This document shows, one piece after another, positions 1 to 64,000 of a stretch of 64,000 nucleotides of DNA (the first letter of the stretch is position 1; every line of letters begins with the position of its first letter). Both the position numbers and the translations under genes were made by a program. The notes beneath the pieces were generated by a model that saw only the letters and a program-made list of their open reading frames with translations, did not search any database and was not told the DNA's origin. Source of the stretch: an uncultured Bacteroidales bacterium (lineage in GTDB: Bacteria; Bacteroidota; Bacteroidia; Bacteroidales; UBA932). The DNA is taken from positions 1 to 64,000 of the forward strand of contig ONJB01000005.1 in the NCBI GenBank assembly GCA_900318015.1, written 5' to 3'.

Positions 1-510
1 ACGATGCCCCCGTCCGTGCCGGGCATCCGCACCCAGATGCTGCTGAAACGCCGTTTCGAGGTGCTGGGCGGCACTTTCCTGATGGGTGACGAAGTCACCT
101 CCGCCGCCCTGCACGAGGGCGTCGTCTCCAGCATCACCACCCGGAACCTGGACACGGCCCGGCTCTTCGCCGACCACTTCATCCTCGCTTCCGGCGGCTA
201 CTTCTCCAAAGGCCTTGCCGCTACGCCCACACAGGTGTTCGAACCCCTGTTCGGCCTGGACATCGACTATCCTGTAGAGCGTAAGGACTGGTACGATGCG
301 GACTTCTTCGCGGAGCAGCCGTTCATGGACTTCGGCGTCAAGACCGACGCGTCGCTGCATGCCGTCAAGGACGGCGAACCGATGAAGAACCTGTTCTGCA
401 TCGGCTCCGTGCTCGGCGGCACGAGAAAAGAGGATTACGGGACGGCGGCCGGGCTCGCCATCCGGACGGCCTTTGCGGTCGTGGACACCATCAAAGGAGG
501 GAACGTATGA
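1..510 (+). CDS. glpB: Anaerobic glycerol-3-phosphate dehydrogenase subunit B, C-terminal part
   Basis: Partial gene: the frame is open to the left edge, so the ATG at base 4 is not taken as the start. About 169 C-terminal residues are visible. They resemble the flavoprotein subunit GlpB, with an FAD-binding end containing FILASGGYFSKGL and, near the C-terminus, FCIGSVLGGTRKEDYGTAAG. In the GlpABC system GlpB works with GlpA to oxidise sn-glycerol-3-phosphate to dihydroxyacetone phosphate and passes electrons to the membrane-anchoring Fe-S subunit GlpC. The stop overlaps the glpC start by 4 bases (ATGA) and an AAAGGAGGG ribosome site precedes glpC, so the two are translationally coupled. glpA presumably lies just outside the window. 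Confidence 0.88.
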   Translation, partial: TMPPSVPGIRTQMLLKRRFEVLGGTFLMGDEVTSAALHEGVVSSITTRNLDTARLFADHFILASGGYFSKGLAATPTQVFEPLFGLDIDYPVERKDWYDADFFAEQPFMDFGVKTDASLHAVKDGEPMKNLFCIGSVLGGTRKEDYGTAAGLAIRTAFAVVDTIKGGNV

Positions 511-1721
511 AACTGCAGGAATACACCGCCAGCGCGCATAATTTCGAGGAATGCATGAAATGCACCATCTGCACGGCCTACTGTCCGGTCGTGCCGGTGA
601 ACCCGCGCTATCCCGGCCCCAAGCAGGCCGGTCCCGACGGAGAACGGCTCCGCCTCAAGGATCCGTACTTCTTCAACCAGGCGCTCAAGTACTGCCTGAA
701 CTGCAAGCGCTGCGAGGTCGTGTGCCCGTCCGGCGTGAAGGTGGCGGACATCATCCAGTCTGCCCGCATCAAGTACGACCACGCGCAGCCCAAGCTCCGC
801 GACGTCGTGCTGGCAAACACGGATTTCATGGGCAAGCTCGCCCGCCCGTTCGCGCCCATCGTGAACGGCACCACCGCTCTCGGCGTCACGAAAACGGTCC
901 TGGACGCGACCTTCGCCATCGACAAGCACCGCACCTTCCCGAAGTACAGCGGCCGCAGCTTCGAACGCTGGCTCAAGCGCCGCGCCAAGGAGCAGGCGAA
1001 GTTTGACAAGCAGGTTGCCTACTACCACGGCTGCTACGTGAACTACAACTACCCCCAGCTGGGCAAGGACTTCGTCAAAGTGATGAACGCCCTCGGCATC
1101 GGCGTCCAGCTGCTGGACAAGGAAAAGTGCTGCGGCGTCGCCCTCATCGCGAACGGCATGTCCAAGAAGGCCGCGAAGAACGCGAAACACAACGTGGATG
1201 TCCTGCAGAAGGCCGTGGACGCCGGACTCAAGGTCCTCACCACCTCCTCCACCTGCACGATGACCATCCGCGAAGAGTACCCGGGCCTCCTGCAGGTCGA
1301 CAACAGCGGCATCAAGGACTCCATCCTCCTCGCCACCCGGTATATCTACCAACTGATTGAATCCGGCCAGGCGCAGCTCAAGTTCAAGGAGAACTACCGC
1401 GCCCGCATCGCCTACCACATCCCCTGCCACCTGGAGAAACTGGGCTGGGGCATCTTCTCCACCGAGCTGCTGAAGATGATTCCCGGCGTGGAATTCACCC
1501 TCCTCGACTCCAACTGCTGCGGCATTTCGGGCACCTACGGTTTCAAGAAAGAGAACTACGAAGCCTCCCAGGCCATCGGCAAGCCCCTCTTCGACCAGAT
1601 CAAGTCCGTGAACCCCGACTTCGTCGCCTGCGACTGCGAAACCTGCAAATGGCAGCTCGAGATGTCCACCCCCTACCCGGTCAAGCACCCCATCTCCATC
1701 CTCGCCGAAGCGCTGGAATAG
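507..1721 (+). CDS. glpC: Anaerobic glycerol-3-phosphate dehydrogenase Fe-S subunit C
   Basis: The 404-residue product has two N-terminal 4Fe-4S cysteine clusters (CMKCTICTAYCP near residue 17 and CLNCKRCEVVCP near residue 65). Two CCG domains follow, with signatures KCCGVAL (about residue 210) and NCCGISGTYGF (about residue 337). This is the classic GlpC arrangement and usual length. GlpC receives electrons from GlpAB and delivers them to the quinone pool at the inner membrane. The start is fixed by the 4-base overlap with glpB and the strong purine-rich site before it. A separate protein in this window (22258-25137) carries the same CCG-type module at its C-terminus, so this Fe-S architecture occurs twice here. 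Confidence 0.93.
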   Translation: MKLQEYTASAHNFEECMKCTICTAYCPVVPVNPRYPGPKQAGPDGERLRLKDPYFFNQALKYCLNCKRCEVVCPSGVKVADIIQSARIKYDHAQPKLRDVVLANTDFMGKLARPFAPIVNGTTALGVTKTVLDATFAIDKHRTFPKYSGRSFERWLKRRAKEQAKFDKQVAYYHGCYVNYNYPQLGKDFVKVMNALGIGVQLLDKEKCCGVALIANGMSKKAAKNAKHNVDVLQKAVDAGLKVLTTSSTCTMTIREEYPGLLQVDNSGIKDSILLATRYIYQLIESGQAQLKFKENYRARIAYHIPCHLEKLGWGIFSTELLKMIPGVEFTLLDSNCCGISGTYGFKKENYEASQAIGKPLFDQIKSVNPDFVACDCETCKWQLEMSTPYPVKHPISILAEALE

Positions 1722-1724
1722 AGA

Positions 1725-1919
1725 TTAATCCAGCGAGAAGATGTCATTGACCGTCTTCCCGAAATAGGCCGACAGTTTGAGGGCCAGCTCCGTGGACGGG
1801 ATGAACTTCCCGTTCTCGATGGCGTATATCGTTTGTCGGGACACCCCGACAGCATCGGCGAGCTCCTGCTGCGAGATGCGCAGCACGGCCCTTTCGACAC
1901 GGATGTTATTCTTCATCAT
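1725..1919 (-). CDS. Small XRE-family helix-turn-helix regulator
   Basis: The product is 64 residues and almost entirely one helix-turn-helix: ISQQELADAVGVSRQTIYAI followed by ENGKF and a short helical tail. Two ATGs in a row (1919 and 1916) follow a GGAGGT ribosome site; the first is chosen. A longer frame reaching 1988 runs deep into the neighbouring gene and lacks a signal of its own. The gene overlaps the end of the upstream membrane-protein gene by 14 bases, so the two are co-transcribed and probably coupled. Paired short XRE regulators and membrane proteins are common in Bacteroidetes and Firmicutes; the regulator is likely to control its own operon through the palindromes at 2392-2440. 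The ligand or signal is unknown. Confidence 0.85.
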   Translation of the reverse strand: MMKNNIRVERAVLRISQQELADAVGVSRQTIYAIENGKFIPSTELALKLSAYFGKTVNDIFSLD

Positions 1920-2388
1920 TGACCTCCTTGTAGTAGCGGGCCAGGCGGATTTTGTACAGAAGCAGATACAGGATAAAGGCACCACCATATCCAGTCATTT
2001 CCTTCAGTGAAAGAAAAGGTACAGCCACGGAACGGTTATTGACAAACACTTCTTCGCCAATCAGATGCAAGTGCGTTAACTCAGTGAGTGTCACCGCAAT
2101 CAGGGCGAGGACGACTTTCAATGCAAACATGAAAGCTACAGCCGTCAGAGCCGAACGAGTGCGTAAAAACACGGTAAACTCATCTTCCTGTTTTTCGCGG
2201 GAGAGACCTGCGAGCAACAATCCGATAAATGAAATGATCATGCCGCCAGCAGCATATGTGAATTGTTCGTCTTCGTTTTTCAGGATCAGAATACTACCGA
2301 TTACGAAAACCAGGGAGGCCCCTATTAGGATCCACCCGATCAACTGACAACGGTGCGGTAACAGATACAGTTTCTTTTGTGTGTTCAT
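1906..2388 (-). CDS. Four-helix integral membrane protein of unknown function
   Basis: The product is 160 residues. Hydrophobic segments lie near residues 16-36, 45-62, 82-100 and 134-147, with a charged loop after the second (SREKQEDEFT) and a basic C-terminal tail. I do not recognise a named family; the shape resembles DUF2178-like proteins often encoded beside a small XRE regulator. It is the first gene of the operon driven by the promoter at 2410-2440, and its last codons overlap the regulator gene. A reasonable inference is that the membrane protein influences the regulator or is its main target, but nothing in the sequence proves this. It is more AT-rich than its neighbours. Confidence 0.8.
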   Translation of the reverse strand: MNTQKKLYLLPHRCQLIGWILIGASLVFVIGSILILKNEDEQFTYAAGGMIISFIGLLLAGLSREKQEDEFTVFLRTRSALTAVAFMFALKVVLALIAVTLTELTHLHLIGEEVFVNNRSVAVPFLSLKEMTGYGGAFILYLLLYKIRLARYYKEVNDEE

Positions 2389-2389
2389 A

Positions 2390-2440
2390 TCGTGTAAAGT
2401 TTAACACCACAAAAGTAAAGTATAATTTACATATTTGCAA
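2390..2440 (-). promoter_or_regulatory. Promoter and likely operators of the membrane protein/XRE operon
   Basis: On the minus strand a TACTTTTG -7 box (2417-2410) has a TTG -33 element at 2440-2438, spaced 20 bases, the standard Bacteroidetes layout; the start codon is about 21 bases downstream. An imperfect 16-base palindrome (2392-2407, ends GTGT/ACAC) covers the expected transcription start. A perfect 10-base palindrome ATTTGCAAAT (2433-2442) covers the -33 element, and GTAAA/TTTAC repeats flank the region. These are good candidates for autoregulation by the small XRE protein. Confidence 0.7.
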
Positions 2441-2469
2441 ATAAAATTTACAACTTTCTTTCTGATTCC

Positions 2470-2609
2470 GGGGAGGTCTGAAGCGGGCGGCGGGAGGCTC
2501 CGGCGGATTTCGGCTTTCATCGACCGCAAGTCAAGCGCCTTCCCGACACCGTGCGAGCACGATGAAAGACGCATGACGCCGGAGCCCCCGCCGCCCGCCA
2601 GACCTCCCC
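2470..2609. repeat. 140-base foldback element (long imperfect inverted repeat)
   Basis: The left arm (2470-2505) and right arm (2577-2609) pair over 33 positions, with only three unpaired A residues in the left arm; both begin or end with GGGGAGGTCTG or its complement. A second nested stem CTTTCATCG/CGATGAAAG lies at 2514-2522 and 2560-2568, around a small central GTGC/GCAC hairpin. The whole 310-base gap 2389-2698 contains this element, the promoter at 2410-2440 and REP-like units at 2638-2686, and no gene that I can support. It could act as a terminator for the operon to its right or be a non-autonomous mobile palindrome. Confidence 0.8.
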
Positions 2610-2637
2610 GAAATGACGGAAAAGCGCAGCCGGGAAG

Positions 2638-2686
2638 GAGATTTCTCGACTGCGCTCGAAATGACAAAATGGGCGCTCGAAATGAC
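2638..2686. repeat. REP-like palindromic unit plus a partial second copy
   Basis: A unit at 2638-2665 starts GAGAT and ends ATGAC, with a CTCGA/TCGA(A) stem around a short loop. An identical 3' half (GCGCTCGAAATGAC) is repeated at 2673-2686. The same GAGAT/ATGAC ends bound the copies at 19499-19524, 26214-26276 and 28687-28745. This copy lies only 13 bases beyond the stop codon of the dipeptidyl peptidase gene. Confidence 0.8.
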
Positions 2687-2698
2687 AGGGATGCTCTA

Positions 2699-4726
2699 CT
2701 ACTCCCCTTTCAGGTACTTGAGCCAGAAGGCATTGTTTTCGGCCTGGAAGTGCTGGCCCTGGTAGCCGCGGTAGCCGTGCATGCCGTCGGGGTAGACCAT
2801 AAAGTCGAAGGAGGCGCCGATCTTCTGCAGGGCGTCGATGAGCTGGAGGGTGTTCTGGTAGTGGACGTTGTCATCACCGGTGCCGTGGGTGATCTTGAGC
2901 ATCACGGAGCCGTCATCGCCCGGGCGGGCCGGGTAGGAGGCGATGCGGTCCACGGCGCGGGTGCGGGCGTAACCGTCCGGGTTGTCCTCGGGCGTGGACA
3001 TGAAACGTTCGGTGTAGTGCGTATCGTAGAGCTTCCAGTCATAGACGCCACCGCCGGCGATGCCGTAATGGAAGGCCTGCGGAGCCGTGGCGACGAGGAC
3101 GGCCGTCATCGTGCCGCCGAAGGAGAACCCCTCGACCCCGATCTTGTCCCCCTTCACATAGGGCAGGCTCTGGAGGTATTCCGCCCAGGCGACGAAGTCA
3201 TCGACCTCCACCGTAGAAAGCTGCTTGTAGATGCAGTCCAGGCCGGCGCGGCCGTTGTGGCCCGAGGCCCGGCAGTCAGCAATCAGCTCGATGATGCCGT
3301 TCTGCTGGTACCAGGCATAGCGCGTGGGCGCAGCCCAGCGGTCGGTCACCTGCGGAGAATCAGGACCGCCGTAGATGTCCACATGCACGGGATACTTTTT
3401 CGCCGGGTCGAAATCCTTCGGGAACACGATGATGCCCGGGAGGACAAAGCCCTCGTTCTCGATGGTGATCACCTTCCCCAGGGAGTACTTGGAAGCGTCG
3501 AAGTCCGGGCCTTTCTGGTCCGCGACCAGCCAGTTCTTGGAAGGCTTGGAGGTCTGATACACACGCAGTTGCGAAGGAACTGCCAGCGAAGAAGTCTGCG
3601 CGACGAAATACTTGCCGTCCGGGGAGAACTGCACGCCGGTCACATTCAGGGACTCGTCCGTCAGAGGCGTGATGACCCCCTTCGGGGACACTTTGTAAAG
3701 GGCCTGGCGGATGTGGAGATCGTCCCGCTGGGCGGTGAAATAGACAGTGCCGTCTTTCTCCGCGCGGACCAGGGCGACGCGCCAGTTCGGGCCGTCGGTC
3801 AGGCGGCGGACCGTTCCGTCATAGCCCAGGAAATAGATCTGCTGCCAGCCCGTCTCGAAGGCGCGGACCATGTACAGTCCCTTCTCCGTGAACAACATGC
3901 CCTCGATCCAGTCCAGCCAGGTGGGGTAATGTTCATGGTAGAGGACGTTCTTGGATCCATCGACCGGAGAGACGGCGTACAAGTCCAGGGTATTCTGGAT
4001 GCGTGGCTCGCGGGCCACATAGAAGGTCCGGGAGTCGTCCGACCAGAACGGGATGCCGAAATACTGGTCTTCCTTCTCGTCGAAATCGGCCCAGATGGTC
4101 GAAACATGGCCGTCAAACGCCGCCGGAACATCGACAAAGCCGATCTTCACGTCCGGATTCTTCTCCCCCACCTTCGGATAATGGGTCTCGCGGAGCTTCC
4201 CATCCTGGCCGAAGGGCGAATAGATCGGGAACATCGGCACTTCCGTGTCATCGAAATGATAGAAGGCCAGCCGCTTGCTGTCCGGCGACCACCAGAAAGC
4301 CCGGTAGCGGGACGGACGGCCTAGGATTTCCTCGTAGTACACCCAGGAGGCGTATCCGTTCATCACCGTGGCCGTTCCGTCGAAGGTCAGACGGCATTCC
4401 TTCCCGTCGGCGATCGTGACCACATACAGGTCATTGGCACGCGTGAACGCGAGCATCGTGGAATCCGGCGAATACGTGAGGTTCACGGCGCCTTGCGGTC
4501 GCAGCGGGAAGTCAGAGAACTTCTCCGGAGCCTGTACGCCTGTCACCTTCGTTCCCTTCGGCATCACCAGCTTGAAGCAGGTGTCATCGGTATACATGCC
4601 GTTGTACGTGAACGCCACTTCCTTGTCGCCCAGCCACTTGTAGGCAAAGGGCATCCGGTTGAACTCCTGGGCGGAGGCGCCGCAGAAAAGGGCCGCGAGG
4701 GCCAGGGAAAGGATCAGTCTTTTCAT
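2699..4726 (-). CDS. Dipeptidyl peptidase IV family serine peptidase (S9B)
   Basis: The 675-residue exported peptidase is expected to remove dipeptides from peptide N-termini, usually X-Pro, in the periplasm. It starts at MKRLILSLALAALFCGASAQ, a clean signal peptide; a longer frame begins 135 bases upstream inside the next gene and is rejected. The N-terminal beta-propeller includes SWVYYEEILGR, the double-Glu motif that holds the substrate amino group. The catalytic hydrolase domain has GFSFGGT (nucleophile Ser), TGDDNVHY (Asp) and DGMHGY (His). The start overlaps the upstream helicase stop by 4 bases (ATGA), so it is the last gene of the operon starting at 8456. Confidence 0.93.
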   Translation of the reverse strand: MKRLILSLALAALFCGASAQEFNRMPFAYKWLGDKEVAFTYNGMYTDDTCFKLVMPKGTKVTGVQAPEKFSDFPLRPQGAVNLTYSPDSTMLAFTRANDLYVVTIADGKECRLTFDGTATVMNGYASWVYYEEILGRPSRYRAFWWSPDSKRLAFYHFDDTEVPMFPIYSPFGQDGKLRETHYPKVGEKNPDVKIGFVDVPAAFDGHVSTIWADFDEKEDQYFGIPFWSDDSRTFYVAREPRIQNTLDLYAVSPVDGSKNVLYHEHYPTWLDWIEGMLFTEKGLYMVRAFETGWQQIYFLGYDGTVRRLTDGPNWRVALVRAEKDGTVYFTAQRDDLHIRQALYKVSPKGVITPLTDESLNVTGVQFSPDGKYFVAQTSSLAVPSQLRVYQTSKPSKNWLVADQKGPDFDASKYSLGKVITIENEGFVLPGIIVFPKDFDPAKKYPVHVDIYGGPDSPQVTDRWAAPTRYAWYQQNGIIELIADCRASGHNGRAGLDCIYKQLSTVEVDDFVAWAEYLQSLPYVKGDKIGVEGFSFGGTMTAVLVATAPQAFHYGIAGGGVYDWKLYDTHYTERFMSTPEDNPDGYARTRAVDRIASYPARPGDDGSVMLKITHGTGDDNVHYQNTLQLIDALQKIGASFDFMVYPDGMHGYRGYQGQHFQAENNAFWLKYLKGE

Positions 4727-6153
4727 ATGAACAGTTCGTTTTTGAAATTCACGAGATATACTTTTTCGACGGCGCGCGTCAAGGCCGTGTACAGCCACTT
4801 GAGGTCGTCCGGCGTGAGGAAATCCTGCCAGAAGGGATTGTCGATGAATACACAGCGCCACTGGCCGCCCTGCGATTTGTGGCCCGTGATCGCGTTGGCA
4901 TATTTCAGCTGCAGGGCGTTGAAGAAAGGGTCCTCCCGGACGGCGTCGTAGCGTTTCTTCTTGGTGGAAAGATGCGCATAGTCCTCGCTGACCCCCTGAT
5001 AGAGGGCGTTCGCCTGCTCGTAGGTCAGGGACGCAGATTCCGCATCCAGCGTGTCCAACAGGACCTTGGCCACGATCTCCTGGTCCTGGTAGTCCGGGAA
5101 CACGAGCCGCGCATCGGCAAAATGGAGACCGTAGCGGTCTTCATAATGGCCGATACGGACCAGCTTGCAGATGTCGCCGTTGGCGATATAGTCCGTCCCT
5201 TCCAACTCCTCCGCGAAATGGTAGCAATTCCGCACGATCATCAGTTTGTCCTCCCGCACGAGACGCTCCTCGCGGAACAGGACCTGCGCGCGGATGCCGG
5301 CGTTGTAGCGGTTCGCCCGCTTGTTGGACCGACATAGGACGATGGTCTCGTCCTCGCCGTATCGGGCATAGGCATCGGTCAATGTCTCAATGAGTTCGCC
5401 GCCGGAAAGCCGCTGTACGTCGTCGAAGCCGGCGACCGTGAGCCCCAACTCGTCCAGCGGAATCTCGCAGTCTTCTTCCAGCAGTTTCCGCAGATGCGTC
5501 GCATTCACCAGGATGCCTGAATCCGCCTGTTGGCGTACCACCGTCCGAAGCTCCGAGAAGCGGACGCCGCCGACGCCGGACATATACTCCTCCGACAGCG
5601 CCGGCGAACGGTCGAGGCCCACGGGCGGCAGCTGCGCCGAATCCCCGACCAGGATCATCCGGCAATCGACCCCGCTGCGCATGTACAGGATGAGGTCCTC
5701 CAGGAGGTTCCCCGAGCCGAAGGCCGCGGTACTCTGCCGCTCCCCCGCCTCGATGCCGATGAGCGACACCTCATCCACGATGAAGAGCGTGTTCTTCGCC
5801 TTGTTCGGCGCCAGGGAGAACTGGCCGAAACCGTCGTCCCCGTGGGATTTCTGCCGATAGATTTGCTTGTGGACGGTCGAAGCCGGCCGCCCCGTATAAC
5901 CGGACAGCACCTTGGCCGAACGGCCGGTCGGCGCCATGAGGATGACGGGCGTCTTAAGGTCCGTGAAAGTCGATACCACGGCCGCCAGGACCGTCGTCTT
6001 GCCGGTGCCGGCATAGCCGTTCACGACCAGGATATCCCCCTCGTCCGAAGTCAGGAACTCCCCGATGTCGCGCATCAGGGCATCCTGGCACGACGTCGGC
6101 TCGTACGGAAGCCGACGCAGGAATTCATGGTACAGGAATCCTGCCCGGTCCAT
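4723..6153 (-). CDS. RecD2-like SF1B ATP-dependent DNA helicase
   Basis: The product is 476 residues. Helicase motifs in order: Walker A GYAGTGKTT (about residue 46), APTGRSAK, Walker B LFIVDEVS (about residue 126), VGDSAQLPPVG (motif III), VLCRSNKRANRYN, and near the C-terminus ITGHKSQGGQW (motif V) and WLYTALTRA (motif VI). This is the conserved set of RecD/Pif1-type 5'-3' helicases. At this length the enzyme lacks the long N-terminal region of full RecD2 and matches the compact Bacteroidetes form often annotated as a RecD-like or AAA ATPase. It sits 3 bases after trkH and overlaps the peptidase gene, an operon of unrelated functions. A repair or recombination role is inferred from family only. 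Confidence 0.88.
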   Translation of the reverse strand: MDRAGFLYHEFLRRLPYEPTSCQDALMRDIGEFLTSDEGDILVVNGYAGTGKTTVLAAVVSTFTDLKTPVILMAPTGRSAKVLSGYTGRPASTVHKQIYRQKSHGDDGFGQFSLAPNKAKNTLFIVDEVSLIGIEAGERQSTAAFGSGNLLEDLILYMRSGVDCRMILVGDSAQLPPVGLDRSPALSEEYMSGVGGVRFSELRTVVRQQADSGILVNATHLRKLLEEDCEIPLDELGLTVAGFDDVQRLSGGELIETLTDAYARYGEDETIVLCRSNKRANRYNAGIRAQVLFREERLVREDKLMIVRNCYHFAEELEGTDYIANGDICKLVRIGHYEDRYGLHFADARLVFPDYQDQEIVAKVLLDTLDAESASLTYEQANALYQGVSEDYAHLSTKKKRYDAVREDPFFNALQLKYANAITGHKSQGGQWRCVFIDNPFWQDFLTPDDLKWLYTALTRAVEKVYLVNFKNELFI

Positions 6154-6156
6154 AGG

Positions 6157-7605
6157 CTAGCCCTTGTGGAAAATGCTCGCGAAGACGGCGAGCACGGGAT
6201 AGATCTCCACGCGCCCGAGGAACATGTCGAACGAGAAGATGAACTTGAGGGCGTCCGGCTCCAGGTTATAATTGCCATACGAACCGATGGTTCCCAGGGA
6301 CGGCCCCACATTCGTGATCGAGGCGATGGAACCCAGGAGGGCATGCTGGTTTGGATCGCCGATGACCACGCACAGGACGGACGACAGGGCGATCAGGAGG
6401 AGGAACAGGGCGATGTAGAGAATCTGCTGATACACATCCTCGTCCCGCAGCATCCGCTTGCCGAACCGGACCTCGAAGATGGAGGAAGGATACAGGGTCT
6501 TGACGATCTGCATCCGGATGGCCTTGAACAGGACCAGGATACGGTCGGACTTGAGGCCGCACGTCGTGGACCCGGCGCAGCCGCAGACGAGACCGCCCAG
6601 GATCAGGATGAAGCACGGCAACATGGGCCACTGGGAATTGTCACTGATGGCCAGCCCCGACGTGGACGTATAGCTGGCGACATGGAACGTCGCGTCCAGG
6701 AAAGCTTCTCCCCAGGTGGCGTCCACACCCTGCAACTTAAGCGCGACAGCCGCCAGGAAGGAACCGCCGGCCAGGCTGAACAGGAAGAACTTCAGAACCG
6801 GGTTGTTGAGCGGACGGAGCGAACGGGTGACGAACGCGATGTACAGCAGGCCGAAATGCAGCGATGCCAGGACCATGAAAATGATCGTGAGCACGGAGAT
6901 AAGCGTGGAATGGAAATAGCCCACGGACAGGTTGTGGGTGGAGAACCCTCCCGTCGCACATACGCTGAAAGCGTGGTTGACGGCATCGAACGCCGACATG
7001 CCGGCCGCCCAGAAACTCAGGAAAGCGAGGGCGAAGATGGCCAGATACACCCGCGCGAAGATGGATACGGACTTGTTCGCCCGGGTCTGGTAATCCTCCC
7101 GGGAGATGGACGAAAGCTCCATGTTCGTGAGTCGCAGGCGCACCGGGGAGGAGTTCGGAATGATCAGGAGCAGGAACACCACGACACCGAGACCGCCGAT
7201 GAAATGGGTGGAAGACCGCCAGAACAGCAGGCTCCGCGGCAGCGCTTCCACATCCTCCAGGATGGTGGCACCGGTGGTGGTGAAGCCCGACACGCTCTCG
7301 AACCAGGCGTTAGCGAGGGTGAATGGACCGCCATACAGCACATAGGGCAGCATGCCGAACAGGAAGGAAAGGATCCAGGACAGGAAGATGATCATGTAAC
7401 CATCCCTGAGCGTGATGCCCTCCGTTTTCCGGACGAAGATGAAAGGAAAGATACCGACGGTGAAAGTCAGCGCGAAACTGATCAGGAGCGGCGCCAGGCC
7501 CGTGTCGCCGCCATCCAGCAGGGAGATGCCGGCAGCGACCAGCATGAACAGCGAACTCACCAGGAGCGCCATTCCCGTGTTCCGCGATATGACTTTCAGG
7601 TTCAT
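6157..7605 (-). CDS. trkH: TrkH-type potassium uptake channel subunit
   Basis: The 482-residue polytopic inner-membrane protein has four pore-loop repeats: GFTTTGATIL, CATGGFSTHN, TSTSGLAISDN and ITNVGPSLGTIG. Together they form the K+ selectivity filter of Trk/Ktr/HKT channels, and the length is normal for TrkH. TrkH normally needs the cytosolic RCK gating subunit TrkA. No trkA is next to it; instead the gene overlaps by 4 bases (ATGA) with an upstream gene for a HAMP-containing membrane protein. That protein may replace or supplement gating, or trkA may lie elsewhere in the genome. Confidence 0.94.
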   Translation of the reverse strand: MNLKVISRNTGMALLVSSLFMLVAAGISLLDGGDTGLAPLLISFALTFTVGIFPFIFVRKTEGITLRDGYMIIFLSWILSFLFGMLPYVLYGGPFTLANAWFESVSGFTTTGATILEDVEALPRSLLFWRSSTHFIGGLGVVVFLLLIIPNSSPVRLRLTNMELSSISREDYQTRANKSVSIFARVYLAIFALAFLSFWAAGMSAFDAVNHAFSVCATGGFSTHNLSVGYFHSTLISVLTIIFMVLASLHFGLLYIAFVTRSLRPLNNPVLKFFLFSLAGGSFLAAVALKLQGVDATWGEAFLDATFHVASYTSTSGLAISDNSQWPMLPCFILILGGLVCGCAGSTTCGLKSDRILVLFKAIRMQIVKTLYPSSIFEVRFGKRMLRDEDVYQQILYIALFLLLIALSSVLCVVIGDPNQHALLGSIASITNVGPSLGTIGSYGNYNLEPDALKFIFSFDMFLGRVEIYPVLAVFASIFHKG

Positions 7606-8456
7606 TCGGCGTCCTCCGTCCGGGACTGGGTTTCCTTCAGGAGTTTGATCCGGCGGCGGTACTGCCGGTTCTCCTCGGTGAGCTCCGTGATGCCTTCGTT
7701 CAGCTCGACCAGCTGGTCATCCCCCTCGAAGGTATAACTGTAACGCCGGCTCATGGAGCGGTAATCGTCCAGGCCCTCCAGCATCCGGTTCAGCGGATTC
7801 ACGTAGTAGCTGATGATGAAGAACATCAGGAGGATGACGAGGAGGACGCCCACGGCGACGGACGCGACAACGGGCATCATGCTCCGGATGAATCCCTGGT
7901 CGAAATCTTCGGAGTTCGCCTGCAGGTCGTCGTACATGGCCTGGCTGAGACGGTCGATATCCCCGTTCAACCGCTTGAAGGAAGGCTGCAGCCGCTCGAA
8001 ATACCAGGTTCGGGAGTCAATGAAGTCCGACTGGAGGACTTGCTCCAGTTCCAGGGAAGTGAGCATGTACGCCGAGTAAGAATACAGGACGGAATCCGTG
8101 AGCGGAAGGACGTTCTCACCGGAGAAGGAAGAGCGCAGGGAATCGCACTTGGAGACGAAACCCTGCTGGTCGAAATCCGGCAGCGAATTCAGGGAGTCAT
8201 CTCCGATGACCGTGAGGATCTGCAAGTTGTAATCGTCGGTTGCCGCCGCCAGTTTCTGCGCCACATTGATGCTGTTGATGTCCTCGGCAATCATATCGGA
8301 CACGTAGTTGGACATGCGCCGGTATTCCACATAGGAGATGATGCCGGACACGACGAGCACGACGGCAATGGCGCTCAAGGCAAGCACCATCTTCTGCTTC
8401 AGGGATAGCCGGAACGAGTTCCTCCATTTTTTGAGCCTTCCGAACATAGCGTACAT
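7602..8456 (-). CDS. Two-helix HAMP sensor-like membrane protein without an output domain
   Basis: The product is about 284 residues from the ATG at 8456; 8447 is an equally plausible start, and a longer frame to 8519 would begin upstream of the promoter. A basic cytoplasmic end is followed by TM1 (MVLALSAIAVVLVVSGIISY), about 150 mostly helical periplasmic residues resembling a four-helix-bundle chemoreceptor-type sensor, TM2 (VASVAVGVLLVILLMFFII) and a HAMP-like segment starting NPLNRMLEGLDDY. A charged coiled coil then ends the protein. No histidine kinase, cyclase or methyl-accepting domain follows. It is the first gene of the operon and is translationally coupled to trkH, suggesting a role in sensing or gating linked to K+ uptake. 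Function is inferred. Confidence 0.75.
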   Translation of the reverse strand: MYAMFGRLKKWRNSFRLSLKQKMVLALSAIAVVLVVSGIISYVEYRRMSNYVSDMIAEDINSINVAQKLAAATDDYNLQILTVIGDDSLNSLPDFDQQGFVSKCDSLRSSFSGENVLPLTDSVLYSYSAYMLTSLELEQVLQSDFIDSRTWYFERLQPSFKRLNGDIDRLSQAMYDDLQANSEDFDQGFIRSMMPVVASVAVGVLLVILLMFFIISYYVNPLNRMLEGLDDYRSMSRRYSYTFEGDDQLVELNEGITELTEENRQYRRRIKLLKETQSRTEDAE

Positions 8457-8469
8457 GTTTCTCAACTTA

Positions 8470-8501
8470 CAAATATAACGATTTTTCGCTGAACATACCA
8501 A
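8470..8501 (-). promoter_or_regulatory. Promoter of the sensor/trkH/helicase/peptidase operon
   Basis: The minus strand carries TATATTTG (8477-8470) with TTG at 8501-8499, spacing 21 bases, matching the Bacteroidetes -7/-33 consensus. The first ATG is 14 bases beyond the box. Confidence 0.72.
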
Positions 8502-8571
8502 GGCACCTTTTTTTCTCAAAAATAATTTAAGGAATTTTCAAAACCCTATTTTTATTTCTAAAAATTTGTTC

Positions 8572-8579
8572 TATCTTTG
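8572..8579 (+). promoter_or_regulatory. -7 promoter box of the ROK gene
   Basis: TATCTTTG matches TAnnTTTG and lies 20 bases before the ROK start codon, in a very AT-rich stretch. A good -33 TTG at normal spacing is not obvious. Confidence 0.55.
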
Positions 8580-8599
8580 CATATCTAACTCGAAAGACA

Positions 8600-9802
8600 A
8601 TGAGAACTACTTTCCTAGACAAAAAAGACAACAAGAATTCCATCCTGAAAAAGACCATCCTGCGTCTTTGCATCCAGAGTGGGGAATATAGCATCGCGGC
8701 CCTCAGCGAGCAGATCAACACCAGCGTACCGACCGTCACGAAGCTCATCGGCGAGCTCATGGACGAAGGCTTCATGATCGAACTCGGCAAATCCGGCACG
8801 TCCGGCGGCCGCCGGCCCAGCATCTATGGGCTGAACCCCGGAGCCGGCTATTTCATCGGCCTGGACATCCGGCACACGCACGCCAGCATCGCCGTCACGG
8901 ACTTCAAGGGCACCCTGGTCTGCAGCAAGGACGACATCCCCTTCATCCTGGAGATCGACGAAGCCTGCCTCCACACCATCTCGAAGAACATCCGCGACTT
9001 TTTCGTGGAGAACGACCTGGACTGGAACCGCGTGCTCGGGATGGGCATCAGCGTCGCAGGCCGAGTGAATCCGAAGACGGGCTACAGCAACCTGTACTCC
9101 TTCGACCCGGACCGCCCCATCAACAAGATCCTTTCCGAGGACCTGGACATCCCCGTAGTCATCGAGAACGACTCTCGGGCAATGACATACGGCGAGTACC
9201 TCTCCGGCGTGGTCAAGAAGGAAAAGAACGTGCTTTTCGTCAACGTCAGCTGGGGACTGGGCATGGGCATGATCCTGGACGGCCGCCTGTATTACGGGAC
9301 CTCCGGCTACTCGGGCGAGTTCGGCCACTTCCCGCTCCTGGACAACGACCAGATCTGCCGCTGCGGCAAGGTCGGCTGCCTGGAGACCGGCGCTTCCGGC
9401 TCGGCTCTCGTGCGCATGATCAGCGAACAGCTCCAGGCCGGCCGCGCCTCTTCCCTCTCCCGCACCTTCAAGGAGCAGGGCAAGGTGAACCTGAACGACA
9501 TCTTCAAGGCCGTCCAGGAGGAGGACATCCTCACCATCGAATCGATCGAGAAAATCGGCGCGAACCTCGGCCGCGGCCTGGCGGGCCTGATCAATGTCTT
9601 CAACCCGCAGCTGGTCGTCCTTGGCGGCAAGGTGGCCATGGCGGGAGACTATCTCCTGCTGGCCGTCCGCAGCGCGGTCAAGCGCCACGCGCAGACCATC
9701 GCCAACCAGGACACCGCCATCAAGTTCTCCAAGCTCAAGAACCAGGCGGCGCCGATCGGTGACTGCATGCTTTCACGCAGTCACCTGCTCGGGATCATCT
9801 AG
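8600..9802 (+). CDS. ROK-family transcriptional regulator (NagC/XylR type)
   Basis: The product is 400 residues. An N-terminal winged helix-turn-helix spans about residues 18-65 (YSIAALSEQINTSVPTVTKL), with the wing SGTSGGRRP. The ROK sugar-kinase-like fold follows: FIGLDIRHTHA (phosphate-binding region), VIENDSRAMTYGEY and the zinc-binding signature CRCGKVGCLE with the associated upstream His. This is the arrangement of NagC/Mlc/XylR-type repressors that respond to sugars or sugar phosphates. It is transcribed alone and converges on the sugar dehydratase gene at 9812 with only 9 bases between stops. The regulated genes cannot be named. Confidence 0.9.
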   Translation: MRTTFLDKKDNKNSILKKTILRLCIQSGEYSIAALSEQINTSVPTVTKLIGELMDEGFMIELGKSGTSGGRRPSIYGLNPGAGYFIGLDIRHTHASIAVTDFKGTLVCSKDDIPFILEIDEACLHTISKNIRDFFVENDLDWNRVLGMGISVAGRVNPKTGYSNLYSFDPDRPINKILSEDLDIPVVIENDSRAMTYGEYLSGVVKKEKNVLFVNVSWGLGMGMILDGRLYYGTSGYSGEFGHFPLLDNDQICRCGKVGCLETGASGSALVRMISEQLQAGRASSLSRTFKEQGKVNLNDIFKAVQEEDILTIESIEKIGANLGRGLAGLINVFNPQLVVLGGKVAMAGDYLLLAVRSAVKRHAQTIANQDTAIKFSKLKNQAAPIGDCMLSRSHLLGII

Positions 9803-9811
9803 GATTGCCTT

Positions 9812-11704
9812 TTACTGACTGTCGAGGACCGAGTACTTGGAATTCAGGCTCTTGAATTCCGGTACGAGGTCCTTCATCTTTGCCACCGTGGCCATTGAGT
9901 CAAACTGGTAGCTGCAGTTGACGAGCACGTCGATGTCTTCTCTCACGTCCTCGTAATCGTACTCCCGGACGGAAGCGATCATGATCTTGTCGTGGGAGGT
10001 GGGTTTCGTGTTCTCGCGAGTAGCAAGAAGTTCCTCGTACAGTTTCTCACCGTGACGGAGGCCGGTGAATTCGATTTTCACGTCGGTGCGGCCGGAGAGC
10101 TGGATCATCTTCTTCGCGAGGTCCGCGATCTTCACGGGCTGGCCCATGTCGAAGATGTAGATCTCGCCGCTCTTGCCCATGCTGCCCGCCTCCAGCACCA
10201 GCTGGCACGCTTCGGGGATGGTCATGAAATAGCGGATAATCTCCGGGTGCGTGACCGTAACCGGACCGCCTGCCGCGATCTGCTTCCGGAACAGCGGAAT
10301 CACGGAGCCGTTGGAGCCCAGCACATTCCCGAACCGGGTCGTGATGAACTGCGTCGGAGCCGATCCGTCTTTCTGGATCTTGCGGGCCAGGGCCTGCACA
10401 TAAATTTCGCAGATACGCTTGGAGCAGCCCATCACATTGGAAGGATTCACCGCCTTGTCGGTGGAAACCATCACGAAACGGCGTACACCGTACTTGACTG
10501 ACAGGTCCGCCAGGATACGTGTGCCCTGGACATTATTCTGAATGGCCTCGGACACATTGTCCTCCATCATGGGCACATGCTTGTAGGCCGCGGCGTGGAA
10601 GACATAGTCGGGCCGGTATTCGGCAAAGATGGATTCCATCCGCGGCTTGTTGGTGACATTCGCCACGATGGTGGGCGCCTCGATTTCCGACCATTTGTTC
10701 TTGAGTTCCAGCCGGATATCGTGAAGCGGCGTCTCGGCGGAGTCGATCAGGATGAGCTGGTAGGGATTGAACTTCGCCACCTGGCGCATGATCTCGCTGC
10801 CGATGGATCCTGCCGCGCCGGTGATGAGTACGCGTTTCCCCTCCAAGTGGGCGGCAATCTCCTGCAGGTTGATCTTGATGGGGTCGCGCCCTAGAAGGTC
10901 TTCGATCTGAACCTCCTTCACCACCGGCTTCCGCTGGCTGGAATCCCAGTCGTCGGAAACCTCCGGAGCCAGGAAAATCTTGATCCCTTCCTTGAGGACC
11001 CGGTCCGACAGGTCGGAATCCTTCAGGGTCTTGGCCTTGGCCGGCGAAACGATTAACGCGGCGACGCGGTCGTGTCGGAAATGCTCGGGGAGTTCCTCGT
11101 CATTGGGATACACGTTCACGCCCATCATGACCTTGCCCACTACGGTCGGGTCATCGCTCACGAAACCCACGATATGGAAACGGTTATCTGCCTCCGTGCG
11201 AAGCGATTTGGCGATGTCGATCCCGGTCGTTGTCCCATAAATGTATGTATTCAACATCGACTGCTTGTCCTGCTTGAAGTTGTCGTACATCATCTTGATC
11301 ATCATCCGCGAGGAAGCCAGGACTGCAAAACTCACGAGATACGCGATGAACAGGACCGAGAAGGAAATCAGCTGCTTGCCGAAGATGATAGGCCACAGCA
11401 GGGAGATGGCCTCGTTGCAGAAAAAGGCCAGCGTCAAAGCGACGAAAACGTGCATCACGTCCACGAAGGACGAGAGCCGGAGGATATTCGAATAAGTGCG
11501 GAACAGCCGGAAGAAAACGACATTGACGACCGTGACGATGAAGACGGCCAGCCACGGGAACTGCCCCGACCTCGCTACTTCCGTTATCGGAAACCGGAGC
11601 AGGTAGGCAAACAGGATCGACATCGACACAATGATAGTGTCGAAAAGCAAAATGGTCCACGACGGCAGGATCCTGGATGAAAAAAGCTGTCGGAAAAACG
11701 ACAT
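9812..11704 (-). CDS. Membrane-bound UDP-sugar 4,6-dehydratase (FlaA1/CapD/PglF type)
   Basis: The product is 630 residues. About four N-terminal transmembrane helices (residues 15-130) precede a CoA-binding-like Rossmann segment. The C-terminal SDR domain starts at VLITGAAGSIGSEI. The active-site block STDKAVNPSNVMGCSKR has the Asp-Lys...Met arrangement of the PglF/FlaA1 group rather than a Tyr-xxx-Lys motif. Such enzymes convert UDP-GlcNAc to a 4-keto-6-deoxy sugar, the first step to bacillosamine, QuiNAc, FucNAc or related sugars in O-antigens and capsules. It is transcribed alone from the promoter at 11729-11758, next to polysaccharide genes. Confidence 0.9.
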   Translation of the reverse strand: MSFFRQLFSSRILPSWTILLFDTIIVSMSILFAYLLRFPITEVARSGQFPWLAVFIVTVVNVVFFRLFRTYSNILRLSSFVDVMHVFVALTLAFFCNEAISLLWPIIFGKQLISFSVLFIAYLVSFAVLASSRMMIKMMYDNFKQDKQSMLNTYIYGTTTGIDIAKSLRTEADNRFHIVGFVSDDPTVVGKVMMGVNVYPNDEELPEHFRHDRVAALIVSPAKAKTLKDSDLSDRVLKEGIKIFLAPEVSDDWDSSQRKPVVKEVQIEDLLGRDPIKINLQEIAAHLEGKRVLITGAAGSIGSEIMRQVAKFNPYQLILIDSAETPLHDIRLELKNKWSEIEAPTIVANVTNKPRMESIFAEYRPDYVFHAAAYKHVPMMEDNVSEAIQNNVQGTRILADLSVKYGVRRFVMVSTDKAVNPSNVMGCSKRICEIYVQALARKIQKDGSAPTQFITTRFGNVLGSNGSVIPLFRKQIAAGGPVTVTHPEIIRYFMTIPEACQLVLEAGSMGKSGEIYIFDMGQPVKIADLAKKMIQLSGRTDVKIEFTGLRHGEKLYEELLATRENTKPTSHDKIMIASVREYDYEDVREDIDVLVNCSYQFDSMATVAKMKDLVPEFKSLNSKYSVLDSQ

Positions 11705-11728
11705 TCGGCGTTGGGTTTTAGTTTGTGG

Positions 11729-11758
11729 TAAAGGTACGACCTTTTTTCAACAATCCAA
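11729..11758 (-). promoter_or_regulatory. Likely promoter of the sugar 4,6-dehydratase gene
   Basis: The minus strand reads TACCTTTA (11736-11729), one mismatch from TAnnTTTG, with TTG at 11758-11756 and 19-base spacing. The start codon is 25 bases downstream. Confidence 0.5.
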
Positions 11759-11760
11759 AA

Positions 11761-13740
11761 TCAGGCCCGCAGGCGTGCGAGCAGCTCGTCACCGAGGGCG
11801 CGCTTCACGCGGATGTGCTCCAGGACAGCCTGCACGAAGGAATTGGATTCGAAGTCGCCCCGGACCTGCTCGAAATCGAGTTCTTTTTCCTCCCGGGAGC
11901 CGTCCGCGCCGAAACCGGTCATCGACGCCAGGTTAAACTCCTTCTTGGCGTCCTCGTACAGCATCTCGTCCAGGCCAATCACCGCCACCTTCCATCTCTC
12001 GACGATTTCACGGACTTGCGCCGCCGTAATGGTCTCCAGCGGGAAACCGAAGAAATCGGCGTATTTGTCATAGGCCCAGGTCCACTCCAGCCGGTAGTAA
12101 TCCGCATGCATCTGGCGGAAGGCGTGGTCCACGGCCGCCAGGTCGGCCACTTCCCCGTTCTCGATCCTGGCCAGGAGCGCATCCACCAGTTCCTTCGGAG
12201 CGATGAGGCCGCTGAGGTCCGTCCATTTGCCCTTGCCTCCCAGAAGCTCGGGCTTCAAGGTCTCCCGGATCACCTCGTCGGATGCGCCGGCGGGCAGGTC
12301 TTCCAACTTCTTGATGATGGAGTTCCCGAGGAATTTGGTAATGGCGATCCGGTACAGGTCCAGTCCCTTCCGGAGCGAGCTGTTCCGGATTTTCGCACTA
12401 TGGTAGGAATAGATGTCGGAGAGTTCGCCGGAGGAATGCTGCAGGTTCTTCAGCAGCTGGATGCCCTTGAACATCTTCTGGATGGTATAGGGGCTCAGGA
12501 GGTTGTAGTTGATGCAGTCCAGCCGGTCGGGATCCTTGCGGGCGTCGCGCTTGGGCCACTTCTGGGCATCCCGGATGGTTCCCACGCTCCGGAGATTCAC
12601 GCCCGGTACGAGATAGGTCGTATTCTGCTGCTCGATCAGATAGGAGAACGGGAGCCAGGTGGTGTCGGAATGGTTCACATGGCGGCCCATCACCAACGAG
12701 AAAGCGCCCACGCGGGAAGGCCACAGGATGTAGGAATCGGACGAAGTCTTGGCGCCGCGCTCCAGGATGCCCTGGTGGATCGGCCCCAGTTTGTACATAT
12801 GGTTGGACTGGTTGGAACCGCTGCCCGCATTCATGAAGGAGAAGTTGCCGGCTATCAGGAGCGTCGACTTGTGATGCGTCACCGTGAAAGGGCCGGCGAA
12901 GATCGCGCAGGCCTCGCCGTTTTCACCCTGGCAATTGGAGAAGAACAGTGAATCGGAGGCGCTGTATCCGTGCCCGAAGTGGCACGCCTGGCCGATGAAA
13001 CAGTTCGTGAAGGTCGCATTGTCCGTGAGGTGGGAACCGCTGCTGATGATGAAATTGTCAGCGATCACCCCGTGGCCGATCTGGGTCGGCGCCGCCTGGT
13101 TGCTGTGCACGCTGCCGTTGCGCAGCCGGTTCACGCCGCTGATGACTGCATAATCCCCGATCCGCACGCTGTTCAGGTAGCGCGTGTTGCGGATGAAGAC
13201 GTGACTGCCGATCCTGCCGACGGTCGATTCCTGCGATTTCGCATACTCCTCCACCATCCGGTCCAGGACCTTCACGAGTTCCGGGCGGTGGCGGTACATC
13301 GCCATCACATAGGCAATCTGCGCGGTAAGACGGTCATAGATGAGCACCTCACGGCCGCCCGTCTCGTTCAGGACCGAGACGGAAACGCCGTTGCCGAAGC
13401 GGCAGGGGCCGTCCGTCAGGACCAGGTCCACGTTTTCCAGGACCGTATCGTGGCCGATCTCGTAATTGGCGATATAGTTGGAGATGTTCTCGATGAGACA
13501 GTCGTCACCGACGGTCACATTGTGCAAGGTCGCATCATGGATGCCGGCATGCTTGCGAAGCCCGCCGGGGAACTCGAACTCCCGCCCGAACTTTCCGAAG
13601 CGCACGGTGCCCGAGAAGCGCACCCGCTGGATATGGTCCACCGCGGGGGCGGAGGTCAGCACCTTTCCCCAATCGTCCGCCTCGCAGCCGGCGGCCTGCA
13701 ACTGATTGATTTCCTTCTGAGTAAGATTCCTGTAAGCCAT
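11761..13740 (-). CDS. DUF4954-family protein with hexapeptide-like left-handed beta-helix
   Basis: The product is about 659 residues from MAYRNLTQKEIN; the start at 13740 lies one base after the preceding ABC gene's stop, and a longer frame inside that gene is rejected. Residues about 75-420 hold short imperfect hexad-like repeats (IGDYAVISGVN, TQIGHGVIADNFII, ATFTNCFIGQACHFGHGYS) typical of a left-handed beta-helix as in acyl- or nucleotidyl-transferases. The C-terminal third is helical and charged. This matches the Bacteroidetes-specific DUF4954 family, whose function is unknown. Location behind two exporter genes and near sugar-nucleotide genes would fit an envelope-related transferase, but that is inference. 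Confidence 0.8.
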   Translation of the reverse strand: MAYRNLTQKEINQLQAAGCEADDWGKVLTSAPAVDHIQRVRFSGTVRFGKFGREFEFPGGLRKHAGIHDATLHNVTVGDDCLIENISNYIANYEIGHDTVLENVDLVLTDGPCRFGNGVSVSVLNETGGREVLIYDRLTAQIAYVMAMYRHRPELVKVLDRMVEEYAKSQESTVGRIGSHVFIRNTRYLNSVRIGDYAVISGVNRLRNGSVHSNQAAPTQIGHGVIADNFIISSGSHLTDNATFTNCFIGQACHFGHGYSASDSLFFSNCQGENGEACAIFAGPFTVTHHKSTLLIAGNFSFMNAGSGSNQSNHMYKLGPIHQGILERGAKTSSDSYILWPSRVGAFSLVMGRHVNHSDTTWLPFSYLIEQQNTTYLVPGVNLRSVGTIRDAQKWPKRDARKDPDRLDCINYNLLSPYTIQKMFKGIQLLKNLQHSSGELSDIYSYHSAKIRNSSLRKGLDLYRIAITKFLGNSIIKKLEDLPAGASDEVIRETLKPELLGGKGKWTDLSGLIAPKELVDALLARIENGEVADLAAVDHAFRQMHADYYRLEWTWAYDKYADFFGFPLETITAAQVREIVERWKVAVIGLDEMLYEDAKKEFNLASMTGFGADGSREEKELDFEQVRGDFESNSFVQAVLEHIRVKRALGDELLARLRA

Positions 13741-13741
13741 G

Positions 13742-15619
13742 CTAGGTAATCTGGTTTCCGGTATATAGTTCATAGTACTTGCCCTTCTGCTCCAGAAGCT
13801 CGAAGTGCTTGCCGCGTTCGATGATGCGGCCGTGGTCCATCACGGCGATGTAGTCGGCGTTCTGGACGGTGGACAGGCGGTGGGCGATCACGAAGGTCGT
13901 GCGCCCCTTCATCAGGGAGTCCATCCCCTGCTGGATGAGTCTTTCCGTCCGCGTGTCGATCGAGGAGGTCGCTTCGTCCAGGATGAGCACCGGCGGGTCC
14001 GCCACGGCGGCGCGGGCGATCGCCAGGAGCTGGCGCTCGCCCTGCGACAAGTTGCCTCCATCGGCGTCCAAAACCGTGTCATACCCGTCGGGCAGACGGC
14101 GGATGAACGCATCGGCATGGACCAGGCGCGCGGCGTCGCGGCACTCCTCGTCCGTAGCATCCAGGCGTCCGTAACGGATGTTTTCCAGCACCGAACCGCT
14201 GAAGAGCTTCGTCTCTTGCAGCACGATGCCGAGGGAACGCCGGAGATCCGCCTTCTTGATCCCCGCGACGCTGAAGCCGTCGTAGGTGATGGTGCCGTCC
14301 TGGATCTCGTAGAAACGGTTGATCAGGTTGGTAATCGTGGTCTTTCCGGCGCCGGTCCCGCCCACAAAAGCGATCTTCTGTCCGGGGTATGCCGTCAGCG
14401 TAATGTCGTAAAGCACCTGCTTTTCAGGCACATAGCTGAAGTCCACATCCGACAGGGACACCAGGCCTTCCAGTTTGCGGAGCGAGCCGTCCGTTTCCTT
14501 CCAGGACCAGCGGCCCTCCCCTTCTTTCTCCAGGGTGACGGTCCCCTCGTCCACCTCCGGGACCTCGTCCAGGAGCGCGTACAGCCGGTCCGTACCGGCC
14601 GATGCCATCACGATCGAATTGATTTCGTTGGAAATCTGCGTGACGGGGCGGGTGAAGTTCCGCTGCAGGGTGAGGAAGGAAACCAGCGAGCCCAGGGTCA
14701 GGGCGGCGCCGGGCAAGTGGCCCAGGGCGATGAGCGAGCCCAGGATCGCGAGGAGCACGTACATGAAGTTGCCGATGTTGGAGTTGATCGGCATGATGAT
14801 GTTGCCGATCTTGTTGGCATTGTACACGCTCGCGCGCAATTCCTCGTTCAGTCCGGCAAAGGCTTCCAAGGCCTTCTCCTCATGGCAATAGACCTTGACG
14901 ACCTTCTGGCCGGACACCATCTCTTCGATGAATCCGTTCACGCGGCCCAGGTTGCGCTGCCGCTCCACGAAGTATTTGCGGGAGAGCTTGCCAAGGCCGG
15001 TAGTCACCTTGTACATGAGGAATGCCATCAGGACGGCCACGACCGTGAGCGGGACGCTCAGGACGACCATGCTCACGAACGTGGCGATGATTGTGACCAG
15101 CGAACGGAAGAGACTGGGTACGGAGTTCCCCACCACCTGCCGGAGCGTGTCCACATCATTCGTATACACGGACATGATGTCGCCGTGCGAGTGGTTGTCG
15201 AAGTACTTGAGGGGCAGCGTCTCCATGTGGGAGAACAGGTCCTTGCGGAGGCGAAGCATCGTCCCCTGCCCCACGTGGATCATGATGATCGACTGTACGT
15301 AGCCGGCGATGATGCCCACGAGGATGATGGCGCCCAGTTTCACCAGGGCGATAGCGAGCGGCGCATAATCCGGCGCCGCGGCGGCCGTCATGGGCGTAAT
15401 GTAGTCGTCGATGAGGGTCCGTGTGAACAGGGACGAGGCGAGCGAGGTGACGGACGAGACGATGATGCACAAGGTCACCACCACGAAGTTCACCCGGTAG
15501 TTCCTGAAGATGAACTTGAACAGACGGAAGACCGTCGAATCCTTCTTGAGGTCCTTGAGGGTGGCGCCGGCCCGAGGCCCGCGGTCCTGTCCGGGGTGTT
15601 GGTTGAATCCGGGTGGCAT
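13742..15619 (-). CDS. ABC exporter half-transporter, second of a pair (MsbA/MDR type)
   Basis: The product is 625 residues: an N-terminal six-helix transmembrane domain (about residues 35-345) and a C-terminal ATPase with Walker A FVGGTGAGKTT, signature NLSQGERQL, Walker B PVLILDEATSS and the switch His in VIAHRLST. It lies 3 bases after the other half-transporter gene, so the two probably form a heterodimer exporting lipids, drugs or peptides. The first 25 or so residues (MPPGFNQHPGQD...) are unusual, and an internal start is possible. The ATPase sites of both subunits look intact apart from minor signature differences. Confidence 0.9.
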   Translation of the reverse strand: MPPGFNQHPGQDRGPRAGATLKDLKKDSTVFRLFKFIFRNYRVNFVVVTLCIIVSSVTSLASSLFTRTLIDDYITPMTAAAAPDYAPLAIALVKLGAIILVGIIAGYVQSIIMIHVGQGTMLRLRKDLFSHMETLPLKYFDNHSHGDIMSVYTNDVDTLRQVVGNSVPSLFRSLVTIIATFVSMVVLSVPLTVVAVLMAFLMYKVTTGLGKLSRKYFVERQRNLGRVNGFIEEMVSGQKVVKVYCHEEKALEAFAGLNEELRASVYNANKIGNIIMPINSNIGNFMYVLLAILGSLIALGHLPGAALTLGSLVSFLTLQRNFTRPVTQISNEINSIVMASAGTDRLYALLDEVPEVDEGTVTLEKEGEGRWSWKETDGSLRKLEGLVSLSDVDFSYVPEKQVLYDITLTAYPGQKIAFVGGTGAGKTTITNLINRFYEIQDGTITYDGFSVAGIKKADLRRSLGIVLQETKLFSGSVLENIRYGRLDATDEECRDAARLVHADAFIRRLPDGYDTVLDADGGNLSQGERQLLAIARAAVADPPVLILDEATSSIDTRTERLIQQGMDSLMKGRTTFVIAHRLSTVQNADYIAVMDHGRIIERGKHFELLEQKGKYYELYTGNQIT

Positions 15620-15622
15620 AGG

Positions 15623-17368
15623 CTAGGCTTGGGGTTCGTCGAAATCGCCCGAGCCGCCGCTCGTCTGCATTTCGTAGATTTCGGAATAGATGTCGCAGGT
15701 GCGCAGGAGGTTCTCGTGCGTGTCGAACGCGGCCACGCGGCCGTTGTCCATCACCACGATGCGGTCGGCCTCCTGGATGGAAAGGATGCGCTGGGAGATG
15801 ATGACCTTGGTGGTGCCCGGGATGCGGGCGTTGAAGGTCGCTCGGATGGCGGCGTCGGTCGCCGTGTCCACGGCCGACGTAGAGTCGTCCAGCACCAGCA
15901 CCTTCGGGTGCTTCAGCAGGGCCCGCGCGATGCAGAGGCGCTGCCGCTGGCCGCCGGAAACGTTGGTGCCGCCCTGGTCGATGACCGTTTCATACCGGTC
16001 GGGGAAGCTCTCGATGAACTCGTCGGCGCAGGCCTGGCGGCACGCCTCCCGGCATTCTTCCAACGTGGCGTCCTCCTTGCCCCAGCGGAGGTTCTCCAGG
16101 ATGGTTCCGGAGAACAGCGTACTCTTCTGCAGGACCATCGCGACCTCGTCGCGGAGGGCCTGCATCGCATATTTCCGGACATCGATGCCGCCCACTTCCA
16201 CGGAGCCCTCGGACACGTCGTACAGACGGGCCATCAGGTTCACCAGGGAGGACTTGCCGCTGCCTGTACCGCCGATGATGCCGATGGTCTCGCCGGCCCG
16301 GATGTGCAGGTCGATGTCTTCCAGGGCGTAATCACCGCCCTGCTTGTAGGAGAAATAGACGTGATTGAAGTCGATGCGCCCGTCCGGGACGTCCGTCACC
16401 GGCTCGGCGGGATCGGCCATGTCAGGCTCCTCGTCGATCACCTCGGCGATGCGGGCTGCGCTGGCCGCGCTCTGGGTGAGCTGGACGAAGATCATGGACA
16501 GCATCATCAGCGAAGTGAGGACCGTCATGATGTAGCTGAACAGCGAGGTCAGCTGGCCCGTGGTGAGACTCCCCTCCACGATGAAATGCGCGCCACACCA
16601 GCTCAGGGCGATGATACAGCCATTGACGATGAGATTCATCACCGGGCCGTTCAGGGCCATCAGCGTCTCCGCCTTGACATTCATCGTAAAGAGGCCGACA
16701 GCGGCCTTGTCGAACTTGGACATCTCATGGTCCTCCCGCACGAAGGCCTTCACGACGCGGATGGCATCCACGTTCTCCTGCACCACACCGTTCAAGGCAT
16801 CCACCTTGAGGAGGATCTGTTTGAAGAGTTTAGCGGCACGGGTGATCAGCACGGCCAGGAACACGCTCAGGACGACCATGGCGACCAGGAAGATGATGCT
16901 CAGTTTCTTATGGATCAGGAAACACATCCCCAGTGCCGAAACCATGTTCAGCGGCGCGCGGAACGAGACCCGGAGCAGCATCTGGAACGCGCCCTGGATG
17001 CTGGACACGTCCGTGGTCATCCGCGTGACGAGCCCCGCCGTGGAGAACTTGTCGATGTCGGAGAACGAGAAGCGCTGGATGTTCTCATACATCGCCAGAC
17101 GCAGGTTCGCCGCGAGGCCGGTGCTGCTGTAGGCGGCGAACCGGCCGGCCAGGATGCCGAACAGGAGGCTCAGGCAGGCGATTCCGATCATCATCGCCCC
17201 ATACCGGTACACATCAGGCAAGCTCCCTGCTCCGATGCCCTTGTCGATGATGGAAGCTGTCACATACGGAATCAGCACGCCCATGATCACCTCCAGGGTC
17301 GTCCACAGCGGCGTCAGCAAGGCCGCGGCCTTGTACTGCTTGACTTGCTTGAGTATGGTCTTGAACAT
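15623..17368 (-). CDS. ABC exporter half-transporter, first of a pair (MDR type)
   Basis: The product is 581 residues: a transmembrane domain (about residues 15-310) and an ATPase with Walker A IIGGTGSGKSS, signature NVSGGQRQR and Walker B KVLVLDDSTSAVD. In this subunit the residue after Walker B is Asp rather than the catalytic Glu, and the switch region reads VIISQRILS, with Gln in place of His. This is the pattern of the degenerate site in heterodimeric exporters; the partner at 13742-15619 keeps the canonical Glu and His. The start codon at 17368 lies 6 bases after a TATCTTTG box, so the transcript may be leaderless. Confidence 0.9.
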   Translation of the reverse strand: MFKTILKQVKQYKAAALLTPLWTTLEVIMGVLIPYVTASIIDKGIGAGSLPDVYRYGAMMIGIACLSLLFGILAGRFAAYSSTGLAANLRLAMYENIQRFSFSDIDKFSTAGLVTRMTTDVSSIQGAFQMLLRVSFRAPLNMVSALGMCFLIHKKLSIIFLVAMVVLSVFLAVLITRAAKLFKQILLKVDALNGVVQENVDAIRVVKAFVREDHEMSKFDKAAVGLFTMNVKAETLMALNGPVMNLIVNGCIIALSWCGAHFIVEGSLTTGQLTSLFSYIMTVLTSLMMLSMIFVQLTQSAASAARIAEVIDEEPDMADPAEPVTDVPDGRIDFNHVYFSYKQGGDYALEDIDLHIRAGETIGIIGGTGSGKSSLVNLMARLYDVSEGSVEVGGIDVRKYAMQALRDEVAMVLQKSTLFSGTILENLRWGKEDATLEECREACRQACADEFIESFPDRYETVIDQGGTNVSGGQRQRLCIARALLKHPKVLVLDDSTSAVDTATDAAIRATFNARIPGTTKVIISQRILSIQEADRIVVMDNGRVAAFDTHENLLRTCDIYSEIYEMQTSGGSGDFDEPQA

Positions 17369-17373
17369 GAGTG

Positions 17374-17398
17374 CAAAGATAGCAAAAAAAAGCTATCG
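17374..17398 (-). promoter_or_regulatory. -7 box of the ABC pair operon, with an overlapping small hairpin
   Basis: TATCTTTG (17381-17374 on the minus strand) is just 6 bases from the ABC start codon. It overlaps an inverted repeat GATAGC/GCTATC separated by eight T (17379-17398), which also covers the stop codon of the upstream fcl gene. Confidence 0.55.
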
Positions 17399-18337
17399 CT
17401 CGGCACGCATCGGGTTGTTCAGGAAATCTTTGTAAGCGAGCCGGATACCGTCCTCGAGCTCCGTCTTGTAGGTCCATCCGAGGGCCGTTGCCTTGGAAAC
17501 GTCCAGGAGTTTGCGCGGGGTTCCGTTCGGGCGGGAGGGGTCCCACTTGATGGCGCCCGTATAGCCGACGACCTTGGCGACCAGGTCCGTGAGTTCCTTG
17601 ATGGAGAGTTCCTGGCCGGTACCGGCATTCACGGTCTCGTTTCCGCTGTAATGGTTCATCAGGAAGACGCAAAGGTTGGCGAGGTCATCGACATAGAGGA
17701 ACTCGCGCAGCGGGGAGCCGTCCCCCCAGCAGGTCACTTCGGAAAGGCCGGCCTCCTTCGCCTCGTGGAATCGACGGATCAGGGCCGGGAGCACATGGCT
17801 GTGTTCGGGATGATAGTTGTCGTTGGGCCCATACAGGTTCGTGGGCATCACGGAAATGTAGTCCGTTCCGTACTGGCGGTTCAGGAACTCGCAGTACTTG
17901 AGACCGGAGATCTTCGCCAGCGCATAGGCCTCGTTGGTTTTCTCCAGTTCGCCGGTCAGCAGGCAGCTTTCCGGCATCGGTTGGGGCGCCAGGCGCGGAT
18001 AGATGCAGCTGGAACCCAGGAATTCAAGTTTCTTGCAACCGTTCGCCCACGCCGCGTGGATGACATTCATCTCCAGGACCATGTTGTCGTACATGAAGTC
18101 CGCGAGGGCGCTCTGGTTGGCCACGATGCCGCCCACCTTCGCCGCGGCCAGGAATACGTATTCCGGCTTTTCGGCGGCGAAGAAGGACTCCACGTCCGCC
18201 TGGCGGGTCAGATCCAGATCCTTATGGGTACGGGTGACGATATTCGTATAGCCCTGGCGCTCGAGCTCCCGGACGATGGCGGAGCCCACCATTCCGCGGT
18301 GGCCCGCCACATAGATCTTCGCATCCTTCTCCATCAT
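17393..18337 (-). CDS. fcl: GDP-L-fucose synthase
   Basis: The product is 314 residues, an SDR epimerase/reductase that converts GDP-4-keto-6-deoxymannose to GDP-L-fucose with NADPH. Visible motifs: [16 protein letters not shown] (nucleotide binding), LGSSCIYP (active-site Ser and Cys), [10 protein letters not shown] (Tyr-xxx-Lys) and [22 protein letters not shown], the family-typical block, here with its conserved His. Length is normal. The start overlaps the preceding fusion gene by 4 bases, and together with Gmd (19523-20815) it completes GDP-fucose synthesis. The GT10 fucosyltransferase at 43374 is an obvious consumer of the product. Confidence 0.95.
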
Positions 18338-19503
18338 AGCGTGCCCCTCCTCCGGATATGCAGGTCGATGGCGCCTTCCGGGAAGTGTGCCCGATCCGCG
18401 CAGACCAGGGCGAGATATCCTCCGCCGCCGGCCCCCGGCATCTTCCAGGCCAGAACCCCGTCCATGGACCCGTACTGTTCGATGTACTCCGGCACGCCGG
18501 GCTGGATCATGGCCGGGAACATGGCTACCTGCGCCTCGAAGGAGGCCTTATATGCGGCGGCGAAACCTTCGATGTCACGGGCGAGGATGGCGTTCCAACA
18601 ATCATCGGCAGCCTTCGCCAGCGCTTCCACCTTGGGCCGGGTGATGTCTTTTCCCTCTACCACGGAGCAACCCGGGCGGCGCGGGAACATCGGGACCATG
18701 CACAGATGGTCTTCGAGCCAGGAAAGGACTTCCTCGTCATGGCAGGACTCGATCTTGTCCGGCCAGAAACGGTTGTCATACCAGTGCCGCACGAGGCCCG
18801 GCATACAGATGCCGATGGAATCCTGGGCCCCGGACACGATGCCGTCGGAGCGCTCCGGATCGTTCTCGAAGCAGAAAACGAGCTTCGCGAGGGTTTCCGG
18901 ATCCATGTTCGGCAGCTGGAAAGGCCAGATCTTCCGGATCATGTTCCGGGTGGACGTGGACAGGCCGCAGCGCTCCTGGATCTCGAAGGTGGGTTCCAGG
19001 GAGATGGTCAGGGCCCATCCGGGCGCGAAGCAGGACACATACGGCTGGTCGATCCACGTGCCGGCGAGGTCCAGCCGGACGGGAATCTGGCAGGGAGTCC
19101 GTTTCAGCGCCGTGCTGGAGCGGGCCTGCAATCCCTCCTGCGGCGTGCGCTGGAGGACGATATACTCGATGCCGCGTTCCTCGCAAAGCCGGCGCTTTTC
19201 CTCGTTTCCGCCGTCTTCGTTGACCACGAAGACGTCCGGCTTCACGATATCCAGCGTGGGCACGAAATCCATGATTCCGTCGCCGGCGTTGATGTAGGCG
19301 TCCTTCACGTAACGGATCGCCTTCACCATGAACAGCCGCTCGTCCTCGCTGTAGATGGTCTTATGATGCTTATAGTGCAGGATGGTCTCGTCCGAGCCGA
19401 TTCCCACATACAGGTCGCCATACTGCGCCGCCTGCCGGAAAAACTCCACGTGGCCGCTGTGCAGGAGGTCGTAGCACCCCGATACGAATACTTTCTTTGT
19501 CAT
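18334..19503 (-). CDS. Cytidylyltransferase-like domain fused to a GHMP-kinase-like domain
   Basis: The product is 389 residues. Residues 1-135 form a nucleotidyltransferase of the HxGH family ([16 protein letters not shown] and, later, the RSSTALK motif), as in HldE, TagD and PCT enzymes. From about residue 140 a GHMP-kinase-like domain begins with [14 protein letters not shown], continues with [13 protein letters not shown] and ends with [15 protein letters not shown] (motif 3). The usual phosphate-binding GxGLGSSA motif 2 is not recognisable; only a shortened GLSTSTR lies in the gap. Between gmd and fcl it may make an activated sugar from a free or 1-phosphate sugar, an analogue of Fkp fucose salvage or of heptose activation; the substrate is unknown. 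The start codon belongs to a palindromic repeat. Confidence 0.82.
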
Positions 19504-19524
19504 TTCGAGCTTGTCGAGAAATCT
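19499..19524. repeat. REP-like unit bridging two coupled genes
   Basis: A single palindromic unit fills the gap between gmd and the downstream fusion gene. Read on the minus strand, it begins in the gmd stop codon (TAG at 19525-19523), forms a CTCGA/TCGA stem and ends ATGAC, whose ATG (19503-19501) is the start codon of the next gene. It shares ends with the copies at 2638, 26214 and 28687. Confidence 0.85.
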
Positions 19525-20815
19525 ACTTTACGATGCCTTTTTCCAAAAACTCCGCGAGATTCATCCGCACTTTCTCCGCGGCGCCCTCGCCGGCCACCTT
19601 CGCCATGTCATGGTCCACCATCAGCTTCACGAGCTGCTCGAAGGTGGTTTTCTGCGGATTCCAGCCCAGTTTGGCGCGCGCCTTGGTCGGGTCTCCCCAG
19701 AGGTTCACCACGTCCGTGGGCCGGTAGAAATCCGGACTGACTTCCACCAGCACGCGGCCGGTGGCCTTGTCGATGCCTTTTTCATCGGCCCCTTCCCCGA
19801 TGAATTCGAGTTCGATGCCGGCCTCGCGGAAAGCCAGGAGACAGAATTCCCGGACGCTGTGCTGCACGCCGGTGGCGATGACGAAGTCTTCCGCCTTCTT
19901 CTGCTGGAGCATGAGCCACATGCATTCGACATAGTCTTTGGCGTATCCCCAGTCACGGAGGCTGGAGAGATTCCCCAGATACAGCTTGTCCTGCTTGCCC
20001 TGGGCGATACGGGCGGCGGCCAGCGTGATCTTGCGCGTGACGAATGTCTCGCCGCGGCGCTCGGATTCGTGGTTGAAGAGAATGCCCGAGCAGCAGTACA
20101 TGCCATAGGCCTCGCGGTATTCCTTGACGATCCAGTAACCGTACAACTTGGCGACCGCATAGGGGCTGTAGGGATGGAACGGCGTGTTCTCGTTCTGGGG
20201 CACTTCCTCCACCTTGCCGTACAGTTCCGAGGTCGACGCCTGGTAGATCCGGCAGGTCCCTGCGAGCCCGCACTGGCGCACGGCCTCCAGGACGCGCAGG
20301 ACGCCGGTCGCGTCGACATTCGCCGTATATTCCGGCGAGTCGAAGCTCACCTGGACATGGCTCTGCGCCGCCAGGTTGTAGATTTCGTCCGGCCGCACCT
20401 TGCCGATCACCTGGACGAGGCTCATGGAATCGCCCATGTCCGCATAATGCAGGTGGAAATGGGGACGGCCTTCCAGATGCGCGATGCGCTCGCGGAAATC
20501 CACCGAACTGCGCCGGATGACGCCATGGACATCATATCCCTTCTCCAGCAGGAACTCCGACAGATACGAACCGTCCTGGCCTGCCACACCCGTGATGAGC
20601 GCCGTCTTCATCGAATGTTGCCTTTCTTTTGTCAAGTTCACACCGAGCTCGGCCTCGATTCGCTTGATACTTTGTCCGCCGATGCCCACTTTTCCGGCCA
20701 GCCATCGGCTCACGACCGTCTCGTCCTTGCCGATCCGCACGGCCAATTCCCGCTGGGAAATGCCTTTCCGGATGAGTGTAGCCTTGATTCTGTTGATAAT
20801 CTCATAATCTACCAT
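19523..20815 (-). CDS. gmd: GDP-mannose 4,6-dehydratase with an in-frame N-terminal XRE domain
   Basis: The frame encodes 430 residues. Residues 1-68 are a complete XRE helix-turn-helix ([20 protein letters not shown]...). From residue 69 ([19 protein letters not shown]) a full-length Gmd of 362 residues follows, with [16 protein letters not shown] and [10 protein letters not shown] (Tyr-xxx-Lys) active-site motifs. There is no stop codon or frame change between the parts. Gmd makes GDP-4-keto-6-deoxymannose for Fcl. The start at 20815 is chosen because the promoter at 20821-20850 begins transcription essentially at this ATG; an internal start at 20611 with a weak AAAGG site could also yield Gmd alone. 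Either way the transcript contains the DNA-binding domain. Confidence 0.9.
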
Positions 20816-20820
20816 GATTA

Positions 20821-20850
20821 CAAAGTTATCACTTTTATACGACTTGACAA
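20821..20850 (-). promoter_or_regulatory. Promoter of the XRE-gmd operon, near-leaderless
   Basis: The minus strand reads TAACTTTG (20828-20821), with TTG at 20850-20848 and 19-base spacing. The ATG is only 5 bases past the box. Just upstream, the AT-rich segment 20874-20900 contains imperfect TTGA/TCAA inverted repeats that could be operator sites for the fused XRE domain. Confidence 0.72.
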
Positions 20851-20901
20851 AATTTTCAAACAGACATTTCAAACTTGATAATATAATGTCAATATTGTTA
20901 A

Positions 20902-20936
20902 ACAAAAAAAAGGAGGTGCACGGACGGTGCACCTCC
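20902..20936 (-). terminator. Rho-independent terminator of the aspartokinase-like gene
   Basis: A perfect 10-bp stem (GGAGGTGCAC/GTGCACCTCC, 20912-20936) with a 5-base loop is followed, in the minus-strand direction, by a run of T (20911-20902). It lies 23 bases past the stop at 20960 and separates that operon from the gmd promoter. Confidence 0.9.
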
Positions 20937-20959
20937 CGGATATGGGTGTATATACAGGC

Positions 20960-22222
20960 CTACAGGATCGACAGCGCTTCCTCGGCGGCAGCGCGGTCCG
21001 CGGCGCGGATCACGAAGGAAATCGTGAGCTCGTCACCGCCCTGTGCGGCGGAGATAATGTTCACGCCATAGGCGCCGAGAGCCGTATAAATGCGGCCGGA
21101 AGTGCCGGGGACATTCTTCATGCCATTGCCGCAGACGGACAGGAGGCACACGTCCTCTACGAAGTCCACCGCATCGTCCAGGGAGACCTGACCGTCCTTG
21201 TACAGGCCGGCCAGCGCCTCACGGGCGGCGGGAAGGCTCTCGCTGGAGACCGCCACGGTGATGCAGAACTCGGAAGAAGGCTGGGAGATGAAACGGATGT
21301 TCACCCCGCCGCGCGCCAGGGCGCCGAAGATGGACGAGGAAACGCCCACCTTGCCCACCAGGCCGGTACCGCGCACATTGATGAGCGCAAAGCCATCCTC
21401 CACCACGAAGCCCGTGACCACATGCTCGGAGGCCGGCTTGCTGCCGGAGATGACCGTCAGGCAGGACGGGTCGGAGATGTCCTTCACCAGGATGGGCAGG
21501 TTCGCCTTCATCATGGGCAGGAGGGCGGCGGGGGCGAAGGCGCCTTCCGCGCCCGAGCAGAACACCGCCGCTTCCTCGTAGGTCATGGCCGGGATGCTCA
21601 GGATGCGGTCACCGAGGACATAGACCTCGGCAGGCTCGCCGAAATGGGCGGCGATGGTCATCGCCATCAAGTCCTCGCCACGGCGGCCCAGCCGGATGCT
21701 GAAGCCGTAAGGATTGTGGCCGTAGCCGCTGGACATCACGTACAGGCCGGAAGCGGAGGTACGCTCACTCAGGCGGGTCATGGAGGTTTCCCAGTCCACC
21801 CGGAGCGCGCCGTGGTCCTCTTCGCAGACCATGACCTCGGCACCGTCCACGAAGGTGCCGCCGATGACCGCATGGACCGTTTCCGCGCACATGCGGGCGC
21901 ATTTGCCCAACACATAGTCACGGATGGTTTCGAACGCGGGACGGTACACGACGCCCTCGTCGACATAATGGCGGAGCGCCTTGAGTTCCGCATCGATCTT
22001 CTCCCAAAATGCCTGGTCGGAGACCATTCCCTTGAAATAGTCGCCGATGGCCGCGAAAGCGGGTTTCGTGTCCCCGCGCTGATACAGAGCCAGTTCCAGG
22101 GCGTCGATGAACAGTTGACGCACCTTGTGCTCGGATTTCACCACCAGGATGGCATCCTCCTTCGGGAGGTTGCCCATATACTTCGCCGACGCTTCCGTCA
22201 GCCTGAAAACACGGGTTATCAT
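20960..22222 (-). CDS. Aspartokinase-like protein with tandem ACT domains and eroded catalytic motifs
   Basis: The product is 420 residues from MITRVFRLTEAS. The middle and end align with aspartate kinases: SGLYVMSSGYG, IPAMTYEEAAVFCSGAEGAFAP, then two ACT domains (ALINVRGTGLVGKVGVSSS and VCLLSVCGNGMKNVPGTSGR). The hallmark N-terminal KFGGTSV, whose Lys binds ATP and aspartate, is absent; a longer frame upstream only adds unrelated residues. The GRGGSD block reads GRRGED. It may therefore be an inactive, regulatory or re-purposed paralogue rather than the pathway aspartokinase. It is driven by its own -7 box (22246-22253) and ended by the terminator at 20902-20936. Confidence 0.8.
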   Translation of the reverse strand: MITRVFRLTEASAKYMGNLPKEDAILVVKSEHKVRQLFIDALELALYQRGDTKPAFAAIGDYFKGMVSDQAFWEKIDAELKALRHYVDEGVVYRPAFETIRDYVLGKCARMCAETVHAVIGGTFVDGAEVMVCEEDHGALRVDWETSMTRLSERTSASGLYVMSSGYGHNPYGFSIRLGRRGEDLMAMTIAAHFGEPAEVYVLGDRILSIPAMTYEEAAVFCSGAEGAFAPAALLPMMKANLPILVKDISDPSCLTVISGSKPASEHVVTGFVVEDGFALINVRGTGLVGKVGVSSSIFGALARGGVNIRFISQPSSEFCITVAVSSESLPAAREALAGLYKDGQVSLDDAVDFVEDVCLLSVCGNGMKNVPGTSGRIYTALGAYGVNIISAAQGGDELTISFVIRAADRAAAEEALSIL

Positions 22223-22245
22223 AGCTTGCAAGTTCTTTCGGGGTA

Positions 22246-22253
22246 TAAAGATA
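22246..22253 (-). promoter_or_regulatory. Possible -7 box for the aspartokinase-like gene
   Basis: The minus strand reads TATCTTTA, one mismatch from TAnnTTTG, 23 bases before the start codon and just before the end of the upstream gene. No convincing -33 element is seen. Confidence 0.4.
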
Positions 22254-22257
22254 GCAA

Positions 22258-25137
22258 TTATTTCAGACAATCGTGCAAAACCTCGACCGGATGGAGGGCG
22301 TGGATGCCGGTCCCGTCCAGGATCTGCTGGCGGCAGGAGGTGCCCGGCGCGGCGACGATGGCGCCCGGACCCGCCTGGCGGACGGCCGGGAACAAGACCA
22401 TCTCGCCGATGGCCATCGAGGTCGCATAATGCTCCTTCTCATAACCGAAGGATCCCGCCATGCCGCAGCAACCGCTCGGGATCACATGGACGGTCGCCCC
22501 GGGAATCATCCGGAGCATTTCCGCCGATTTTCCAACGCCGATGAGGGATTTCTGGTGGCAGTGTCCATGCAGCCAGATATCGGTCCGGACCTCCCGGAAA
22601 GCGTCCTGCCGGATGCGCCCGGCCTGGAATTCCCGGACCAGGAACTCGTCGAACAAGAGGCTGTTACGGCCGAGAGCCTGCGCTTCGGAGCGCATTTCCG
22701 GCGGGACGAGGTCGGGATACTCGTCCCGGAAAGACAGGATGCAAGACGGTTCGATGCCCACCAGGGGCGTGTCATCCGAAACGGTGTCCTTCAGCAGGGA
22801 CACGTTCTTCACGGCAAACTTCCGCGCGAGCCGCAGGCAGCCCTTGGAAATGGCTGCGCGGCCGCTTTCCACATGTCGGGGGATTTCCACGCGATAACCC
22901 AGCCGGTTCAGGAGACGGACGAACGTCAGGCCCAGCTCGGCTTCCTGATGGTCCGTGAACTCGTCCGCGAAGAGGTAGACTTTGCGGCCATCCCGGGGCT
23001 GCGGCTCCATGGAAACGAGTTTCCGCATGCTGCAGCGGGAGAGCTTGGGGATCTGCCGGTCGGCAGAGAAGCGGACAATCCGCTTGATGAGCGTTGCGGA
23101 GGGTTTCCAGGTCGCAAAGAAATTGTACAGCGGCCGCACAGCGGCGCCCAGCGCCTCCATGGAGGCCATCCGGGCGACCATCCAGGAGCGGAACGGCGTT
23201 CCGTGACGGTCGTATTTCTGTTGCAGGATCTCGCTGCGGAGCCGCGTCATGTCCACATTGGACGGGCATTCGGAAAGACAGCCCTTGCAAGCAAGGCAGG
23301 AGTCCAGGATTTCTGAGACCGCAGGATCGCCAAAGCCGTCGCCGCGCGTCAACGCTTCGCGCAGGATGTTTGCGCGGGCGCGGGTGGAACGCAGTTCATC
23401 GCCGGATTCCTTGTAGGCGGGGCACATCGTCCCGCCAATCCGGTTGGACTTCAGGCAAGCCCCGGCTCCGTTGCACTGCTCGATGGAACACATCAGCGCA
23501 TGGGCCTGCGAACGGACGCCGCTGGCGCCTTCGACCTTGCATTCATCGAAAACCGCCCGCCAGTTATACACGGTTTTCGCGTTCTCCACAACGTAGCGCT
23601 GGTCCGCCTCGAAACGGAGGCCTTCGTCCATCGGCGGCGTGTCCACGATCTTGTTCCGGTTGAACACGCCTTCCGGATCCCAGCAGCGCTTGACTTCCCG
23701 CAGGAGGGCATAGACCTCGGGTCCATACATGACCGGGATGAATTCGCCGCGGAGGCGGCCGTCGCCATGCTCGCCGCTCAGGCTCCCCTTGTGCTTGCGC
23801 ACCAGGGTCGCCGTTTCGCCGGCGATGGCGCGGAACAGCCTCCGCCCTTCCCCTGTCTTGATATTCAGGATCGGACGGAGATGCAGTTCGCCTGTACTGA
23901 TATGGCCGTAGAATACGCAGGAGGTGTGCAAACGCTCCAGCATCGCCCGGAAATCGCGCATATAGGCAGGCAGCCGTTCCGGCGCCACGGCGGTGTCTTC
24001 GACCACGCCGATGGGCTTGGCATCCCCTTTCATGCCGCTGAGCACGCCCAGGCCGGCTTTCCGAAGGTCCCAGACCTTGGTGACCTCGGATCCGTACACA
24101 CGGGTGCAGGCATACACCAGGCCAGAGGCCTTGGCATCCTGCTCGAACGCAGCGGCTTTCGTATCGATTTCTTCCCGGCTCTCCCCCCAGAACTCGACAA
24201 TCAGCAGCGCTGCCGGAAGTCCTTCCACGAACGTGGTGTTCCGTTTCAGTTCGATGTTCTGGAAACTCAGTTCCAGGATCTTGCCGTCCATCAGCTCGAC
24301 GGCGGCGGGCCGGTGGCGAAGGGCGATGAGATTGGCTTCAAAACTCCCCTCCAGCGTGCCACAATGGGCACACACCACCATCTTTTCCTTCGGTGGCAGC
24401 GGGTCCAGGGAGACCGTGATTTCGGTGATGAAAGCCAAGGTTCCCTCGCTCCCCGCGAGGAGTTTGCACAGGTCGGTTTCCGGCAGGGCCTCGTCGATAG
24501 CATAGCCGCAACTTCGGCGCTTGAGGCTCTTGTCGGGGTAATTGTCTTCAATCAGCCGCCGGGTTTGAGGATTGTCCCGCCAGGTTTCCAACTGCGTCAA
24601 GATGGCATCCAGGAGCGGCCGGGCCGACCGGTACCCGGAATCCTTCACACGCGTCGTATCGAATTCGGAGCCATCGGAAAGAACCCCTTTGCAGGCGATG
24701 ACATGGTCCCGCGTTCCGCCGTACACCAACGAATGCGTTCCGCAGGAATTGTTGCCGAACATACCGCCGATGCAGCACCGGTTGCTGGTGGACGTTTCCG
24801 GCGAGAACATCAGGCCGTACGGCTTCAGCGCCAGGTTCAGTTCATCGCGGACGACTCCGGGCTGCACCCGGGCCCATCGCTCTTCGGCATTGATTTCCAG
24901 AATCTTGTTCCAACCCTTGATGTCTACGACTATCCCCTTCCCCACCACCTGGCCGGCGAGTGAAGTACCGGCGGCGCGGGGAATCAGGCAGGTTCCCCGC
25001 CGCCGCGCTTCGGCGACGAGTTCCTGTACCTCCGCCACCGTCCGGGGATACGACACCCCTTCCGGCACCTCACGGTAGGCCGATGCGTCGGTCGCATAGG
25101 CCAGTCGGTGCAGGCGGTCGGTCAGGATGGCAGGCAT
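22258..25137 (-). CDS. FAD-linked oxidase fused to Fe-S oxidoreductase (YdiJ / D-2-hydroxyacid dehydrogenase type)
   Basis: The product is 959 residues. The N-terminal half is a PCMH-type FAD domain (LIPRAAGTSLAGQVVGKG; CCIGGMFGNNSCGTHS) with a C-terminal FAD-oxidase domain (YGHISTGELHLRP; SGEHGDGRLRGEF). From about residue 555, cysteine clusters appear: CNGAGACLKSNRIGGTMCP and CLACKGCLSECPSNVDM. A CCG-type end follows, with HGHCHQKS and SGCCGMAGSFGYEKEH. This is the YdiJ/GlcD-GlcF fused architecture that oxidises D-2-hydroxyacids (for example D-2-hydroxyglutarate or D-lactate) and feeds electrons to the respiratory chain. It directly abuts rhaM, at the end of the uronate operon. Confidence 0.92.
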   Translation of the reverse strand: MPAILTDRLHRLAYATDASAYREVPEGVSYPRTVAEVQELVAEARRRGTCLIPRAAGTSLAGQVVGKGIVVDIKGWNKILEINAEERWARVQPGVVRDELNLALKPYGLMFSPETSTSNRCCIGGMFGNNSCGTHSLVYGGTRDHVIACKGVLSDGSEFDTTRVKDSGYRSARPLLDAILTQLETWRDNPQTRRLIEDNYPDKSLKRRSCGYAIDEALPETDLCKLLAGSEGTLAFITEITVSLDPLPPKEKMVVCAHCGTLEGSFEANLIALRHRPAAVELMDGKILELSFQNIELKRNTTFVEGLPAALLIVEFWGESREEIDTKAAAFEQDAKASGLVYACTRVYGSEVTKVWDLRKAGLGVLSGMKGDAKPIGVVEDTAVAPERLPAYMRDFRAMLERLHTSCVFYGHISTGELHLRPILNIKTGEGRRLFRAIAGETATLVRKHKGSLSGEHGDGRLRGEFIPVMYGPEVYALLREVKRCWDPEGVFNRNKIVDTPPMDEGLRFEADQRYVVENAKTVYNWRAVFDECKVEGASGVRSQAHALMCSIEQCNGAGACLKSNRIGGTMCPAYKESGDELRSTRARANILREALTRGDGFGDPAVSEILDSCLACKGCLSECPSNVDMTRLRSEILQQKYDRHGTPFRSWMVARMASMEALGAAVRPLYNFFATWKPSATLIKRIVRFSADRQIPKLSRCSMRKLVSMEPQPRDGRKVYLFADEFTDHQEAELGLTFVRLLNRLGYRVEIPRHVESGRAAISKGCLRLARKFAVKNVSLLKDTVSDDTPLVGIEPSCILSFRDEYPDLVPPEMRSEAQALGRNSLLFDEFLVREFQAGRIRQDAFREVRTDIWLHGHCHQKSLIGVGKSAEMLRMIPGATVHVIPSGCCGMAGSFGYEKEHYATSMAIGEMVLFPAVRQAGPGAIVAAPGTSCRQQILDGTGIHALHPVEVLHDCLK

Positions 25138-25485
25138 CTACAGGGATTCCGGCTTATCGAGTTCGAAGATCTTCTCCATCAGCCGCCATTTGTCCGTGGA
25201 CGGGGCGGCCGGGTCACAGCCCTGGAATTGAGCCACATAGGCCTCCCATTCGGCTTGGCGCGGGAGGGTGGCGAGGCGGGCGTTGTCGGCGACGAAATCG
25301 AAATCGTCCACCGTGTCCATGATCATGAACAGACGGGTGCCCAGGCGGTAGATCTGCATGTCCAGGATGCCGACTTCGCGGATGCCGGCCTGGATTTCCG
25401 GCCAGACGTGGGCATGGGCCTCGCAGTACTTGTCGATCATCTCCGGATCGTCCCGGAGTTCCAGGGTCTGGCAGTAACGTTTCAT
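25138..25485 (-). CDS. L-rhamnose mutarotase family protein
   Basis: The product is 115 residues and covers the whole RhaM/DUF718 fold: MKRYCQTLELRDDPEMIDKY, an active-site His/Trp region AHAHVWPEIQ, and FMIMDTVDDFDF in the third strand. It interconverts alpha and beta anomers of L-rhamnose; close relatives act on L-fucose. It sits 2 bases after ugd and directly before the FAD/Fe-S oxidoreductase. With rhamnose and fucose pathways both in the window, either sugar is a possible substrate, so no specific symbol is given. Confidence 0.88.
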   Translation of the reverse strand: MKRYCQTLELRDDPEMIDKYCEAHAHVWPEIQAGIREVGILDMQIYRLGTRLFMIMDTVDDFDFVADNARLATLPRQAEWEAYVAQFQGCDPAAPSTDKWRLMEKIFELDKPESL

Positions 25486-25487
25486 GG

Positions 25488-26804
25488 CTAGTCCCGCTTG
25501 AAGATGTCGCGCGTATAGACTTTGTCGGCGACGTCGTCGAGGGCGGCGTCGTAGCGGTTGGCGATGATGGCGTGGGACTGGGCCTTGAAGGCGGCCAGGT
25601 CGTTCACAACCCGGGAGCCGAAGAAGGTGATGCCGTCCTGCAGCGTAGGTTCGTACACGATGACCTTCGCACCCTTCGCCTTGATGCGCTTCATGATGCC
25701 CTGGATGGCGGACTGGCGGAAGTTATCGGAGCCCGTCTTCATCGTGAGGCGGTATACGCCCACGACGACTTCCTTCTCCTTCGCGGAGTCGAAGGCGCTG
25801 GACGCGGTGTAGTAACCGGCCTTTTCCAGCACACGGTCCGCGATGTAGTCCTTGCGGGTGCGGTTGGAGTCCACGATGGCCTTGATGAGGTTCTCCGGCA
25901 CGTCGTTGAAGTTCGCCAGGAGCTGCTTCGTGTCCTTCGGCAGGCAGTAGCCGCCATACCCGAAACTCGGGTTGTTATAGTGCGCGCCGATGCGGGGATC
26001 CAGGCATACGCCGTCGATAATCGCCTGGGTGTCAAGCCCTTTCATTTCCGCATAGGTATCCAGTTCGTTGAAATAGGATACCCGCAGCGCCAGGTATGTG
26101 TTCGCAAACAGCTTCACGGCCTCCGCTTCGGTGGATCCCATGAACAACACCGGGACATCCTCCTTGAGGGCGCCTTCCGCAATGATATGGGCAAAGGTAT
26201 GCGCAGCTTCGGCGAGATTGCCGGTCGCAGCCGGCAATGACGAACGCCCGTCATGCCCGACCTGATCGGGCATCTCATCATACCCGACGATAATCCGGGA
26301 AGGATACAGGTTGTCGTAGAGGGCCTTGGATTCGCGGAGGAACTCCGGCGCGAAGAGGATCTTCGGGACGACGACTTTCATCGTACCGTCCGCCTGGCGC
26401 TCACGGTAGGAGAACTTCTCCCGGACATTCCGGGTATAGCCCACGGGAATCGTGGACTTGATCACCATCACGGCATCCGGATTCACCTCCAGGACCAGGT
26501 CGATGACCTCTTCCACGTGCGAGGTGTCAAAGAAGTTCTTCTTGGGATCGTAGTTCGTAGGGGTGGCGATGACCACATAGTCAGCCCCGCGATAGGCCTC
26601 TCGGCCGTCCAGCGTGGCCCGCAGGTCCAGGGGCTTCTCCGCCAGGTATTTCTCCAGGAACTCGTCCGCGATGGGGCTCTGCTTGGCGTTGATTTTCTCC
26701 ACCTTCTCGGGTATCACGTCCACAGCCACGACCTCGTGCTTCTGCGCGAGCAGCGTGGCAATCGATAGACCCACATAGCCGGTTCCGGCGACTGCGATTT
26801 TCAT
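25488..26804 (-). CDS. ugd: UDP-glucose 6-dehydrogenase carrying an in-frame palindromic-element insertion
   Basis: The 438-residue enzyme oxidises UDP-glucose twice to UDP-glucuronate with NAD+. Motifs: [17 protein letters not shown] (NAD binding), [10 protein letters not shown], the substrate region [20 protein letters not shown] and [15 protein letters not shown] with the catalytic Cys. Residues 177-197 come from a 63-base palindromic repeat (26214-26276) lying between the conserved [10 protein letters not shown] strand and the [13 protein letters not shown] helix. The frame and all catalytic motifs survive, and the element sits where family members normally have a short surface loop. It lies within the operon between a second nucleotide-sugar dehydrogenase and rhaM. 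Confidence 0.93.
26214..26276. repeat. REPIN-like double palindrome inside the ugd coding region
   Basis: Two hairpin units face each other. Unit one pairs TGCCGG with CCGGCA; unit two pairs GCCCGA with TCGGGC. Each unit begins GAGAT at the outer edge and ends ATGAC at the inner edge, and the inner edges themselves form ATGACG/CGTCAT. The length is exactly 63 bases, adding 21 codons without a stop. Confidence 0.9.
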
Positions 26805-26819
26805 AGCTCGTTTCGGTTG

Positions 26820-28103
26820 TTAAAGTCTTCCATCGACGAGGTCCCGGTCCAGGAAACCCTTGACATCATAGACCACGCCGTTCTCTTTCACGAGCCCCTT
26901 CACGTCGAGTCCAGCGAATTCCCGGTGCGCGACGGCCAGGATGACGGCGTCGAACTTCTCCTCAGGGAGCTCGTTCGTCACGTCGATACCGTATTCATGC
27001 ATCACGTGGTCCTTGTCGGCCCAGGGATCGTAGACCGTGATCCGGTGTGTGTATTCCTCCAGCGTGTGGTAGATATCCACGATCTTGGTGTTGCGGATGT
27101 CCGGGCAGTTCTCCTTGAAGGTGATGCCCAGGATGAGGATCCTGGCGTTCTTCACCACCACGCCCTTCTTGTTCATGCACTTGATGGTCTGGTTCGCCAC
27201 GTAAGCGCCCATGCCGTCGTTCAGGCGGCGCGCATTGGACATGACGCGCGGCAGTACGCCGTACACCTGCGCCTTCTGGATCAGGTAGTAAGGGTCCACG
27301 GAGATGCAGTGGCCGCCCACCAGGCCCGGGCTGAGCTTGATGAAGTTCCACTTGGTGGAAGCCGCCTCGATCACGTCGTGCGTGTCGATGCCCATCGCGT
27401 TGAAGATCTTGGCCAGCTCGTTCATGAAGGCGATGTTCACGTCCCGCTGGGAATTCTCGATGATCTTGGAGGCCTCGGCCACGCGGATGGACGGGGCCTT
27501 GTGCGTGCCGTTCACGAGGACGGAGTTATAGACCGCGTCCACATAATCGGCAATTTCCGGCGTGGAGCCGGAGGTCACTTTCTTGATCTTCTCCACGGTG
27601 TGCTGCTTGTCGCCCGGGTTGATGCGTTCCGGGGAATAGCCCGCGAAGAAATCGACATTGAACTTGAGGCCGGAGACCTGCTCCACCACCGGGAGGCATT
27701 CTTCCTCGGTGACACCGGGATAGACGGTGCTCTCGTAGACGACGACATCGCCCCGGGAGATCACCTCGCCGACAGTCTTGGACGCGCCCCACAGGGGCTT
27801 CAGGTCCGGGCGGTTGTTTTCGTCCACCGGCGTCGGAACGGCCACGACATAGAAATTGCAGTCGCGCACCTCCTCCAGATCCGCCGTGCAGCGGAAACCG
27901 TGCTTGTCGATGGCTTCCTGCAGGAGTTCATCGGACACTTCAAGGGTGGCGTCGTGACCGGCCATGAGCGCTTCCACGCGCTGGCGGTTCATGTCAAAGC
28001 CGATGGTGGGGTATTTCGTGGAGAAGAGCCTCGCAAGCGGCAGGCCTACATAGCCGAGGCCGATCACGCAGATCCTGGTATCTTCAATCGCAGTACGTTT
28101 CAT
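26820..28103 (-). CDS. Nucleotide-sugar dehydrogenase (WbpO/TviB/WecC-like UDP-HexNAc dehydrogenase)
   Basis: The product is about 427 residues from MKRTAIEDTRICVIGLGYVG; an 18-residue upstream extension is rejected because it would overlap the promoter. NAD-binding IGLGYVGLPLARLF, ESTVYPGVTEE and the catalytic region GLVGGHCISVDPYYL (Cys) are intact. KVLDIYHT-like signatures (KIVDIYHTLEEY) and ILILGITFKENCPDIRNTK at the C-terminus are typical of UDP-N-acetylhexosamine 6-dehydrogenases making uronic acids for capsules and Vi-type antigens. UDP-GlcNAc versus UDP-GalNAc specificity cannot be read from sequence. The gene starts a segment with its own -7 box at 28127. Confidence 0.9.
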   Translation of the reverse strand: MKRTAIEDTRICVIGLGYVGLPLARLFSTKYPTIGFDMNRQRVEALMAGHDATLEVSDELLQEAIDKHGFRCTADLEEVRDCNFYVVAVPTPVDENNRPDLKPLWGASKTVGEVISRGDVVVYESTVYPGVTEEECLPVVEQVSGLKFNVDFFAGYSPERINPGDKQHTVEKIKKVTSGSTPEIADYVDAVYNSVLVNGTHKAPSIRVAEASKIIENSQRDVNIAFMNELAKIFNAMGIDTHDVIEAASTKWNFIKLSPGLVGGHCISVDPYYLIQKAQVYGVLPRVMSNARRLNDGMGAYVANQTIKCMNKKGVVVKNARILILGITFKENCPDIRNTKIVDIYHTLEEYTHRITVYDPWADKDHVMHEYGIDVTNELPEEKFDAVILAVAHREFAGLDVKGLVKENGVVYDVKGFLDRDLVDGRL

Positions 28104-28126
28104 ATAACCATTTCTGAATAAGCGCG

Positions 28127-28134
28127 CAAAGTTA
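28127..28134 (-). promoter_or_regulatory. -7 box before the nucleotide-sugar dehydrogenase
   Basis: The minus strand reads TAACTTTG, 23 bases before the start codon, in the 63-base gap after the nucleotidyltransferase gene. No -33 TTG at usual spacing. It would allow separate expression of the downstream genes. Confidence 0.5.
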
Positions 28135-28166
28135 CGAAAAATCTCGCGTTTGCGCACGCGCGAGGG

Positions 28167-28946
28167 CTATAAAATGCCGTGGTAGGTCCGCTGGACCTCC
28201 TCGTAGGAGGCCAGATTGCCGATATCGTAGCGTTTGCCGGGCATTTCCCACGCATGGACCGGAGTCTGCGCGGAAAGCCAGGCGATGAAACTGCCGGGGG
28301 CATCCACGCCGCAGCCGCTGTCGATTCCCACCTTCACGAGCGGTACGTCGCTCCTGCGGTAGAAATAGAACGGCGGACAGCACCAATGGCTCTTGGGGCA
28401 GGCCGGTTTCTCTTCCATCTCCAGAATCAGGTCGTTCCCGTCGACGGTGGCGACACCGGTCTTGTGGAGCTTTTCCTCCGACGGCTCATAGTACCGCATG
28501 ATGCAGGAAGTTCCTTTCTCCCGGGCATATTCCAGGAAACGGACCAGGCTGAAATCCAGCACGTTATCTCCGGCAATCACCAGCAGGTCATCGTCCAGTC
28601 CCAGTGTGTCGATGGCGAACTGGATGTCGCGAACGGCCCCGAGCCGGGTCTCGTTCGACGACGTGCCGTCGTCCAGGACGGTGATAGATGCCCGATCCGG
28701 TCGGGCATGACGACCGACGTCATTCCCGGCTTGACCGGGAATCTCTTTCGCCCAGTCTTCGAAGATCGGGGCGAACTTATGGTTGGAGATGACCACATAC
28801 TGGTCGACCAGGCCGGCGGTGTCGATATCATCGATAAGCCAGTCCAGGATGGTCTTCTCCCCTACCTTCAGGAGGGGTTTCGGGAAGTTCTCGGTAAGCG
28901 GGTAGAGCCGCGTGGCATAGCCGGCGGCGAGGATCAGGCATTTCAT
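28167..28946 (-). CDS. Sugar-1-phosphate nucleotidyltransferase with in-frame palindromic insertion
   Basis: The product is 259 residues. N-terminal MKCLILAAGYATRLYPLTEN and FPKPLLKVGEKTI are the nucleotide-binding signature; LLVIAGDNVLDF gives the metal-binding Asp, and LEMEEKPACPKSHW the sugar-binding part. The group transfers NMP to a sugar-1-phosphate. Coupled by a 4-base overlap to the galacturonokinase-like gene, it plausibly makes UDP-galacturonate or a similar nucleotide sugar from that kinase's product. Residues 68-87 derive from a REPIN-like element (28687-28745) between EDWAKE and the TVLDDGT strand. Homologues in memory run directly from one to the other. The reading frame is kept. 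Confidence 0.88.
   Translation of the reverse strand: MKCLILAAGYATRLYPLTENFPKPLLKVGEKTILDWLIDDIDTAGLVDQYVVISNHKFAPIFEDWAKEIPGQAGNDVGRHARPDRASITVLDDGTSSNETRLGAVRDIQFAIDTLGLDDDLLVIAGDNVLDFSLVRFLEYAREKGTSCIMRYYEPSEEKLHKTGVATVDGNDLILEMEEKPACPKSHWCCPPFYFYRRSDVPLVKVGIDSGCGVDAPGSFIAWLSAQTPVHAWEMPGKRYDIGNLASYEEVQRTYHGIL
28687..28745. repeat. REPIN-like double palindrome inside the nucleotidyltransferase gene
   Basis: It has the same design as the ugd copy: two face-to-face hairpins with stems GCCCGA/TCGGGC and TCCCGG/CCGGGA, outer GAGAT (one end reads TAGAT) and inner ATGACG/CGTCAT edges. About 60 bases are added, in frame. The first unit is read in the same codon phase as in ugd, giving EIPGQAGND here against EMPDQVGHD there. 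Confidence 0.9.
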
Positions 28947-30115
28947 AAGTTCAGTCCATCAGCGCTGTCACAGATATAGACGCCGTATTTGTCGGCCAGA
29001 CGCGGGAAATCCTTCAGATAGGCCGCGCTCACCTTTTCGGCGATGGTATCGGCATAGGCCGGGTCGATGAGGGCCATGCAACAGCCCTTGAAGCCGGCGC
29101 CGGAAAAACGGCCGCCGTAGATGCCTTCCGTCTCCCGCATGATCTCGTACAGGCGGATCTGTTCCGGGGCGCCGGATTCCCAATTGTGGATGCTGCTCCA
29201 GCCGGATTCGAAGGAGAGACGGCCATAGGTTTCGATGTCGCCGCGGCGCCAGGCCTCGGCACCTTTCTCCACCCGTTCGAACTCGGTGTACCAATGCTCG
29301 CAACGCTTGCGCCACGGTTCCGGCAGCCAGTCCTTGTATGCCTCGTACACCTCCCGGGGAACGTTCCGGGCCATCGCATCCTTGAACTTGCCATATTCCA
29401 TCCCGGCATAGGCCTGAAGGGCATAGACACCGCTGCGGAGTTCATCGACCCGCATGTTGTACTTGGACCCGGCGAGGCTGTGCTCCAGTCCGGAGAAGAA
29501 GATGGCGATCCGGTAAGGCTTCATGTCCGGATGCTCCGGAATCAGCTCATACTGGCCGTCTTTCGTATCCAGGTACAGCAGGTGGTGCGCCTTGCTGAGC
29601 ACCTCGCAGCTCTGGTCCAGCTTGCCCACGGACACGCCCACGTAGTTCAGTTCCGCATCATAGGCCAGGTCGATGAGTTCCTGGGCGCTCAACCGGATGC
29701 CGTTCACGCGGCAGAGGGCCGTCAGGAAAGCGATGATCACGGCCGCGGAAGAAGAGAGGCCGCCGATGGGCAGCGTACCCTCGATGACGCCGCAGATGCC
29801 GACCTTCAGCCGATGCTCGCGCTCCAGCGAGAGGGTGGCGCCGCGGAGATAATCGGCCCAGTCCCCTTCCTTCCGGGGCGGGACGTTCTCGATGTGCCAC
29901 TGCGCCCGCTTGGGGAACTGGATGGAGGACATCTCCACTACCCCGTTCTGCTTGGCCGCATACACGATGTGGATGCCCTTGTCGATCGCAAGGCCGGTGA
30001 TTTTTCCGAGGTTGTGGTCGGAATGGGCCCCGATGGGGCAGATGCGGTAGGGACAGAAGGCGATGCCGTCGTAGTCCCGGCCGTAGGTTTCGTAGAATCG
30101 GTCTTCGCAGCGCAT
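28943..30115 (-). CDS. GHMP-family sugar-1-kinase, galacturonokinase-like
   Basis: The product is 390 residues. Motif 1 reads CPYRICPIGAHSDHN (about residue 21) where galactokinase has GEHTDYN; the GAHxDH variant is what I recall for plant galacturonic acid kinase. Motif 2 is GGLSSSAAV (about residue 116), the catalytic region is VSVGKLDQS, and motif 3 is YGGRFSGAGFKGCC. Further similarity in WSSIHNWESGAPEQI also suggests the galacturonokinase group. The reaction would be ATP plus galacturonate (or galactose) to the 1-phosphate. It lies between a UDP-sugar 4-epimerase and a nucleotidyltransferase, consistent with uronate salvage to UDP-galacturonate. Galactokinase or another sugar kinase remains possible. 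Confidence 0.82.
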   Translation of the reverse strand: MRCEDRFYETYGRDYDGIAFCPYRICPIGAHSDHNLGKITGLAIDKGIHIVYAAKQNGVVEMSSIQFPKRAQWHIENVPPRKEGDWADYLRGATLSLEREHRLKVGICGVIEGTLPIGGLSSSAAVIIAFLTALCRVNGIRLSAQELIDLAYDAELNYVGVSVGKLDQSCEVLSKAHHLLYLDTKDGQYELIPEHPDMKPYRIAIFFSGLEHSLAGSKYNMRVDELRSGVYALQAYAGMEYGKFKDAMARNVPREVYEAYKDWLPEPWRKRCEHWYTEFERVEKGAEAWRRGDIETYGRLSFESGWSSIHNWESGAPEQIRLYEIMRETEGIYGGRFSGAGFKGCCMALIDPAYADTIAEKVSAAYLKDFPRLADKYGVYICDSADGLNL

Positions 30116-30116
30116 G

Positions 30117-31085
30117 TTATTTCAAGGGGTTAAGGTCGCTCTGGTACCATTCGATGAACTTGCCGATGCCCTCGTGGAGCCGCACGACGGGCTTGTAGCC
30201 GATCTCCGCCTCAAGCTTGGCGGTGTCAGCATTGGTCTGGTAGACGTCGCCGGGCTGCATGGGCAGGAACTCCTTCTTCGCCTCCACGCCGAGCGCCTGC
30301 TCGATCTCGGAGATGAAGTCCATCAGTTTCACGGGATGGGAACAGCCTATGTTGTAGACCCGATACCGCAAGCCGTTCGCGTCCGGCTCCGGCAGATGGT
30401 CCAGACAGCCGATGGTGCCGGCGACGATGTCGTCGATGAAGGTGAAGTCGCGGATCATGTCGCCGTGGTTGAAGACCTTGATGGTCTCCCCCTTCGAGAT
30501 GGCGCTCGCGAACAGCATCGGCGCCATGTCCGGCCGTCCCCAGGGCCCATAGACGGTGAAATACCGCAGGCCCGTCATCGCGATGCCGTACAGCTTGCAG
30601 TAGCTGTGGGCCATGAGCTCGTTGGATTTCTTGGTGGCGGCGTACAGGGAAACGGGATTGTCGACCTTGTCATCCTCGCTGTACGGCACCTTGGCGTTCA
30701 TACCGTAAACGCTGGAAGAAGAAGCATATACAAGATGCTTCACCCCGAAGTTCCGGCAGGCCTCGAGGATGTTCAGGAACCCAACCAGGTTGCTCTGCAG
30801 ATACGCATACGGGTTCGTGATGCTGTACCGCACTCCCGCCTGCGCGGCAAGGTTCACGACCTTGTCGAACTTCTCCGCCGCGAACAGCCGGTCGATCGCC
30901 TCCTTGTCGGCCAGGTCCATCTTCCGGACCTCCAGCCCGAAGGCCTTGCACCGGCCTTCCTTCAAACGGATATCGTAATAATCGTTGTAATTGTCGATTC
31001 CGACCACCTCATCCCCGCGCTCCTTGAGCGTGTACATGAGCTTGGAACCGATAAAACCGGCCGCGCCGGTCACGAGTACTTTCAT
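30117..31085 (-). CDS. NAD-dependent UDP-glucuronate 4-epimerase-type SDR
   Basis: The product is 322 residues. VTGAAGFIGSKLMYTL binds NAD, YASSSSVYGMN carries the active-site Ser, and YAATKKSNELMAH has Tyr-xxx-Lys. The IDNYNDYYDIRLKEGR segment and FTVYGPWGRPDMAP are characteristic of CapI/LspL UDP-glucuronate 4-epimerases, giving UDP-galacturonate. With Ugd this makes UDP-GalA de novo, while the neighbouring kinase and nucleotidyltransferase could make it by salvage. It starts 13 bases after the lactonase-like gene and ends 1 base before the kinase. Confidence 0.88.
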   Translation of the reverse strand: MKVLVTGAAGFIGSKLMYTLKERGDEVVGIDNYNDYYDIRLKEGRCKAFGLEVRKMDLADKEAIDRLFAAEKFDKVVNLAAQAGVRYSITNPYAYLQSNLVGFLNILEACRNFGVKHLVYASSSSVYGMNAKVPYSEDDKVDNPVSLYAATKKSNELMAHSYCKLYGIAMTGLRYFTVYGPWGRPDMAPMLFASAISKGETIKVFNHGDMIRDFTFIDDIVAGTIGCLDHLPEPDANGLRYRVYNIGCSHPVKLMDFISEIEQALGVEAKKEFLPMQPGDVYQTNADTAKLEAEIGYKPVVRLHEGIGKFIEWYQSDLNPLK

Positions 31086-31098
31086 AGACAGCAGTTAA

Positions 31099-32172
31099 TT
31101 ACCACCCTACATAAACTGGCCTTGTGACAGGAAGGCGTTCGCCGGTGAAGGTGAGGAGGCCGGTGGAGGCATCGCGGGCGTAGACTTCGACGGAGTCGTT
31201 GTCGCGGCAGCAGACGAGGACGTAGCGGCCGTTGGGGGTGATGTTGAAGTTGCGCGGATGGGGGCCGGTGGCCGTGTAGCCGACGTAGTTCAGGAGGCCG
31301 CCGGGGCCGACTTCGAAGACGACGATGCCGTCGCCGCGGAGGCGGAGGGAGGCGTACAGGAACTTGCCGTCGGGCGAGAAATGGATATCCGCGGCGCCGC
31401 GGGCGTCCATGCGGTCGGCCTTGATGACCTGCTTTTCGGTCAGGTTCCCATCGGCATAGTCAAAGACAGTGATGTCGCCGGAGAGCTCACCGATTACATA
31501 CAGGTGCTGGCCGGAGCCGTCGAACAGCAGGTGCCGCGGACCGTAGTCGGAATGCAGGGTAGCGGCGCGGCAATAGTTCCGCACTCCCCCGGCATAGACG
31601 CCCAGACGGCCGATTTCGTCGGCACTGAACTCACTGAAGAAGAGATGCTTGCCGTCCGGGGAGAAGATGGCACAATGCACATGCGGCGCCTCCTGACGGG
31701 AAAGGTCGGGACCGCCGATGCCCGAAACGAGCAGCGAGTCGAGCGGGGCGATACTTCCGTCCTCGCGCAGACGATAGGTCGCCAGCGTGCCGCCGGAATA
31801 GTTGGCGACGGCGAGGAAAGTGCCGTTGGTGGAGACGTAGCAGGGGTCTTCGCCGCGTTCGGGAACGCCAGTAGGCTGAGAGTTGATGAATTCGAAACCG
31901 TTGCCGCCCCAGCGCCAAGCCCAGACGGAAGCACGAGTGTCGGGCATCTCGGAGACGGCGTACACCTTGTTGCCATGGACCGTCAGATAGGACGGGTTGG
32001 GCATTTCTGCCTTGGCAACGGGTCCCTCTCCGACGAACTTGCCGGCCCGCTGGTCAAAATCATAGGCATAGAACCCGTCGGAGTAGGTTCCCACAAACAA
32101 GTTCAGCAAGTCGGGGCCCGTGCAGGAAGCCATCATCAGGGCCATCAACAGAAGGAAAAGATATCTGCGCAT
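31099..32172 (-). CDS. Lactonase-family seven-bladed beta-propeller lipoprotein (Pgl/YbhE-like)
   Basis: The product is about 357 residues. It starts MRRYLFLLLMALMMASCTG, a lipoprotein signal with Cys at residue 17; the longer frame into rmlA is rejected. The mature part has repeating propeller signatures (FVGTYSDGFYAYDF; HVHCAIFSPDGKHLFFSE; DIHFSPDGKFLYASLRLRGD; PRNFNITPNGRYVLVCCRDND) typical of the 6-phosphogluconolactonase/lactonase family. Cytosolic members open 6-phosphogluconolactone; this one is predicted to be anchored in the envelope, so the substrate is probably another sugar lactone. Location between rmlA and the uronate genes suggests aldonic or uronic lactone handling. This is inference. 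Confidence 0.88.
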   Translation of the reverse strand: MRRYLFLLLMALMMASCTGPDLLNLFVGTYSDGFYAYDFDQRAGKFVGEGPVAKAEMPNPSYLTVHGNKVYAVSEMPDTRASVWAWRWGGNGFEFINSQPTGVPERGEDPCYVSTNGTFLAVANYSGGTLATYRLREDGSIAPLDSLLVSGIGGPDLSRQEAPHVHCAIFSPDGKHLFFSEFSADEIGRLGVYAGGVRNYCRAATLHSDYGPRHLLFDGSGQHLYVIGELSGDITVFDYADGNLTEKQVIKADRMDARGAADIHFSPDGKFLYASLRLRGDGIVVFEVGPGGLLNYVGYTATGPHPRNFNITPNGRYVLVCCRDNDSVEVYARDASTGLLTFTGERLPVTRPVYVGW

Positions 32173-32176
32173 AGAA

Positions 32177-33043
32177 TCAAGCCAAATCCAGCAAATACTG
32201 CCCATACTGATTCTTCCGCATCGGGAAAGCGACTTCGTGCAGTTTTTCCTTGGAAATCCAGCCGTTCCGGTAGGCGATTTCCTCCAGACAGGCGATCTTG
32301 AGGCCCTGTCGTTTTTCGATGACCTCGATATAGGTCGATGCTTCCGCGAGGGACTCGTGGGTACCGGTGTCCAGCCAGGCGAAACCACGGCCGAGCGTCT
32401 GCACGAGCAGCTCGCCGTCGGCCAGGAAGGCCTGGTTCACCGAAGTGATTTCCAGTTCGCCGCGGGCGGAAGGCTTCACTGCCGCGGCCACATCGACCAC
32501 CTTATTGGGATAGAAATACAGGCCCGTCACGGCGTAGTTGGACTTGGGATGGGCCGGCTTCTCCTCGATGGAGATGCACTTGCCATCTGCATCGAATTCC
32601 GCCACGCCGTAGCGTTCCGGATCGGATACCCAGTAGCCGAAGACAGTCGCCATTCCACGGTCCGCATCGGCGACGGCCTGCCGCAGCTGCGCTTCGAACC
32701 CGGATCCATGGAAGATATTGTCACCCAGCACCATACAGGCAGTATCATCCCCGATGAACTCCCGGCCGATGATGAAGGCCTGGGCGAGACCGTCCGGGGA
32801 CGGCTGCTCCGCATAGGAGAACTTCACCCCGAAATCCGAACCGTCCCCGAGCAGCCGCTCGAAGCCCGGAAGGTCGTGGGGCGTGGAGATGATGAGGATA
32901 TCCCGGATGCCCGCCAGCAGAAGCACGGACACCGGATAGTAGATCATCGGCTTGTCATAAATCGGCAGGAGCTGCTTGGACACTCCCTTCGTGATCGGAT
33001 ACAGGCGGGTACCACTGCCGCCGGCTAGGACGATACCTTTCAT
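32177..33043 (-). CDS. rmlA: Glucose-1-phosphate thymidylyltransferase
   Basis: The product is 288 residues. It opens [18 protein letters not shown] with [20 protein letters not shown], the RmlA signature; VLGDNIFHG and [19 protein letters not shown] complete the active site, and the C-terminal [11 protein letters not shown] region matches allosteric RmlA. It makes dTDP-glucose, the first step to dTDP-L-rhamnose. The other rml genes (rfbB, rfbC, rfbD) are about 13 kb away at 45800-48337, so the pathway is split. The start at 33043 lies 19 bases after a -7 box at 33063-33070 and is divergent from the glycosylphosphotransferase gene. Confidence 0.96.
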
Positions 33044-33062
33044 AATTGAAGCGTTAAACAAA

Positions 33063-33070
33063 CAAATATA
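33063..33070 (-). promoter_or_regulatory. -7 box of rmlA
   Basis: TATATTTG on the minus strand, 19 bases before the rmlA start. It is back to back with the plus-strand box at 33082; the 67-base gap holds both promoters. Confidence 0.6.
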
Positions 33071-33081
33071 AGAAAAAACAC

Positions 33082-33089
33082 TAACTTTG
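33082..33089 (+). promoter_or_regulatory. -7 box of the initiating glycosyltransferase gene
   Basis: TAACTTTG lies 21 bases before the ATG at 33111. This box also argues against a start at the TTG inside it (33087). Confidence 0.6.
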
Positions 33090-33110
33090 TCTTACGCCAC
33101 GCCCGTTTTT

Positions 33111-34538
33111 ATGCTGAACATCATCAAGACCGCCACCAAGGAATCCCTGTTCTACAAGCTGCCTACGCTTGTGGGAGACATCCTGATCCAGGTGGGGGTC
33201 CTCGTTTTCCTGCTGTACGGGACGGACATGGTCCGCGAGAACAACCTGCGCCTATATGAGCAACAAGGTTCGTGGTTTCTCCTGGTAATCAGCGCCATCG
33301 CATCTTCGTGGATCCTCGGCATCAAGATCAACGAGCGGGAGCGCGGCCCCGTGAATATCGCCAACCGGGCCATCATGGACGCTGCTGTCACCTTCATCCT
33401 GTACAACGGGCTGATGGCCCTCATCTACGAACTCGTCCTGCAGGGCAAGCTCCTGGGCCTGCAAGCTGTCCTGACGGGATTCCTCTATGCCCTCTGGCAC
33501 CTGCTGGTGCGCAAGTTCATCAGATGGTACCGCAGCAAGGGCGCCAACAATTATACCGTGGTCCTGGTCGGATCGGACCCCAACATTCTCCAGGTATGCC
33601 AGTCTCTGAACGGCCCCGATTCCGAACTGGGTTACGACGTACTCGGGATGTTCACCTCCCATCCCGATGAGATCCCGGAAGGTGTCACGAACCTGGGCTT
33701 GCCCGAGCGTGCCATCCAGTACGTGGAGGACAATCACGCCCTGCTGAAGGAAGTGTATTGTTCCCTGAATCCCGCCACGGAAACGGCCTTTGTGAACAGG
33801 CTGGTTGCCGTCTGCGAGAACCGGATGGTCCGCTTCACCTATGTCCCTGACATGGAGGGGTATCCCAAACGGAAAATGAACATTTCGCAACTTGGGAGCG
33901 TCAATGTCATCAGTCTCCACGAAGAGCCGCTGAACAAACCGCTTGCCAAGTTCATCAAACGTGGAGGGGATATCGTGTTTTCCGGTCTCTTCCTCCTTAC
34001 GTTATTCCCTTTCATCTGGCTCGTATGTGCCATCGGCATCAAGCTTTCCTCCCCCGGCCCCGTGTTCTTCAAGCAGAAACGGACCGGATACGAGGGGAAG
34101 GAATTCTGGTGCTACAAGTTCCGGTCGATGCACGCGAGCGCGGACTCGGACACCAAACAGGCCGTCCTGGGAGACAGCCGTGTGTTCCCTTTCGGAAAAT
34201 TCCTTCGCCGCAGTTCCATCGACGAATTACCGCAGTTCCTCAATGTCATCCGGGGTGACATGTCGGTCGTGGGTCCTCGTCCGCACATGCTCCATCACAC
34301 GGACATCTATTCCGAGCTCATCGGCGACTACATGATCCGCCATCTGGCGAAACCGGGCATCACCGGCTGGGCCCAGGTGAACGGCTGCCGCGGCGAAACC
34401 AAAGAACTCTCCGAGATGAAGGACCGCGTGGAAAAGGACATTTGGTACATCGAACACTGGTCGGTGGAACTGGATATCTCCATCATCCTGACAACCCTCT
34501 GGCAGTTGGTCCGGCACAAGGACGAAAAAGCGTATTAG
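33111..34538 (+). CDS. Undecaprenyl-phosphate glycosylphosphotransferase (WcaJ/PglC-fold, polyisoprenyl-phosphate hexose-1-phosphate transferase)
   Basis: The product is 475 residues from MLNIIKTATKESLF. Four N-terminal transmembrane helices, a Rossmann-like central part (VVLVGSDPNILQVCQSL) and one further helix (DIVFSGLFLLTLFPFIWLV) precede the conserved catalytic bacterial-sugar-transferase domain: FWCYKFRSMH, LRRSSIDELPQFLNV, GDMSVVGPRPHM and KPGITGWAQVNG. It transfers a sugar-1-phosphate from UDP-sugar (glucose or galactose in characterised members) to undecaprenyl phosphate, starting each polysaccharide repeat. The downstream WecG-type gene is 3 bases away and likely adds the second sugar. 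Confidence 0.94.
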   Translation: MLNIIKTATKESLFYKLPTLVGDILIQVGVLVFLLYGTDMVRENNLRLYEQQGSWFLLVISAIASSWILGIKINERERGPVNIANRAIMDAAVTFILYNGLMALIYELVLQGKLLGLQAVLTGFLYALWHLLVRKFIRWYRSKGANNYTVVLVGSDPNILQVCQSLNGPDSELGYDVLGMFTSHPDEIPEGVTNLGLPERAIQYVEDNHALLKEVYCSLNPATETAFVNRLVAVCENRMVRFTYVPDMEGYPKRKMNISQLGSVNVISLHEEPLNKPLAKFIKRGGDIVFSGLFLLTLFPFIWLVCAIGIKLSSPGPVFFKQKRTGYEGKEFWCYKFRSMHASADSDTKQAVLGDSRVFPFGKFLRRSSIDELPQFLNVIRGDMSVVGPRPHMLHHTDIYSELIGDYMIRHLAKPGITGWAQVNGCRGETKELSEMKDRVEKDIWYIEHWSVELDISIILTTLWQLVRHKDEKAY

Positions 34539-34541
34539 CCG

Positions 34542-35264
34542 ATGAGAATCAACGACTTGACGCTGGTCCGCTCCCGGGCTGAGATGGCGGGATGGCCCGA
34601 TGGGAAATTCCTCATCGACACGGTCAATGCGCACTCTTTCGTGGTTGCGCAAAAGGACGCGGCTTTCGCGGATGCGCTTCTATCGGCAGACGCCCTCCTT
34701 CCCGACGGCATATCCATCGTGAAGGCCTGCCGGTGGCTCAAGATGCAATCCGCGCCGGTCGAAAAGATCGCCGGCGCGGATTTATTCGCGTATGAGATGG
34801 GAAAACTGGAAGAGAAAGGAGGGATTTGTTTCTTTCTCGGCAGCAGCCCGGATGTGCTGGCCCGGATTGAAGAGAGGGCGGCGGAGGTTTATCCGCATAT
34901 CCGCGTCATCACGTATTCACCGCCCTATAAACCGGTTTTCTCGGCCGAAGATAACCAAGCGATGGTCGAGGCGATCAATGCTGCGCATCCCGATCTCCTC
35001 TGGGTGGGCATGACCGCTCCCAAGCAGGAGAAATGGCTCCATGAGCACTGGGCGGAACTCGACATCCACGGCCATGCGGGAGCCATCGGTGCCGTCTTCG
35101 ACTTCTTCGCCGGGACCGTGAAACGGGCGCCGCAGAAGTGGATTGACCTGGGCCTCGAATGGCTGTACCGACTGTTCCGGGAACCGCGCCGCACCTGGCG
35201 GCGCTATCTCATCGACAATCCCCGATTCCTTTGGCTGGTCCTGCAGGAAAAACTATCCAAATAG
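34542..35264 (+). CDS. WecG/TagA/CpsF-family glycosyltransferase (GT26)
   Basis: The product is 240 residues. Conserved blocks: LLPDGISIVKACRW (catalytic Asp), LLWVGMTAPKQEKW and GAIGAVFDFFAGTVKRAP followed by LEWLYRLFREPRRT. GT26 enzymes add ManNAc(A) or a similar sugar onto an undecaprenyl-diphosphate-linked first sugar at the inner membrane face. It follows the initiating transferase by 3 bases, consistent with being the second step. Its last 12 bases overlap the end of gmhA on the other strand. Confidence 0.93.
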   Translation: MRINDLTLVRSRAEMAGWPDGKFLIDTVNAHSFVVAQKDAAFADALLSADALLPDGISIVKACRWLKMQSAPVEKIAGADLFAYEMGKLEEKGGICFFLGSSPDVLARIEERAAEVYPHIRVITYSPPYKPVFSAEDNQAMVEAINAAHPDLLWVGMTAPKQEKWLHEHWAELDIHGHAGAIGAVFDFFAGTVKRAPQKWIDLGLEWLYRLFREPRRTWRRYLIDNPRFLWLVLQEKLSK

Positions 35265-35831
35265 TTCCTGCTCAACGATGTAGCACAGGATATGCCCGAT
35301 GAGCGTCTGGCACTCCTGGATGCGCGGCGTCACGGTGGACGGAACATGGATCACATAGTCGTAATCGTCCATCGGACAAGGGTTTGCACCCACGATGGCG
35401 ACCGACTTGATGCCCTTTTCCTTACAGGCGGCGAGCGCATTCACCAGGTTCGGCGACTTCCCGGACGTGGAAATGCCGATGAACACGTCCCCAGCGCACC
35501 CTTGCGCTTCCACCTGACGGGCAAAGAGCCGGTCAAAGCCGTAGTCATTGCCGACGGCGGTGATGATTGACGTGTCCGTAGACAATGACAGCGCCGCCAG
35601 CCCCGGCCGGTCGAAGGTGAACTTGTTCACCAGCTCCCCGGCCATGTGCTGCGCATCGGCCGCGCTCCCGCCGTTCCCGGCCCACATGGTCTTGTGGCCG
35701 GCGCGGTAGGCGGCGATCATCAAATCAGCTACCTTGGCAACCTGCTCCATCAGGGATTCGTCGGAGAGCAGGATCTGCTTTACACGAATGGATTCGGCAA
35801 TTTGCGCCTTGATTGTATCTGTTTTATTCAT
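35253..35831 (-). CDS. gmhA: Sedoheptulose-7-phosphate isomerase-type SIS protein
   Basis: The product is 192 residues from MNKTDTIKAQIAESI. The SIS domain contains WAGNGGSAADAQHMAGEL, TAVGNDYGFDRLF and IGISTSGKSPNLVNAL, the GmhA signature; the C-terminal CQTLIGHILCYIVEQELF matches too. GmhA converts sedoheptulose-7-phosphate to D-glycero-manno-heptose-7-phosphate, the first step to ADP- or GDP-heptose for LPS or capsule. The other heptose genes (hldE, hddA/hddC, gmhB) are not seen as separate genes; the fusion at 18334-19503 is the only HldE-like nucleotidyltransferase nearby. It is the last gene of the big polysaccharide operon and overlaps the preceding gene by 4 bases. Confidence 0.93.
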   Translation of the reverse strand: MNKTDTIKAQIAESIRVKQILLSDESLMEQVAKVADLMIAAYRAGHKTMWAGNGGSAADAQHMAGELVNKFTFDRPGLAALSLSTDTSIITAVGNDYGFDRLFARQVEAQGCAGDVFIGISTSGKSPNLVNALAACKEKGIKSVAIVGANPCPMDDYDYVIHVPSTVTPRIQECQTLIGHILCYIVEQELFG

Positions 35832-36832
35832 AATGAGTTGATTTCTTTCAGCAAAGCTTGGATGCAAGTTTCGAACCGATAAGGCAGGAGATTCTCCCGC
35901 AGACATAGCGGCCGGTTCAAAGGGACATCCTCCAAAAGCCGGCCGAGGCCGTCGGTCAGACTCGTCACGTCCGACGGTTCGAAGACAAAGCCGTTTACCC
36001 CTTCCCGGACCAAGTCCTTCGAACCCGCCCGGTTGGAAACGGCCACTTTCGCTCCCGCCATCAGCGCCTCGCCCGTCACGGCACCGTAAGCCTCTTGGGT
36101 ACTGGGAAGGACCAGAATGTCGATCAGGTTGTACCAGGCGAGAAGTTCATCTCTTGAAAGCATGCCGGTAAACAGCGCGTCCGGAGCCAGGGGCCGCAAT
36201 GCGTCCCGGCCCGGTCCGTCTCCGATAATTACTAGCTGCGCCTGTCCCCTCAGCGGCTCGAAGGCACGGAAAAGAGTCGGGATGTTCTTCAGCCCGGCCA
36301 GCCTTCCCACGAATGCTACAATCGGCTTTTCCGTCGGTCTCGTTTTCTGCGAAAGTGGCAGCACGCGTTCCAGTTCGGGACGAACCCTGCGCTCGTCGGA
36401 GATGATGGGCATGAAAAGCCCTTTCCCGAAATGGTTCTGGTACCAGCCGGCCACTTCCGGACTATGCAGGATAATCTCATCCAGCAGGCGCGGGACAAAG
36501 TGCCGGGCGAGCCGGTGTTTCCACCCGAAATCGTTGCCGTGGATCATGTCAAGGCTGTCATCGCAAAAGGATACTACTTTGAAACCGAATCGTTTCCGAA
36601 GAGATATCGCTCGTAAGGCAGCCAGGGAGAATTCGGGGACAAAAACCAAAGAGGGCCGGTATCTTTCAATCAAGGATTGTATATCCCTCAAAGCCCATCG
36701 ATGCATGGGGATGTCCCTCGCATCCTTGCCTGGAACCTGGAAACAGATTTCACAGTCCAGTTCCCGGAACAAAGCCCTGCACAAATCTGCCCTGTAAGCA
36801 GCCGGGATGTTGGAGAAATACAAGTTACGCAT
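35828..36832 (-). CDS. GT4-family glycosyltransferase
   Basis: The product is 334 residues with a GT-B fold. The C-terminal half is clear: KPIVAFVGRLAGLKNIPTLF, LVIIGDGPGRDALRPLA and LPSTQEAYGAVTGEALMAGA, the E-x7-E region that binds the nucleotide sugar. The N-terminal acceptor domain starts MRNLYFSNIPAAYRADL and is less conserved, as usual. It is part of the repeat-unit assembly operon and ends in a 4-base overlap with gmhA. Donor and linkage cannot be deduced. It overlaps the previous glycosyltransferase by 8 bases. Confidence 0.88.
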   Translation of the reverse strand: MRNLYFSNIPAAYRADLCRALFRELDCEICFQVPGKDARDIPMHRWALRDIQSLIERYRPSLVFVPEFSLAALRAISLRKRFGFKVVSFCDDSLDMIHGNDFGWKHRLARHFVPRLLDEIILHSPEVAGWYQNHFGKGLFMPIISDERRVRPELERVLPLSQKTRPTEKPIVAFVGRLAGLKNIPTLFRAFEPLRGQAQLVIIGDGPGRDALRPLAPDALFTGMLSRDELLAWYNLIDILVLPSTQEAYGAVTGEALMAGAKVAVSNRAGSKDLVREGVNGFVFEPSDVTSLTDGLGRLLEDVPLNRPLCLRENLLPYRFETCIQALLKEINSL

Positions 36833-37937
36833 CGGCCAAAATGCTTACGATCCTCTTTTCAAACTGTTCCAAAGAAAACTTCTCCCGGTAGCGGTCATAG
36901 CCTGCCCGGCCCATCGAATGACGGAGTTCAGGATTGGAAAGAAGACGCCCAACCCGCTCGGACAAGGCCTGAACATCGCCGGGAGCCACCAGGAATCCAT
37001 TTTCTCCTTCCACCACCAAATCCGGGACCGATCCAACCGGCGTCGCCACGACAGGGAGCCTGGCACTCACCGCTTCCGCGGCAACCAGACCGAATGCTTC
37101 CCTATAGGAAGGGAATACGAAGACATCGGCACGGGAAAAGAGAGCGGATTTATCTGGGCCATAAGCGGCACCATGATACAAGACTCTATCCTCTAAGCCT
37201 GATGCCCTCAGAAGTGCTTCCAAACCCTCTCTGTCCAATTCAGCCGTCTCTCCACCTGCAATATCAGCCCGGAAAGAAAAACCCTTCTCCTTCAAGATCC
37301 CGCAAGCACCGACAAAGTCGAAAATCCCCTTGGAACGGAGGAGGTTGGATAAAAAGAGTATCGTCGGAACCGGGGAATCCGGCACCACGGGAAGGGGCAT
37401 TTCCGCGACGCCGTTCGGGCACACGAAAACCCGTTCCAATGGAACGTATTTCCGGATATCCGGATAGAGTCTTTCGGAGAGCAGAATCACCTTAATATCT
37501 GAGAAGAATCTGGAATAGAGATGGTTATCCAACCATCGACCTTGGTGATCGCTCACGCCTGCATTGTGCATATGGGCGATGACACGGCACCCTTCCCGCT
37601 TCAGCATCCTGACTAGGACATAATCCTTCAGGAAACCCGGACGTTTGGAGGTCGGGGTCACATAGACCAGGTCCGGATTCCATTCCCGGACCGTCTTCCG
37701 AACTTCCCGGAGAAGGTGGAAAAGAAAAGCCACTTTCCGGAAGGAAAAACGTTCAATCTCTCCCAGCGTCCTTGACGCAGACAAATTGATGAAGCGGGTA
37801 TCGAAAGAATCCGCAACCTGGCGGCTGTCCCGGATCTGCGCACCCACCATCGACGCTCCATGGAAGGGCGGCGGAAGATGCAGGATGAACAGGATGCGTT
37901 TGCAGTCAGTCACGGTTCTCGAAGCGATTTTCTCCAT
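36825..37937 (-). CDS. GT4-family glycosyltransferase
   Basis: The product is 370 residues. The N-terminal ILFILHLPPPFHGASMVG is a typical start for capsule GT4 enzymes of Bacteroidetes. VPTILFLSNLLRSKGIFDFV, VLYHGAAYGPDKSALFSRAD and FPSYREAFGLVAAEAVSARLPVV form the donor-binding half with the E-x7-E motif (E in YREAFG and in AAEAVSA). It is a cytosolic or peripheral membrane enzyme that adds one sugar to the lipid-linked repeat. The gap to the next gene upstream is 33 bases, the largest inside this part of the operon, but no promoter box was recognised there. Confidence 0.88.
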   Translation of the reverse strand: MEKIASRTVTDCKRILFILHLPPPFHGASMVGAQIRDSRQVADSFDTRFINLSASRTLGEIERFSFRKVAFLFHLLREVRKTVREWNPDLVYVTPTSKRPGFLKDYVLVRMLKREGCRVIAHMHNAGVSDHQGRWLDNHLYSRFFSDIKVILLSERLYPDIRKYVPLERVFVCPNGVAEMPLPVVPDSPVPTILFLSNLLRSKGIFDFVGACGILKEKGFSFRADIAGGETAELDREGLEALLRASGLEDRVLYHGAAYGPDKSALFSRADVFVFPSYREAFGLVAAEAVSARLPVVATPVGSVPDLVVEGENGFLVAPGDVQALSERVGRLLSNPELRHSMGRAGYDRYREKFSLEQFEKRIVSILADA

Positions 37938-37970
37938 TGACGATATTCCCTGACCAGGCAGAAATAAAGA

Positions 37971-38858
37971 CTAAGCATGGAACAGATTCATCAAACGGGT
38001 CCAGGCCCGCAGAGGCAGACTGTGGTAATGCAAGGCACATCGGCGGATAGATGGGATCACTCTCACATCGGCGGGCAGCTTAAAAGAGCGCCGTGCCATA
38101 GGGGCCATCCGAAATCGGAAACGGTTAAAAGCGTAGCAATGGGTTCCTTCCCCATTGAAACCCGTTGACGGGTCCACCAGCGATTCTATCGGGAACAAGG
38201 ATACCTTTGCTTGCAAGAACTGGCTGAAACAGAAACGGATGGCCCAGGAACTGTTCTTTCCTTCCATCCACTCGCGAAGCATATGGGCGCAATCGGATCC
38301 ACCCCAGCGATTGAAGGCAAAGCCGTACTTCTGCAATGATGCCGGCGATGGATTCCAGTCCACCGACAGCCAGCGATCTTTCCAAGTCGCCCATCCCCAA
38401 GAGGAACTGCGGGGACAGAAATATGCATCATACCCATACCCGGAGGGAATCCGGACCTCGCTGGAATAACCGCATATGGAGAACACTTCAGGGACATCCC
38501 GGTACCGTTCCAATCCGGCGTTCAAATAAGTCAGGAAGCCGGGATGCGTCATCAGGTCATCCTCCAGGACAATGACGGAATCAAAAGCGTCAAACACCTG
38601 TTCAACCCCCGAAATAACGGATGTCGCCAAACCACGGTTCACATCAGAGCAGACGATATCCACACTCCTAAACCCCCGGGCGGCCCGGGCCACCTCCCGC
38701 ACAGCTGCCACCTTTTCTGCATCATCCTCGCTTCTGGGGCCATCCAAGCGGATGAAAAGAGACGTCTCGGAAGCCAAGTCATTTGCCGCCAAGGACTCCA
38801 GCGACGCATGTAGGGTGTCAGGACGATTGAAGGCGAAAAGGATTACGGGCGCCGGCAT
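37971..38858 (-). CDS. GNT-I/GT2-like glycosyltransferase
   Basis: The product is 295 residues. It opens PAPVILFAFNRPDTLHASLE, the nucleotide-binding GT-A start, and has the metal-binding SVIVLEDDLMTHPGFL (DxD-like EDD), followed by FSICGYSSEV and CPRSSSWGWATWKDRW. This pattern belongs to bacterial proteins related to the GNT-I/GT2 superfamily, common in O-antigen loci. The donor sugar is unknown. The start overlaps the neighbouring GT2 gene by 16 bases. Confidence 0.83.
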   Translation of the reverse strand: MPAPVILFAFNRPDTLHASLESLAANDLASETSLFIRLDGPRSEDDAEKVAAVREVARAARGFRSVDIVCSDVNRGLATSVISGVEQVFDAFDSVIVLEDDLMTHPGFLTYLNAGLERYRDVPEVFSICGYSSEVRIPSGYGYDAYFCPRSSSWGWATWKDRWLSVDWNPSPASLQKYGFAFNRWGGSDCAHMLREWMEGKNSSWAIRFCFSQFLQAKVSLFPIESLVDPSTGFNGEGTHCYAFNRFRFRMAPMARRSFKLPADVRVIPSIRRCALHYHSLPLRAWTRLMNLFHA

Positions 38859-39754
38859 AGATCACGGAACTGTTTGAGGTGGAAATAGAGCGGGAAACAA
38901 CGGTTCATCAACCTGATTTCGGTTTTATGACGAGTGTAGTGGACGATGGGCAAAGGAAGGACCGCGTCCAGTCCGGCTTCCTTATGAAGCGCAGACGGTG
39001 AATATCCGGCCGGTGCCGCCCGACGGATCATTTCCAGGATAATACTCCGGCAGGTAGATGCATATAAGGCCGGATCAACGACCCTCTCCGACGCCGCCGC
39101 AAGAGCCCAGGATGCTTTCTTGAAATAGTCCGGATCCATCTTCCGAGAGACGCTGTCCGGACGCTCCATGACTTGATAGAACGGAATGTCCAGGAACTGG
39201 ACGCTCCCGCAGGCGGACAGACAGGCAGACATGAAGACCAAGTCCTCGGAAAGGGGTATCCCTTCGGCAAAAGAGAGCCCCGAATCACTTAAGAAGCGTC
39301 TCCGAAAGGCACAACCCCAGACACTCCCCCGCAGATAACCGCTCCGGATTACATCCTGTTTCGAGCAGACCGTCCGATCGGCAAATAGCCGGTGCCAGGG
39401 GTATTTCTCCGCGGTCGGCCCGAAACTCCGCATCACGACAATATCGGGAGTCGCGGAAGCCAAAGCATCAGAAAGACGACTGAGGGCTCCGTCCATTAGC
39501 TTGTCGTCGGAATCCAGGAATACAATGTATTCGCCTTGTGCCCGCACAAGTGCTACATTCCGGGCTGCGGACACGCCCCGGTTTGGCTGACGGACCAAGA
39601 TGACATCCGGAAAGCCCTCGACAAGAGATGCCGTTCCATCCGTGGAACCGTCATCTACAACGATTATTTCAGCGTCGGCACCCGTAATCGATTGCAAGCA
39701 TTCGGCCAGGGTATCGGAGGCATTCCAGGCGGGAACGAGGACGGAGATGGTCAT
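38843..39754 (-). CDS. GT2-family glycosyltransferase
   Basis: The product is 303 residues. MTISVLVPAWNASDTLAECL is the classical GT2 start; IIVVDDGSTDGT and YIVFLDSDDKLMDGAL give the two Asp motifs that bind the nucleotide and metal. The C-terminal third has no transmembrane helix, so the enzyme is expected to be peripheral. It is overlapped by its neighbours on both sides (4 and 16 bases), so it is well embedded in the operon. Specificity is unknown. Confidence 0.9.
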   Translation of the reverse strand: MTISVLVPAWNASDTLAECLQSITGADAEIIVVDDGSTDGTASLVEGFPDVILVRQPNRGVSAARNVALVRAQGEYIVFLDSDDKLMDGALSRLSDALASATPDIVVMRSFGPTAEKYPWHRLFADRTVCSKQDVIRSGYLRGSVWGCAFRRRFLSDSGLSFAEGIPLSEDLVFMSACLSACGSVQFLDIPFYQVMERPDSVSRKMDPDYFKKASWALAAASERVVDPALYASTCRSIILEMIRRAAPAGYSPSALHKEAGLDAVLPLPIVHYTRHKTEIRLMNRCFPLYFHLKQFRDLCRRP

Positions 39755-41238
39755 CTACTCCTAATTATTTGATTATTTGACAAAAGACTGCCAGGATCGT
39801 CTTTCCGGATGTAAAGCCGCATCCGGCCGTCACAAACGTTGTCATATATCTTGTTCCCAACATTGGGGCAGGTAATCTTGCTTTTGGGTTTGCGTCCGAC
39901 CCGAAAGCAACGACGGAGATCGATGCTGTAGCCGTTCAAGATACGAAATACGCGGTTGCCGGTAATTTCCACGTTGACAGTTCCATCGTCAGCAAAGATA
40001 CCCCGGTTCCCATGCGGGCCCTGGATGTCGTGGATATGGTTGTTCCTGATGAGGGCCCGGGTGTTAATCGTACTGACATAGATGGCACCTGCATCGATCA
40101 GGGCACGAGGAACTCCCCGCCGGAATGCAGGAGACATGCATATCTCATTCTTTTCGACTACTCCGGAGGTTCCGAATCGGTCCGGTTGCGTGTAATGGAT
40201 ACCCACACTGACAGCCGAATAGGAGAAATCCTCAATATAGTTCTCCGCAATCCGATAATCCTTTGCCAGGCAATGGATGACCGGGGCATTGGTCATCATC
40301 AAGCCGTTGTCAAGAAAGCGATTGCGTTCAATGCGGACATTCTGTCCGCCCTCCCCGATTTCAATGCAGGAGAGATAGTTATTCTTAAAAAGACAGCCTT
40401 TCACCAGCAAATGGTCCGTTTCCTCGGAACAAATGACCGAAGAACGAATTCCGGAGAAGTTGCATCCAATAATCTGCACGCTTCCGGCTCCCAGCCGGTC
40501 AATACGAACCAAAGGTTCCCCTTGCTTGTTCCCCAGGAAAGAGGGGCCTTCGATGGATAGGCTTTTCAACTTCGAATCGGTGACGGTCAAGAATGCAGAA
40601 ACGCCGCAAGCATGTAAATCTGTCCGGACGGGTGGATGGCAGAGGATACACCGGGGCAGACAACGGCCAAACCGGAGTTCCGACCACATGGCCGTCCCGT
40701 AATCCTGATCCTTTCGGAAAAACAGCCAACCCCGACGGATCTTCTCGACCGGATAAACCGCACCCTTGAACCACTGGGAAAGGATGATATGACATCCTTC
40801 CATCTCCTCCTCGCTATGGTCCGCTTCATCCAAACGAATCATATACAGCCCGCGGCTGAAAGGCACCGGAAGCGGCCAGCTGCCGGCTTTCCGAACTTGT
40901 TCCCGGACATCGACAGGTTCCTGGGTGGACAAATCCACATAGCCTTTGTCCAGATGATACTCCCGCCCGGTTGAGATAGCAACCAGGACAGCCCCCTTGC
41001 CCGAAATGCGCAGATGAAAATCTGGACGTTCCATACCATCGAGGATCAGATGGTTTTCCCGGAAAAAGTAGATACCGGGCAAAAGCCGGACATCCGCCAA
41101 GGTATCGCTCGATGAAAGGGCTGCCTCGACGGAATGCTGAAGCAGGTCGAAGTCGGCCTGGTTCCTCACCACAATCCGGTTTCCGTAAAGCATGGCGGGG
41201 ACCAGGATCAAGAGCAGCAGGACAAAATACTTTTTCAT
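39751..41238 (-). CDS. Secreted right-handed parallel beta-helix protein
   Basis: The product is about 495 residues from MKKYFVLLLLILVPAMLYG, a signal peptide; the longer frame into wzy is rejected. From about residue 230 onward short repeats (VQIIGCNFSGIRSSVIC; LVKGCLFKNNYLSCIEIG; VRIERNRFLDNGLM; LIRNNHIHDIQGPHGNRG; VEITGNRVFRILNG) form a pectate-lyase-like beta-helix. Such folds occur in polysaccharide lyases, epimerases and phage-type depolymerases. Lying between wzy and glycosyltransferases and co-transcribed with them, it probably acts on the polysaccharide made by this locus. No catalytic residues are assigned. The coding sequence is more AT-rich than the flanks of the locus. Confidence 0.82.
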   Translation of the reverse strand: MKKYFVLLLLILVPAMLYGNRIVVRNQADFDLLQHSVEAALSSSDTLADVRLLPGIYFFRENHLILDGMERPDFHLRISGKGAVLVAISTGREYHLDKGYVDLSTQEPVDVREQVRKAGSWPLPVPFSRGLYMIRLDEADHSEEEMEGCHIILSQWFKGAVYPVEKIRRGWLFFRKDQDYGTAMWSELRFGRCLPRCILCHPPVRTDLHACGVSAFLTVTDSKLKSLSIEGPSFLGNKQGEPLVRIDRLGAGSVQIIGCNFSGIRSSVICSEETDHLLVKGCLFKNNYLSCIEIGEGGQNVRIERNRFLDNGLMMTNAPVIHCLAKDYRIAENYIEDFSYSAVSVGIHYTQPDRFGTSGVVEKNEICMSPAFRRGVPRALIDAGAIYVSTINTRALIRNNHIHDIQGPHGNRGIFADDGTVNVEITGNRVFRILNGYSIDLRRCFRVGRKPKSKITCPNVGNKIYDNVCDGRMRLYIRKDDPGSLLSNNQIIRSR

Positions 41239-42488
41239 CGTACGATTGAATGGTATCGACGGATATGCTGTCTCTCCCTTAGGCGCTCCTTCTGTTTCTT
41301 CGCGGCATAGAATTCCGCATCCGAATAAAACAGGTAGAAATACAGGCAAAGCCAGAGGCTGTAACGTACGTTCAGGAAATAAGCAATGGTCATCGCGCTC
41401 ACGAGGATAAACAAGGCATTGGCACGGACCACGTAAGAATGGTTCCTGAACAATCCCCGAATCACATAGACGAGTACCGTCAGGGTCGGAATAATGCCGA
41501 ACTGATGCCAGAAACCAATCAGTCCCAGGTCGGAATGATAGATACCTTCCATCTGGAGCTGCTCTACGATGGGATGGACATGGCCGGATACAAAGCCGTT
41601 ACCCCATAGATAGGATGGCCAACCATTCACCCCGGAGACGAAGTAACCAAAGGCTTTCACGCGGTTGTATTCTGGATTAGTCAGATTACCAACCGTTTCT
41701 TCGAACAAGCTGGAAACATAGGTGAAGGCAGCCAGGATGAACATGGCGAAGAATAATCCAATTATCACTTCCGCCGCCAATCGGCGACTGGCTTTCTTTT
41801 CGAACAGGACTACGAAGACGATCACGGCCACAGCCGCCAATAACATGGTGCGGCTCTGGATCAGGAAAATAACGAGGAAGATGAACAATGAAAGCAGGGC
41901 CCATTTCACTTTGTTTTTCCTGTTACGGAAATCGTTCAAGGCATAGATCAGCGCGGGGGCCAGAAACTGGTCGCCTGGTAATCGGTGGGTTAGGTCACCC
42001 GAATCCATGAAGTCGCTCCCCTCCGACACGACCACCCAGTCCGGATGAATGAACGTTCCCCACAAAAGTGCGATGAAATAGATGAATGAAAAGATATACA
42101 ATGCCCGTTTGATTTCGGTATCTGTGGGACGGATGGACAGCAGGACTGGATAAACCAGATAACCGGCAAACTGACGGTAAACGACGATGGAATGGTATAG
42201 ATGCTGTCCATAGTACAAATAGGCCGGAATAAAGGAAATGAGGATGCCTGCAAGAATCCACCACATCGGTTTCAACTTCGGGAAAATGCCGTAGCGTATC
42301 TGAAACCCGAGATTCCGGATGTAGATTACCGCGACAGCGAGCATATAGAACGTATAAGTTCCATTACCGCTGAATACTGGAGCGAAAGGAGTAAAGTCGA
42401 ACAGGCTGACGGATACGAGGATCAGGATCAGGATGTCTATGCTGACATGAACCCTGGGAAGAGCTTTCCTATACGATCTCAAATCCAT
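41235..42488 (-). CDS. wzy: O-antigen/capsule polymerase (Wzy-like)
   Basis: The product is about 417 residues, with at least ten hydrophobic segments (for example ILILILVSVSLFDF, WALLSLFIFLVIFLIQS, LLAAVAVIVFVVLF, VIIGLFFAMFILAAF) and a large loop around residues 270-320. This is the topology of Wzy polymerases, which join lipid-linked repeats in the periplasm. Sequence identity among Wzy proteins is always low, so the call rests on topology and context: beside wzx, glycosyltransferases and an export system, with no other polymerase candidate. The start at 42488 is preferred to 42512 because the latter would overlap the upstream gene by 23 bases. Confidence 0.82.
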   Translation of the reverse strand: MDLRSYRKALPRVHVSIDILILILVSVSLFDFTPFAPVFSGNGTYTFYMLAVAVIYIRNLGFQIRYGIFPKLKPMWWILAGILISFIPAYLYYGQHLYHSIVVYRQFAGYLVYPVLLSIRPTDTEIKRALYIFSFIYFIALLWGTFIHPDWVVVSEGSDFMDSGDLTHRLPGDQFLAPALIYALNDFRNRKNKVKWALLSLFIFLVIFLIQSRTMLLAAVAVIVFVVLFEKKASRRLAAEVIIGLFFAMFILAAFTYVSSLFEETVGNLTNPEYNRVKAFGYFVSGVNGWPSYLWGNGFVSGHVHPIVEQLQMEGIYHSDLGLIGFWHQFGIIPTLTVLVYVIRGLFRNHSYVVRANALFILVSAMTIAYFLNVRYSLWLCLYFYLFYSDAEFYAAKKQKERLRERQHIRRYHSIVR

Positions 42489-42489
42489 C

Positions 42490-43377
42490 TCATCGCATTC
42501 TGAGTCCCGCAAAAGCCCCTTTCGCCAGATACCATCCGAAACGCCGACAATCCTTTCCTTTACCGTGCATCAGCGCGGAGCGGACTTCATCTAGGCCCCG
42601 GTAGACCCTATAAAAAAAAACGACGGCCGCACGCCAGTTCGAGTAGTATTTCCGGGCAATGTATACCGGATTCCTGCCCATATAATAAGCGGCATTCAAA
42701 CTGCGGACTTTTCTCCCGCCGGGATTGACATGCTGATGCCAGGCCTGCGCCGAAGTCGTCGCCCCAAGCCGAAAACCGAGACGGGCGATCCGGATACCCA
42801 TATCGATCTCGTCGGCATACATCATCAGAGCTTCGTCTTGGAAGCCAAACTGCTCATACATGTTCCTCTTGGCGAGGACAATGCCGGCAGGAAGGGCCGT
42901 GACGAATCTATTCTGCATCCCAAGTTCCCGAAGCGGCCTGTCCACTTCGTTATGGACAAAATTCAAGTTCTTCGGATCGATTGTGCAGCCGAGACAGTCG
43001 ACGATGTCAGAATCCTTTTTGAGAAGTACCGGGGAGACCATAGCAAGGTCCGGTTCACTGAAAAGGAATCCGTACAATTCTCCCAAAGCTCGGGGAGAGA
43101 GTCGGATATCATTGACTATCTGCGCGATGGCATCCACCTCCGGATAGCGTAGGATTTCTCGCAATGCAAGGTTGTAGGAAGCCATCATATTCGATGTCGG
43201 GCTCCGGAGGACAAGTGAATCCGGGAACATTTTCCGAAGCTTTTCCGTATCTTCCGGATCACCGTTATTGACGATGACGTGGAGATAGATTTCACCCTTG
43301 TAGCCATCATAATACTGCTTCCAAGCATCAGCTCGAAACCATTCACGGCAGAACAGGGTGATGGTTGCTATCGTCAT
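42490..43377 (-). CDS. GT2-family glycosyltransferase (rhamnosyltransferase-like)
   Basis: The product is 295 residues from MTIATITLFCREWFRAD. A GT-A fold is visible: IYLHVIVNNGDPEDTEKL, IAQIVNDIRLSPRALGELYG (the DxR-like metal region, with ND in place of a clean DxD) and LMMYADEIDMGIRIARLGF, the E-D motif near the catalytic base. The AWHQHVNPGGRKVRSLNAAYY segment and its following hydrophobic helix are common in rhamnosyltransferase-type GT2 enzymes. The start at 43377 gives the 4-base ATGA overlap usual in this operon. Donor unknown; dTDP-rhamnose is available from the rml genes. Confidence 0.84.
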   Translation of the reverse strand: MTIATITLFCREWFRADAWKQYYDGYKGEIYLHVIVNNGDPEDTEKLRKMFPDSLVLRSPTSNMMASYNLALREILRYPEVDAIAQIVNDIRLSPRALGELYGFLFSEPDLAMVSPVLLKKDSDIVDCLGCTIDPKNLNFVHNEVDRPLRELGMQNRFVTALPAGIVLAKRNMYEQFGFQDEALMMYADEIDMGIRIARLGFRLGATTSAQAWHQHVNPGGRKVRSLNAAYYMGRNPVYIARKYYSNWRAAVVFFYRVYRGLDEVRSALMHGKGKDCRRFGWYLAKGAFAGLRMR

Positions 43378-44351
43378 CGTCCAATCAGTTTCTTGCACAG
43401 TTTCCGAACCCGATCACGGTGTGCCAGAACCTGACGGCGGTCCATATAGATTCTTCCGAAAAACTCCCGGTTACGCCGCCATGCCGACTCCAGGGGCTGC
43501 TGGAAGATGGCGAGAAGCCAGGATTCCAGACGGGCCAGTTCCTCCTCGATGGAAGGGACTCCGGGAAGCAACGCCGGCTCCCTAAGGACAGACAGGTAGA
43601 GATCGTCATCCCGGTCCAATTCTTGGACCCGGAGAAGCGCATCATCCAGTGATCCATAGTCGGAAACACATACAAAGGCTTTGGTATTGAATACTTTGCC
43701 AATATCCGGATCGCCCCAGTAGATAGGAACGGTCCGCGCCGACAGGGCCTGGACCAGTTTTTCCGTGGTATAGCCGGAGTGGGCGCCGTTCTCGAAACAA
43801 AGGGAGAACTTGTGCCGGCTTTCGAAGGCATATTTGTCGGACACAGGACCACCGACGTTGTTCAAGAATTTTCCACCAGAATCGACATTCTTGTATTCGC
43901 ATAGTTTCCGGAACGCTTCATTCCGGTACGGGTTCAGAGGATTACTCACGACAAAACTACAGAAATCAGGTTTCTCCCTAGCGAGGTCCCAACCCTTCTT
44001 CAGTTCGTGCTTATGGACCATCCTGTCCAGCATTTCCCGCTCATAGAACATATACAGGGGCATCCGGATAAACCGGTCGCCGAATACCATCCAGTCAAAG
44101 CCGATTGCATAGTCGCAGGCATTGAAATCCGGCGACACATTCTCGCCCGTATGGAAAATCTTGACGCAGCGGTCAGGAACTGCCCAGTGGGATTCTCCCA
44201 TCGCTGAGAAGAAAACGTAATCCGCGTCCTCGCAGACTTCTACATCAAAGTGCCTGTCAAGGATCTGCTTGACTAGATAGGAGTCTCCGGAAGGGGCAAA
44301 TCCGCTCCAATAATCCATAAACCGAACTTTGATTTTCCGCTTCGTTTCCAT
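43374..44351 (-). CDS. GT10-family alpha-1,3/4-fucosyltransferase
   Basis: The product is 325 residues from METKRKIKVRFMDYWSGF; a 98-residue longer frame lies inside wzx and is rejected. The C-terminal donor domain has the GT10 signature: KFSLCFENGAHSGYTTEKLV followed by RTVPIYWGDPDIGKVFNTKAF, as in Helicobacter FucT and animal Lewis-type enzymes. SFVVSNPLNPYRNEAFRKL precedes it. The enzyme transfers fucose from GDP-L-fucose to a glycan acceptor, and GDP-fucose is made by gmd/fcl in this window. This implies a fucosylated, possibly Lewis-like, surface polysaccharide. Confidence 0.92.
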   Translation of the reverse strand: METKRKIKVRFMDYWSGFAPSGDSYLVKQILDRHFDVEVCEDADYVFFSAMGESHWAVPDRCVKIFHTGENVSPDFNACDYAIGFDWMVFGDRFIRMPLYMFYEREMLDRMVHKHELKKGWDLAREKPDFCSFVVSNPLNPYRNEAFRKLCEYKNVDSGGKFLNNVGGPVSDKYAFESRHKFSLCFENGAHSGYTTEKLVQALSARTVPIYWGDPDIGKVFNTKAFVCVSDYGSLDDALLRVQELDRDDDLYLSVLREPALLPGVPSIEEELARLESWLLAIFQQPLESAWRRNREFFGRIYMDRRQVLAHRDRVRKLCKKLIGR

Positions 44352-44353
44352 AG

Positions 44354-45799
44354 TCAACGTTTCTTGACTCGGGCGGCCAATTGACGGATTGTCTCCAGAA
44401 CCACGGTGTCCTTGAAAACAAAACAGGACGCAACGATGAAATAACATACCGTTATACCTGACGAGAGCGCCAGGCGGAAGTAGGATTTCTCGATATCCAG
44501 CGAACTGGTCATAGCCAGTATCGGCAACAAAGGGAGATAGAAAAAGAGCATCTGGAGAACTTTTTTCACCGGAAAAACGATTCCATCCTTTCCAAATACC
44601 GCCAGACAAGCGGCGATACAAACGGCCAGTTCGGCGCAAAGCCATACGACAGCGGAACCACTCGCCCCCATCCTGCCTATAAGCAGCAGATTCAGCAGAA
44701 TTCCCACGGCTGCACCGATGGAAGAATTGATGAAAATGCTCCTGTCGCTTTTCATCGGCATCAAGATTTGCATGATCAGAATCTGATCCATCCCGGCAAC
44801 CAGAATCATTGGTGAAACGATCCGCATGGGCAGGATGGCCCCTTCGTAGCCGGCTCCGGAAAAGACACGGACGATATCCAGCGCCTCTGTCTGCATCAAG
44901 AAGACAGCAGGGATTCCAACCAGAAAAAGAATGTTGAACGCCTTTCCTACATACGTACGGAATTCATCCATCCGCCCTTCCGTCAATACGGCGCTCATAC
45001 GCGGAAGCATCACAGCGGCGAAAGCAGAGATCAATGCCGTTGTGATTGTCAGTATTTTGGTTGCCGTCGTGTAGTAGCCGACCTGAACAGTGCCCTGAAT
45101 GAATCCTAAATAGATTACGTTGAAAGACGAATACATGGATGTCAGAACGAAGTTCAGTCCCAAAAGAAAGTAAGGTCCGGCAAAACGTCTGAGATCCAGG
45201 CCCTTTGTCGAAAAAGACACGGTATGACGAGCGAAAAGGACGTTGACAGCGGTATTAGCAACGACTGTCAGCGTCAGAAGCAGATAGTAGATACCGTAGT
45301 CTTCCGGTTTCCGGACAAGTAGAAACACGGCCGCAACATACAGTGTCTTGATGGCAATTGACCGGTCTGTGATGTACTTGAACTCTTCAATGCCTCGAAA
45401 ATACCATTCCAGACTAAGACTATGGGCAACCAGTTTGGCAACACCCAGGAACAGCAGTTTCCGGTAAGAAGCAAATGAAGGGACGACGAAGATGGCTACC
45501 GTCAGTAGCAGGGCGGCTGTCAGCGTCGTCAAACCATTCAACGCAAGTAAGCCTGAGAAAACTTCATTCCTCCCCTTTCCCCCGCTCCGGACCGCTGCAA
45601 TTTCCCGAACACCCAGGACGGAAATGCCCATCGTCGAAAGCACAACGAACCAGTTGACGATGTTGTCCACGAAATTGCAGACGCCTATATTCGACACCCC
45701 CAGCACCCTGGACACATAGGGATACGTAATCAGGGGAAAGAGGTAGTTGGCCAGCGTCAGGAGCGCGCTGTAGAAAAAGTTCTTCTTCAGGTTGGCCAT
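44354..45799 (-). CDS. wzx: Polysaccharide flippase (Wzx, MOP superfamily)
   Basis: The product is 481 residues with about 14 transmembrane segments. The N-terminal NFFYSALLTLANYLFPLITY and PYVSRVLGVSNIGVCNFVDN form the start typical of Wzx/RfbX proteins. It flips the undecaprenyl-diphosphate-linked repeat unit across the inner membrane before polymerisation by Wzy. It directly follows rfbB with no gap and precedes the fucosyltransferase by 2 bases. The sequence is visibly more AT-rich than the rfb genes to its right, marking the edge of the variable part of the locus. Confidence 0.93.
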   Translation of the reverse strand: MANLKKNFFYSALLTLANYLFPLITYPYVSRVLGVSNIGVCNFVDNIVNWFVVLSTMGISVLGVREIAAVRSGGKGRNEVFSGLLALNGLTTLTAALLLTVAIFVVPSFASYRKLLFLGVAKLVAHSLSLEWYFRGIEEFKYITDRSIAIKTLYVAAVFLLVRKPEDYGIYYLLLTLTVVANTAVNVLFARHTVSFSTKGLDLRRFAGPYFLLGLNFVLTSMYSSFNVIYLGFIQGTVQVGYYTTATKILTITTALISAFAAVMLPRMSAVLTEGRMDEFRTYVGKAFNILFLVGIPAVFLMQTEALDIVRVFSGAGYEGAILPMRIVSPMILVAGMDQILIMQILMPMKSDRSIFINSSIGAAVGILLNLLLIGRMGASGSAVVWLCAELAVCIAACLAVFGKDGIVFPVKKVLQMLFFYLPLLPILAMTSSLDIEKSYFRLALSSGITVCYFIVASCFVFKDTVVLETIRQLAARVKKR

Positions 45800-46939
45800 T
45801 TATCGGCCCTTATACATCTCCTCGTAATACTTCTGATACTCCCCGCTCGTGACGTTGTCCAACCAGTCTTGGTTTTCCAGGTACCAGCGGATGGTCTTCT
45901 CGATGCCTTCTTCGAACTGCAACGACGGCTCCCAGCCCAGCTCACGCTGGAGTTTGGTGCTGTCGATGGCGTAGCGGAGGTCGTGGCCGGCGCGGTCGGT
46001 CACGAAGGTGATGAGGTCCTCGTCGGCGCCTTCCGGACGGCCCAGGAGGCGGTCGGTGACGCGGATGAGGGTCTTCACGATGTCGATGTTCTTCCACTCG
46101 TTGAAGCCGCCGATGTTGTAGGTCTCGGCGACCTTTCCTTCATGGAAGATCAGGTCGATGGCGCGGGCGTGGTCCTCCACGTACAGCCAGTCGCGCACGT
46201 TCTCGCCCTTCCCGTAGACGGGCAGGGGCTTCCGATGGCGGATGTTATTGACAAACAACGGGATGAGCTTCTCCGGGAACTGGTATGGGCCATAGTTGTT
46301 GGAACAGTTCGTGACGATGGTCGGCATTCCGTAGGTGTCGTGGAACGCCCGCACGAAATGGTCGCTGGACGCCTTCGCGGCGCTGTATGGGCTGTGCGGC
46401 TGGTACTTGAGGTCCTCCGTGAAGAACTTCTCGCCGTAGGCCAGGTGATGCTCGCCGCTGGACGCCTTCGTCGTGAACGGCGGCTCGATTCCCTCCGGGT
46501 GCGTCATCTCCAGGGCGCCGTAGACTTCGTCGGTGGAGATGTGGTAGAAACGCTTGCCTTCATACTTCTCCGGGAGACCCTCCCAATACGCCTTGGCAGC
46601 CTGCAGCATGGACAGGGTACCGATGACGTTGGTCTGCGCGAAGGTGAAAGGGTCCTTGATGGACCGGTCCACATGGGACTCCGCCGCGAGATGGATCACG
46701 CCGTCCACATGTTCATCTTGCATGAGGGCCAGGACGCCCTCGAAGTCGCAGATGTCCATCTTGACGAACCGGTAGTTGGGCCGGTCCTCGATGTCCTTGA
46801 GGTTCGCGAGATTGCCCGCGTAGGTAAGCTTGTCCAGGTTGATGATCCGGTAGTCCGGGTATTTGTTCACGAACAACCGCACGACGTGGCTGCCGATGAA
46901 ACCAGCGCCGCCGGTGATGAGGATGGTTCTATTGCTCAT
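45800..46939 (-). CDS. rfbB: dTDP-glucose 4,6-dehydratase
   Basis: The product is 379 residues from MSNRTILITGGAGFIGSHVV; a longer frame into rfbC is rejected. It has YHISTDEVYGAL (catalytic Thr-Asp-Glu) and YSAAKASSDHFVRAF (Tyr-xxx-Lys). Additional matches: NCSNNYGPYQFPEKLIPL and VYGKGENVRDWLYVEDHARA, all standard RmlB blocks. It converts dTDP-glucose to dTDP-4-keto-6-deoxyglucose for rhamnose. It overlaps rfbC by 11 bases and sits directly before wzx. Confidence 0.96.
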   Translation of the reverse strand: MSNRTILITGGAGFIGSHVVRLFVNKYPDYRIINLDKLTYAGNLANLKDIEDRPNYRFVKMDICDFEGVLALMQDEHVDGVIHLAAESHVDRSIKDPFTFAQTNVIGTLSMLQAAKAYWEGLPEKYEGKRFYHISTDEVYGALEMTHPEGIEPPFTTKASSGEHHLAYGEKFFTEDLKYQPHSPYSAAKASSDHFVRAFHDTYGMPTIVTNCSNNYGPYQFPEKLIPLFVNNIRHRKPLPVYGKGENVRDWLYVEDHARAIDLIFHEGKVAETYNIGGFNEWKNIDIVKTLIRVTDRLLGRPEGADEDLITFVTDRAGHDLRYAIDSTKLQRELGWEPSLQFEEGIEKTIRWYLENQDWLDNVTSGEYQKYYEEMYKGR

Positions 46940-47465
46940 ATAGGAAAGGATGATGTTTGTCTTTTTCGGAAAGGATGACGGCTTCACGCGGGATGCGCCA
47001 GTCGATGGCGAGGGTGGGATCGTTCCAGGCAATGGCTCCCTCGGAGGAAGGGCAGTACAGGTTGTCGCACTTGTACTGGAACACGACTTCTTCGCTGAGG
47101 ACGCTGAACCCATGGGCAAAGCCCCGCGGGATGAACATCATCCGGTGGTTCTCCCCCGTCAGTTCCTCGGCATGCCACTTTCCATAGGTGGGAGATCCCT
47201 CGCGAAGATCCACGGCCACATCCAGCACGGACCCCCGCACCACCCGGACGAGTTTCGCCTGGGCAAACTCCCCCTTTTGGAAATGCAGCCCCCGGACAAC
47301 ACCGTACCGGGACTTGCTCTCGTTGTCCTGCACAAAATGGACGGCGCCCACCTTTTCCGTGAACTCCCGTTCGTTGAAACTCTCGAAGAAATACCCCCGG
47401 TCGTCCCCGAACACCTTCGGTTCAAGGATGACGAGCCCTTCGATCCCTGTCTTGATTACGTTCAT
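46929..47465 (-). CDS. rfbC: dTDP-4-dehydrorhamnose 3,5-epimerase
   Basis: The product is 178 residues, a cupin. LEPKVFGDDRGYFFESFNER, VRGLHFQKGEFAQAKLVRV (with the catalytic His region) and FIPRGFAHGFSVLSEEVVFQ are the defining RmlC motifs. It epimerises C3 and C5 of the 4-keto intermediate. Length and conserved residues are normal. It overlaps rfbD by 4 bases and rfbB by 11. Confidence 0.96.
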   Translation of the reverse strand: MNVIKTGIEGLVILEPKVFGDDRGYFFESFNEREFTEKVGAVHFVQDNESKSRYGVVRGLHFQKGEFAQAKLVRVVRGSVLDVAVDLREGSPTYGKWHAEELTGENHRMMFIPRGFAHGFSVLSEEVVFQYKCDNLYCPSSEGAIAWNDPTLAIDWRIPREAVILSEKDKHHPFLYEQ

Positions 47466-48337
47466 AGCCTATCTATGCATTTTTTCAGTGATTCATACCA
47501 GTGCGGGACCTCGACCCCGAACGTCTCCTTTACTTTCGTCTTGTCCAGGACGGAGAAATGCGGGCGGCGTACCTTGGAGGGGAACTCGTCGGAATGGCAA
47601 GGACGGATGTCGCAGGTGTTCCCGCTCAGGTCGCGGATGGCGCAGGCGAAATCGAACCAGGAGCACACCCCCTCGTCCGAGAAATGGTAGATGCCGCCCC
47701 GGTCCATCTTCCGCTCCGAGATCACCCGGAAGATGAGTTCCGCCAGGTCCCGCGCATAGGTGGGCGTGCCCACTTGGTCGAAGACGACTTTCAGCACCGG
47801 GCGCTCCGCCGTGAGCTGCCGCATCGTCCTCACGAAATTCTTCCCGTACGGCGAGTAGAGCCAGGCCGTGCGGAAGATCTGCCAGGAGCACCCGGCATCC
47901 TGCACCGCTTGCTCGCCCTGGAGTTTCGTCGCCCCATACACGCCGTTCGGATGGACTGGCCAGTCTTCCCGGCACGGAAGGGCGATGTCTCCCTGGAACA
48001 CATAGTCCGTGGAGATATGGATGAGGTGCGCTCCCCGCTCCGCCGCCACACCGGCCAGGATCCCGGGGGCGATGTGGTTCAGCAGGTCCGCCATCTGCAC
48101 ATCGTCCTCGGCCTTGTCCACGTTCGTGTAGGCCGCGCAGTTCACGATCACGTCCACCTGCTCAGAATCGCAGATGAGCCGGACCGCGTCGCGGTTGGTG
48201 ATGTCCAGATAGACGGTGTCCACCCCAGGAAGCGAGGTGACGTCCGTGAAGATGTAGCGGTCGGGAGCTCCTGCGGAGACGTTCCGCAGTTCGGTTCCCA
48301 ATTGGCCGTTGGCTCCGGTAACGAGTATGTTCATCAT
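47462..48337 (-). CDS. rfbD: dTDP-4-dehydrorhamnose reductase
   Basis: The product is 291 residues. NILVTGANGQLGTELRNV binds NADPH; VNCAAYTNVDKAEDD, HISTDYVFQG and YGATKLQGEQAV (Tyr-xxx-Lys) are the RmlD motifs. It reduces dTDP-4-keto-rhamnose to dTDP-L-rhamnose, the last step. The start could be either of two adjacent Met codons (48337 or 48334). An 89-base gap (48338-48426) separates it from the phosphatase gene; only a weak CCGGAA/TTCCGG inverted repeat is seen there, so transcription from the wza promoter may continue through. Confidence 0.95.
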   Translation of the reverse strand: MMNILVTGANGQLGTELRNVSAGAPDRYIFTDVTSLPGVDTVYLDITNRDAVRLICDSEQVDVIVNCAAYTNVDKAEDDVQMADLLNHIAPGILAGVAAERGAHLIHISTDYVFQGDIALPCREDWPVHPNGVYGATKLQGEQAVQDAGCSWQIFRTAWLYSPYGKNFVRTMRQLTAERPVLKVVFDQVGTPTYARDLAELIFRVISERKMDRGGIYHFSDEGVCSWFDFACAIRDLSGNTCDIRPCHSDEFPSKVRRPHFSVLDKTKVKETFGVEVPHWYESLKKCIDRL

Positions 48338-48426
48338 GGCAAATGTTTATATTCCCCCGCCCATTTCGGATGGACGGAGCAGAAAGACCGGAACCGCTTC
48401 TCTATCCAGAAAAACGGCTTTCCGGC

Positions 48427-49149
48427 CTATATCTCGTCGGAACCGTCCATCAGCGCGGACAGTTTCGCAATCGTCTCTTTTTTCAGCTCCTTGGCCGTAT
48501 ACTGGGCCTGGATGGCGCGGAAACGGTGACAGTCCGAACCCACCATCCGGTACCAGCCTTTATCCAGGAGATAAAGCGCCCGCTGCCGGACTTCCTCTCC
48601 ATAAAAACCGACGATGGAGGGAAGGTTCAGCTGGAGGAAACAGCCGACATTGTGCAGTTCCCGGTAATCGCCCTGGTCCATGTAGCGATAGCGTTCGGGA
48701 TGGGCGATCAAAGGGCGGTAACCCGCCTTGAGCATCCGGTCCAGGACGGTCCAGAGGTTCATGGGCGGAGCGATGGCCGAAGTTTCCACCAGGATGGTCT
48801 CCGGTCCATGCTCCAGCAGGTCCCGCTTCTCCAGGCGGTCTTCGAAGACCGTGTCGATCATGTATTCCGCCGCGAGATTCAGGGACAGTCCCCCGGTATA
48901 GACCGCTTTCAATTCGTCGAACCGCGCCCGGATTTCTTCCGTCGTATTGGGGACGTCCTCCATGATATGTGGAGTGAACCAAACTTCCGAGACGCCCTGC
49001 TCCTCCAGCCATCCGAGGATGGCCAGGGAATCATCCTGCGTCTTCACGCCGTCGTCCAGCCCGTACAAGATGTGGGAATGCTGGTCGACAGCCCCATTCA
49101 ACAGTCCACTCGCCAGAATGGATGTATGACGGTTAAACAGCCCGAACAT
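48427..49149 (-). CDS. CpsB/YwqE-type PHP-family protein-tyrosine phosphatase
   Basis: The product is 240 residues. DQHSHILYGLDDGVKTQDDS carries the first metal-binding His-x-His, VWFTPHIMEDVPNTTEEI the next, RPLIAHPERYRYMDQG the third and MVGSDCHRFRA the last. This is the metal-dependent PHP phosphatase that removes phosphate from the tyrosine cluster of BY-kinases and so cycles polymer export. It shares one base with the end of the Wzc-type kinase gene (TGATG junction), so the two are tightly coupled, and the kinase's C-terminal Gly-Tyr repeat is its obvious substrate. Confidence 0.92.
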   Translation of the reverse strand: MFGLFNRHTSILASGLLNGAVDQHSHILYGLDDGVKTQDDSLAILGWLEEQGVSEVWFTPHIMEDVPNTTEEIRARFDELKAVYTGGLSLNLAAEYMIDTVFEDRLEKRDLLEHGPETILVETSAIAPPMNLWTVLDRMLKAGYRPLIAHPERYRYMDQGDYRELHNVGCFLQLNLPSIVGFYGEEVRQRALYLLDKGWYRMVGSDCHRFRAIQAQYTAKELKKETIAKLSALMDGSDEI

Positions 49150-51593
49150 CAGGAATTCTTCGTGTCGGATTCGTTGCCATAGCCGTAACCATAGCCATAA
49201 CCATAGCCGTAACCATACCCATAACCGTAACCATACCCATGGCGGCCAGCATAGGATTCGACACCGTTAAGGATGATCGCCATGCGGTTGTACTTGCCTT
49301 CGTTGTACATCTCTTCGACGGCAGGCAAGGCTCGTTTGTCAAACAGGCCGGAACGGAGGACGAAAATGGTGATGTCCGCATGCGGGGCAACGATGCTGGT
49401 ATCGGCCACGAGGTCAATCGGAGGACAGTCCATGAACACATAGTCGTACTTTTCCTTCATGGCCTTCACCAACATTCCAAGGCGCTCGGAGACCAACAGC
49501 TCGGCCGGATTCGGCGGGATGGAGCCCACAGGAAGGAGATCGAGATTATCCTGTACTTTGACAATATGCTCGAACGGGTCATCATACTTGGCATTCAAGT
49601 ATGAGGCGACACCCGTGGAATTCTTGCCGATGGACTTGGACAGGGTCGCCTTACGGAGATCGAGGTCCAGGATCACGGCACGCTTGTTCCCCTTGAGCGC
49701 CATCGAGGCGGCTAGATTCATCAGGGTGAAAGTCTTACCGGCATTCGGATTGAAAGAAGTAATCATGATGGCCTGCGTCTCGGACTCCCGGTGAATCATC
49801 AGGTCCAGGTTCGTACGGAGTACGCGGAAAGCCTCGTTCATCGAGTCACGCTTGCCGTGTTCCACGATGATTCGGGTATTCTTGTTGTCGAAACGGTTGA
49901 GCCGGAGACGCTCCCAGTAATTGGCGGTGACACCCATCTGGGGCAGTTCAGCCAGGAACGGAACAGAGAGCTTGCTCAAGTCATTGCGGCTCTTCACCGT
50001 GGTGTCGAGCACCTTCATCACGTAAAAGACTGCGAACGGAATACCAAAGCCCAGAATGAGGGCGATCAGCAGGATCATCATCTTGTTCGGTGCGATCGGG
50101 GCGTTGCTGCCGGTCGCGCGCTGGATCAGGCGGGTATTTCCCACGGTCAGCAAGCCCTGGAGTTCATTCTCTTCCCGCTTCTGGAGGAGGAAGATGTACA
50201 GCTGCTCCTTCACCTTCTGTTGCCGCTCGATGGAGAGAAGCTCCAGCTGCTGGCCCGAAGTGGAGGAAAGGCGGCCCAGGATGGCGTTCTCCTGTGCCTC
50301 GATCTTGTTCACCTGCAGTTGCAGGGTGGAGATGAGGTTGTCGATGGACCGGTTCACGGCGAGTTTGTACATCTCGAGGCTCTTGTTCAGATCTTGCACG
50401 TACGGGTTGTTATCGCTGGAGAGGTTCAGGGAGCGGTCACGCTCGAGGAGCGCGGTATTATATTCGCGGATCTGCGCTTCGATGTTGGCGCTGGAAAGGC
50501 CGGAGTTCGCAGGCATCAGGTCATTCACGTGGGACGGATCGTTGATGAACTGCTTGATCATCTTGGCGATCGCTAGCTGGTTGGAAGCCTCGAAGCCCTG
50601 GGCCGAATAGGCGCTGGACTGCTGCATGTAGGCAGTTCCAGCCTGCTGGATGTCCGTGATGTTGTGGCTCTGCTTGAACTCCTTGATATCCTCCTCGATG
50701 CCGCCGAGTTCCCGTTCAATGACGTTCAGGCGGTCATTGATGAACAGGGAGGTGTTTCGAACCGACTGGTTCTTGTTCTCCACCCATTCCTCGTTATAGA
50801 TATCCAGGAGCGTTCCGAGGACGGCTTCAGCGCGGGCTGGGAAAACATCCTTCAGGGATAGCACGACGACGGAAGACTGCTTGGATGAGAGTCCGGAGGA
50901 GAGGCGGGCGCAGTAGGACTTGGCACGACTGGCGGCGTTGACCCAGGAGACGGTGATATCATGGGCCCACTTGTCGTAATTGGCTGTAGGATAAATGATC
51001 AGCCGCCCCACCGGGGTTTCTACGGTGTCCGAGAGGTGGCCGTTAAGTTTGTATCCTTTGAATTCTTGAGTCCCGACAAAGAAGTCGCGGATAACATAGG
51101 TGCTATCCTTGCCCTTCGCGATGTTGAAGGTAAAACTGGAGGCTGCGATATCGTCGGGAGTACGCATCTCGATTGGGGAGTTCTTGTACATCTCGCGGAC
51201 CCGCAGGAACTGGTTGTCGATGTAGGCGGTCTCCAATCCCAGGCGGGCGACGACACCCTGCATGAGGTCCGGAGCGCTGAATGCCTCCATTTCATTGTCG
51301 ACATTGGTTCCGGAGGTGTAGCGGCGGGCAGTTCCGGCAAAGGAGGTGAGGTCGCGCATCATCGAGTTCTGGGAATCCTCGTCCACGATGACCTTCTCCG
51401 TACGGCTATAGGTCTTCGGAGTCTTGTACAGATAGAATCCCGCGGCCAGGAGGGCCGCCAGGATGCAGATGGCATACCACCACTTGTGATCCCAGACAAG
51501 AGCCCAGAGGTCGGTAAGCTGCAGGGACTGCTCTTCGTCGTTGTTTGCCTGCCCGGTATAGACGGGGAAGTTGTTCAGATTGTTCTCTGCCAT
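49149..51593 (-). CDS. wzc: Wzc-type tyrosine autokinase / polysaccharide chain-length regulator
   Basis: The product is 814 residues. The N-terminal Wzz domain has TM1 (WWYAICILAALLAAGFYLY, about residue 36), a long periplasmic coiled-coil part (about residues 60-500) and TM2 (MMILLIALILGFGIPFAVFY). The cytoplasmic BY-kinase has Walker A ITSFNPNAGKTFTL, Walker A' AVILDLDLRKATL and Walker B YVFMDCPPIDLVAD. The tail ends in ten Gly-Tyr dipeptides. Autophosphorylation and dephosphorylation of such tails controls assembly with the outer-membrane export protein (Wza, next gene upstream). It is the one-piece architecture typical of Gram-negatives. Confidence 0.95.
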   Translation of the reverse strand: MAENNLNNFPVYTGQANNDEEQSLQLTDLWALVWDHKWWYAICILAALLAAGFYLYKTPKTYSRTEKVIVDEDSQNSMMRDLTSFAGTARRYTSGTNVDNEMEAFSAPDLMQGVVARLGLETAYIDNQFLRVREMYKNSPIEMRTPDDIAASSFTFNIAKGKDSTYVIRDFFVGTQEFKGYKLNGHLSDTVETPVGRLIIYPTANYDKWAHDITVSWVNAASRAKSYCARLSSGLSSKQSSVVVLSLKDVFPARAEAVLGTLLDIYNEEWVENKNQSVRNTSLFINDRLNVIERELGGIEEDIKEFKQSHNITDIQQAGTAYMQQSSAYSAQGFEASNQLAIAKMIKQFINDPSHVNDLMPANSGLSSANIEAQIREYNTALLERDRSLNLSSDNNPYVQDLNKSLEMYKLAVNRSIDNLISTLQLQVNKIEAQENAILGRLSSTSGQQLELLSIERQQKVKEQLYIFLLQKREENELQGLLTVGNTRLIQRATGSNAPIAPNKMMILLIALILGFGIPFAVFYVMKVLDTTVKSRNDLSKLSVPFLAELPQMGVTANYWERLRLNRFDNKNTRIIVEHGKRDSMNEAFRVLRTNLDLMIHRESETQAIMITSFNPNAGKTFTLMNLAASMALKGNKRAVILDLDLRKATLSKSIGKNSTGVASYLNAKYDDPFEHIVKVQDNLDLLPVGSIPPNPAELLVSERLGMLVKAMKEKYDYVFMDCPPIDLVADTSIVAPHADITIFVLRSGLFDKRALPAVEEMYNEGKYNRMAIILNGVESYAGRHGYGYGYGYGYGYGYGYGYGYGNESDTKNS
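49176..49238. repeat. Hexanucleotide tandem repeat encoding (Gly-Tyr)10 in Wzc
   Basis: Ten Gly-Tyr codon pairs plus a leading Gly. Tyr codons alternate between TAT and TAC and Gly codons between GGT, GGC and GGG in a patchy 12-18 base higher-order pattern. Each repeat is 6 bases, so length changes by slippage would add or remove Tyr phosphorylation sites without shifting frame. Confidence 0.95.
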
Positions 51594-51602
51594 GTCTCAG
51601 GT

Positions 51603-52433
51603 TTATTTGGAGCTGTTGGCCCGGTTGGTGAGGGCGATGATGAAGTTGACCGTGGTCATGGAAATGGAGGCGAGGGAAATCCAGAAACTGCCGGATTTGA
51701 AGTAGTTCTCGTTGATCTCGCCCTGGCCGGCCCGTACCTTGGAAGGCGTCACGTACACGACGTCGTTCTGCTGGAGATAATAGGCCGGAGAATCAAAGAT
51801 GGATGAATTGGTGAGGTCCAGCATGTAGATCTGGCGCTTGCCATTCTGCTCGCGGATCACCTGGACGTTTTCGCGCTGGCCATAGATCGTGAGGTCGCGG
51901 GCCAGGGCAAGTGCCTGGAGGATTGTAATCTTGTCACCAGTGACGTTATATGTGCCCGGGGATGCTACTTCACCCAGGACTGAAATCTTGAAATTCATAA
52001 ACTCGACCGTGACGACCGCATCCTTCAGAAGGCCGGCGTCCGCAAGCCGGTCCCGAATCAGATCCTGGAGTTCCCAGCGGTTGAGGCCGGCAACATAGAG
52101 GGAGCCGAGTGAGGGGAAGTTAATTTCACCCTCGTTGCTGACTACATAGCCCGTGATACGCTGGCTACCTCCAGTGGCGGCAAGTTCTGAGCCGGTATAG
52201 AACGTGGAGACCGAAAGGTTGAAGGGCACTGCCATCTTGGGATCTCGGCTCGTCACGATGATGGAAAGCTGGTCCTGGGGCTGGATGATGATTCCCTTAT
52301 TCTCTTTCATAGTCATGGACGTATCCCAATTGACATCCTGCAAATAATTGATTTTCTTGTAGGTCTGTGGGTTGCAGGAAAACAGGCCCAGGAGCAGGGT
52401 GGCGGAGCACAAGATTCTGGCTATCTTTTTCAT
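51603..52433 (-). CDS. wza: Wza-like polysaccharide export lipoprotein (BexD/CtrA/VexA family)
   Basis: The product is 276 residues from MKKIARILCSATLLLGLFSC, with a lipobox Cys at residue 20. The export domain begins around DVNWDTSMTMKENKGIIIQP and QLSIIVTSRDPKMAVPFNLS. One SLBB domain follows (ISVLGEVASPGTYNVTGDK) before a hydrophobic C-terminal helix (WISLASISMTTVNFIIAL) that could cross the outer membrane. It is the first gene of the polysaccharide operon and partner of the Wzc kinase. Confidence 0.93.
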   Translation of the reverse strand: MKKIARILCSATLLLGLFSCNPQTYKKINYLQDVNWDTSMTMKENKGIIIQPQDQLSIIVTSRDPKMAVPFNLSVSTFYTGSELAATGGSQRITGYVVSNEGEINFPSLGSLYVAGLNRWELQDLIRDRLADAGLLKDAVVTVEFMNFKISVLGEVASPGTYNVTGDKITILQALALARDLTIYGQRENVQVIREQNGKRQIYMLDLTNSSIFDSPAYYLQQNDVVYVTPSKVRAGQGEINENYFKSGSFWISLASISMTTVNFIIALTNRANSSK

Positions 52434-52458
52434 AATTCGATAATGGCGTATAAACATA

Positions 52459-52489
52459 CAAAATTACGGTTTTTCCTTTAGGAAAGCAA
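52459..52489 (-). promoter_or_regulatory. Promoter of the polysaccharide (wza-wzc...) operon
   Basis: The minus strand reads TAATTTTG (52466-52459), with TTG at 52489-52487 and 20-base spacing. The wza start is 25 bases downstream. No inverted repeat typical of invertible capsule promoters flanks it. Confidence 0.75.
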
Positions 52490-52508
52490 ATTATTGACCG
52501 GAATGTGC

Positions 52509-52516
52509 TATCTTTG
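52509..52516 (+). promoter_or_regulatory. -7 box of rnhA-pdxA, near-leaderless
   Basis: TATCTTTG ends 7 bases before the ATG at 52524. It is divergent from the wza promoter. A TTG at 52494 is too close to be a normal -33 element. Confidence 0.5.
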
Positions 52517-52523
52517 TGGGACC

Positions 52524-53012
52524 ATGGAGGAGAAACGTCCGCCCATATTCCTGTATACCGACGGGGCCGCCAGCGGCAACCCCGGCCCGGGCGGATATGG
52601 CGTCGTCCTCGTCTGTGGCGGCCGGAGAAAGGAGATTTCCGCCGGGTACCGCCTCACCACGAACAACCGCATGGAACTCCTCGCCGTCATCAAGGGCCTC
52701 GAGGCCATCAAGTGGGAGAACGCCGAAGTCCATGTCTGGAGCGACTCTTCCTACGTGGTGAAAGCCGTGAACGAAGGCTGGCTCGAAACCTGGAAACGCA
52801 CGGGATTCGCCAAGAAGAAGAATGTGGACCTCTGGCTCCGGTTCGATGCCGTGTACCGCCGGCACCGCGTTTCCTTCAACTGGCTCAAAGGCCATGCCGG
52901 CCATCCCGAGAACGAGCGCTGCGACGCCCTCGCCGTGTCGGCCTACCAAAGTGCGGACAACCTGCTGGAAGACACCGGCTATATTACTGAAAATCAAGGA
53001 TTGAACATATGA
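52524..53012 (+). CDS. rnhA: Ribonuclease HI
   Basis: The product is 162 residues. The four acidic residues of RNase HI are visible: LYTDGAASGNPGPGGYGVVL (first Asp), TTNNRMELLAVIKGLEAI (Glu), EVHVWSDSSYVVKAVN (Asp) and HPENERCDALAVSAY (last Asp); the FNWLKGHAGH segment holds the catalytic His. It degrades RNA in RNA-DNA hybrids. The start at 52524 is used because the -7 box ends at 52516; a TTG start at 52494 would lie upstream of the promoter box. It overlaps pdxA by 4 bases. Confidence 0.95.
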   Translation: MEEKRPPIFLYTDGAASGNPGPGGYGVVLVCGGRRKEISAGYRLTTNNRMELLAVIKGLEAIKWENAEVHVWSDSSYVVKAVNEGWLETWKRTGFAKKKNVDLWLRFDAVYRRHRVSFNWLKGHAGHPENERCDALAVSAYQSADNLLEDTGYITENQGLNI

Positions 53013-54052
53013 ACAAGCCCAAACTCGTCGTCGGCATCACCCAAGGTGACAGCAACGGCATCGGATACGAAGTGCTCATCAAGTCCCTGGCGGACTCCCG
53101 CATCCTGGACTCCTTCACCCCCGTGGTGTACGGGTCGTCCAAGATCTTCGGCTTCTACCGCAAGCAGATCCACGAGATCGAGCAGATGGATACCTACGTG
53201 ATCCATTCCGCGAAAGATGTCCATCAGAAGCGCATCAACATCGTCAACTGCCTGCCCGAGAACTTCTATGCGGAGCCCGGCCAGTCCAGCCCCGACTCCG
53301 CCAAGGCGGCGATGCTGTCCCTTTCGGCGGCAGTGCGGGACCTCAAGGACGGCTACATCGACGTCCTCGTGACCGGTCCGATCAACAAGCGGGCGATGAC
53401 TGCCGAAGGTTTCGGTTACACCGGCCATACCGAGTACCTCCAGGATGCCTTCGGTGCCCGGGAGATCGCGATGATCATGGTCTCGCCCCAGCTGCGGGTC
53501 GCCGTCGCCACCGGACACATTCCCTTGAAGGACGTCCCGACGTCCATCACGAAGGAAGGCATCCTCTCCAAGCTCCGCCTGATGAACGAGTCCCTGGAAC
53601 GAGATTTCGCCATCCCGCGGCCGAAGATCGCCGTGCTGGGTCTGAACCCGCACTGCGGCGACGGCGGCCTGCTGGGTGACGAGGAGAAGGAAATCATCCT
53701 CCCGGCCGTCCTGCAGGCCCAGGAGGAGGGCATCCTCGCCTTCGGTCCCTACTCCCCCGACGGCTATTTCGGCCTCGGGAACTACGGCCGCTTCGACGCC
53801 ACCCTGGCGATGTACCACGACCAGGGCCTGGCCCCGTTCAAGGCGCTTGCCTTCTCCGAGGGCGTGAACTATACGGCCGGCCTGCCAGTCGTCCGCACCT
53901 CCCCCGATCACGGCACCGCTTACGACATGGCCGGCCGTGACGAGGCCGATCCGCGGTCGATGCTCCATGCCATCTACACGGCGATCGACATCTTCAACAA
54001 CCGGCTCGCCTATGACGAGCTGCACAGTGGAAAACTGAAACAGGAGCGCTAG
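53009..54052 (+). CDS. pdxA: 4-hydroxythreonine-4-phosphate dehydrogenase
   Basis: The product is 347 residues. VGITQGDSNGIGYEVLIKSL opens the protein; LVTGPINKRAM, GYTGHTEYLQDAF and the metal-binding His residues in GHIPLKDVP, MYHDQGLAPFKALAF and TSPDHGTAYDMAGRDEADP match PdxA throughout. It oxidises 4-phosphohydroxythreonine for pyridoxal-5-phosphate synthesis. Unlike Escherichia coli it pairs with rnhA here. Its stop shares the CTAG tetramer with the stop of the convergent ABC transporter gene, leaving no intergenic space. Confidence 0.95.
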   Translation: MNKPKLVVGITQGDSNGIGYEVLIKSLADSRILDSFTPVVYGSSKIFGFYRKQIHEIEQMDTYVIHSAKDVHQKRINIVNCLPENFYAEPGQSSPDSAKAAMLSLSAAVRDLKDGYIDVLVTGPINKRAMTAEGFGYTGHTEYLQDAFGAREIAMIMVSPQLRVAVATGHIPLKDVPTSITKEGILSKLRLMNESLERDFAIPRPKIAVLGLNPHCGDGGLLGDEEKEIILPAVLQAQEEGILAFGPYSPDGYFGLGNYGRFDATLAMYHDQGLAPFKALAFSEGVNYTAGLPVVRTSPDHGTAYDMAGRDEADPRSMLHAIYTAIDIFNNRLAYDELHSGKLKQER

Positions 54053-55689
54053 GACAGCCGGTCGATCCGGCAAGTCCGTTCACACAGTTGCGCGATCCTT
54101 TCGCGGTGGGTAATGAAGATCATCGTCTTGCCCGCCGCTTTTTTCGTGAGGTTGTCCATCAGTTTCTGCTCGGTCTCGGGATCGAGGGATGAACTGAACT
54201 CGTCCAGGAGCAGGATGGACCCCGGACGGAGCAGGCCCCGCGCAATGGCGATGCGCTGCGCCTGGCCCTCGCTGAGGCCGGCGCCGCCCTCGCCGCAGCG
54301 GGTTTCCATCCCGTCGGGAAGGGAGAACACGAAATCGGCCACGGCCGTTTCCAGGGCCGCTTTCATCTCCTCCTCCGTCGCGTCCGGATTGCCCATGCGG
54401 AGATTCTCACGGACGGTGCCGCTGAACAGCGTATTGCCCTGCGGCACATAGACAAGGTTGCAGCGGGTGGCGGCGGAGGCCGGTACTTCCCGTGCCCCGT
54501 CGTACAGGACCACCCGGCCGTCGACAGGCTTCAAGAGGGCGAGCATCAAGCGGATGAGCGTACTCTTGCCCGCCCCGGTCTCGCCCACGATGGCGGTCCG
54601 GGACAACGGCGGGAAATCGAAGGTCAGATCCTGGAGGATCATCCGCTTGCCGTCCGGGTAGCGGTAATCCAGGTTCTCCACGCGGATGCCGGCGGCACCG
54701 GCCAGTTTCACGGGACGGCCGGCCACTTCCTTGGGCGCATCCTCCATCTCCATGAGACGGTCGACGGACGTGGTTGAATAGATCAGGGACGGAATCTGGC
54801 GGGTCAGGTTCACAAGAGGGCGCTGAATCTGCCCCACGAGTTGCAGGAACGCAGTCATGACACCGAAGGTCAGGGCGCCCTTCGAGATGCCGTACACGCC
54901 CCACAGGAAGGCAGCGATATAGCCGAAGGAAAAAGCGGCGCCCACCATCGTCCGGGCAATGATGTTCAACCGTGTGCGTTCCTTGATCTGGCCGTATTCC
55001 CGGTCCTGGAGGTCGTCCAGGCGGTCTTCCATCCGGCCTTCGTTCTCCATCGACTGGATCACCATCCGGTGCTGGAGGCTCTCCTGGAGGTGGCTCTGGA
55101 CCTCGCTCTCGGTCTCCCGGATGCCGCGGGTCATTTCCCGGAGGCGGCGGACGAAGATCCGGCTGAACAGGATGAAGAGCGGAGTGACCAGGACCAGCAG
55201 CGCGGCGAGCCGCCATTCCATCGTGCAGAGGAACACGATGGCGGCAACCAGCTGGACCAGCGTGGTGAAGATCTGCGGAACATCGGAGACGATGACGTTC
55301 GTGACCGTGCTCACGTCGGATTCGAGGCGGTTCACGGTGTCGCCCGTATGGCGCTTCTCCTTACCCAGCCACTCGGCATAGAGGAGATTCGAATAAAGTC
55401 CCTTCCGGATGATGAAATTCATTTTGGAATTCGTCAGGTTCTCCACCCGCACGTTGACGGCGGTGACGACGAGCCGGATGACAACGACGGAGAGGACGAT
55501 GGCCGTATACAGGCCGAGGTTTCCCGCCACAACGCCGGTAGCGATATCCACCAGCCGCTTGCACAGGTAGATGAACAACAGGTTCAAACCCACGTTCATC
55601 GATCCCAGCAGGATGTTCACCAGGATGGCTGCCCGGGCTCCCACGGAGTGCGACCAAAGCCAGCGAGTATATTTAAGTATTCCTTTCAT
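54049..55689 (-). CDS. ABC transporter (fused permease/ATPase) of the S26-PqqD cassette
   Basis: The product is 546 residues: a six-helix transmembrane domain (about residues 15-300) and an ATPase with Walker A IVGETGAGKSTL, signature GLSEGQAQR, Walker B SILLLDEFSSSLD and the switch His in FITHRERI. The domain after Walker A is a standard exporter ATPase; no N-terminal C39 peptidase is present. It is the last gene of a four-gene operon with 4-base overlaps at each inner junction or nearby. In this context it is the likely exporter of whatever the PqqD-like and nucleotidyltransferase proteins act on. Confidence 0.9.
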   Translation of the reverse strand: MKGILKYTRWLWSHSVGARAAILVNILLGSMNVGLNLLFIYLCKRLVDIATGVVAGNLGLYTAIVLSVVVIRLVVTAVNVRVENLTNSKMNFIIRKGLYSNLLYAEWLGKEKRHTGDTVNRLESDVSTVTNVIVSDVPQIFTTLVQLVAAIVFLCTMEWRLAALLVLVTPLFILFSRIFVRRLREMTRGIRETESEVQSHLQESLQHRMVIQSMENEGRMEDRLDDLQDREYGQIKERTRLNIIARTMVGAAFSFGYIAAFLWGVYGISKGALTFGVMTAFLQLVGQIQRPLVNLTRQIPSLIYSTTSVDRLMEMEDAPKEVAGRPVKLAGAAGIRVENLDYRYPDGKRMILQDLTFDFPPLSRTAIVGETGAGKSTLIRLMLALLKPVDGRVVLYDGAREVPASAATRCNLVYVPQGNTLFSGTVRENLRMGNPDATEEEMKAALETAVADFVFSLPDGMETRCGEGGAGLSEGQAQRIAIARGLLRPGSILLLDEFSSSLDPETEQKLMDNLTKKAAGKTMIFITHRERIAQLCERTCRIDRLS

Positions 55690-56822
55690 TCTCCTTTAGC
55701 AAGTCTTTGTAAACCATATCCAAAAGAACCGATGAGAAACCGGAGTGACTCCTTCGGGAACACGGGGAAATGCCGCAACCGGTCCGCCAGCACCAGGCGC
55801 CAGAAGGAATGGACTTTCCGGACCAGCCAGGACTCCTTTCCGCGCGTGCGGTCCACGTTCTTCCCGAAATTGCCACGCCGGCGGATGTACCGCCAAATCC
55901 GGTCGTTCTTCCGGGAATCGGGCGCCGTGGCAAGGGGCAGCTTCTCCATCGGGCAGCCCAGGTATTCCTGCGCAAAGCCGGTGAACACTTTCCATAAGTC
56001 GAGCAGCCCGAGATCCTTGAGCTGGATCTCCAGGAGAACGGGATGGATGTCCCGCTTATGGACAGAAACGAAGATTATCCAGTCGATGACTTGTCGCAGT
56101 CCCACCCCACCGGACCAGTAATGCTTGAGGAAATGGACGAAGATGTACACGGCATTGAAACCCGCTTCCGGGACCGGGACCCGTGCCTCCCCGAGGGCGA
56201 CTTCCGGGTGGGTAGGTCCGTCGAACTGTTCCTCAAGAAGCGCTGCAAGTTTCCTGTCTAACTTCCTGGAAAGCAGAGTGCTGATGCTTCCATGAATCTC
56301 AACTTCGATACTATGGAACAACAAGGGTTGGTGCAAGATGCCGGCCGCTTCCTCCTCGACTTCCGTCGCCTTGGGCAGCAGGGCGGCCTTCGCCGCTTCG
56401 TAAGAGGAGGGCGGCACGAGCAGGTCGATGTCGCCGGGCTGGCGGCGCTCCGGATCGGGATAATCCACCGCCAGGGACTGCCCCTTGACCAGGACGGCAG
56501 GGATATCACCGATTTCGGTGAACAGCTTGGGGATGAAGGCATCCAGCCGACGGTTCCGCTTCGCGGTGGACATCAGGCTGCCGATGAACGGGTCCAGGCG
56601 TTCCGGTTCCGCCGGAAGCAGTTCCCGGGGAAGCCGGTTGATGCCATCGGTCACCAAAGGGACGACGGTCTGCGCGGCCGCCAGCCGGTACAGGGCTTCC
56701 CAATCCGTTCCGGACGTAAAACAATCCCGCGCCGGGACTTCGTTCCAAAGCCCGGCACGCAGGAGTGCAAAAAACTGGCTGTCAGTCCCTTGTCCTACTC
56801 GGCTATCCCGATTTCCTTCCAT
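55686..56822 (-). CDS. Nucleotidyltransferase-family protein (NTP_transf_5 type)
   Basis: The product is about 378 residues. The diagnostic block is AVLVKGQSLAVDYPDPERRQ then PGDIDLLVPPSSYEAAKAAL (the GDxD-type nucleotidyltransferase motif), with IEVEIHGSIS and YIFVHFLKHYWSGGVGLRQV later. This family occurs in RiPP clusters, including lasso-peptide clusters where it modifies a phosphorylated peptide tail, and in some capsule loci. The start at 56822 (MEGNRDSRVGQ) overlaps the PqqD-like gene by 28 bases; the longer frame to 57026 is mostly a shadow of that gene. Substrate unknown. Confidence 0.82.
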   Translation of the reverse strand: MEGNRDSRVGQGTDSQFFALLRAGLWNEVPARDCFTSGTDWEALYRLAAAQTVVPLVTDGINRLPRELLPAEPERLDPFIGSLMSTAKRNRRLDAFIPKLFTEIGDIPAVLVKGQSLAVDYPDPERRQPGDIDLLVPPSSYEAAKAALLPKATEVEEEAAGILHQPLLFHSIEVEIHGSISTLLSRKLDRKLAALLEEQFDGPTHPEVALGEARVPVPEAGFNAVYIFVHFLKHYWSGGVGLRQVIDWIIFVSVHKRDIHPVLLEIQLKDLGLLDLWKVFTGFAQEYLGCPMEKLPLATAPDSRKNDRIWRYIRRRGNFGKNVDRTRGKESWLVRKVHSFWRLVLADRLRHFPVFPKESLRFLIGSFGYGLQRLAKGE

Positions 56823-57061
56823 TGGGCGCACAGGGTTTCGGCGTCCTTCAAGGCCGTCTCGCGGTCCACGTCGTATTCCTCCAGCAGGAGGTCCGCCAGG
56901 ATTTCTGCCGTGAATTCCCGGCCTTGCACGGCCCGGAACAGGTACGCGGCGGTATCGTTGAGGCTCACCAGCTTGGAGAAGTTGACCTGGGCCCTTCCTT
57001 CTCCGGAGACGACGCTCTGCCCGCAAATGGTCCTGAGGACAAATCCTTCCTTGATCTTCAT
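56795..57061 (-). CDS. PqqD-like protein (RiPP-recognition-element fold)
   Basis: The product is 88 residues: MKIKEGFVLRTICGQSVVSG, VNFSKLVSLNDTAAYLFRAV and ILADLLLEEYDVDRETALKD reproduce the PqqD family's winged-helix pattern (a short beta hairpin, then LNDTAA and helices). PqqD domains bind the leader of a precursor peptide and hand it to a modifying enzyme. Here it is a free-standing protein between an S26-type peptidase (4-base overlap) and a nucleotidyltransferase. No precursor peptide or radical SAM enzyme was found next to it. Confidence 0.88.
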   Translation of the reverse strand: MKIKEGFVLRTICGQSVVSGEGRAQVNFSKLVSLNDTAAYLFRAVQGREFTAEILADLLLEEYDVDRETALKDAETLCAQWKEIGIAE

Positions 57062-57552
57062 ATATTGCTTCTATTCTCTTTGATCCAACTACGGTTCCAA
57101 GGCAAGTGCCGGTAGATGAACAGGATGTACCGGCGCACCGGGCGCAGCCACTGCCAAAAATGTACCAGCCGGCGCTGGCCGGGACTGTACGGGTCCACGC
57201 GGCTCTTCCCGCCGCGCAGGATTTCCACCGCCTTGGCGATCACCTGGTTCCGGCGTACGTGCTCGTGGGTTTCCGGCACACCGTCGCCCTGGATGTCCAC
57301 CGCATCCCCGTCAACGGAAAGGATCCGGTGCATCACGTACCTCCCCCCCTCCCGGGGCCCCACATGGAACAGGACGATATCATCGGCCTCGAGGACCTCT
57401 CCGGCCTTTTCCAGGACCACAAGGTCCTTGCCGCCCCGGATGAACGGGAGCATGCTGAGTCCTTTGACCGGGATGGTCACCCGCTTCCCCTGGTCCAGCA
57501 GCCGCAGGACGTCGGCAAAGAACGTATCGTTGTCGATGATCATCTTGTCCAT
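57058..57552 (-). CDS. S24/S26-family peptidase (signal-peptidase-like, Ser-His type)
   Basis: The product is about 164 residues. IPVKGLSMLPFIRGGKDLVV holds the nucleophile Ser in the SMxP context; RYVMHRILSVDGDAVDIQGD contains the His typical of the SipW/S26B branch instead of the usual Lys, and the family's GD motif. The C-terminal half is basic and moderately hydrophobic (RPVRRYILFIYRHLPW). The ATG at 57552 is used; the GTG at 57558 would overlap the promoter box. The 6 bases from box to ATG suggest a leaderless transcript. It would be a membrane-associated processing protease for the cassette. Confidence 0.82.
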   Translation of the reverse strand: MDKMIIDNDTFFADVLRLLDQGKRVTIPVKGLSMLPFIRGGKDLVVLEKAGEVLEADDIVLFHVGPREGGRYVMHRILSVDGDAVDIQGDGVPETHEHVRRNQVIAKAVEILRGGKSRVDPYSPGQRRLVHFWQWLRPVRRYILFIYRHLPWNRSWIKENRSNI

Positions 57553-57557
57553 AGGCA

Positions 57558-57565
57558 CAAAGTTA
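57558..57565 (-). promoter_or_regulatory. -7 box of the S26-PqqD cassette
   Basis: The minus strand reads TAACTTTG, ending 6 bases before the start at 57552. It is back to back with the recG box. Confidence 0.5.
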
Positions 57566-57577
57566 CGAAAGATTTAT

Positions 57578-57585
57578 TATTTTTG
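57578..57585 (+). promoter_or_regulatory. -7 box of recG, leaderless
   Basis: TATTTTTG ends 5 bases before the ATG at 57590, so transcription probably starts at or next to the start codon. Confidence 0.5.
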
Positions 57586-57589
57586 CATT

Positions 57590-59725
57590 ATGAGCAAGGC
57601 GATGGAAACGGACATCCAGTACCTTCCCGGCGTGGGTCCGCGGAGGGCGGCGCTCCTCCGGAGCGAACTGGAAGTGGCGACCGTGGGAGACCTCGTCCAC
57701 CTGTATCCTTTCCGCTACATCGACCGCAGTTCCGTCCAGAGAATCGCCGACATACATCCCGACCAGTCCTACGTGCAAGTCGTTGGCACTGTCCTGAAGG
57801 TACGTCTGTTTGCGAAGAATGGCGCCGAACTTCCCGTGGACAAACTCAAGTACAACCTGGTCAACCGCCTCTCCGTAATCATCGGCGACGATAGCGGCGA
57901 GATGGAGGTCGTCTTCTTCAAAGGCGTCAAGTACATGCACGCGCGGCTCATCCCGGGGCATACGTTCCTGTTCTTCGGCAAGCCGCAGGCCTTCAACGGA
58001 CGCATTAACATGGTCCATCCCGAGTTCGACGCCCCTGATAACGCGCAGGCAGGCGTCTTAACGGGCGTCTATCCGTCGACGGAAAAACTCAAGACAGGCG
58101 GCATCACCGGAAAACTGATGTGCAAGCTCGTCGCCTCGGCCCTGGACCTCGTCCTCCCCACCCTGGAAGAGACACTCCCGGACTACATCCTCCAGGAGAA
58201 AGGGCTGGTGCCCCTGAGCTACGCGCTCCGGCAGATCCATTTCCCCGTGGACCAGAACGCCCTGGCGAAGGCCACCTACCGGCTCAAGTTCGAGGAACTG
58301 TTCTACCTGCAGCTTTCGCTGCTGAAACAGAAATACATACGCAGCCGGAACGCCGTAGGCCTGCCCATGCCCCGGGTGGGCGAGGCGTTCAACCTTTGCT
58401 ACCAGGCCCTCCCCTACGACCTCACCGGCGCGCAGAAACGCGTGATCAAGGAAATCCGCGAGGATCTCAAGGGCGGGCACCAGATGAACCGCCTGCTGCA
58501 GGGAGACGTGGGCAGCGGCAAGACGATGGTAGCCGTGCTGACGGCGCTCATCGCCGTGGCGAACGGCTATCAGGCCTGCCTGATGGCTCCAACGGAAGTG
58601 CTTGCGCATCAGCATTTTGCAAATATTTCCAAGTACCTGGCCCCGACGGGGGTGAAGGCCGCCCTTCTCACCGGATCCACCGGGGTGGCGGCCCGGCGCG
58701 AGATCCATGCCGGACTCCAGGACGGCAGCATCGGCCTGATCGTGGGCACCCATGCCCTGATCGAGGACACGGTCGTTTTCAAGGCTCTCGGGCTTGCCAT
58801 CGTGGACGAACAGCACCGCTTCGGCGTGGACCAGCGCGCGAAACTGTGGACAAAAGGCGCTGGCGGCGTAGCCCCGCACGTGCTCGTGATGACGGCCACC
58901 CCCATCCCCCGTACCCTGGCCATGACCCTCTACGGCGACCTGGATGTCTCCGTCATCGACGAGATGCCGCCGGGCCGCAAGCCCGTCCAGACGCTCTGCG
59001 TGGGGGAGAACAAACGGATCGCGATGTACAACTTCATCCGCGACGAGATCGCCAAGGGCCGCCAGGCCTTCATCGTATACCCGCTCATCTTCGAAAGCGA
59101 GAAACTGGACTACAAGAACCTGGAGCTCGGCTACGAGGAGGTCATCCGGCAGTTCCCGGAACCCAGGTACCAGGTGGCAATCGTCCATGGACGGCAGACG
59201 GCCGAAGAGAAAAAGTTCTTCATGGACGCCTTCGTGGCCGGACGGGCGAACATCCTCGTCTCCACCACGGTCATCGAAGTAGGGGTGGACGTTCCCAATG
59301 CGTCCGTCATGGTGATCGAGAGCGCGGAACGCTTTGGACTGAGCCAGTTGCATCAGCTCCGCGGCCGCGTTGGCCGGGGCGCCGAGCGTTCTTTCTGCAT
59401 TCTGATGAAGGGATACAAGGTGTCCAAGGAATCGCAGAAGCGCCTGGACCTGATGTGCGCCACCGAAGACGGCTTCGAAATCGCGGAAGAGGACATGAAA
59501 ATGCGGGGACCCGGCGACCTGGAGGGCACCCAGCAGTCGGGCCTCCCGATCTCGCTGAACATCGCTTCCCTCGCCCGCGACGGCGTCATCCTGTCCGACG
59601 CTCGCGGTTATGCCGCGCACATCCTGGACCTCGACCCGGCATTGGAAAAGCCCGGCAACGCGGTTCTCGCGGCCGAGCTTCGGAAAGACAAGTATTTGCA
59701 GAAGGACTACTCGAAGATCTCCTAG
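57590..59725 (+). CDS. recG: ATP-dependent DNA helicase RecG
   Basis: The product is 711 residues. The N-terminal wedge/OB domain (QYLPGVGPRRAALLRSEL; VQVVGTVLKVRLF) is followed by helicase motifs: LLQGDVGSGKTMVA (Walker A), ACLMAPTEVLAHQHF, LAIVDEQHRFG (motif II), VLVMTATPIPRTLA and, in the second RecA domain, ILVSTTVIEVGVDVPN and QLRGRVGRG. RecG remodels stalled replication forks and branch-migrates Holliday junctions. The ATG at 57590 matches the family start and the promoter; an open frame reaching further upstream is not used. It overlaps the convergent S9 peptidase gene by 4 bases. Confidence 0.96.
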   Translation: MSKAMETDIQYLPGVGPRRAALLRSELEVATVGDLVHLYPFRYIDRSSVQRIADIHPDQSYVQVVGTVLKVRLFAKNGAELPVDKLKYNLVNRLSVIIGDDSGEMEVVFFKGVKYMHARLIPGHTFLFFGKPQAFNGRINMVHPEFDAPDNAQAGVLTGVYPSTEKLKTGGITGKLMCKLVASALDLVLPTLEETLPDYILQEKGLVPLSYALRQIHFPVDQNALAKATYRLKFEELFYLQLSLLKQKYIRSRNAVGLPMPRVGEAFNLCYQALPYDLTGAQKRVIKEIREDLKGGHQMNRLLQGDVGSGKTMVAVLTALIAVANGYQACLMAPTEVLAHQHFANISKYLAPTGVKAALLTGSTGVAARREIHAGLQDGSIGLIVGTHALIEDTVVFKALGLAIVDEQHRFGVDQRAKLWTKGAGGVAPHVLVMTATPIPRTLAMTLYGDLDVSVIDEMPPGRKPVQTLCVGENKRIAMYNFIRDEIAKGRQAFIVYPLIFESEKLDYKNLELGYEEVIRQFPEPRYQVAIVHGRQTAEEKKFFMDAFVAGRANILVSTTVIEVGVDVPNASVMVIESAERFGLSQLHQLRGRVGRGAERSFCILMKGYKVSKESQKRLDLMCATEDGFEIAEEDMKMRGPGDLEGTQQSGLPISLNIASLARDGVILSDARGYAAHILDLDPALEKPGNAVLAAELRKDKYLQKDYSKIS

Positions 59726-61935
59726 TCCTTCATCCAGCGGTCCAGCCACCCGAAATACGTCCGGTGCCAGTAGAGCGCGTTCTGCGGCTTGAGAATCCAG
59801 TGGTTTTCACCCGGGAATACGACCAGCTTCGACGGAACGCCCATCATCTGGGCGGCGTTGAACGCGGCCATGCCTTCGTCATAAGGGACGCGGAAGTCCA
59901 TGCCGCCGTGCATGCACAGGATCGGGGTGTGCCAGTTCTGGACAAGCTTGTGCGGGGAGTTGGCGTAATGGCGGACAGCCTTCGGGGCGTTGGACCAGGG
60001 CGATCCGGCCTGCTGGAGACCGCCGAAAGTGATGCCGTCTCCGGCCGGGCCCACCTGGCCGGCCTCGTAAGCGTACTCGTGCGGAATGCCGCCGTTATCC
60101 CAGTTCGGGAACCACATCTCCTCGGTGGTCATATACATGTGCTCCTCGTTGAAAATGCCCGCATGGGCAATGAAGCAATCGTACAGGTCACCGTGGATAC
60201 CGGCCAGATAATAAACGCTATAGCCGCCGTAGGAAGCGCCGCAGGCGGCGACCTTGTCCACGTACGGTTCGTCCTTAATCATCTTCGCGGCGGCCATGTA
60301 ATCCTGCATGTTCAGGCCGATGTAGTCACCCGAGATCTGCTCGCACCAGGGCTGGCCGAAAGCGGTCGTTCCGTGGCGGTTCGGGAGGACGACGACATAG
60401 CCCTGATGGGCCATCAGGCAATAGTTCCAGCGGTAGGACCAGCCCTGCGACAGGGTCCCCTGCGGACCGCCCAGGCAGATCTGGATGGCCGGATACTCCT
60501 TCGTGGGATCGAACTTGGGCGGATAGAGGACCCAGGTGAGCATCTGCCCGCCGTCGGCCGTGGGCACCATCCGGGCCTCGGTCTCGTGCTTGTCCAGCTG
60601 GTCCAGCAGGTGGGCGTTCTCGAAGGTGAGCTGGTCGATGGACGTATCCTTCACCGAGACAAGCTCGGTCGGGAAGTCCATGGAGCAGTAGGTGGTGAGC
60701 AGGGTGCCGTCCTGCAGGATGGCGAACGGGGAGCCGAAGTCGAACCAGAGATTCGGAGCGGTGATGCGGAAGAAAGCGGTCTCCGGGTCGGCAATCACGT
60801 TGTAAATGGCCTGAACGCCTTCGACGAGGGAATTGATATACAGGGATTTGCTGTCAGCCGCCCACACGGGTCCGTCGGCATTGTAGGCAAAATCAGCGGT
60901 CAGGTCCACGATGTTCTCGATGGCGGGATTGGCCGTCTGTCCCTCCCCTTCCGGCTCATAGACGACATCGGCCACCATCAGGCGCACCTTGTCGGCCTCA
61001 TAGCCGTCGCGGGCCATGGACAGCCAGGCGATCTTGCTGCCATCGGGGCTCCAGACGGGAACGGTGTCATAGCCGCCGCCCATGGGAATGACCGTGGTCT
61101 CGCCGGTGAGGGGGCAATAGATGTAGATCTCGGTATCCGTGGAGAAGGCGTACTCCTTGCCCTCCTTCTTCTTGCAGGCATAGGCGATGTAGCGGCCGTC
61201 CGGGCTCCAGGAGAGGTTCTCGATGCCGCCGTAGGGACCGTTCGGAAGCTGGTACAGCACGTCCGGGCCGCCCAGGATGTCCAGGCCTTCCTTGACGATG
61301 CCGTTACTGAGCGGGGCGATGAAGGTATGGTTGATGTCCTCCATCCAATGGTCCCAGTGGCGGTACATCAGGTCTTCGGTCGCGTAAGCGTCGGCCTTGT
61401 CCAGCAAAGGGTCGGTGTCCACGGGGCGCTCGACGGCGCTGTGCACCATGCTCACGTACATGATCTGGGCGCCGTCCGGGGAAAGGGCGAACTCGTCGAC
61501 GCCCTTGGCCACATCCGTCACCTGGACCCGCTTGCCCAGCCGGCCGGCCTTGTAGGGAGCCTTCCAGACCTGCCCGCCCTGGAGGAAGAAGATCCAGGCG
61601 CCGTCCGGGGACCAGCGGGCGTTGCTGATGCTCTTGCCATCCATGGTGAGCTGCGTCGGAGTACCGCCTTCGACCGGGAGGGTGAAGAGGTTGCGGACAC
61701 TGCGGTTGTCGGCGATCGAGGTGTAACTGACCCCGTAGAGAATGGTCTTCCCGTCCGGGGAAAGTTGCGGATCGGAGAGGCGTCCGAGGGAAAGGAGGAC
61801 TTCCGGAGTCATCCGGCCGTCTTCGATCTTCAGGTCGGCCGGTCCGATGTAACCTGCTTGTGGTTTCATGGATTCATCATTGCACGCGAGGAGGGAAAAA
61901 GCCGCCACCGCGAGGGTTAACATTTTTGTTTTCAT
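59722..61935 (-). CDS. S9-family prolyl oligopeptidase-like lipoprotein peptidase
   Basis: The product is 737 residues from MKTKMLTLAVAAFSLLACND, with a lipoprotein signal (Cys at residue 18). Propeller repeats of the type SPDGKTILYGVSY, SPDGAWIFFLQ and SPDGRYIAYACKKKEG come first. The hydrolase domain follows, with the nucleophile in CGASYGGYSVYYLAG, the Asp in MHGGMDFRVPYDEG and the His in VFPGENHWILKP. This is the S9C/acylaminoacyl-peptidase-like branch, releasing N-terminal blocked or short peptides in the envelope. It is co-directional with, and 7 bases after, the WYL regulator gene. Confidence 0.92.
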   Translation of the reverse strand: MKTKMLTLAVAAFSLLACNDESMKPQAGYIGPADLKIEDGRMTPEVLLSLGRLSDPQLSPDGKTILYGVSYTSIADNRSVRNLFTLPVEGGTPTQLTMDGKSISNARWSPDGAWIFFLQGGQVWKAPYKAGRLGKRVQVTDVAKGVDEFALSPDGAQIMYVSMVHSAVERPVDTDPLLDKADAYATEDLMYRHWDHWMEDINHTFIAPLSNGIVKEGLDILGGPDVLYQLPNGPYGGIENLSWSPDGRYIAYACKKKEGKEYAFSTDTEIYIYCPLTGETTVIPMGGGYDTVPVWSPDGSKIAWLSMARDGYEADKVRLMVADVVYEPEGEGQTANPAIENIVDLTADFAYNADGPVWAADSKSLYINSLVEGVQAIYNVIADPETAFFRITAPNLWFDFGSPFAILQDGTLLTTYCSMDFPTELVSVKDTSIDQLTFENAHLLDQLDKHETEARMVPTADGGQMLTWVLYPPKFDPTKEYPAIQICLGGPQGTLSQGWSYRWNYCLMAHQGYVVVLPNRHGTTAFGQPWCEQISGDYIGLNMQDYMAAAKMIKDEPYVDKVAACGASYGGYSVYYLAGIHGDLYDCFIAHAGIFNEEHMYMTTEEMWFPNWDNGGIPHEYAYEAGQVGPAGDGITFGGLQQAGSPWSNAPKAVRHYANSPHKLVQNWHTPILCMHGGMDFRVPYDEGMAAFNAAQMMGVPSKLVVFPGENHWILKPQNALYWHRTYFGWLDRWMKD

Positions 61936-61942
61936 ATAAAAC

Positions 61943-62860
61943 TTATTTGTTTCTTTCGTAGATTTCCAACGCGTTACGCAATTCATTAGCCACCTGCTCC
62001 CGCAAGGGCTTCGGTTCCAGCACTTCGAGCCGGTTTCCGTGTTTGCAGAGCTCCATCACGAGGTTCGGATTGGGGATGACCCGCATGGCGAAGAGGCAGC
62101 GGCCGTCTTTTTCCTCTCCCAGGAAGACCTGGCTCGGGTGGATGGGCAGGTCCTTCAGGTAGGCGGCTTCGCGCGCCGTCGTCCGGATCTTCACAAGGAC
62201 GGGCGGTACGTCTTCCGGCAGATAGATGCCGTAGCTGGCCTCGAAAAGGTCATCGACCCGGAACCCTTTCGGCATCTTGAAAGGCTCCCCCGTCGGGATC
62301 AGGGAAAGGATACGGTCCATGGCATACACGCGCAAGGCTTCCGCCTCCTCGCTGTAGGCGACGACGTACCAGCGCTTCTCGAATTCCTTCACCGCGTAGG
62401 GACGGATGTGCCGCACTTCTTCCTCCTCGCTGAGGTATTTCCGGTAGCGGAGTTCCATCACGGCGTTGTCCAGCATCGCCTGCATGACGGTGACGAGGTG
62501 TTTCTGGCCAGAGGGGATGTCCTCGACGGCCACGCGGCCGGAGAGACGTTCCTTCCCGAGGGAAAGGAGGTTGTTGACCGTGAAAGTATTGATGAGCCAG
62601 TCGACGGACTGGCGCTTGTCCACGGCGCTCTCCCCCGCGTCTATATAATAACGGTTGGTGCTCCGGTTGCAGGCGATCTCGATGCCGAAGACCTCGGCAA
62701 CCGCCTCCCGGTGGTTGTTGAACGAGCGCCGGGGGTAGTCCGCCCCGCCGTAGCGGGCGGTCCAGCGGTCGGCGATCTCGGGCAGCGACAGGCCGCCGGG
62801 GCCCGCGTCAATGAAGGTCTGCACCAGCCAGATGTATTTGTCAATGAGTTCGGAAACCAT
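61943..62860 (-). CDS. WYL-domain transcriptional regulator
   Basis: The product is 305 residues: an N-terminal winged helix (GLSLPEIADRWTARYGGADY; SFNNHREAVAEVFGIEI), a WYL domain in the centre (AMLDNAVMELRYRKYLSEEE; RHIRPYAVKEFEKRWYVVAY; LRVYAMDRILSLIPTGEPF) and the C-terminal WCX extension. WYL proteins sense nucleic acids or small ligands and regulate DNA repair, phage defence and metabolism. It is the first gene of a two-gene operon with the S9 peptidase and has a clear promoter (62881-62911), with about 21 bases of leader. Confidence 0.93.
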   Translation of the reverse strand: MVSELIDKYIWLVQTFIDAGPGGLSLPEIADRWTARYGGADYPRRSFNNHREAVAEVFGIEIACNRSTNRYYIDAGESAVDKRQSVDWLINTFTVNNLLSLGKERLSGRVAVEDIPSGQKHLVTVMQAMLDNAVMELRYRKYLSEEEEVRHIRPYAVKEFEKRWYVVAYSEEAEALRVYAMDRILSLIPTGEPFKMPKGFRVDDLFEASYGIYLPEDVPPVLVKIRTTAREAAYLKDLPIHPSQVFLGEEKDGRCLFAMRVIPNPNLVMELCKHGNRLEVLEPKPLREQVANELRNALEIYERNK

Positions 62861-62880
62861 GGGAATGTGCTGTCGTTTGG

Positions 62881-62911
62881 CAAAAGTACGGAAAAAGCCG
62901 GAGAATCACAA
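62881..62911 (-). promoter_or_regulatory. Promoter of the WYL regulator/S9 peptidase operon
   Basis: The minus strand reads TACTTTTG (62888-62881), with TTG at 62911-62909 and 20-base spacing. Confidence 0.75.
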
Positions 62912-63056
62912 GTTTCAATTTGATAGGTCGAATCCGGCGACGCAGTCCCTGTGGGGTTATGTTTACAAAAGATTTATAATCAACCACTTAAAAATAGTTC
63001 TTAAATTGTTTACGCTTTTTTTGGGCAGAAATCTTTCATCTATTAAAATTTTTAAT

Positions 63057-63064
63057 TATGTTTG
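63057..63064 (+). promoter_or_regulatory. -7 box of gdhA
   Basis: TATGTTTG lies 30 bases before the gdhA start; no good -33 TTG at normal spacing. The AT-rich 140 bases upstream (62920-63060) hold no gene that I can support. Confidence 0.5.
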
Positions 63065-63067
63065 TAA

Positions 63068-64000
<933 letters not shown>

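Follow-up and report, generated by a model that had tools for sequence, protein, structure and literature searches.

The closest described relatives of the repeat analyzed here are the CGTC-tagged REPs, which, in the sections of Di Nocera et al. 2013 (PMC3733652) drawn on here, combine the tag with stems of 8 to 9 bp beginning with AT, loops of 4 to 5 bases, and an arrangement mainly in head-to-head pairs. According to those sections, they occur in five phyla including the Bacteroidetes, they are assigned no dedicated transposase, and their unpaired tail is CCA in most but not all cases. The same sections equate the Rickettsia elements RPE-4 and RPE-6 with CGTC-4 and CGTC-1, respectively, equate the Neisseria repeat dRS3 with CGTC-1, and describe in-frame CGTC copies inside Rickettsia conorii genes. 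They also include a case of two Xanthomonas species with differing REPs at about one recB site, so that recurrence at the same site has a small precedent. REPINs (compare PMC3116915) likewise consist of two facing REP units and are dispersed and non-autonomous. Among the Bacteroidetes, subclasses 2.4 and 2.6 of TnpA-REP are described in the relevant part of PMC6006769 as Y1 genes with their own flanking palindromes.

The stretch of DNA that we analyzed, referred to as the window, comprises 64,000 nucleotides of a draft genome of an uncultured Bacteroidales bacterium. A first-pass annotation had placed a double hairpin with face-to-face units at 26214..26276, inside the gene for UDP-glucose dehydrogenase, and both the coordinates and the architecture were confirmed by the sequence. 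The relevant features of the window are as follows.

25488..26804, minus strand: ugd, UDP-glucose dehydrogenase, 438 aa, with the element as residues 177-197
26214..26276: CGTC-tagged head-to-head REP pair, 63 bases, in frame in ugd
26214..26241, minus strand: unit 1, 28 nt, stem type TGCCGG (model match, E 4.4e-8)
26242..26249: spacer of 8 bases separating the two heads
26250..26276, plus strand: unit 2, 27 nt, stem type GCCCGA (model match, E 1.9e-8)
28167..28946, minus strand: nucleotidyltransferase gene carrying the second element (NTP_transferase, PF00483, by Pfam)
28685..28745: further in-frame head-to-head pair belonging to this family, 2.4 kb from the ugd element
2638..2665, minus strand: single unit of the related TTTCGAG stem type (model match, E 5.8e-4)

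Unit 1 reads GTCATTGCCGGCTGCGACCGGCAATCTC on the minus strand, and unit 2 reads GTCATGCCCGACCTGATCGGGCATCTC. Folded as DNA, the 63-base element reaches -19.6 kcal/mol (z -4.7), which none of 200 shuffles equaled; with flanks included and on the opposite strand, the fold has a z score of -2.3 and was equaled by 4 of 200 shuffles. The ugd element agrees with the superfamily of CGTC-tagged REPs as published. With families CGTC-1 to -4, as characterized in the sections of PMC3733652 on them, it shares the CGTC tag, an 8-bp stem starting with AT, the head-to-head pairing, and the occurrence of copies within genes, and with family 2 it shares a 5-base loop. The tail differs, being CCA there and CTC here. 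The earlier statement that no well-described case exists in the Bacteroidetes was too strong, as CGTC repeats are reported from this phylum in the same source.

The reading frame runs through residues 177-197 of Ugd without a stop, as had been annotated. Matches to the three UDPG_MGDP_dh Pfam domains all exceed the cutoff, and the motif GGYCLPKDT is present, in agreement with the view that the catalytic motifs are intact. The figure of 21 added codons proved too high. Between RIIVG and EAEAVKLF, the window protein has 51 residues, whereas plain orthologues from its clade have 34, which puts the net gain at about 17 codons. The extra residues are missing from close orthologues and from aligned solved homologues alike. 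An AlphaFold2 model built from 40 sequences (mean pLDDT 72.6, pTM 0.58, weak in the middle of the protein) predicts residues 177-197 as coil, preceded by a strand at 171-174 and followed by a helix at 197-211, with pLDDT below 50 at residues 180-192, and thereby supports the proposed position in a loop between strand and helix. Comparison with the nearest plain loops resolved neither a target duplication nor an exact footprint for the window's element; these loops (L105 and L107) were set aside as empty sites, being too diverged for a footprint. We take the stems of the element to resemble those of Neisseria dRS3.

The element belongs to a dispersed family. The end pattern GTCAT-N16..20-ATCTC matches the genome 107 times, versus 2 times for a reversed control, and some of these matches are not hairpins. 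A covariance model with an 8-pair stem, built from 22 seed units and showing covariation, was applied to the 3.2 Mb of the genome, where 150 of 4,048 first-look candidates were scored, and returned 117 unit matches at an E value of ≤0.05; the genome thus does hold further copies. After one partial match was dropped, the remaining 116 full-length units resolved into 83 elements, namely, 50 single units, 32 head-to-head pairs, and 1 tail-to-tail pair, so that the head-to-head arrangement dominates among the dimers. Among the 109 units with flanks, 86 are 27 nt long and 23 are 28 nt long, GTC is preceded by C in 95 and by T in 12, and the tail is CT followed by C in 65. GTC itself is present in all 109, GTCAT having been part of the seed pattern. 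The most frequent unit sequence, GTCATTCCCGGCTTGACCGGGAATCT, occurs in 24 copies. The first two of the eight stem pairs are invariant in 22/22 seeds, mostly fixed by the seed pattern, and the rest covary; conservation of the ends is therefore partly a matter of choice, since most seeds were selected on exact ends. The earlier observation that the stems vary yet still pair holds (covariation score of 0.318 in the 22-unit alignment versus 0.117 in shuffles). A degenerate unit of the TTTCGAG type (GTCATTTCGAGCTTGTCGAGAAATCTA) also lies at 19499-19525 of the window, absent from the model-search matches.

The element had been called REPIN-like, and a search for a RAYT-type gene had been suggested. 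One explanation of the family is a classical REPIN, in which a REP pair owes its mobility to a dedicated RAYT that is itself bordered by copies of these REPs. The head-to-head pairs agree with this, and Y1 genes are indeed present: PF01797 detected two in the window genome, where a protein query gave seven matches, and it matched in 46 of the 61 genomes of the genus. The tag, however, is CGTC rather than the GTAG (or GTGG) of REPINs, and linkage to Y1 genes is irregular. A hairpin scan of six Y1 regions of the window genome, blind to the TTTCGAG type, detected no CGTC unit; on C21, a TTTCGAG-type unit (83509-83536) and the Y1 gene are about 1.5 kb apart. Across the genus, regular-expression matches number 12 in 92 Y1 loci (73 of them distinct), or 0.04 per kb, some of them chance matches, versus 34 in 55 ugd loci, or 0.15 per kb. 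Inspection by eye left only 6 of the 73 distinct Y1 loci in which a unit no more than about 1.5 kb away looks genuine. In two of these (L084 and L086), a unit lies to one side of the Y1 frame at a distance of about 75 bases, and in three (L073, L303, and L332) the units lie farther from the gene. The sixth, L328 (G048:C263), has a Y1 frame at 1489-2439 with CTGAG-type units on both sides, a cluster at 1340-1460 (about 80 bases away) and a unit at 2731-2759 (about 290 bases away). The low proportion of loci and the low density together argue against a general linkage of units to Y1 genes. For the CGTC superfamily, the cited sections of PMC3733652 name no established transposase; in the present family, L328 is the locus where a Y1 gene is bracketed by units, of the related CTGAG type.

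Two of the Y1 genes of the window genome deserve mention. About 2.5 kb past the window, at G000:C51:66498-67361, lies a RAYT-like Y1 gene, with no adjoining CGTC units in the stretch read. The Y1 gene at L002 (G000:C92) has a palindrome of its own in two copies on either side (768-857 and 1846-1937), GTACAGGTCC...GGGACC, whose pattern matches 8 times genome-wide versus once for a control. Its palindromes differ from the CGTC units, and L002 is on this evidence a REPtron of another family, like the TnpA-REP genes of subclasses 2.4 and 2.6 described in the cited part of PMC6006769.

According to the covariance model, units are present in 39 of the 61 genomes of the genus. At most 115 candidates were scored per genome, under stricter filters, so the high unit counts are lower bounds. 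Bare end-pattern counts for the same genomes were dropped, the matches in several genomes being nonpalindromic. Unit count and Y1 gene count are correlated (Spearman 0.61 over 61 related genomes, uncorrected for kinship), and a Y1 match was found in 32/32 genomes with at least 5 units versus 20/29 of the others, as a REPIN would lead one to expect. An independent-pairs test found too few pairs, on a tree whose rows mix whole ORFs and 325-residue pieces; given this and the relatedness of the genomes, the correlation is a lead only. Overall, what stands of the original description is a dispersed palindrome tolerated in frame, in a genome that contains Y1 genes; the strict REPIN, with units regularly flanking its transposase gene, is not supported, and we regard this explanation as unlikely.

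Copies of the family lie in many genes. Flanks were read for 78 of the 83 elements, the other 5 lying on contigs C91, C95, C96, and C101. Frame was called by a codon-usage score trained on 33 window ORFs, which was correct in 218 of 272 training pieces. By this measure, 32 of the 78 elements are in frame without a stop, in 28 distinct ORFs, and 4 more (C34, C65, and two in C86) have matching best frames on either side with internal stops. In 21 of the 28 ORFs, above-cutoff Pfam matches span or bracket an element by our tally. The decorated genes encode FtsK, MurB, SufE, superoxide dismutase, a UvrA, tRNA pseudouridine synthase, a FabA-like protein, homocysteine methyltransferase, UDP-GlcNAc 2-epimerase, and a DegT aminotransferase, among others, together with the window's Ugd and NTP_transferase. 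A sigma-54 regulator gene with two elements is within the 21; in a glycosyltransferase with two elements, one of the two is spanned or bracketed. The Pfam scan gave no useful match for L190, L192, and L009 and partial, subthreshold, or one-sided matches only for L008, L022/L023, L166, and L181. Compared with a solved structure, superoxide dismutase has extra residues where its element sits. MurB, by contrast, aligns to a solved homologue without gaps across the element, and not every in-gene copy is therefore a net insertion. Nine of the 15 in-frame head-to-head pairs have lengths that are not a multiple of 3, which implies that small flank changes accompany insertion or that the bounds are off by 1 to 2 bases. 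The habit of in-frame insertion in many protein genes is shared with Rickettsia RPE-4 and RPE-6, as far as the relevant part of PMC3733652 describes them. The phylum is another one, and the likeness drawn here concerns this habit. Several hosts of in-frame elements on C51, C54, and C92 appear to be genes for surface polysaccharides (Ugd, NTP_transferase, DegT aminotransferase, UDP-GlcNAc 2-epimerase, a two-element epimerase, and a two-element GT4).

To follow the Ugd loop through relatives, we searched the 61 genomes of the genus, which yielded 28 full-length Ugd orthologues including that of the window, a sample unselected for inserts. In a search of 300 genomes, loci whose matches broke near residues 177-181 were added along with others; the larger set is thus enriched for inserts, because such loci were chosen. 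Loop sequences were obtained from most loci, all but L116, L129, L133, L254, and L259. The tree set comprises 103 rows, 92 from genus genomes and 11 from close named records; four pairs of rows are identical in DNA, leaving 99 distinct loops. All 11 named records bear a Bacteroidales, Bacteroidia, or Bacteroidaceae label; a ruminant sample is given for 7, and 3 have the same DNA as genus genomes. Counting as hairpins only loops with GTCAT, ATCT, and at least 7 nested pairs, we found them in 14 of the 103 rows (13 of the 99 distinct loops) and in 5 of the 28 unselected orthologues, versus 0 of 614 neighboring pieces of equal length. Two looser scorings were rejected: a version allowing one mismatch matched 32 of 412 controls, and labels assigned by eye (30/103 decorated, at least 16 changes or 23 by type, and 8/28 unselected) included the uncertain types palB, palD, palE, and palF.

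On a gene tree made without the loop, presence of the hairpin requires at least 10 changes; resolution of this tree is weak, with 28 of its 95 inner branches starred. The hairpins belong to about six stem types, and the window's type of pair occurs at separate placements (L033; L034 with L200; and L041). Comparison of the plain L110 with the decorated L122 reveals a clean gain of 84 bases, in which a host CTC doubles as the element end and no duplication is visible. A regular-expression scan of 55 ugd loci located in-gene elements in 5, every one in the same loop, and more in the flanks. As far as these positions indicate, the ugd gene itself is no target hot spot, and the loop is its permissive part. 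In L122 and L205, which are identical in DNA, one palindrome seems to be nested in another (CHSER-CPELVEG-RSEES), which looks like a later insertion into an earlier element. L037 and L123/L203 carry larger in-frame palindromes in this loop that are unrelated to CGTC units (fold z scores of -5.6, -4.1, and -3.1).

Repeated occupancy of one loop could also mean that the insert is selected by the host, as a peptide or mRNA hairpin useful in Ugd. The composition of the single units may be read in the same way, 13 of the 17 in-frame single units being in phase 0 and yielding Gly/Asp-rich peptides. However, the loop peptides in Ugd are of many unrelated kinds, most of the loops read have none, the model shows this loop as disordered, and the elements are spread over 28 ORFs, all of which makes host selection quite improbable. 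Ordinary drift in loop length with a palindrome arising by chance, suggested by the long nonpalindromic loops of distant Ugd proteins in the same region, is refuted by the genomic copies that the units match and by the empty control pieces, and an assembly or binning artefact, conceivable for a draft of 106 contigs with 2.45% contamination whose titled relatives are mostly metagenome bins, has an equally negligible chance, given that inserts of this kind recur across many separate assemblies and that the loops which could be read preserve the frame.

We consider it likely that mobile CGTC REP hairpins have landed widely in these genomes, that selection has kept in-frame copies where they are tolerated, that the Ugd loop has been hit repeatedly, and that the residues it gained are passengers. 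The ugd element, a head-to-head pair of CGTC-tagged REPs, would then be a mobile hairpin, small and non-autonomous, and the approximately 83 elements of the genome would have been spread by an enzyme, probably one acting on single-stranded hairpins. Most landings within genes would have been lost, the survivors keeping the frame at places where added residues do no harm. The loop between strand 171-174 and helix 197-211 would be such a permissive place, hit in species after species by differing stem types, and the inserted residues most likely have no function in the enzyme. More tentatively, and in our view with the odds against it, the CGTC REPs may still be moving in this genus, mobilized mostly in trans by a set of RAYT-like Y1 proteins, with the Ugd loop recording landings filtered only by the tolerance of the protein.

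A search of the open-access literature recognized no description of such inserts in Ugd. Beyond the first-pass annotation, the comparison shows one Ugd loop colonized again and again by differing hairpin repeats. The recB case in the cited section of PMC3733652 concerns two Xanthomonas species, whereas the Ugd loop shows about six stem types and a minimum of 10 changes on the tree; many landings in a single protein loop likewise set this genus apart from the CGTC superfamily as described. These observations extend in-frame REP insertion from Rickettsia, the best-known case, to ruminant-gut Bacteroidales and to genes that include ftsK and murB. The Ugd loop offers a natural record of where repeats land without breaking a protein, with many landings that can be compared, and makes it testable what moves CGTC REPs and whether proteins put the palindromes within them to use or carry them as passengers. 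If Y1 proteins do mobilize these repeats in trans, the Ugd loop would amount to a natural saturation experiment.
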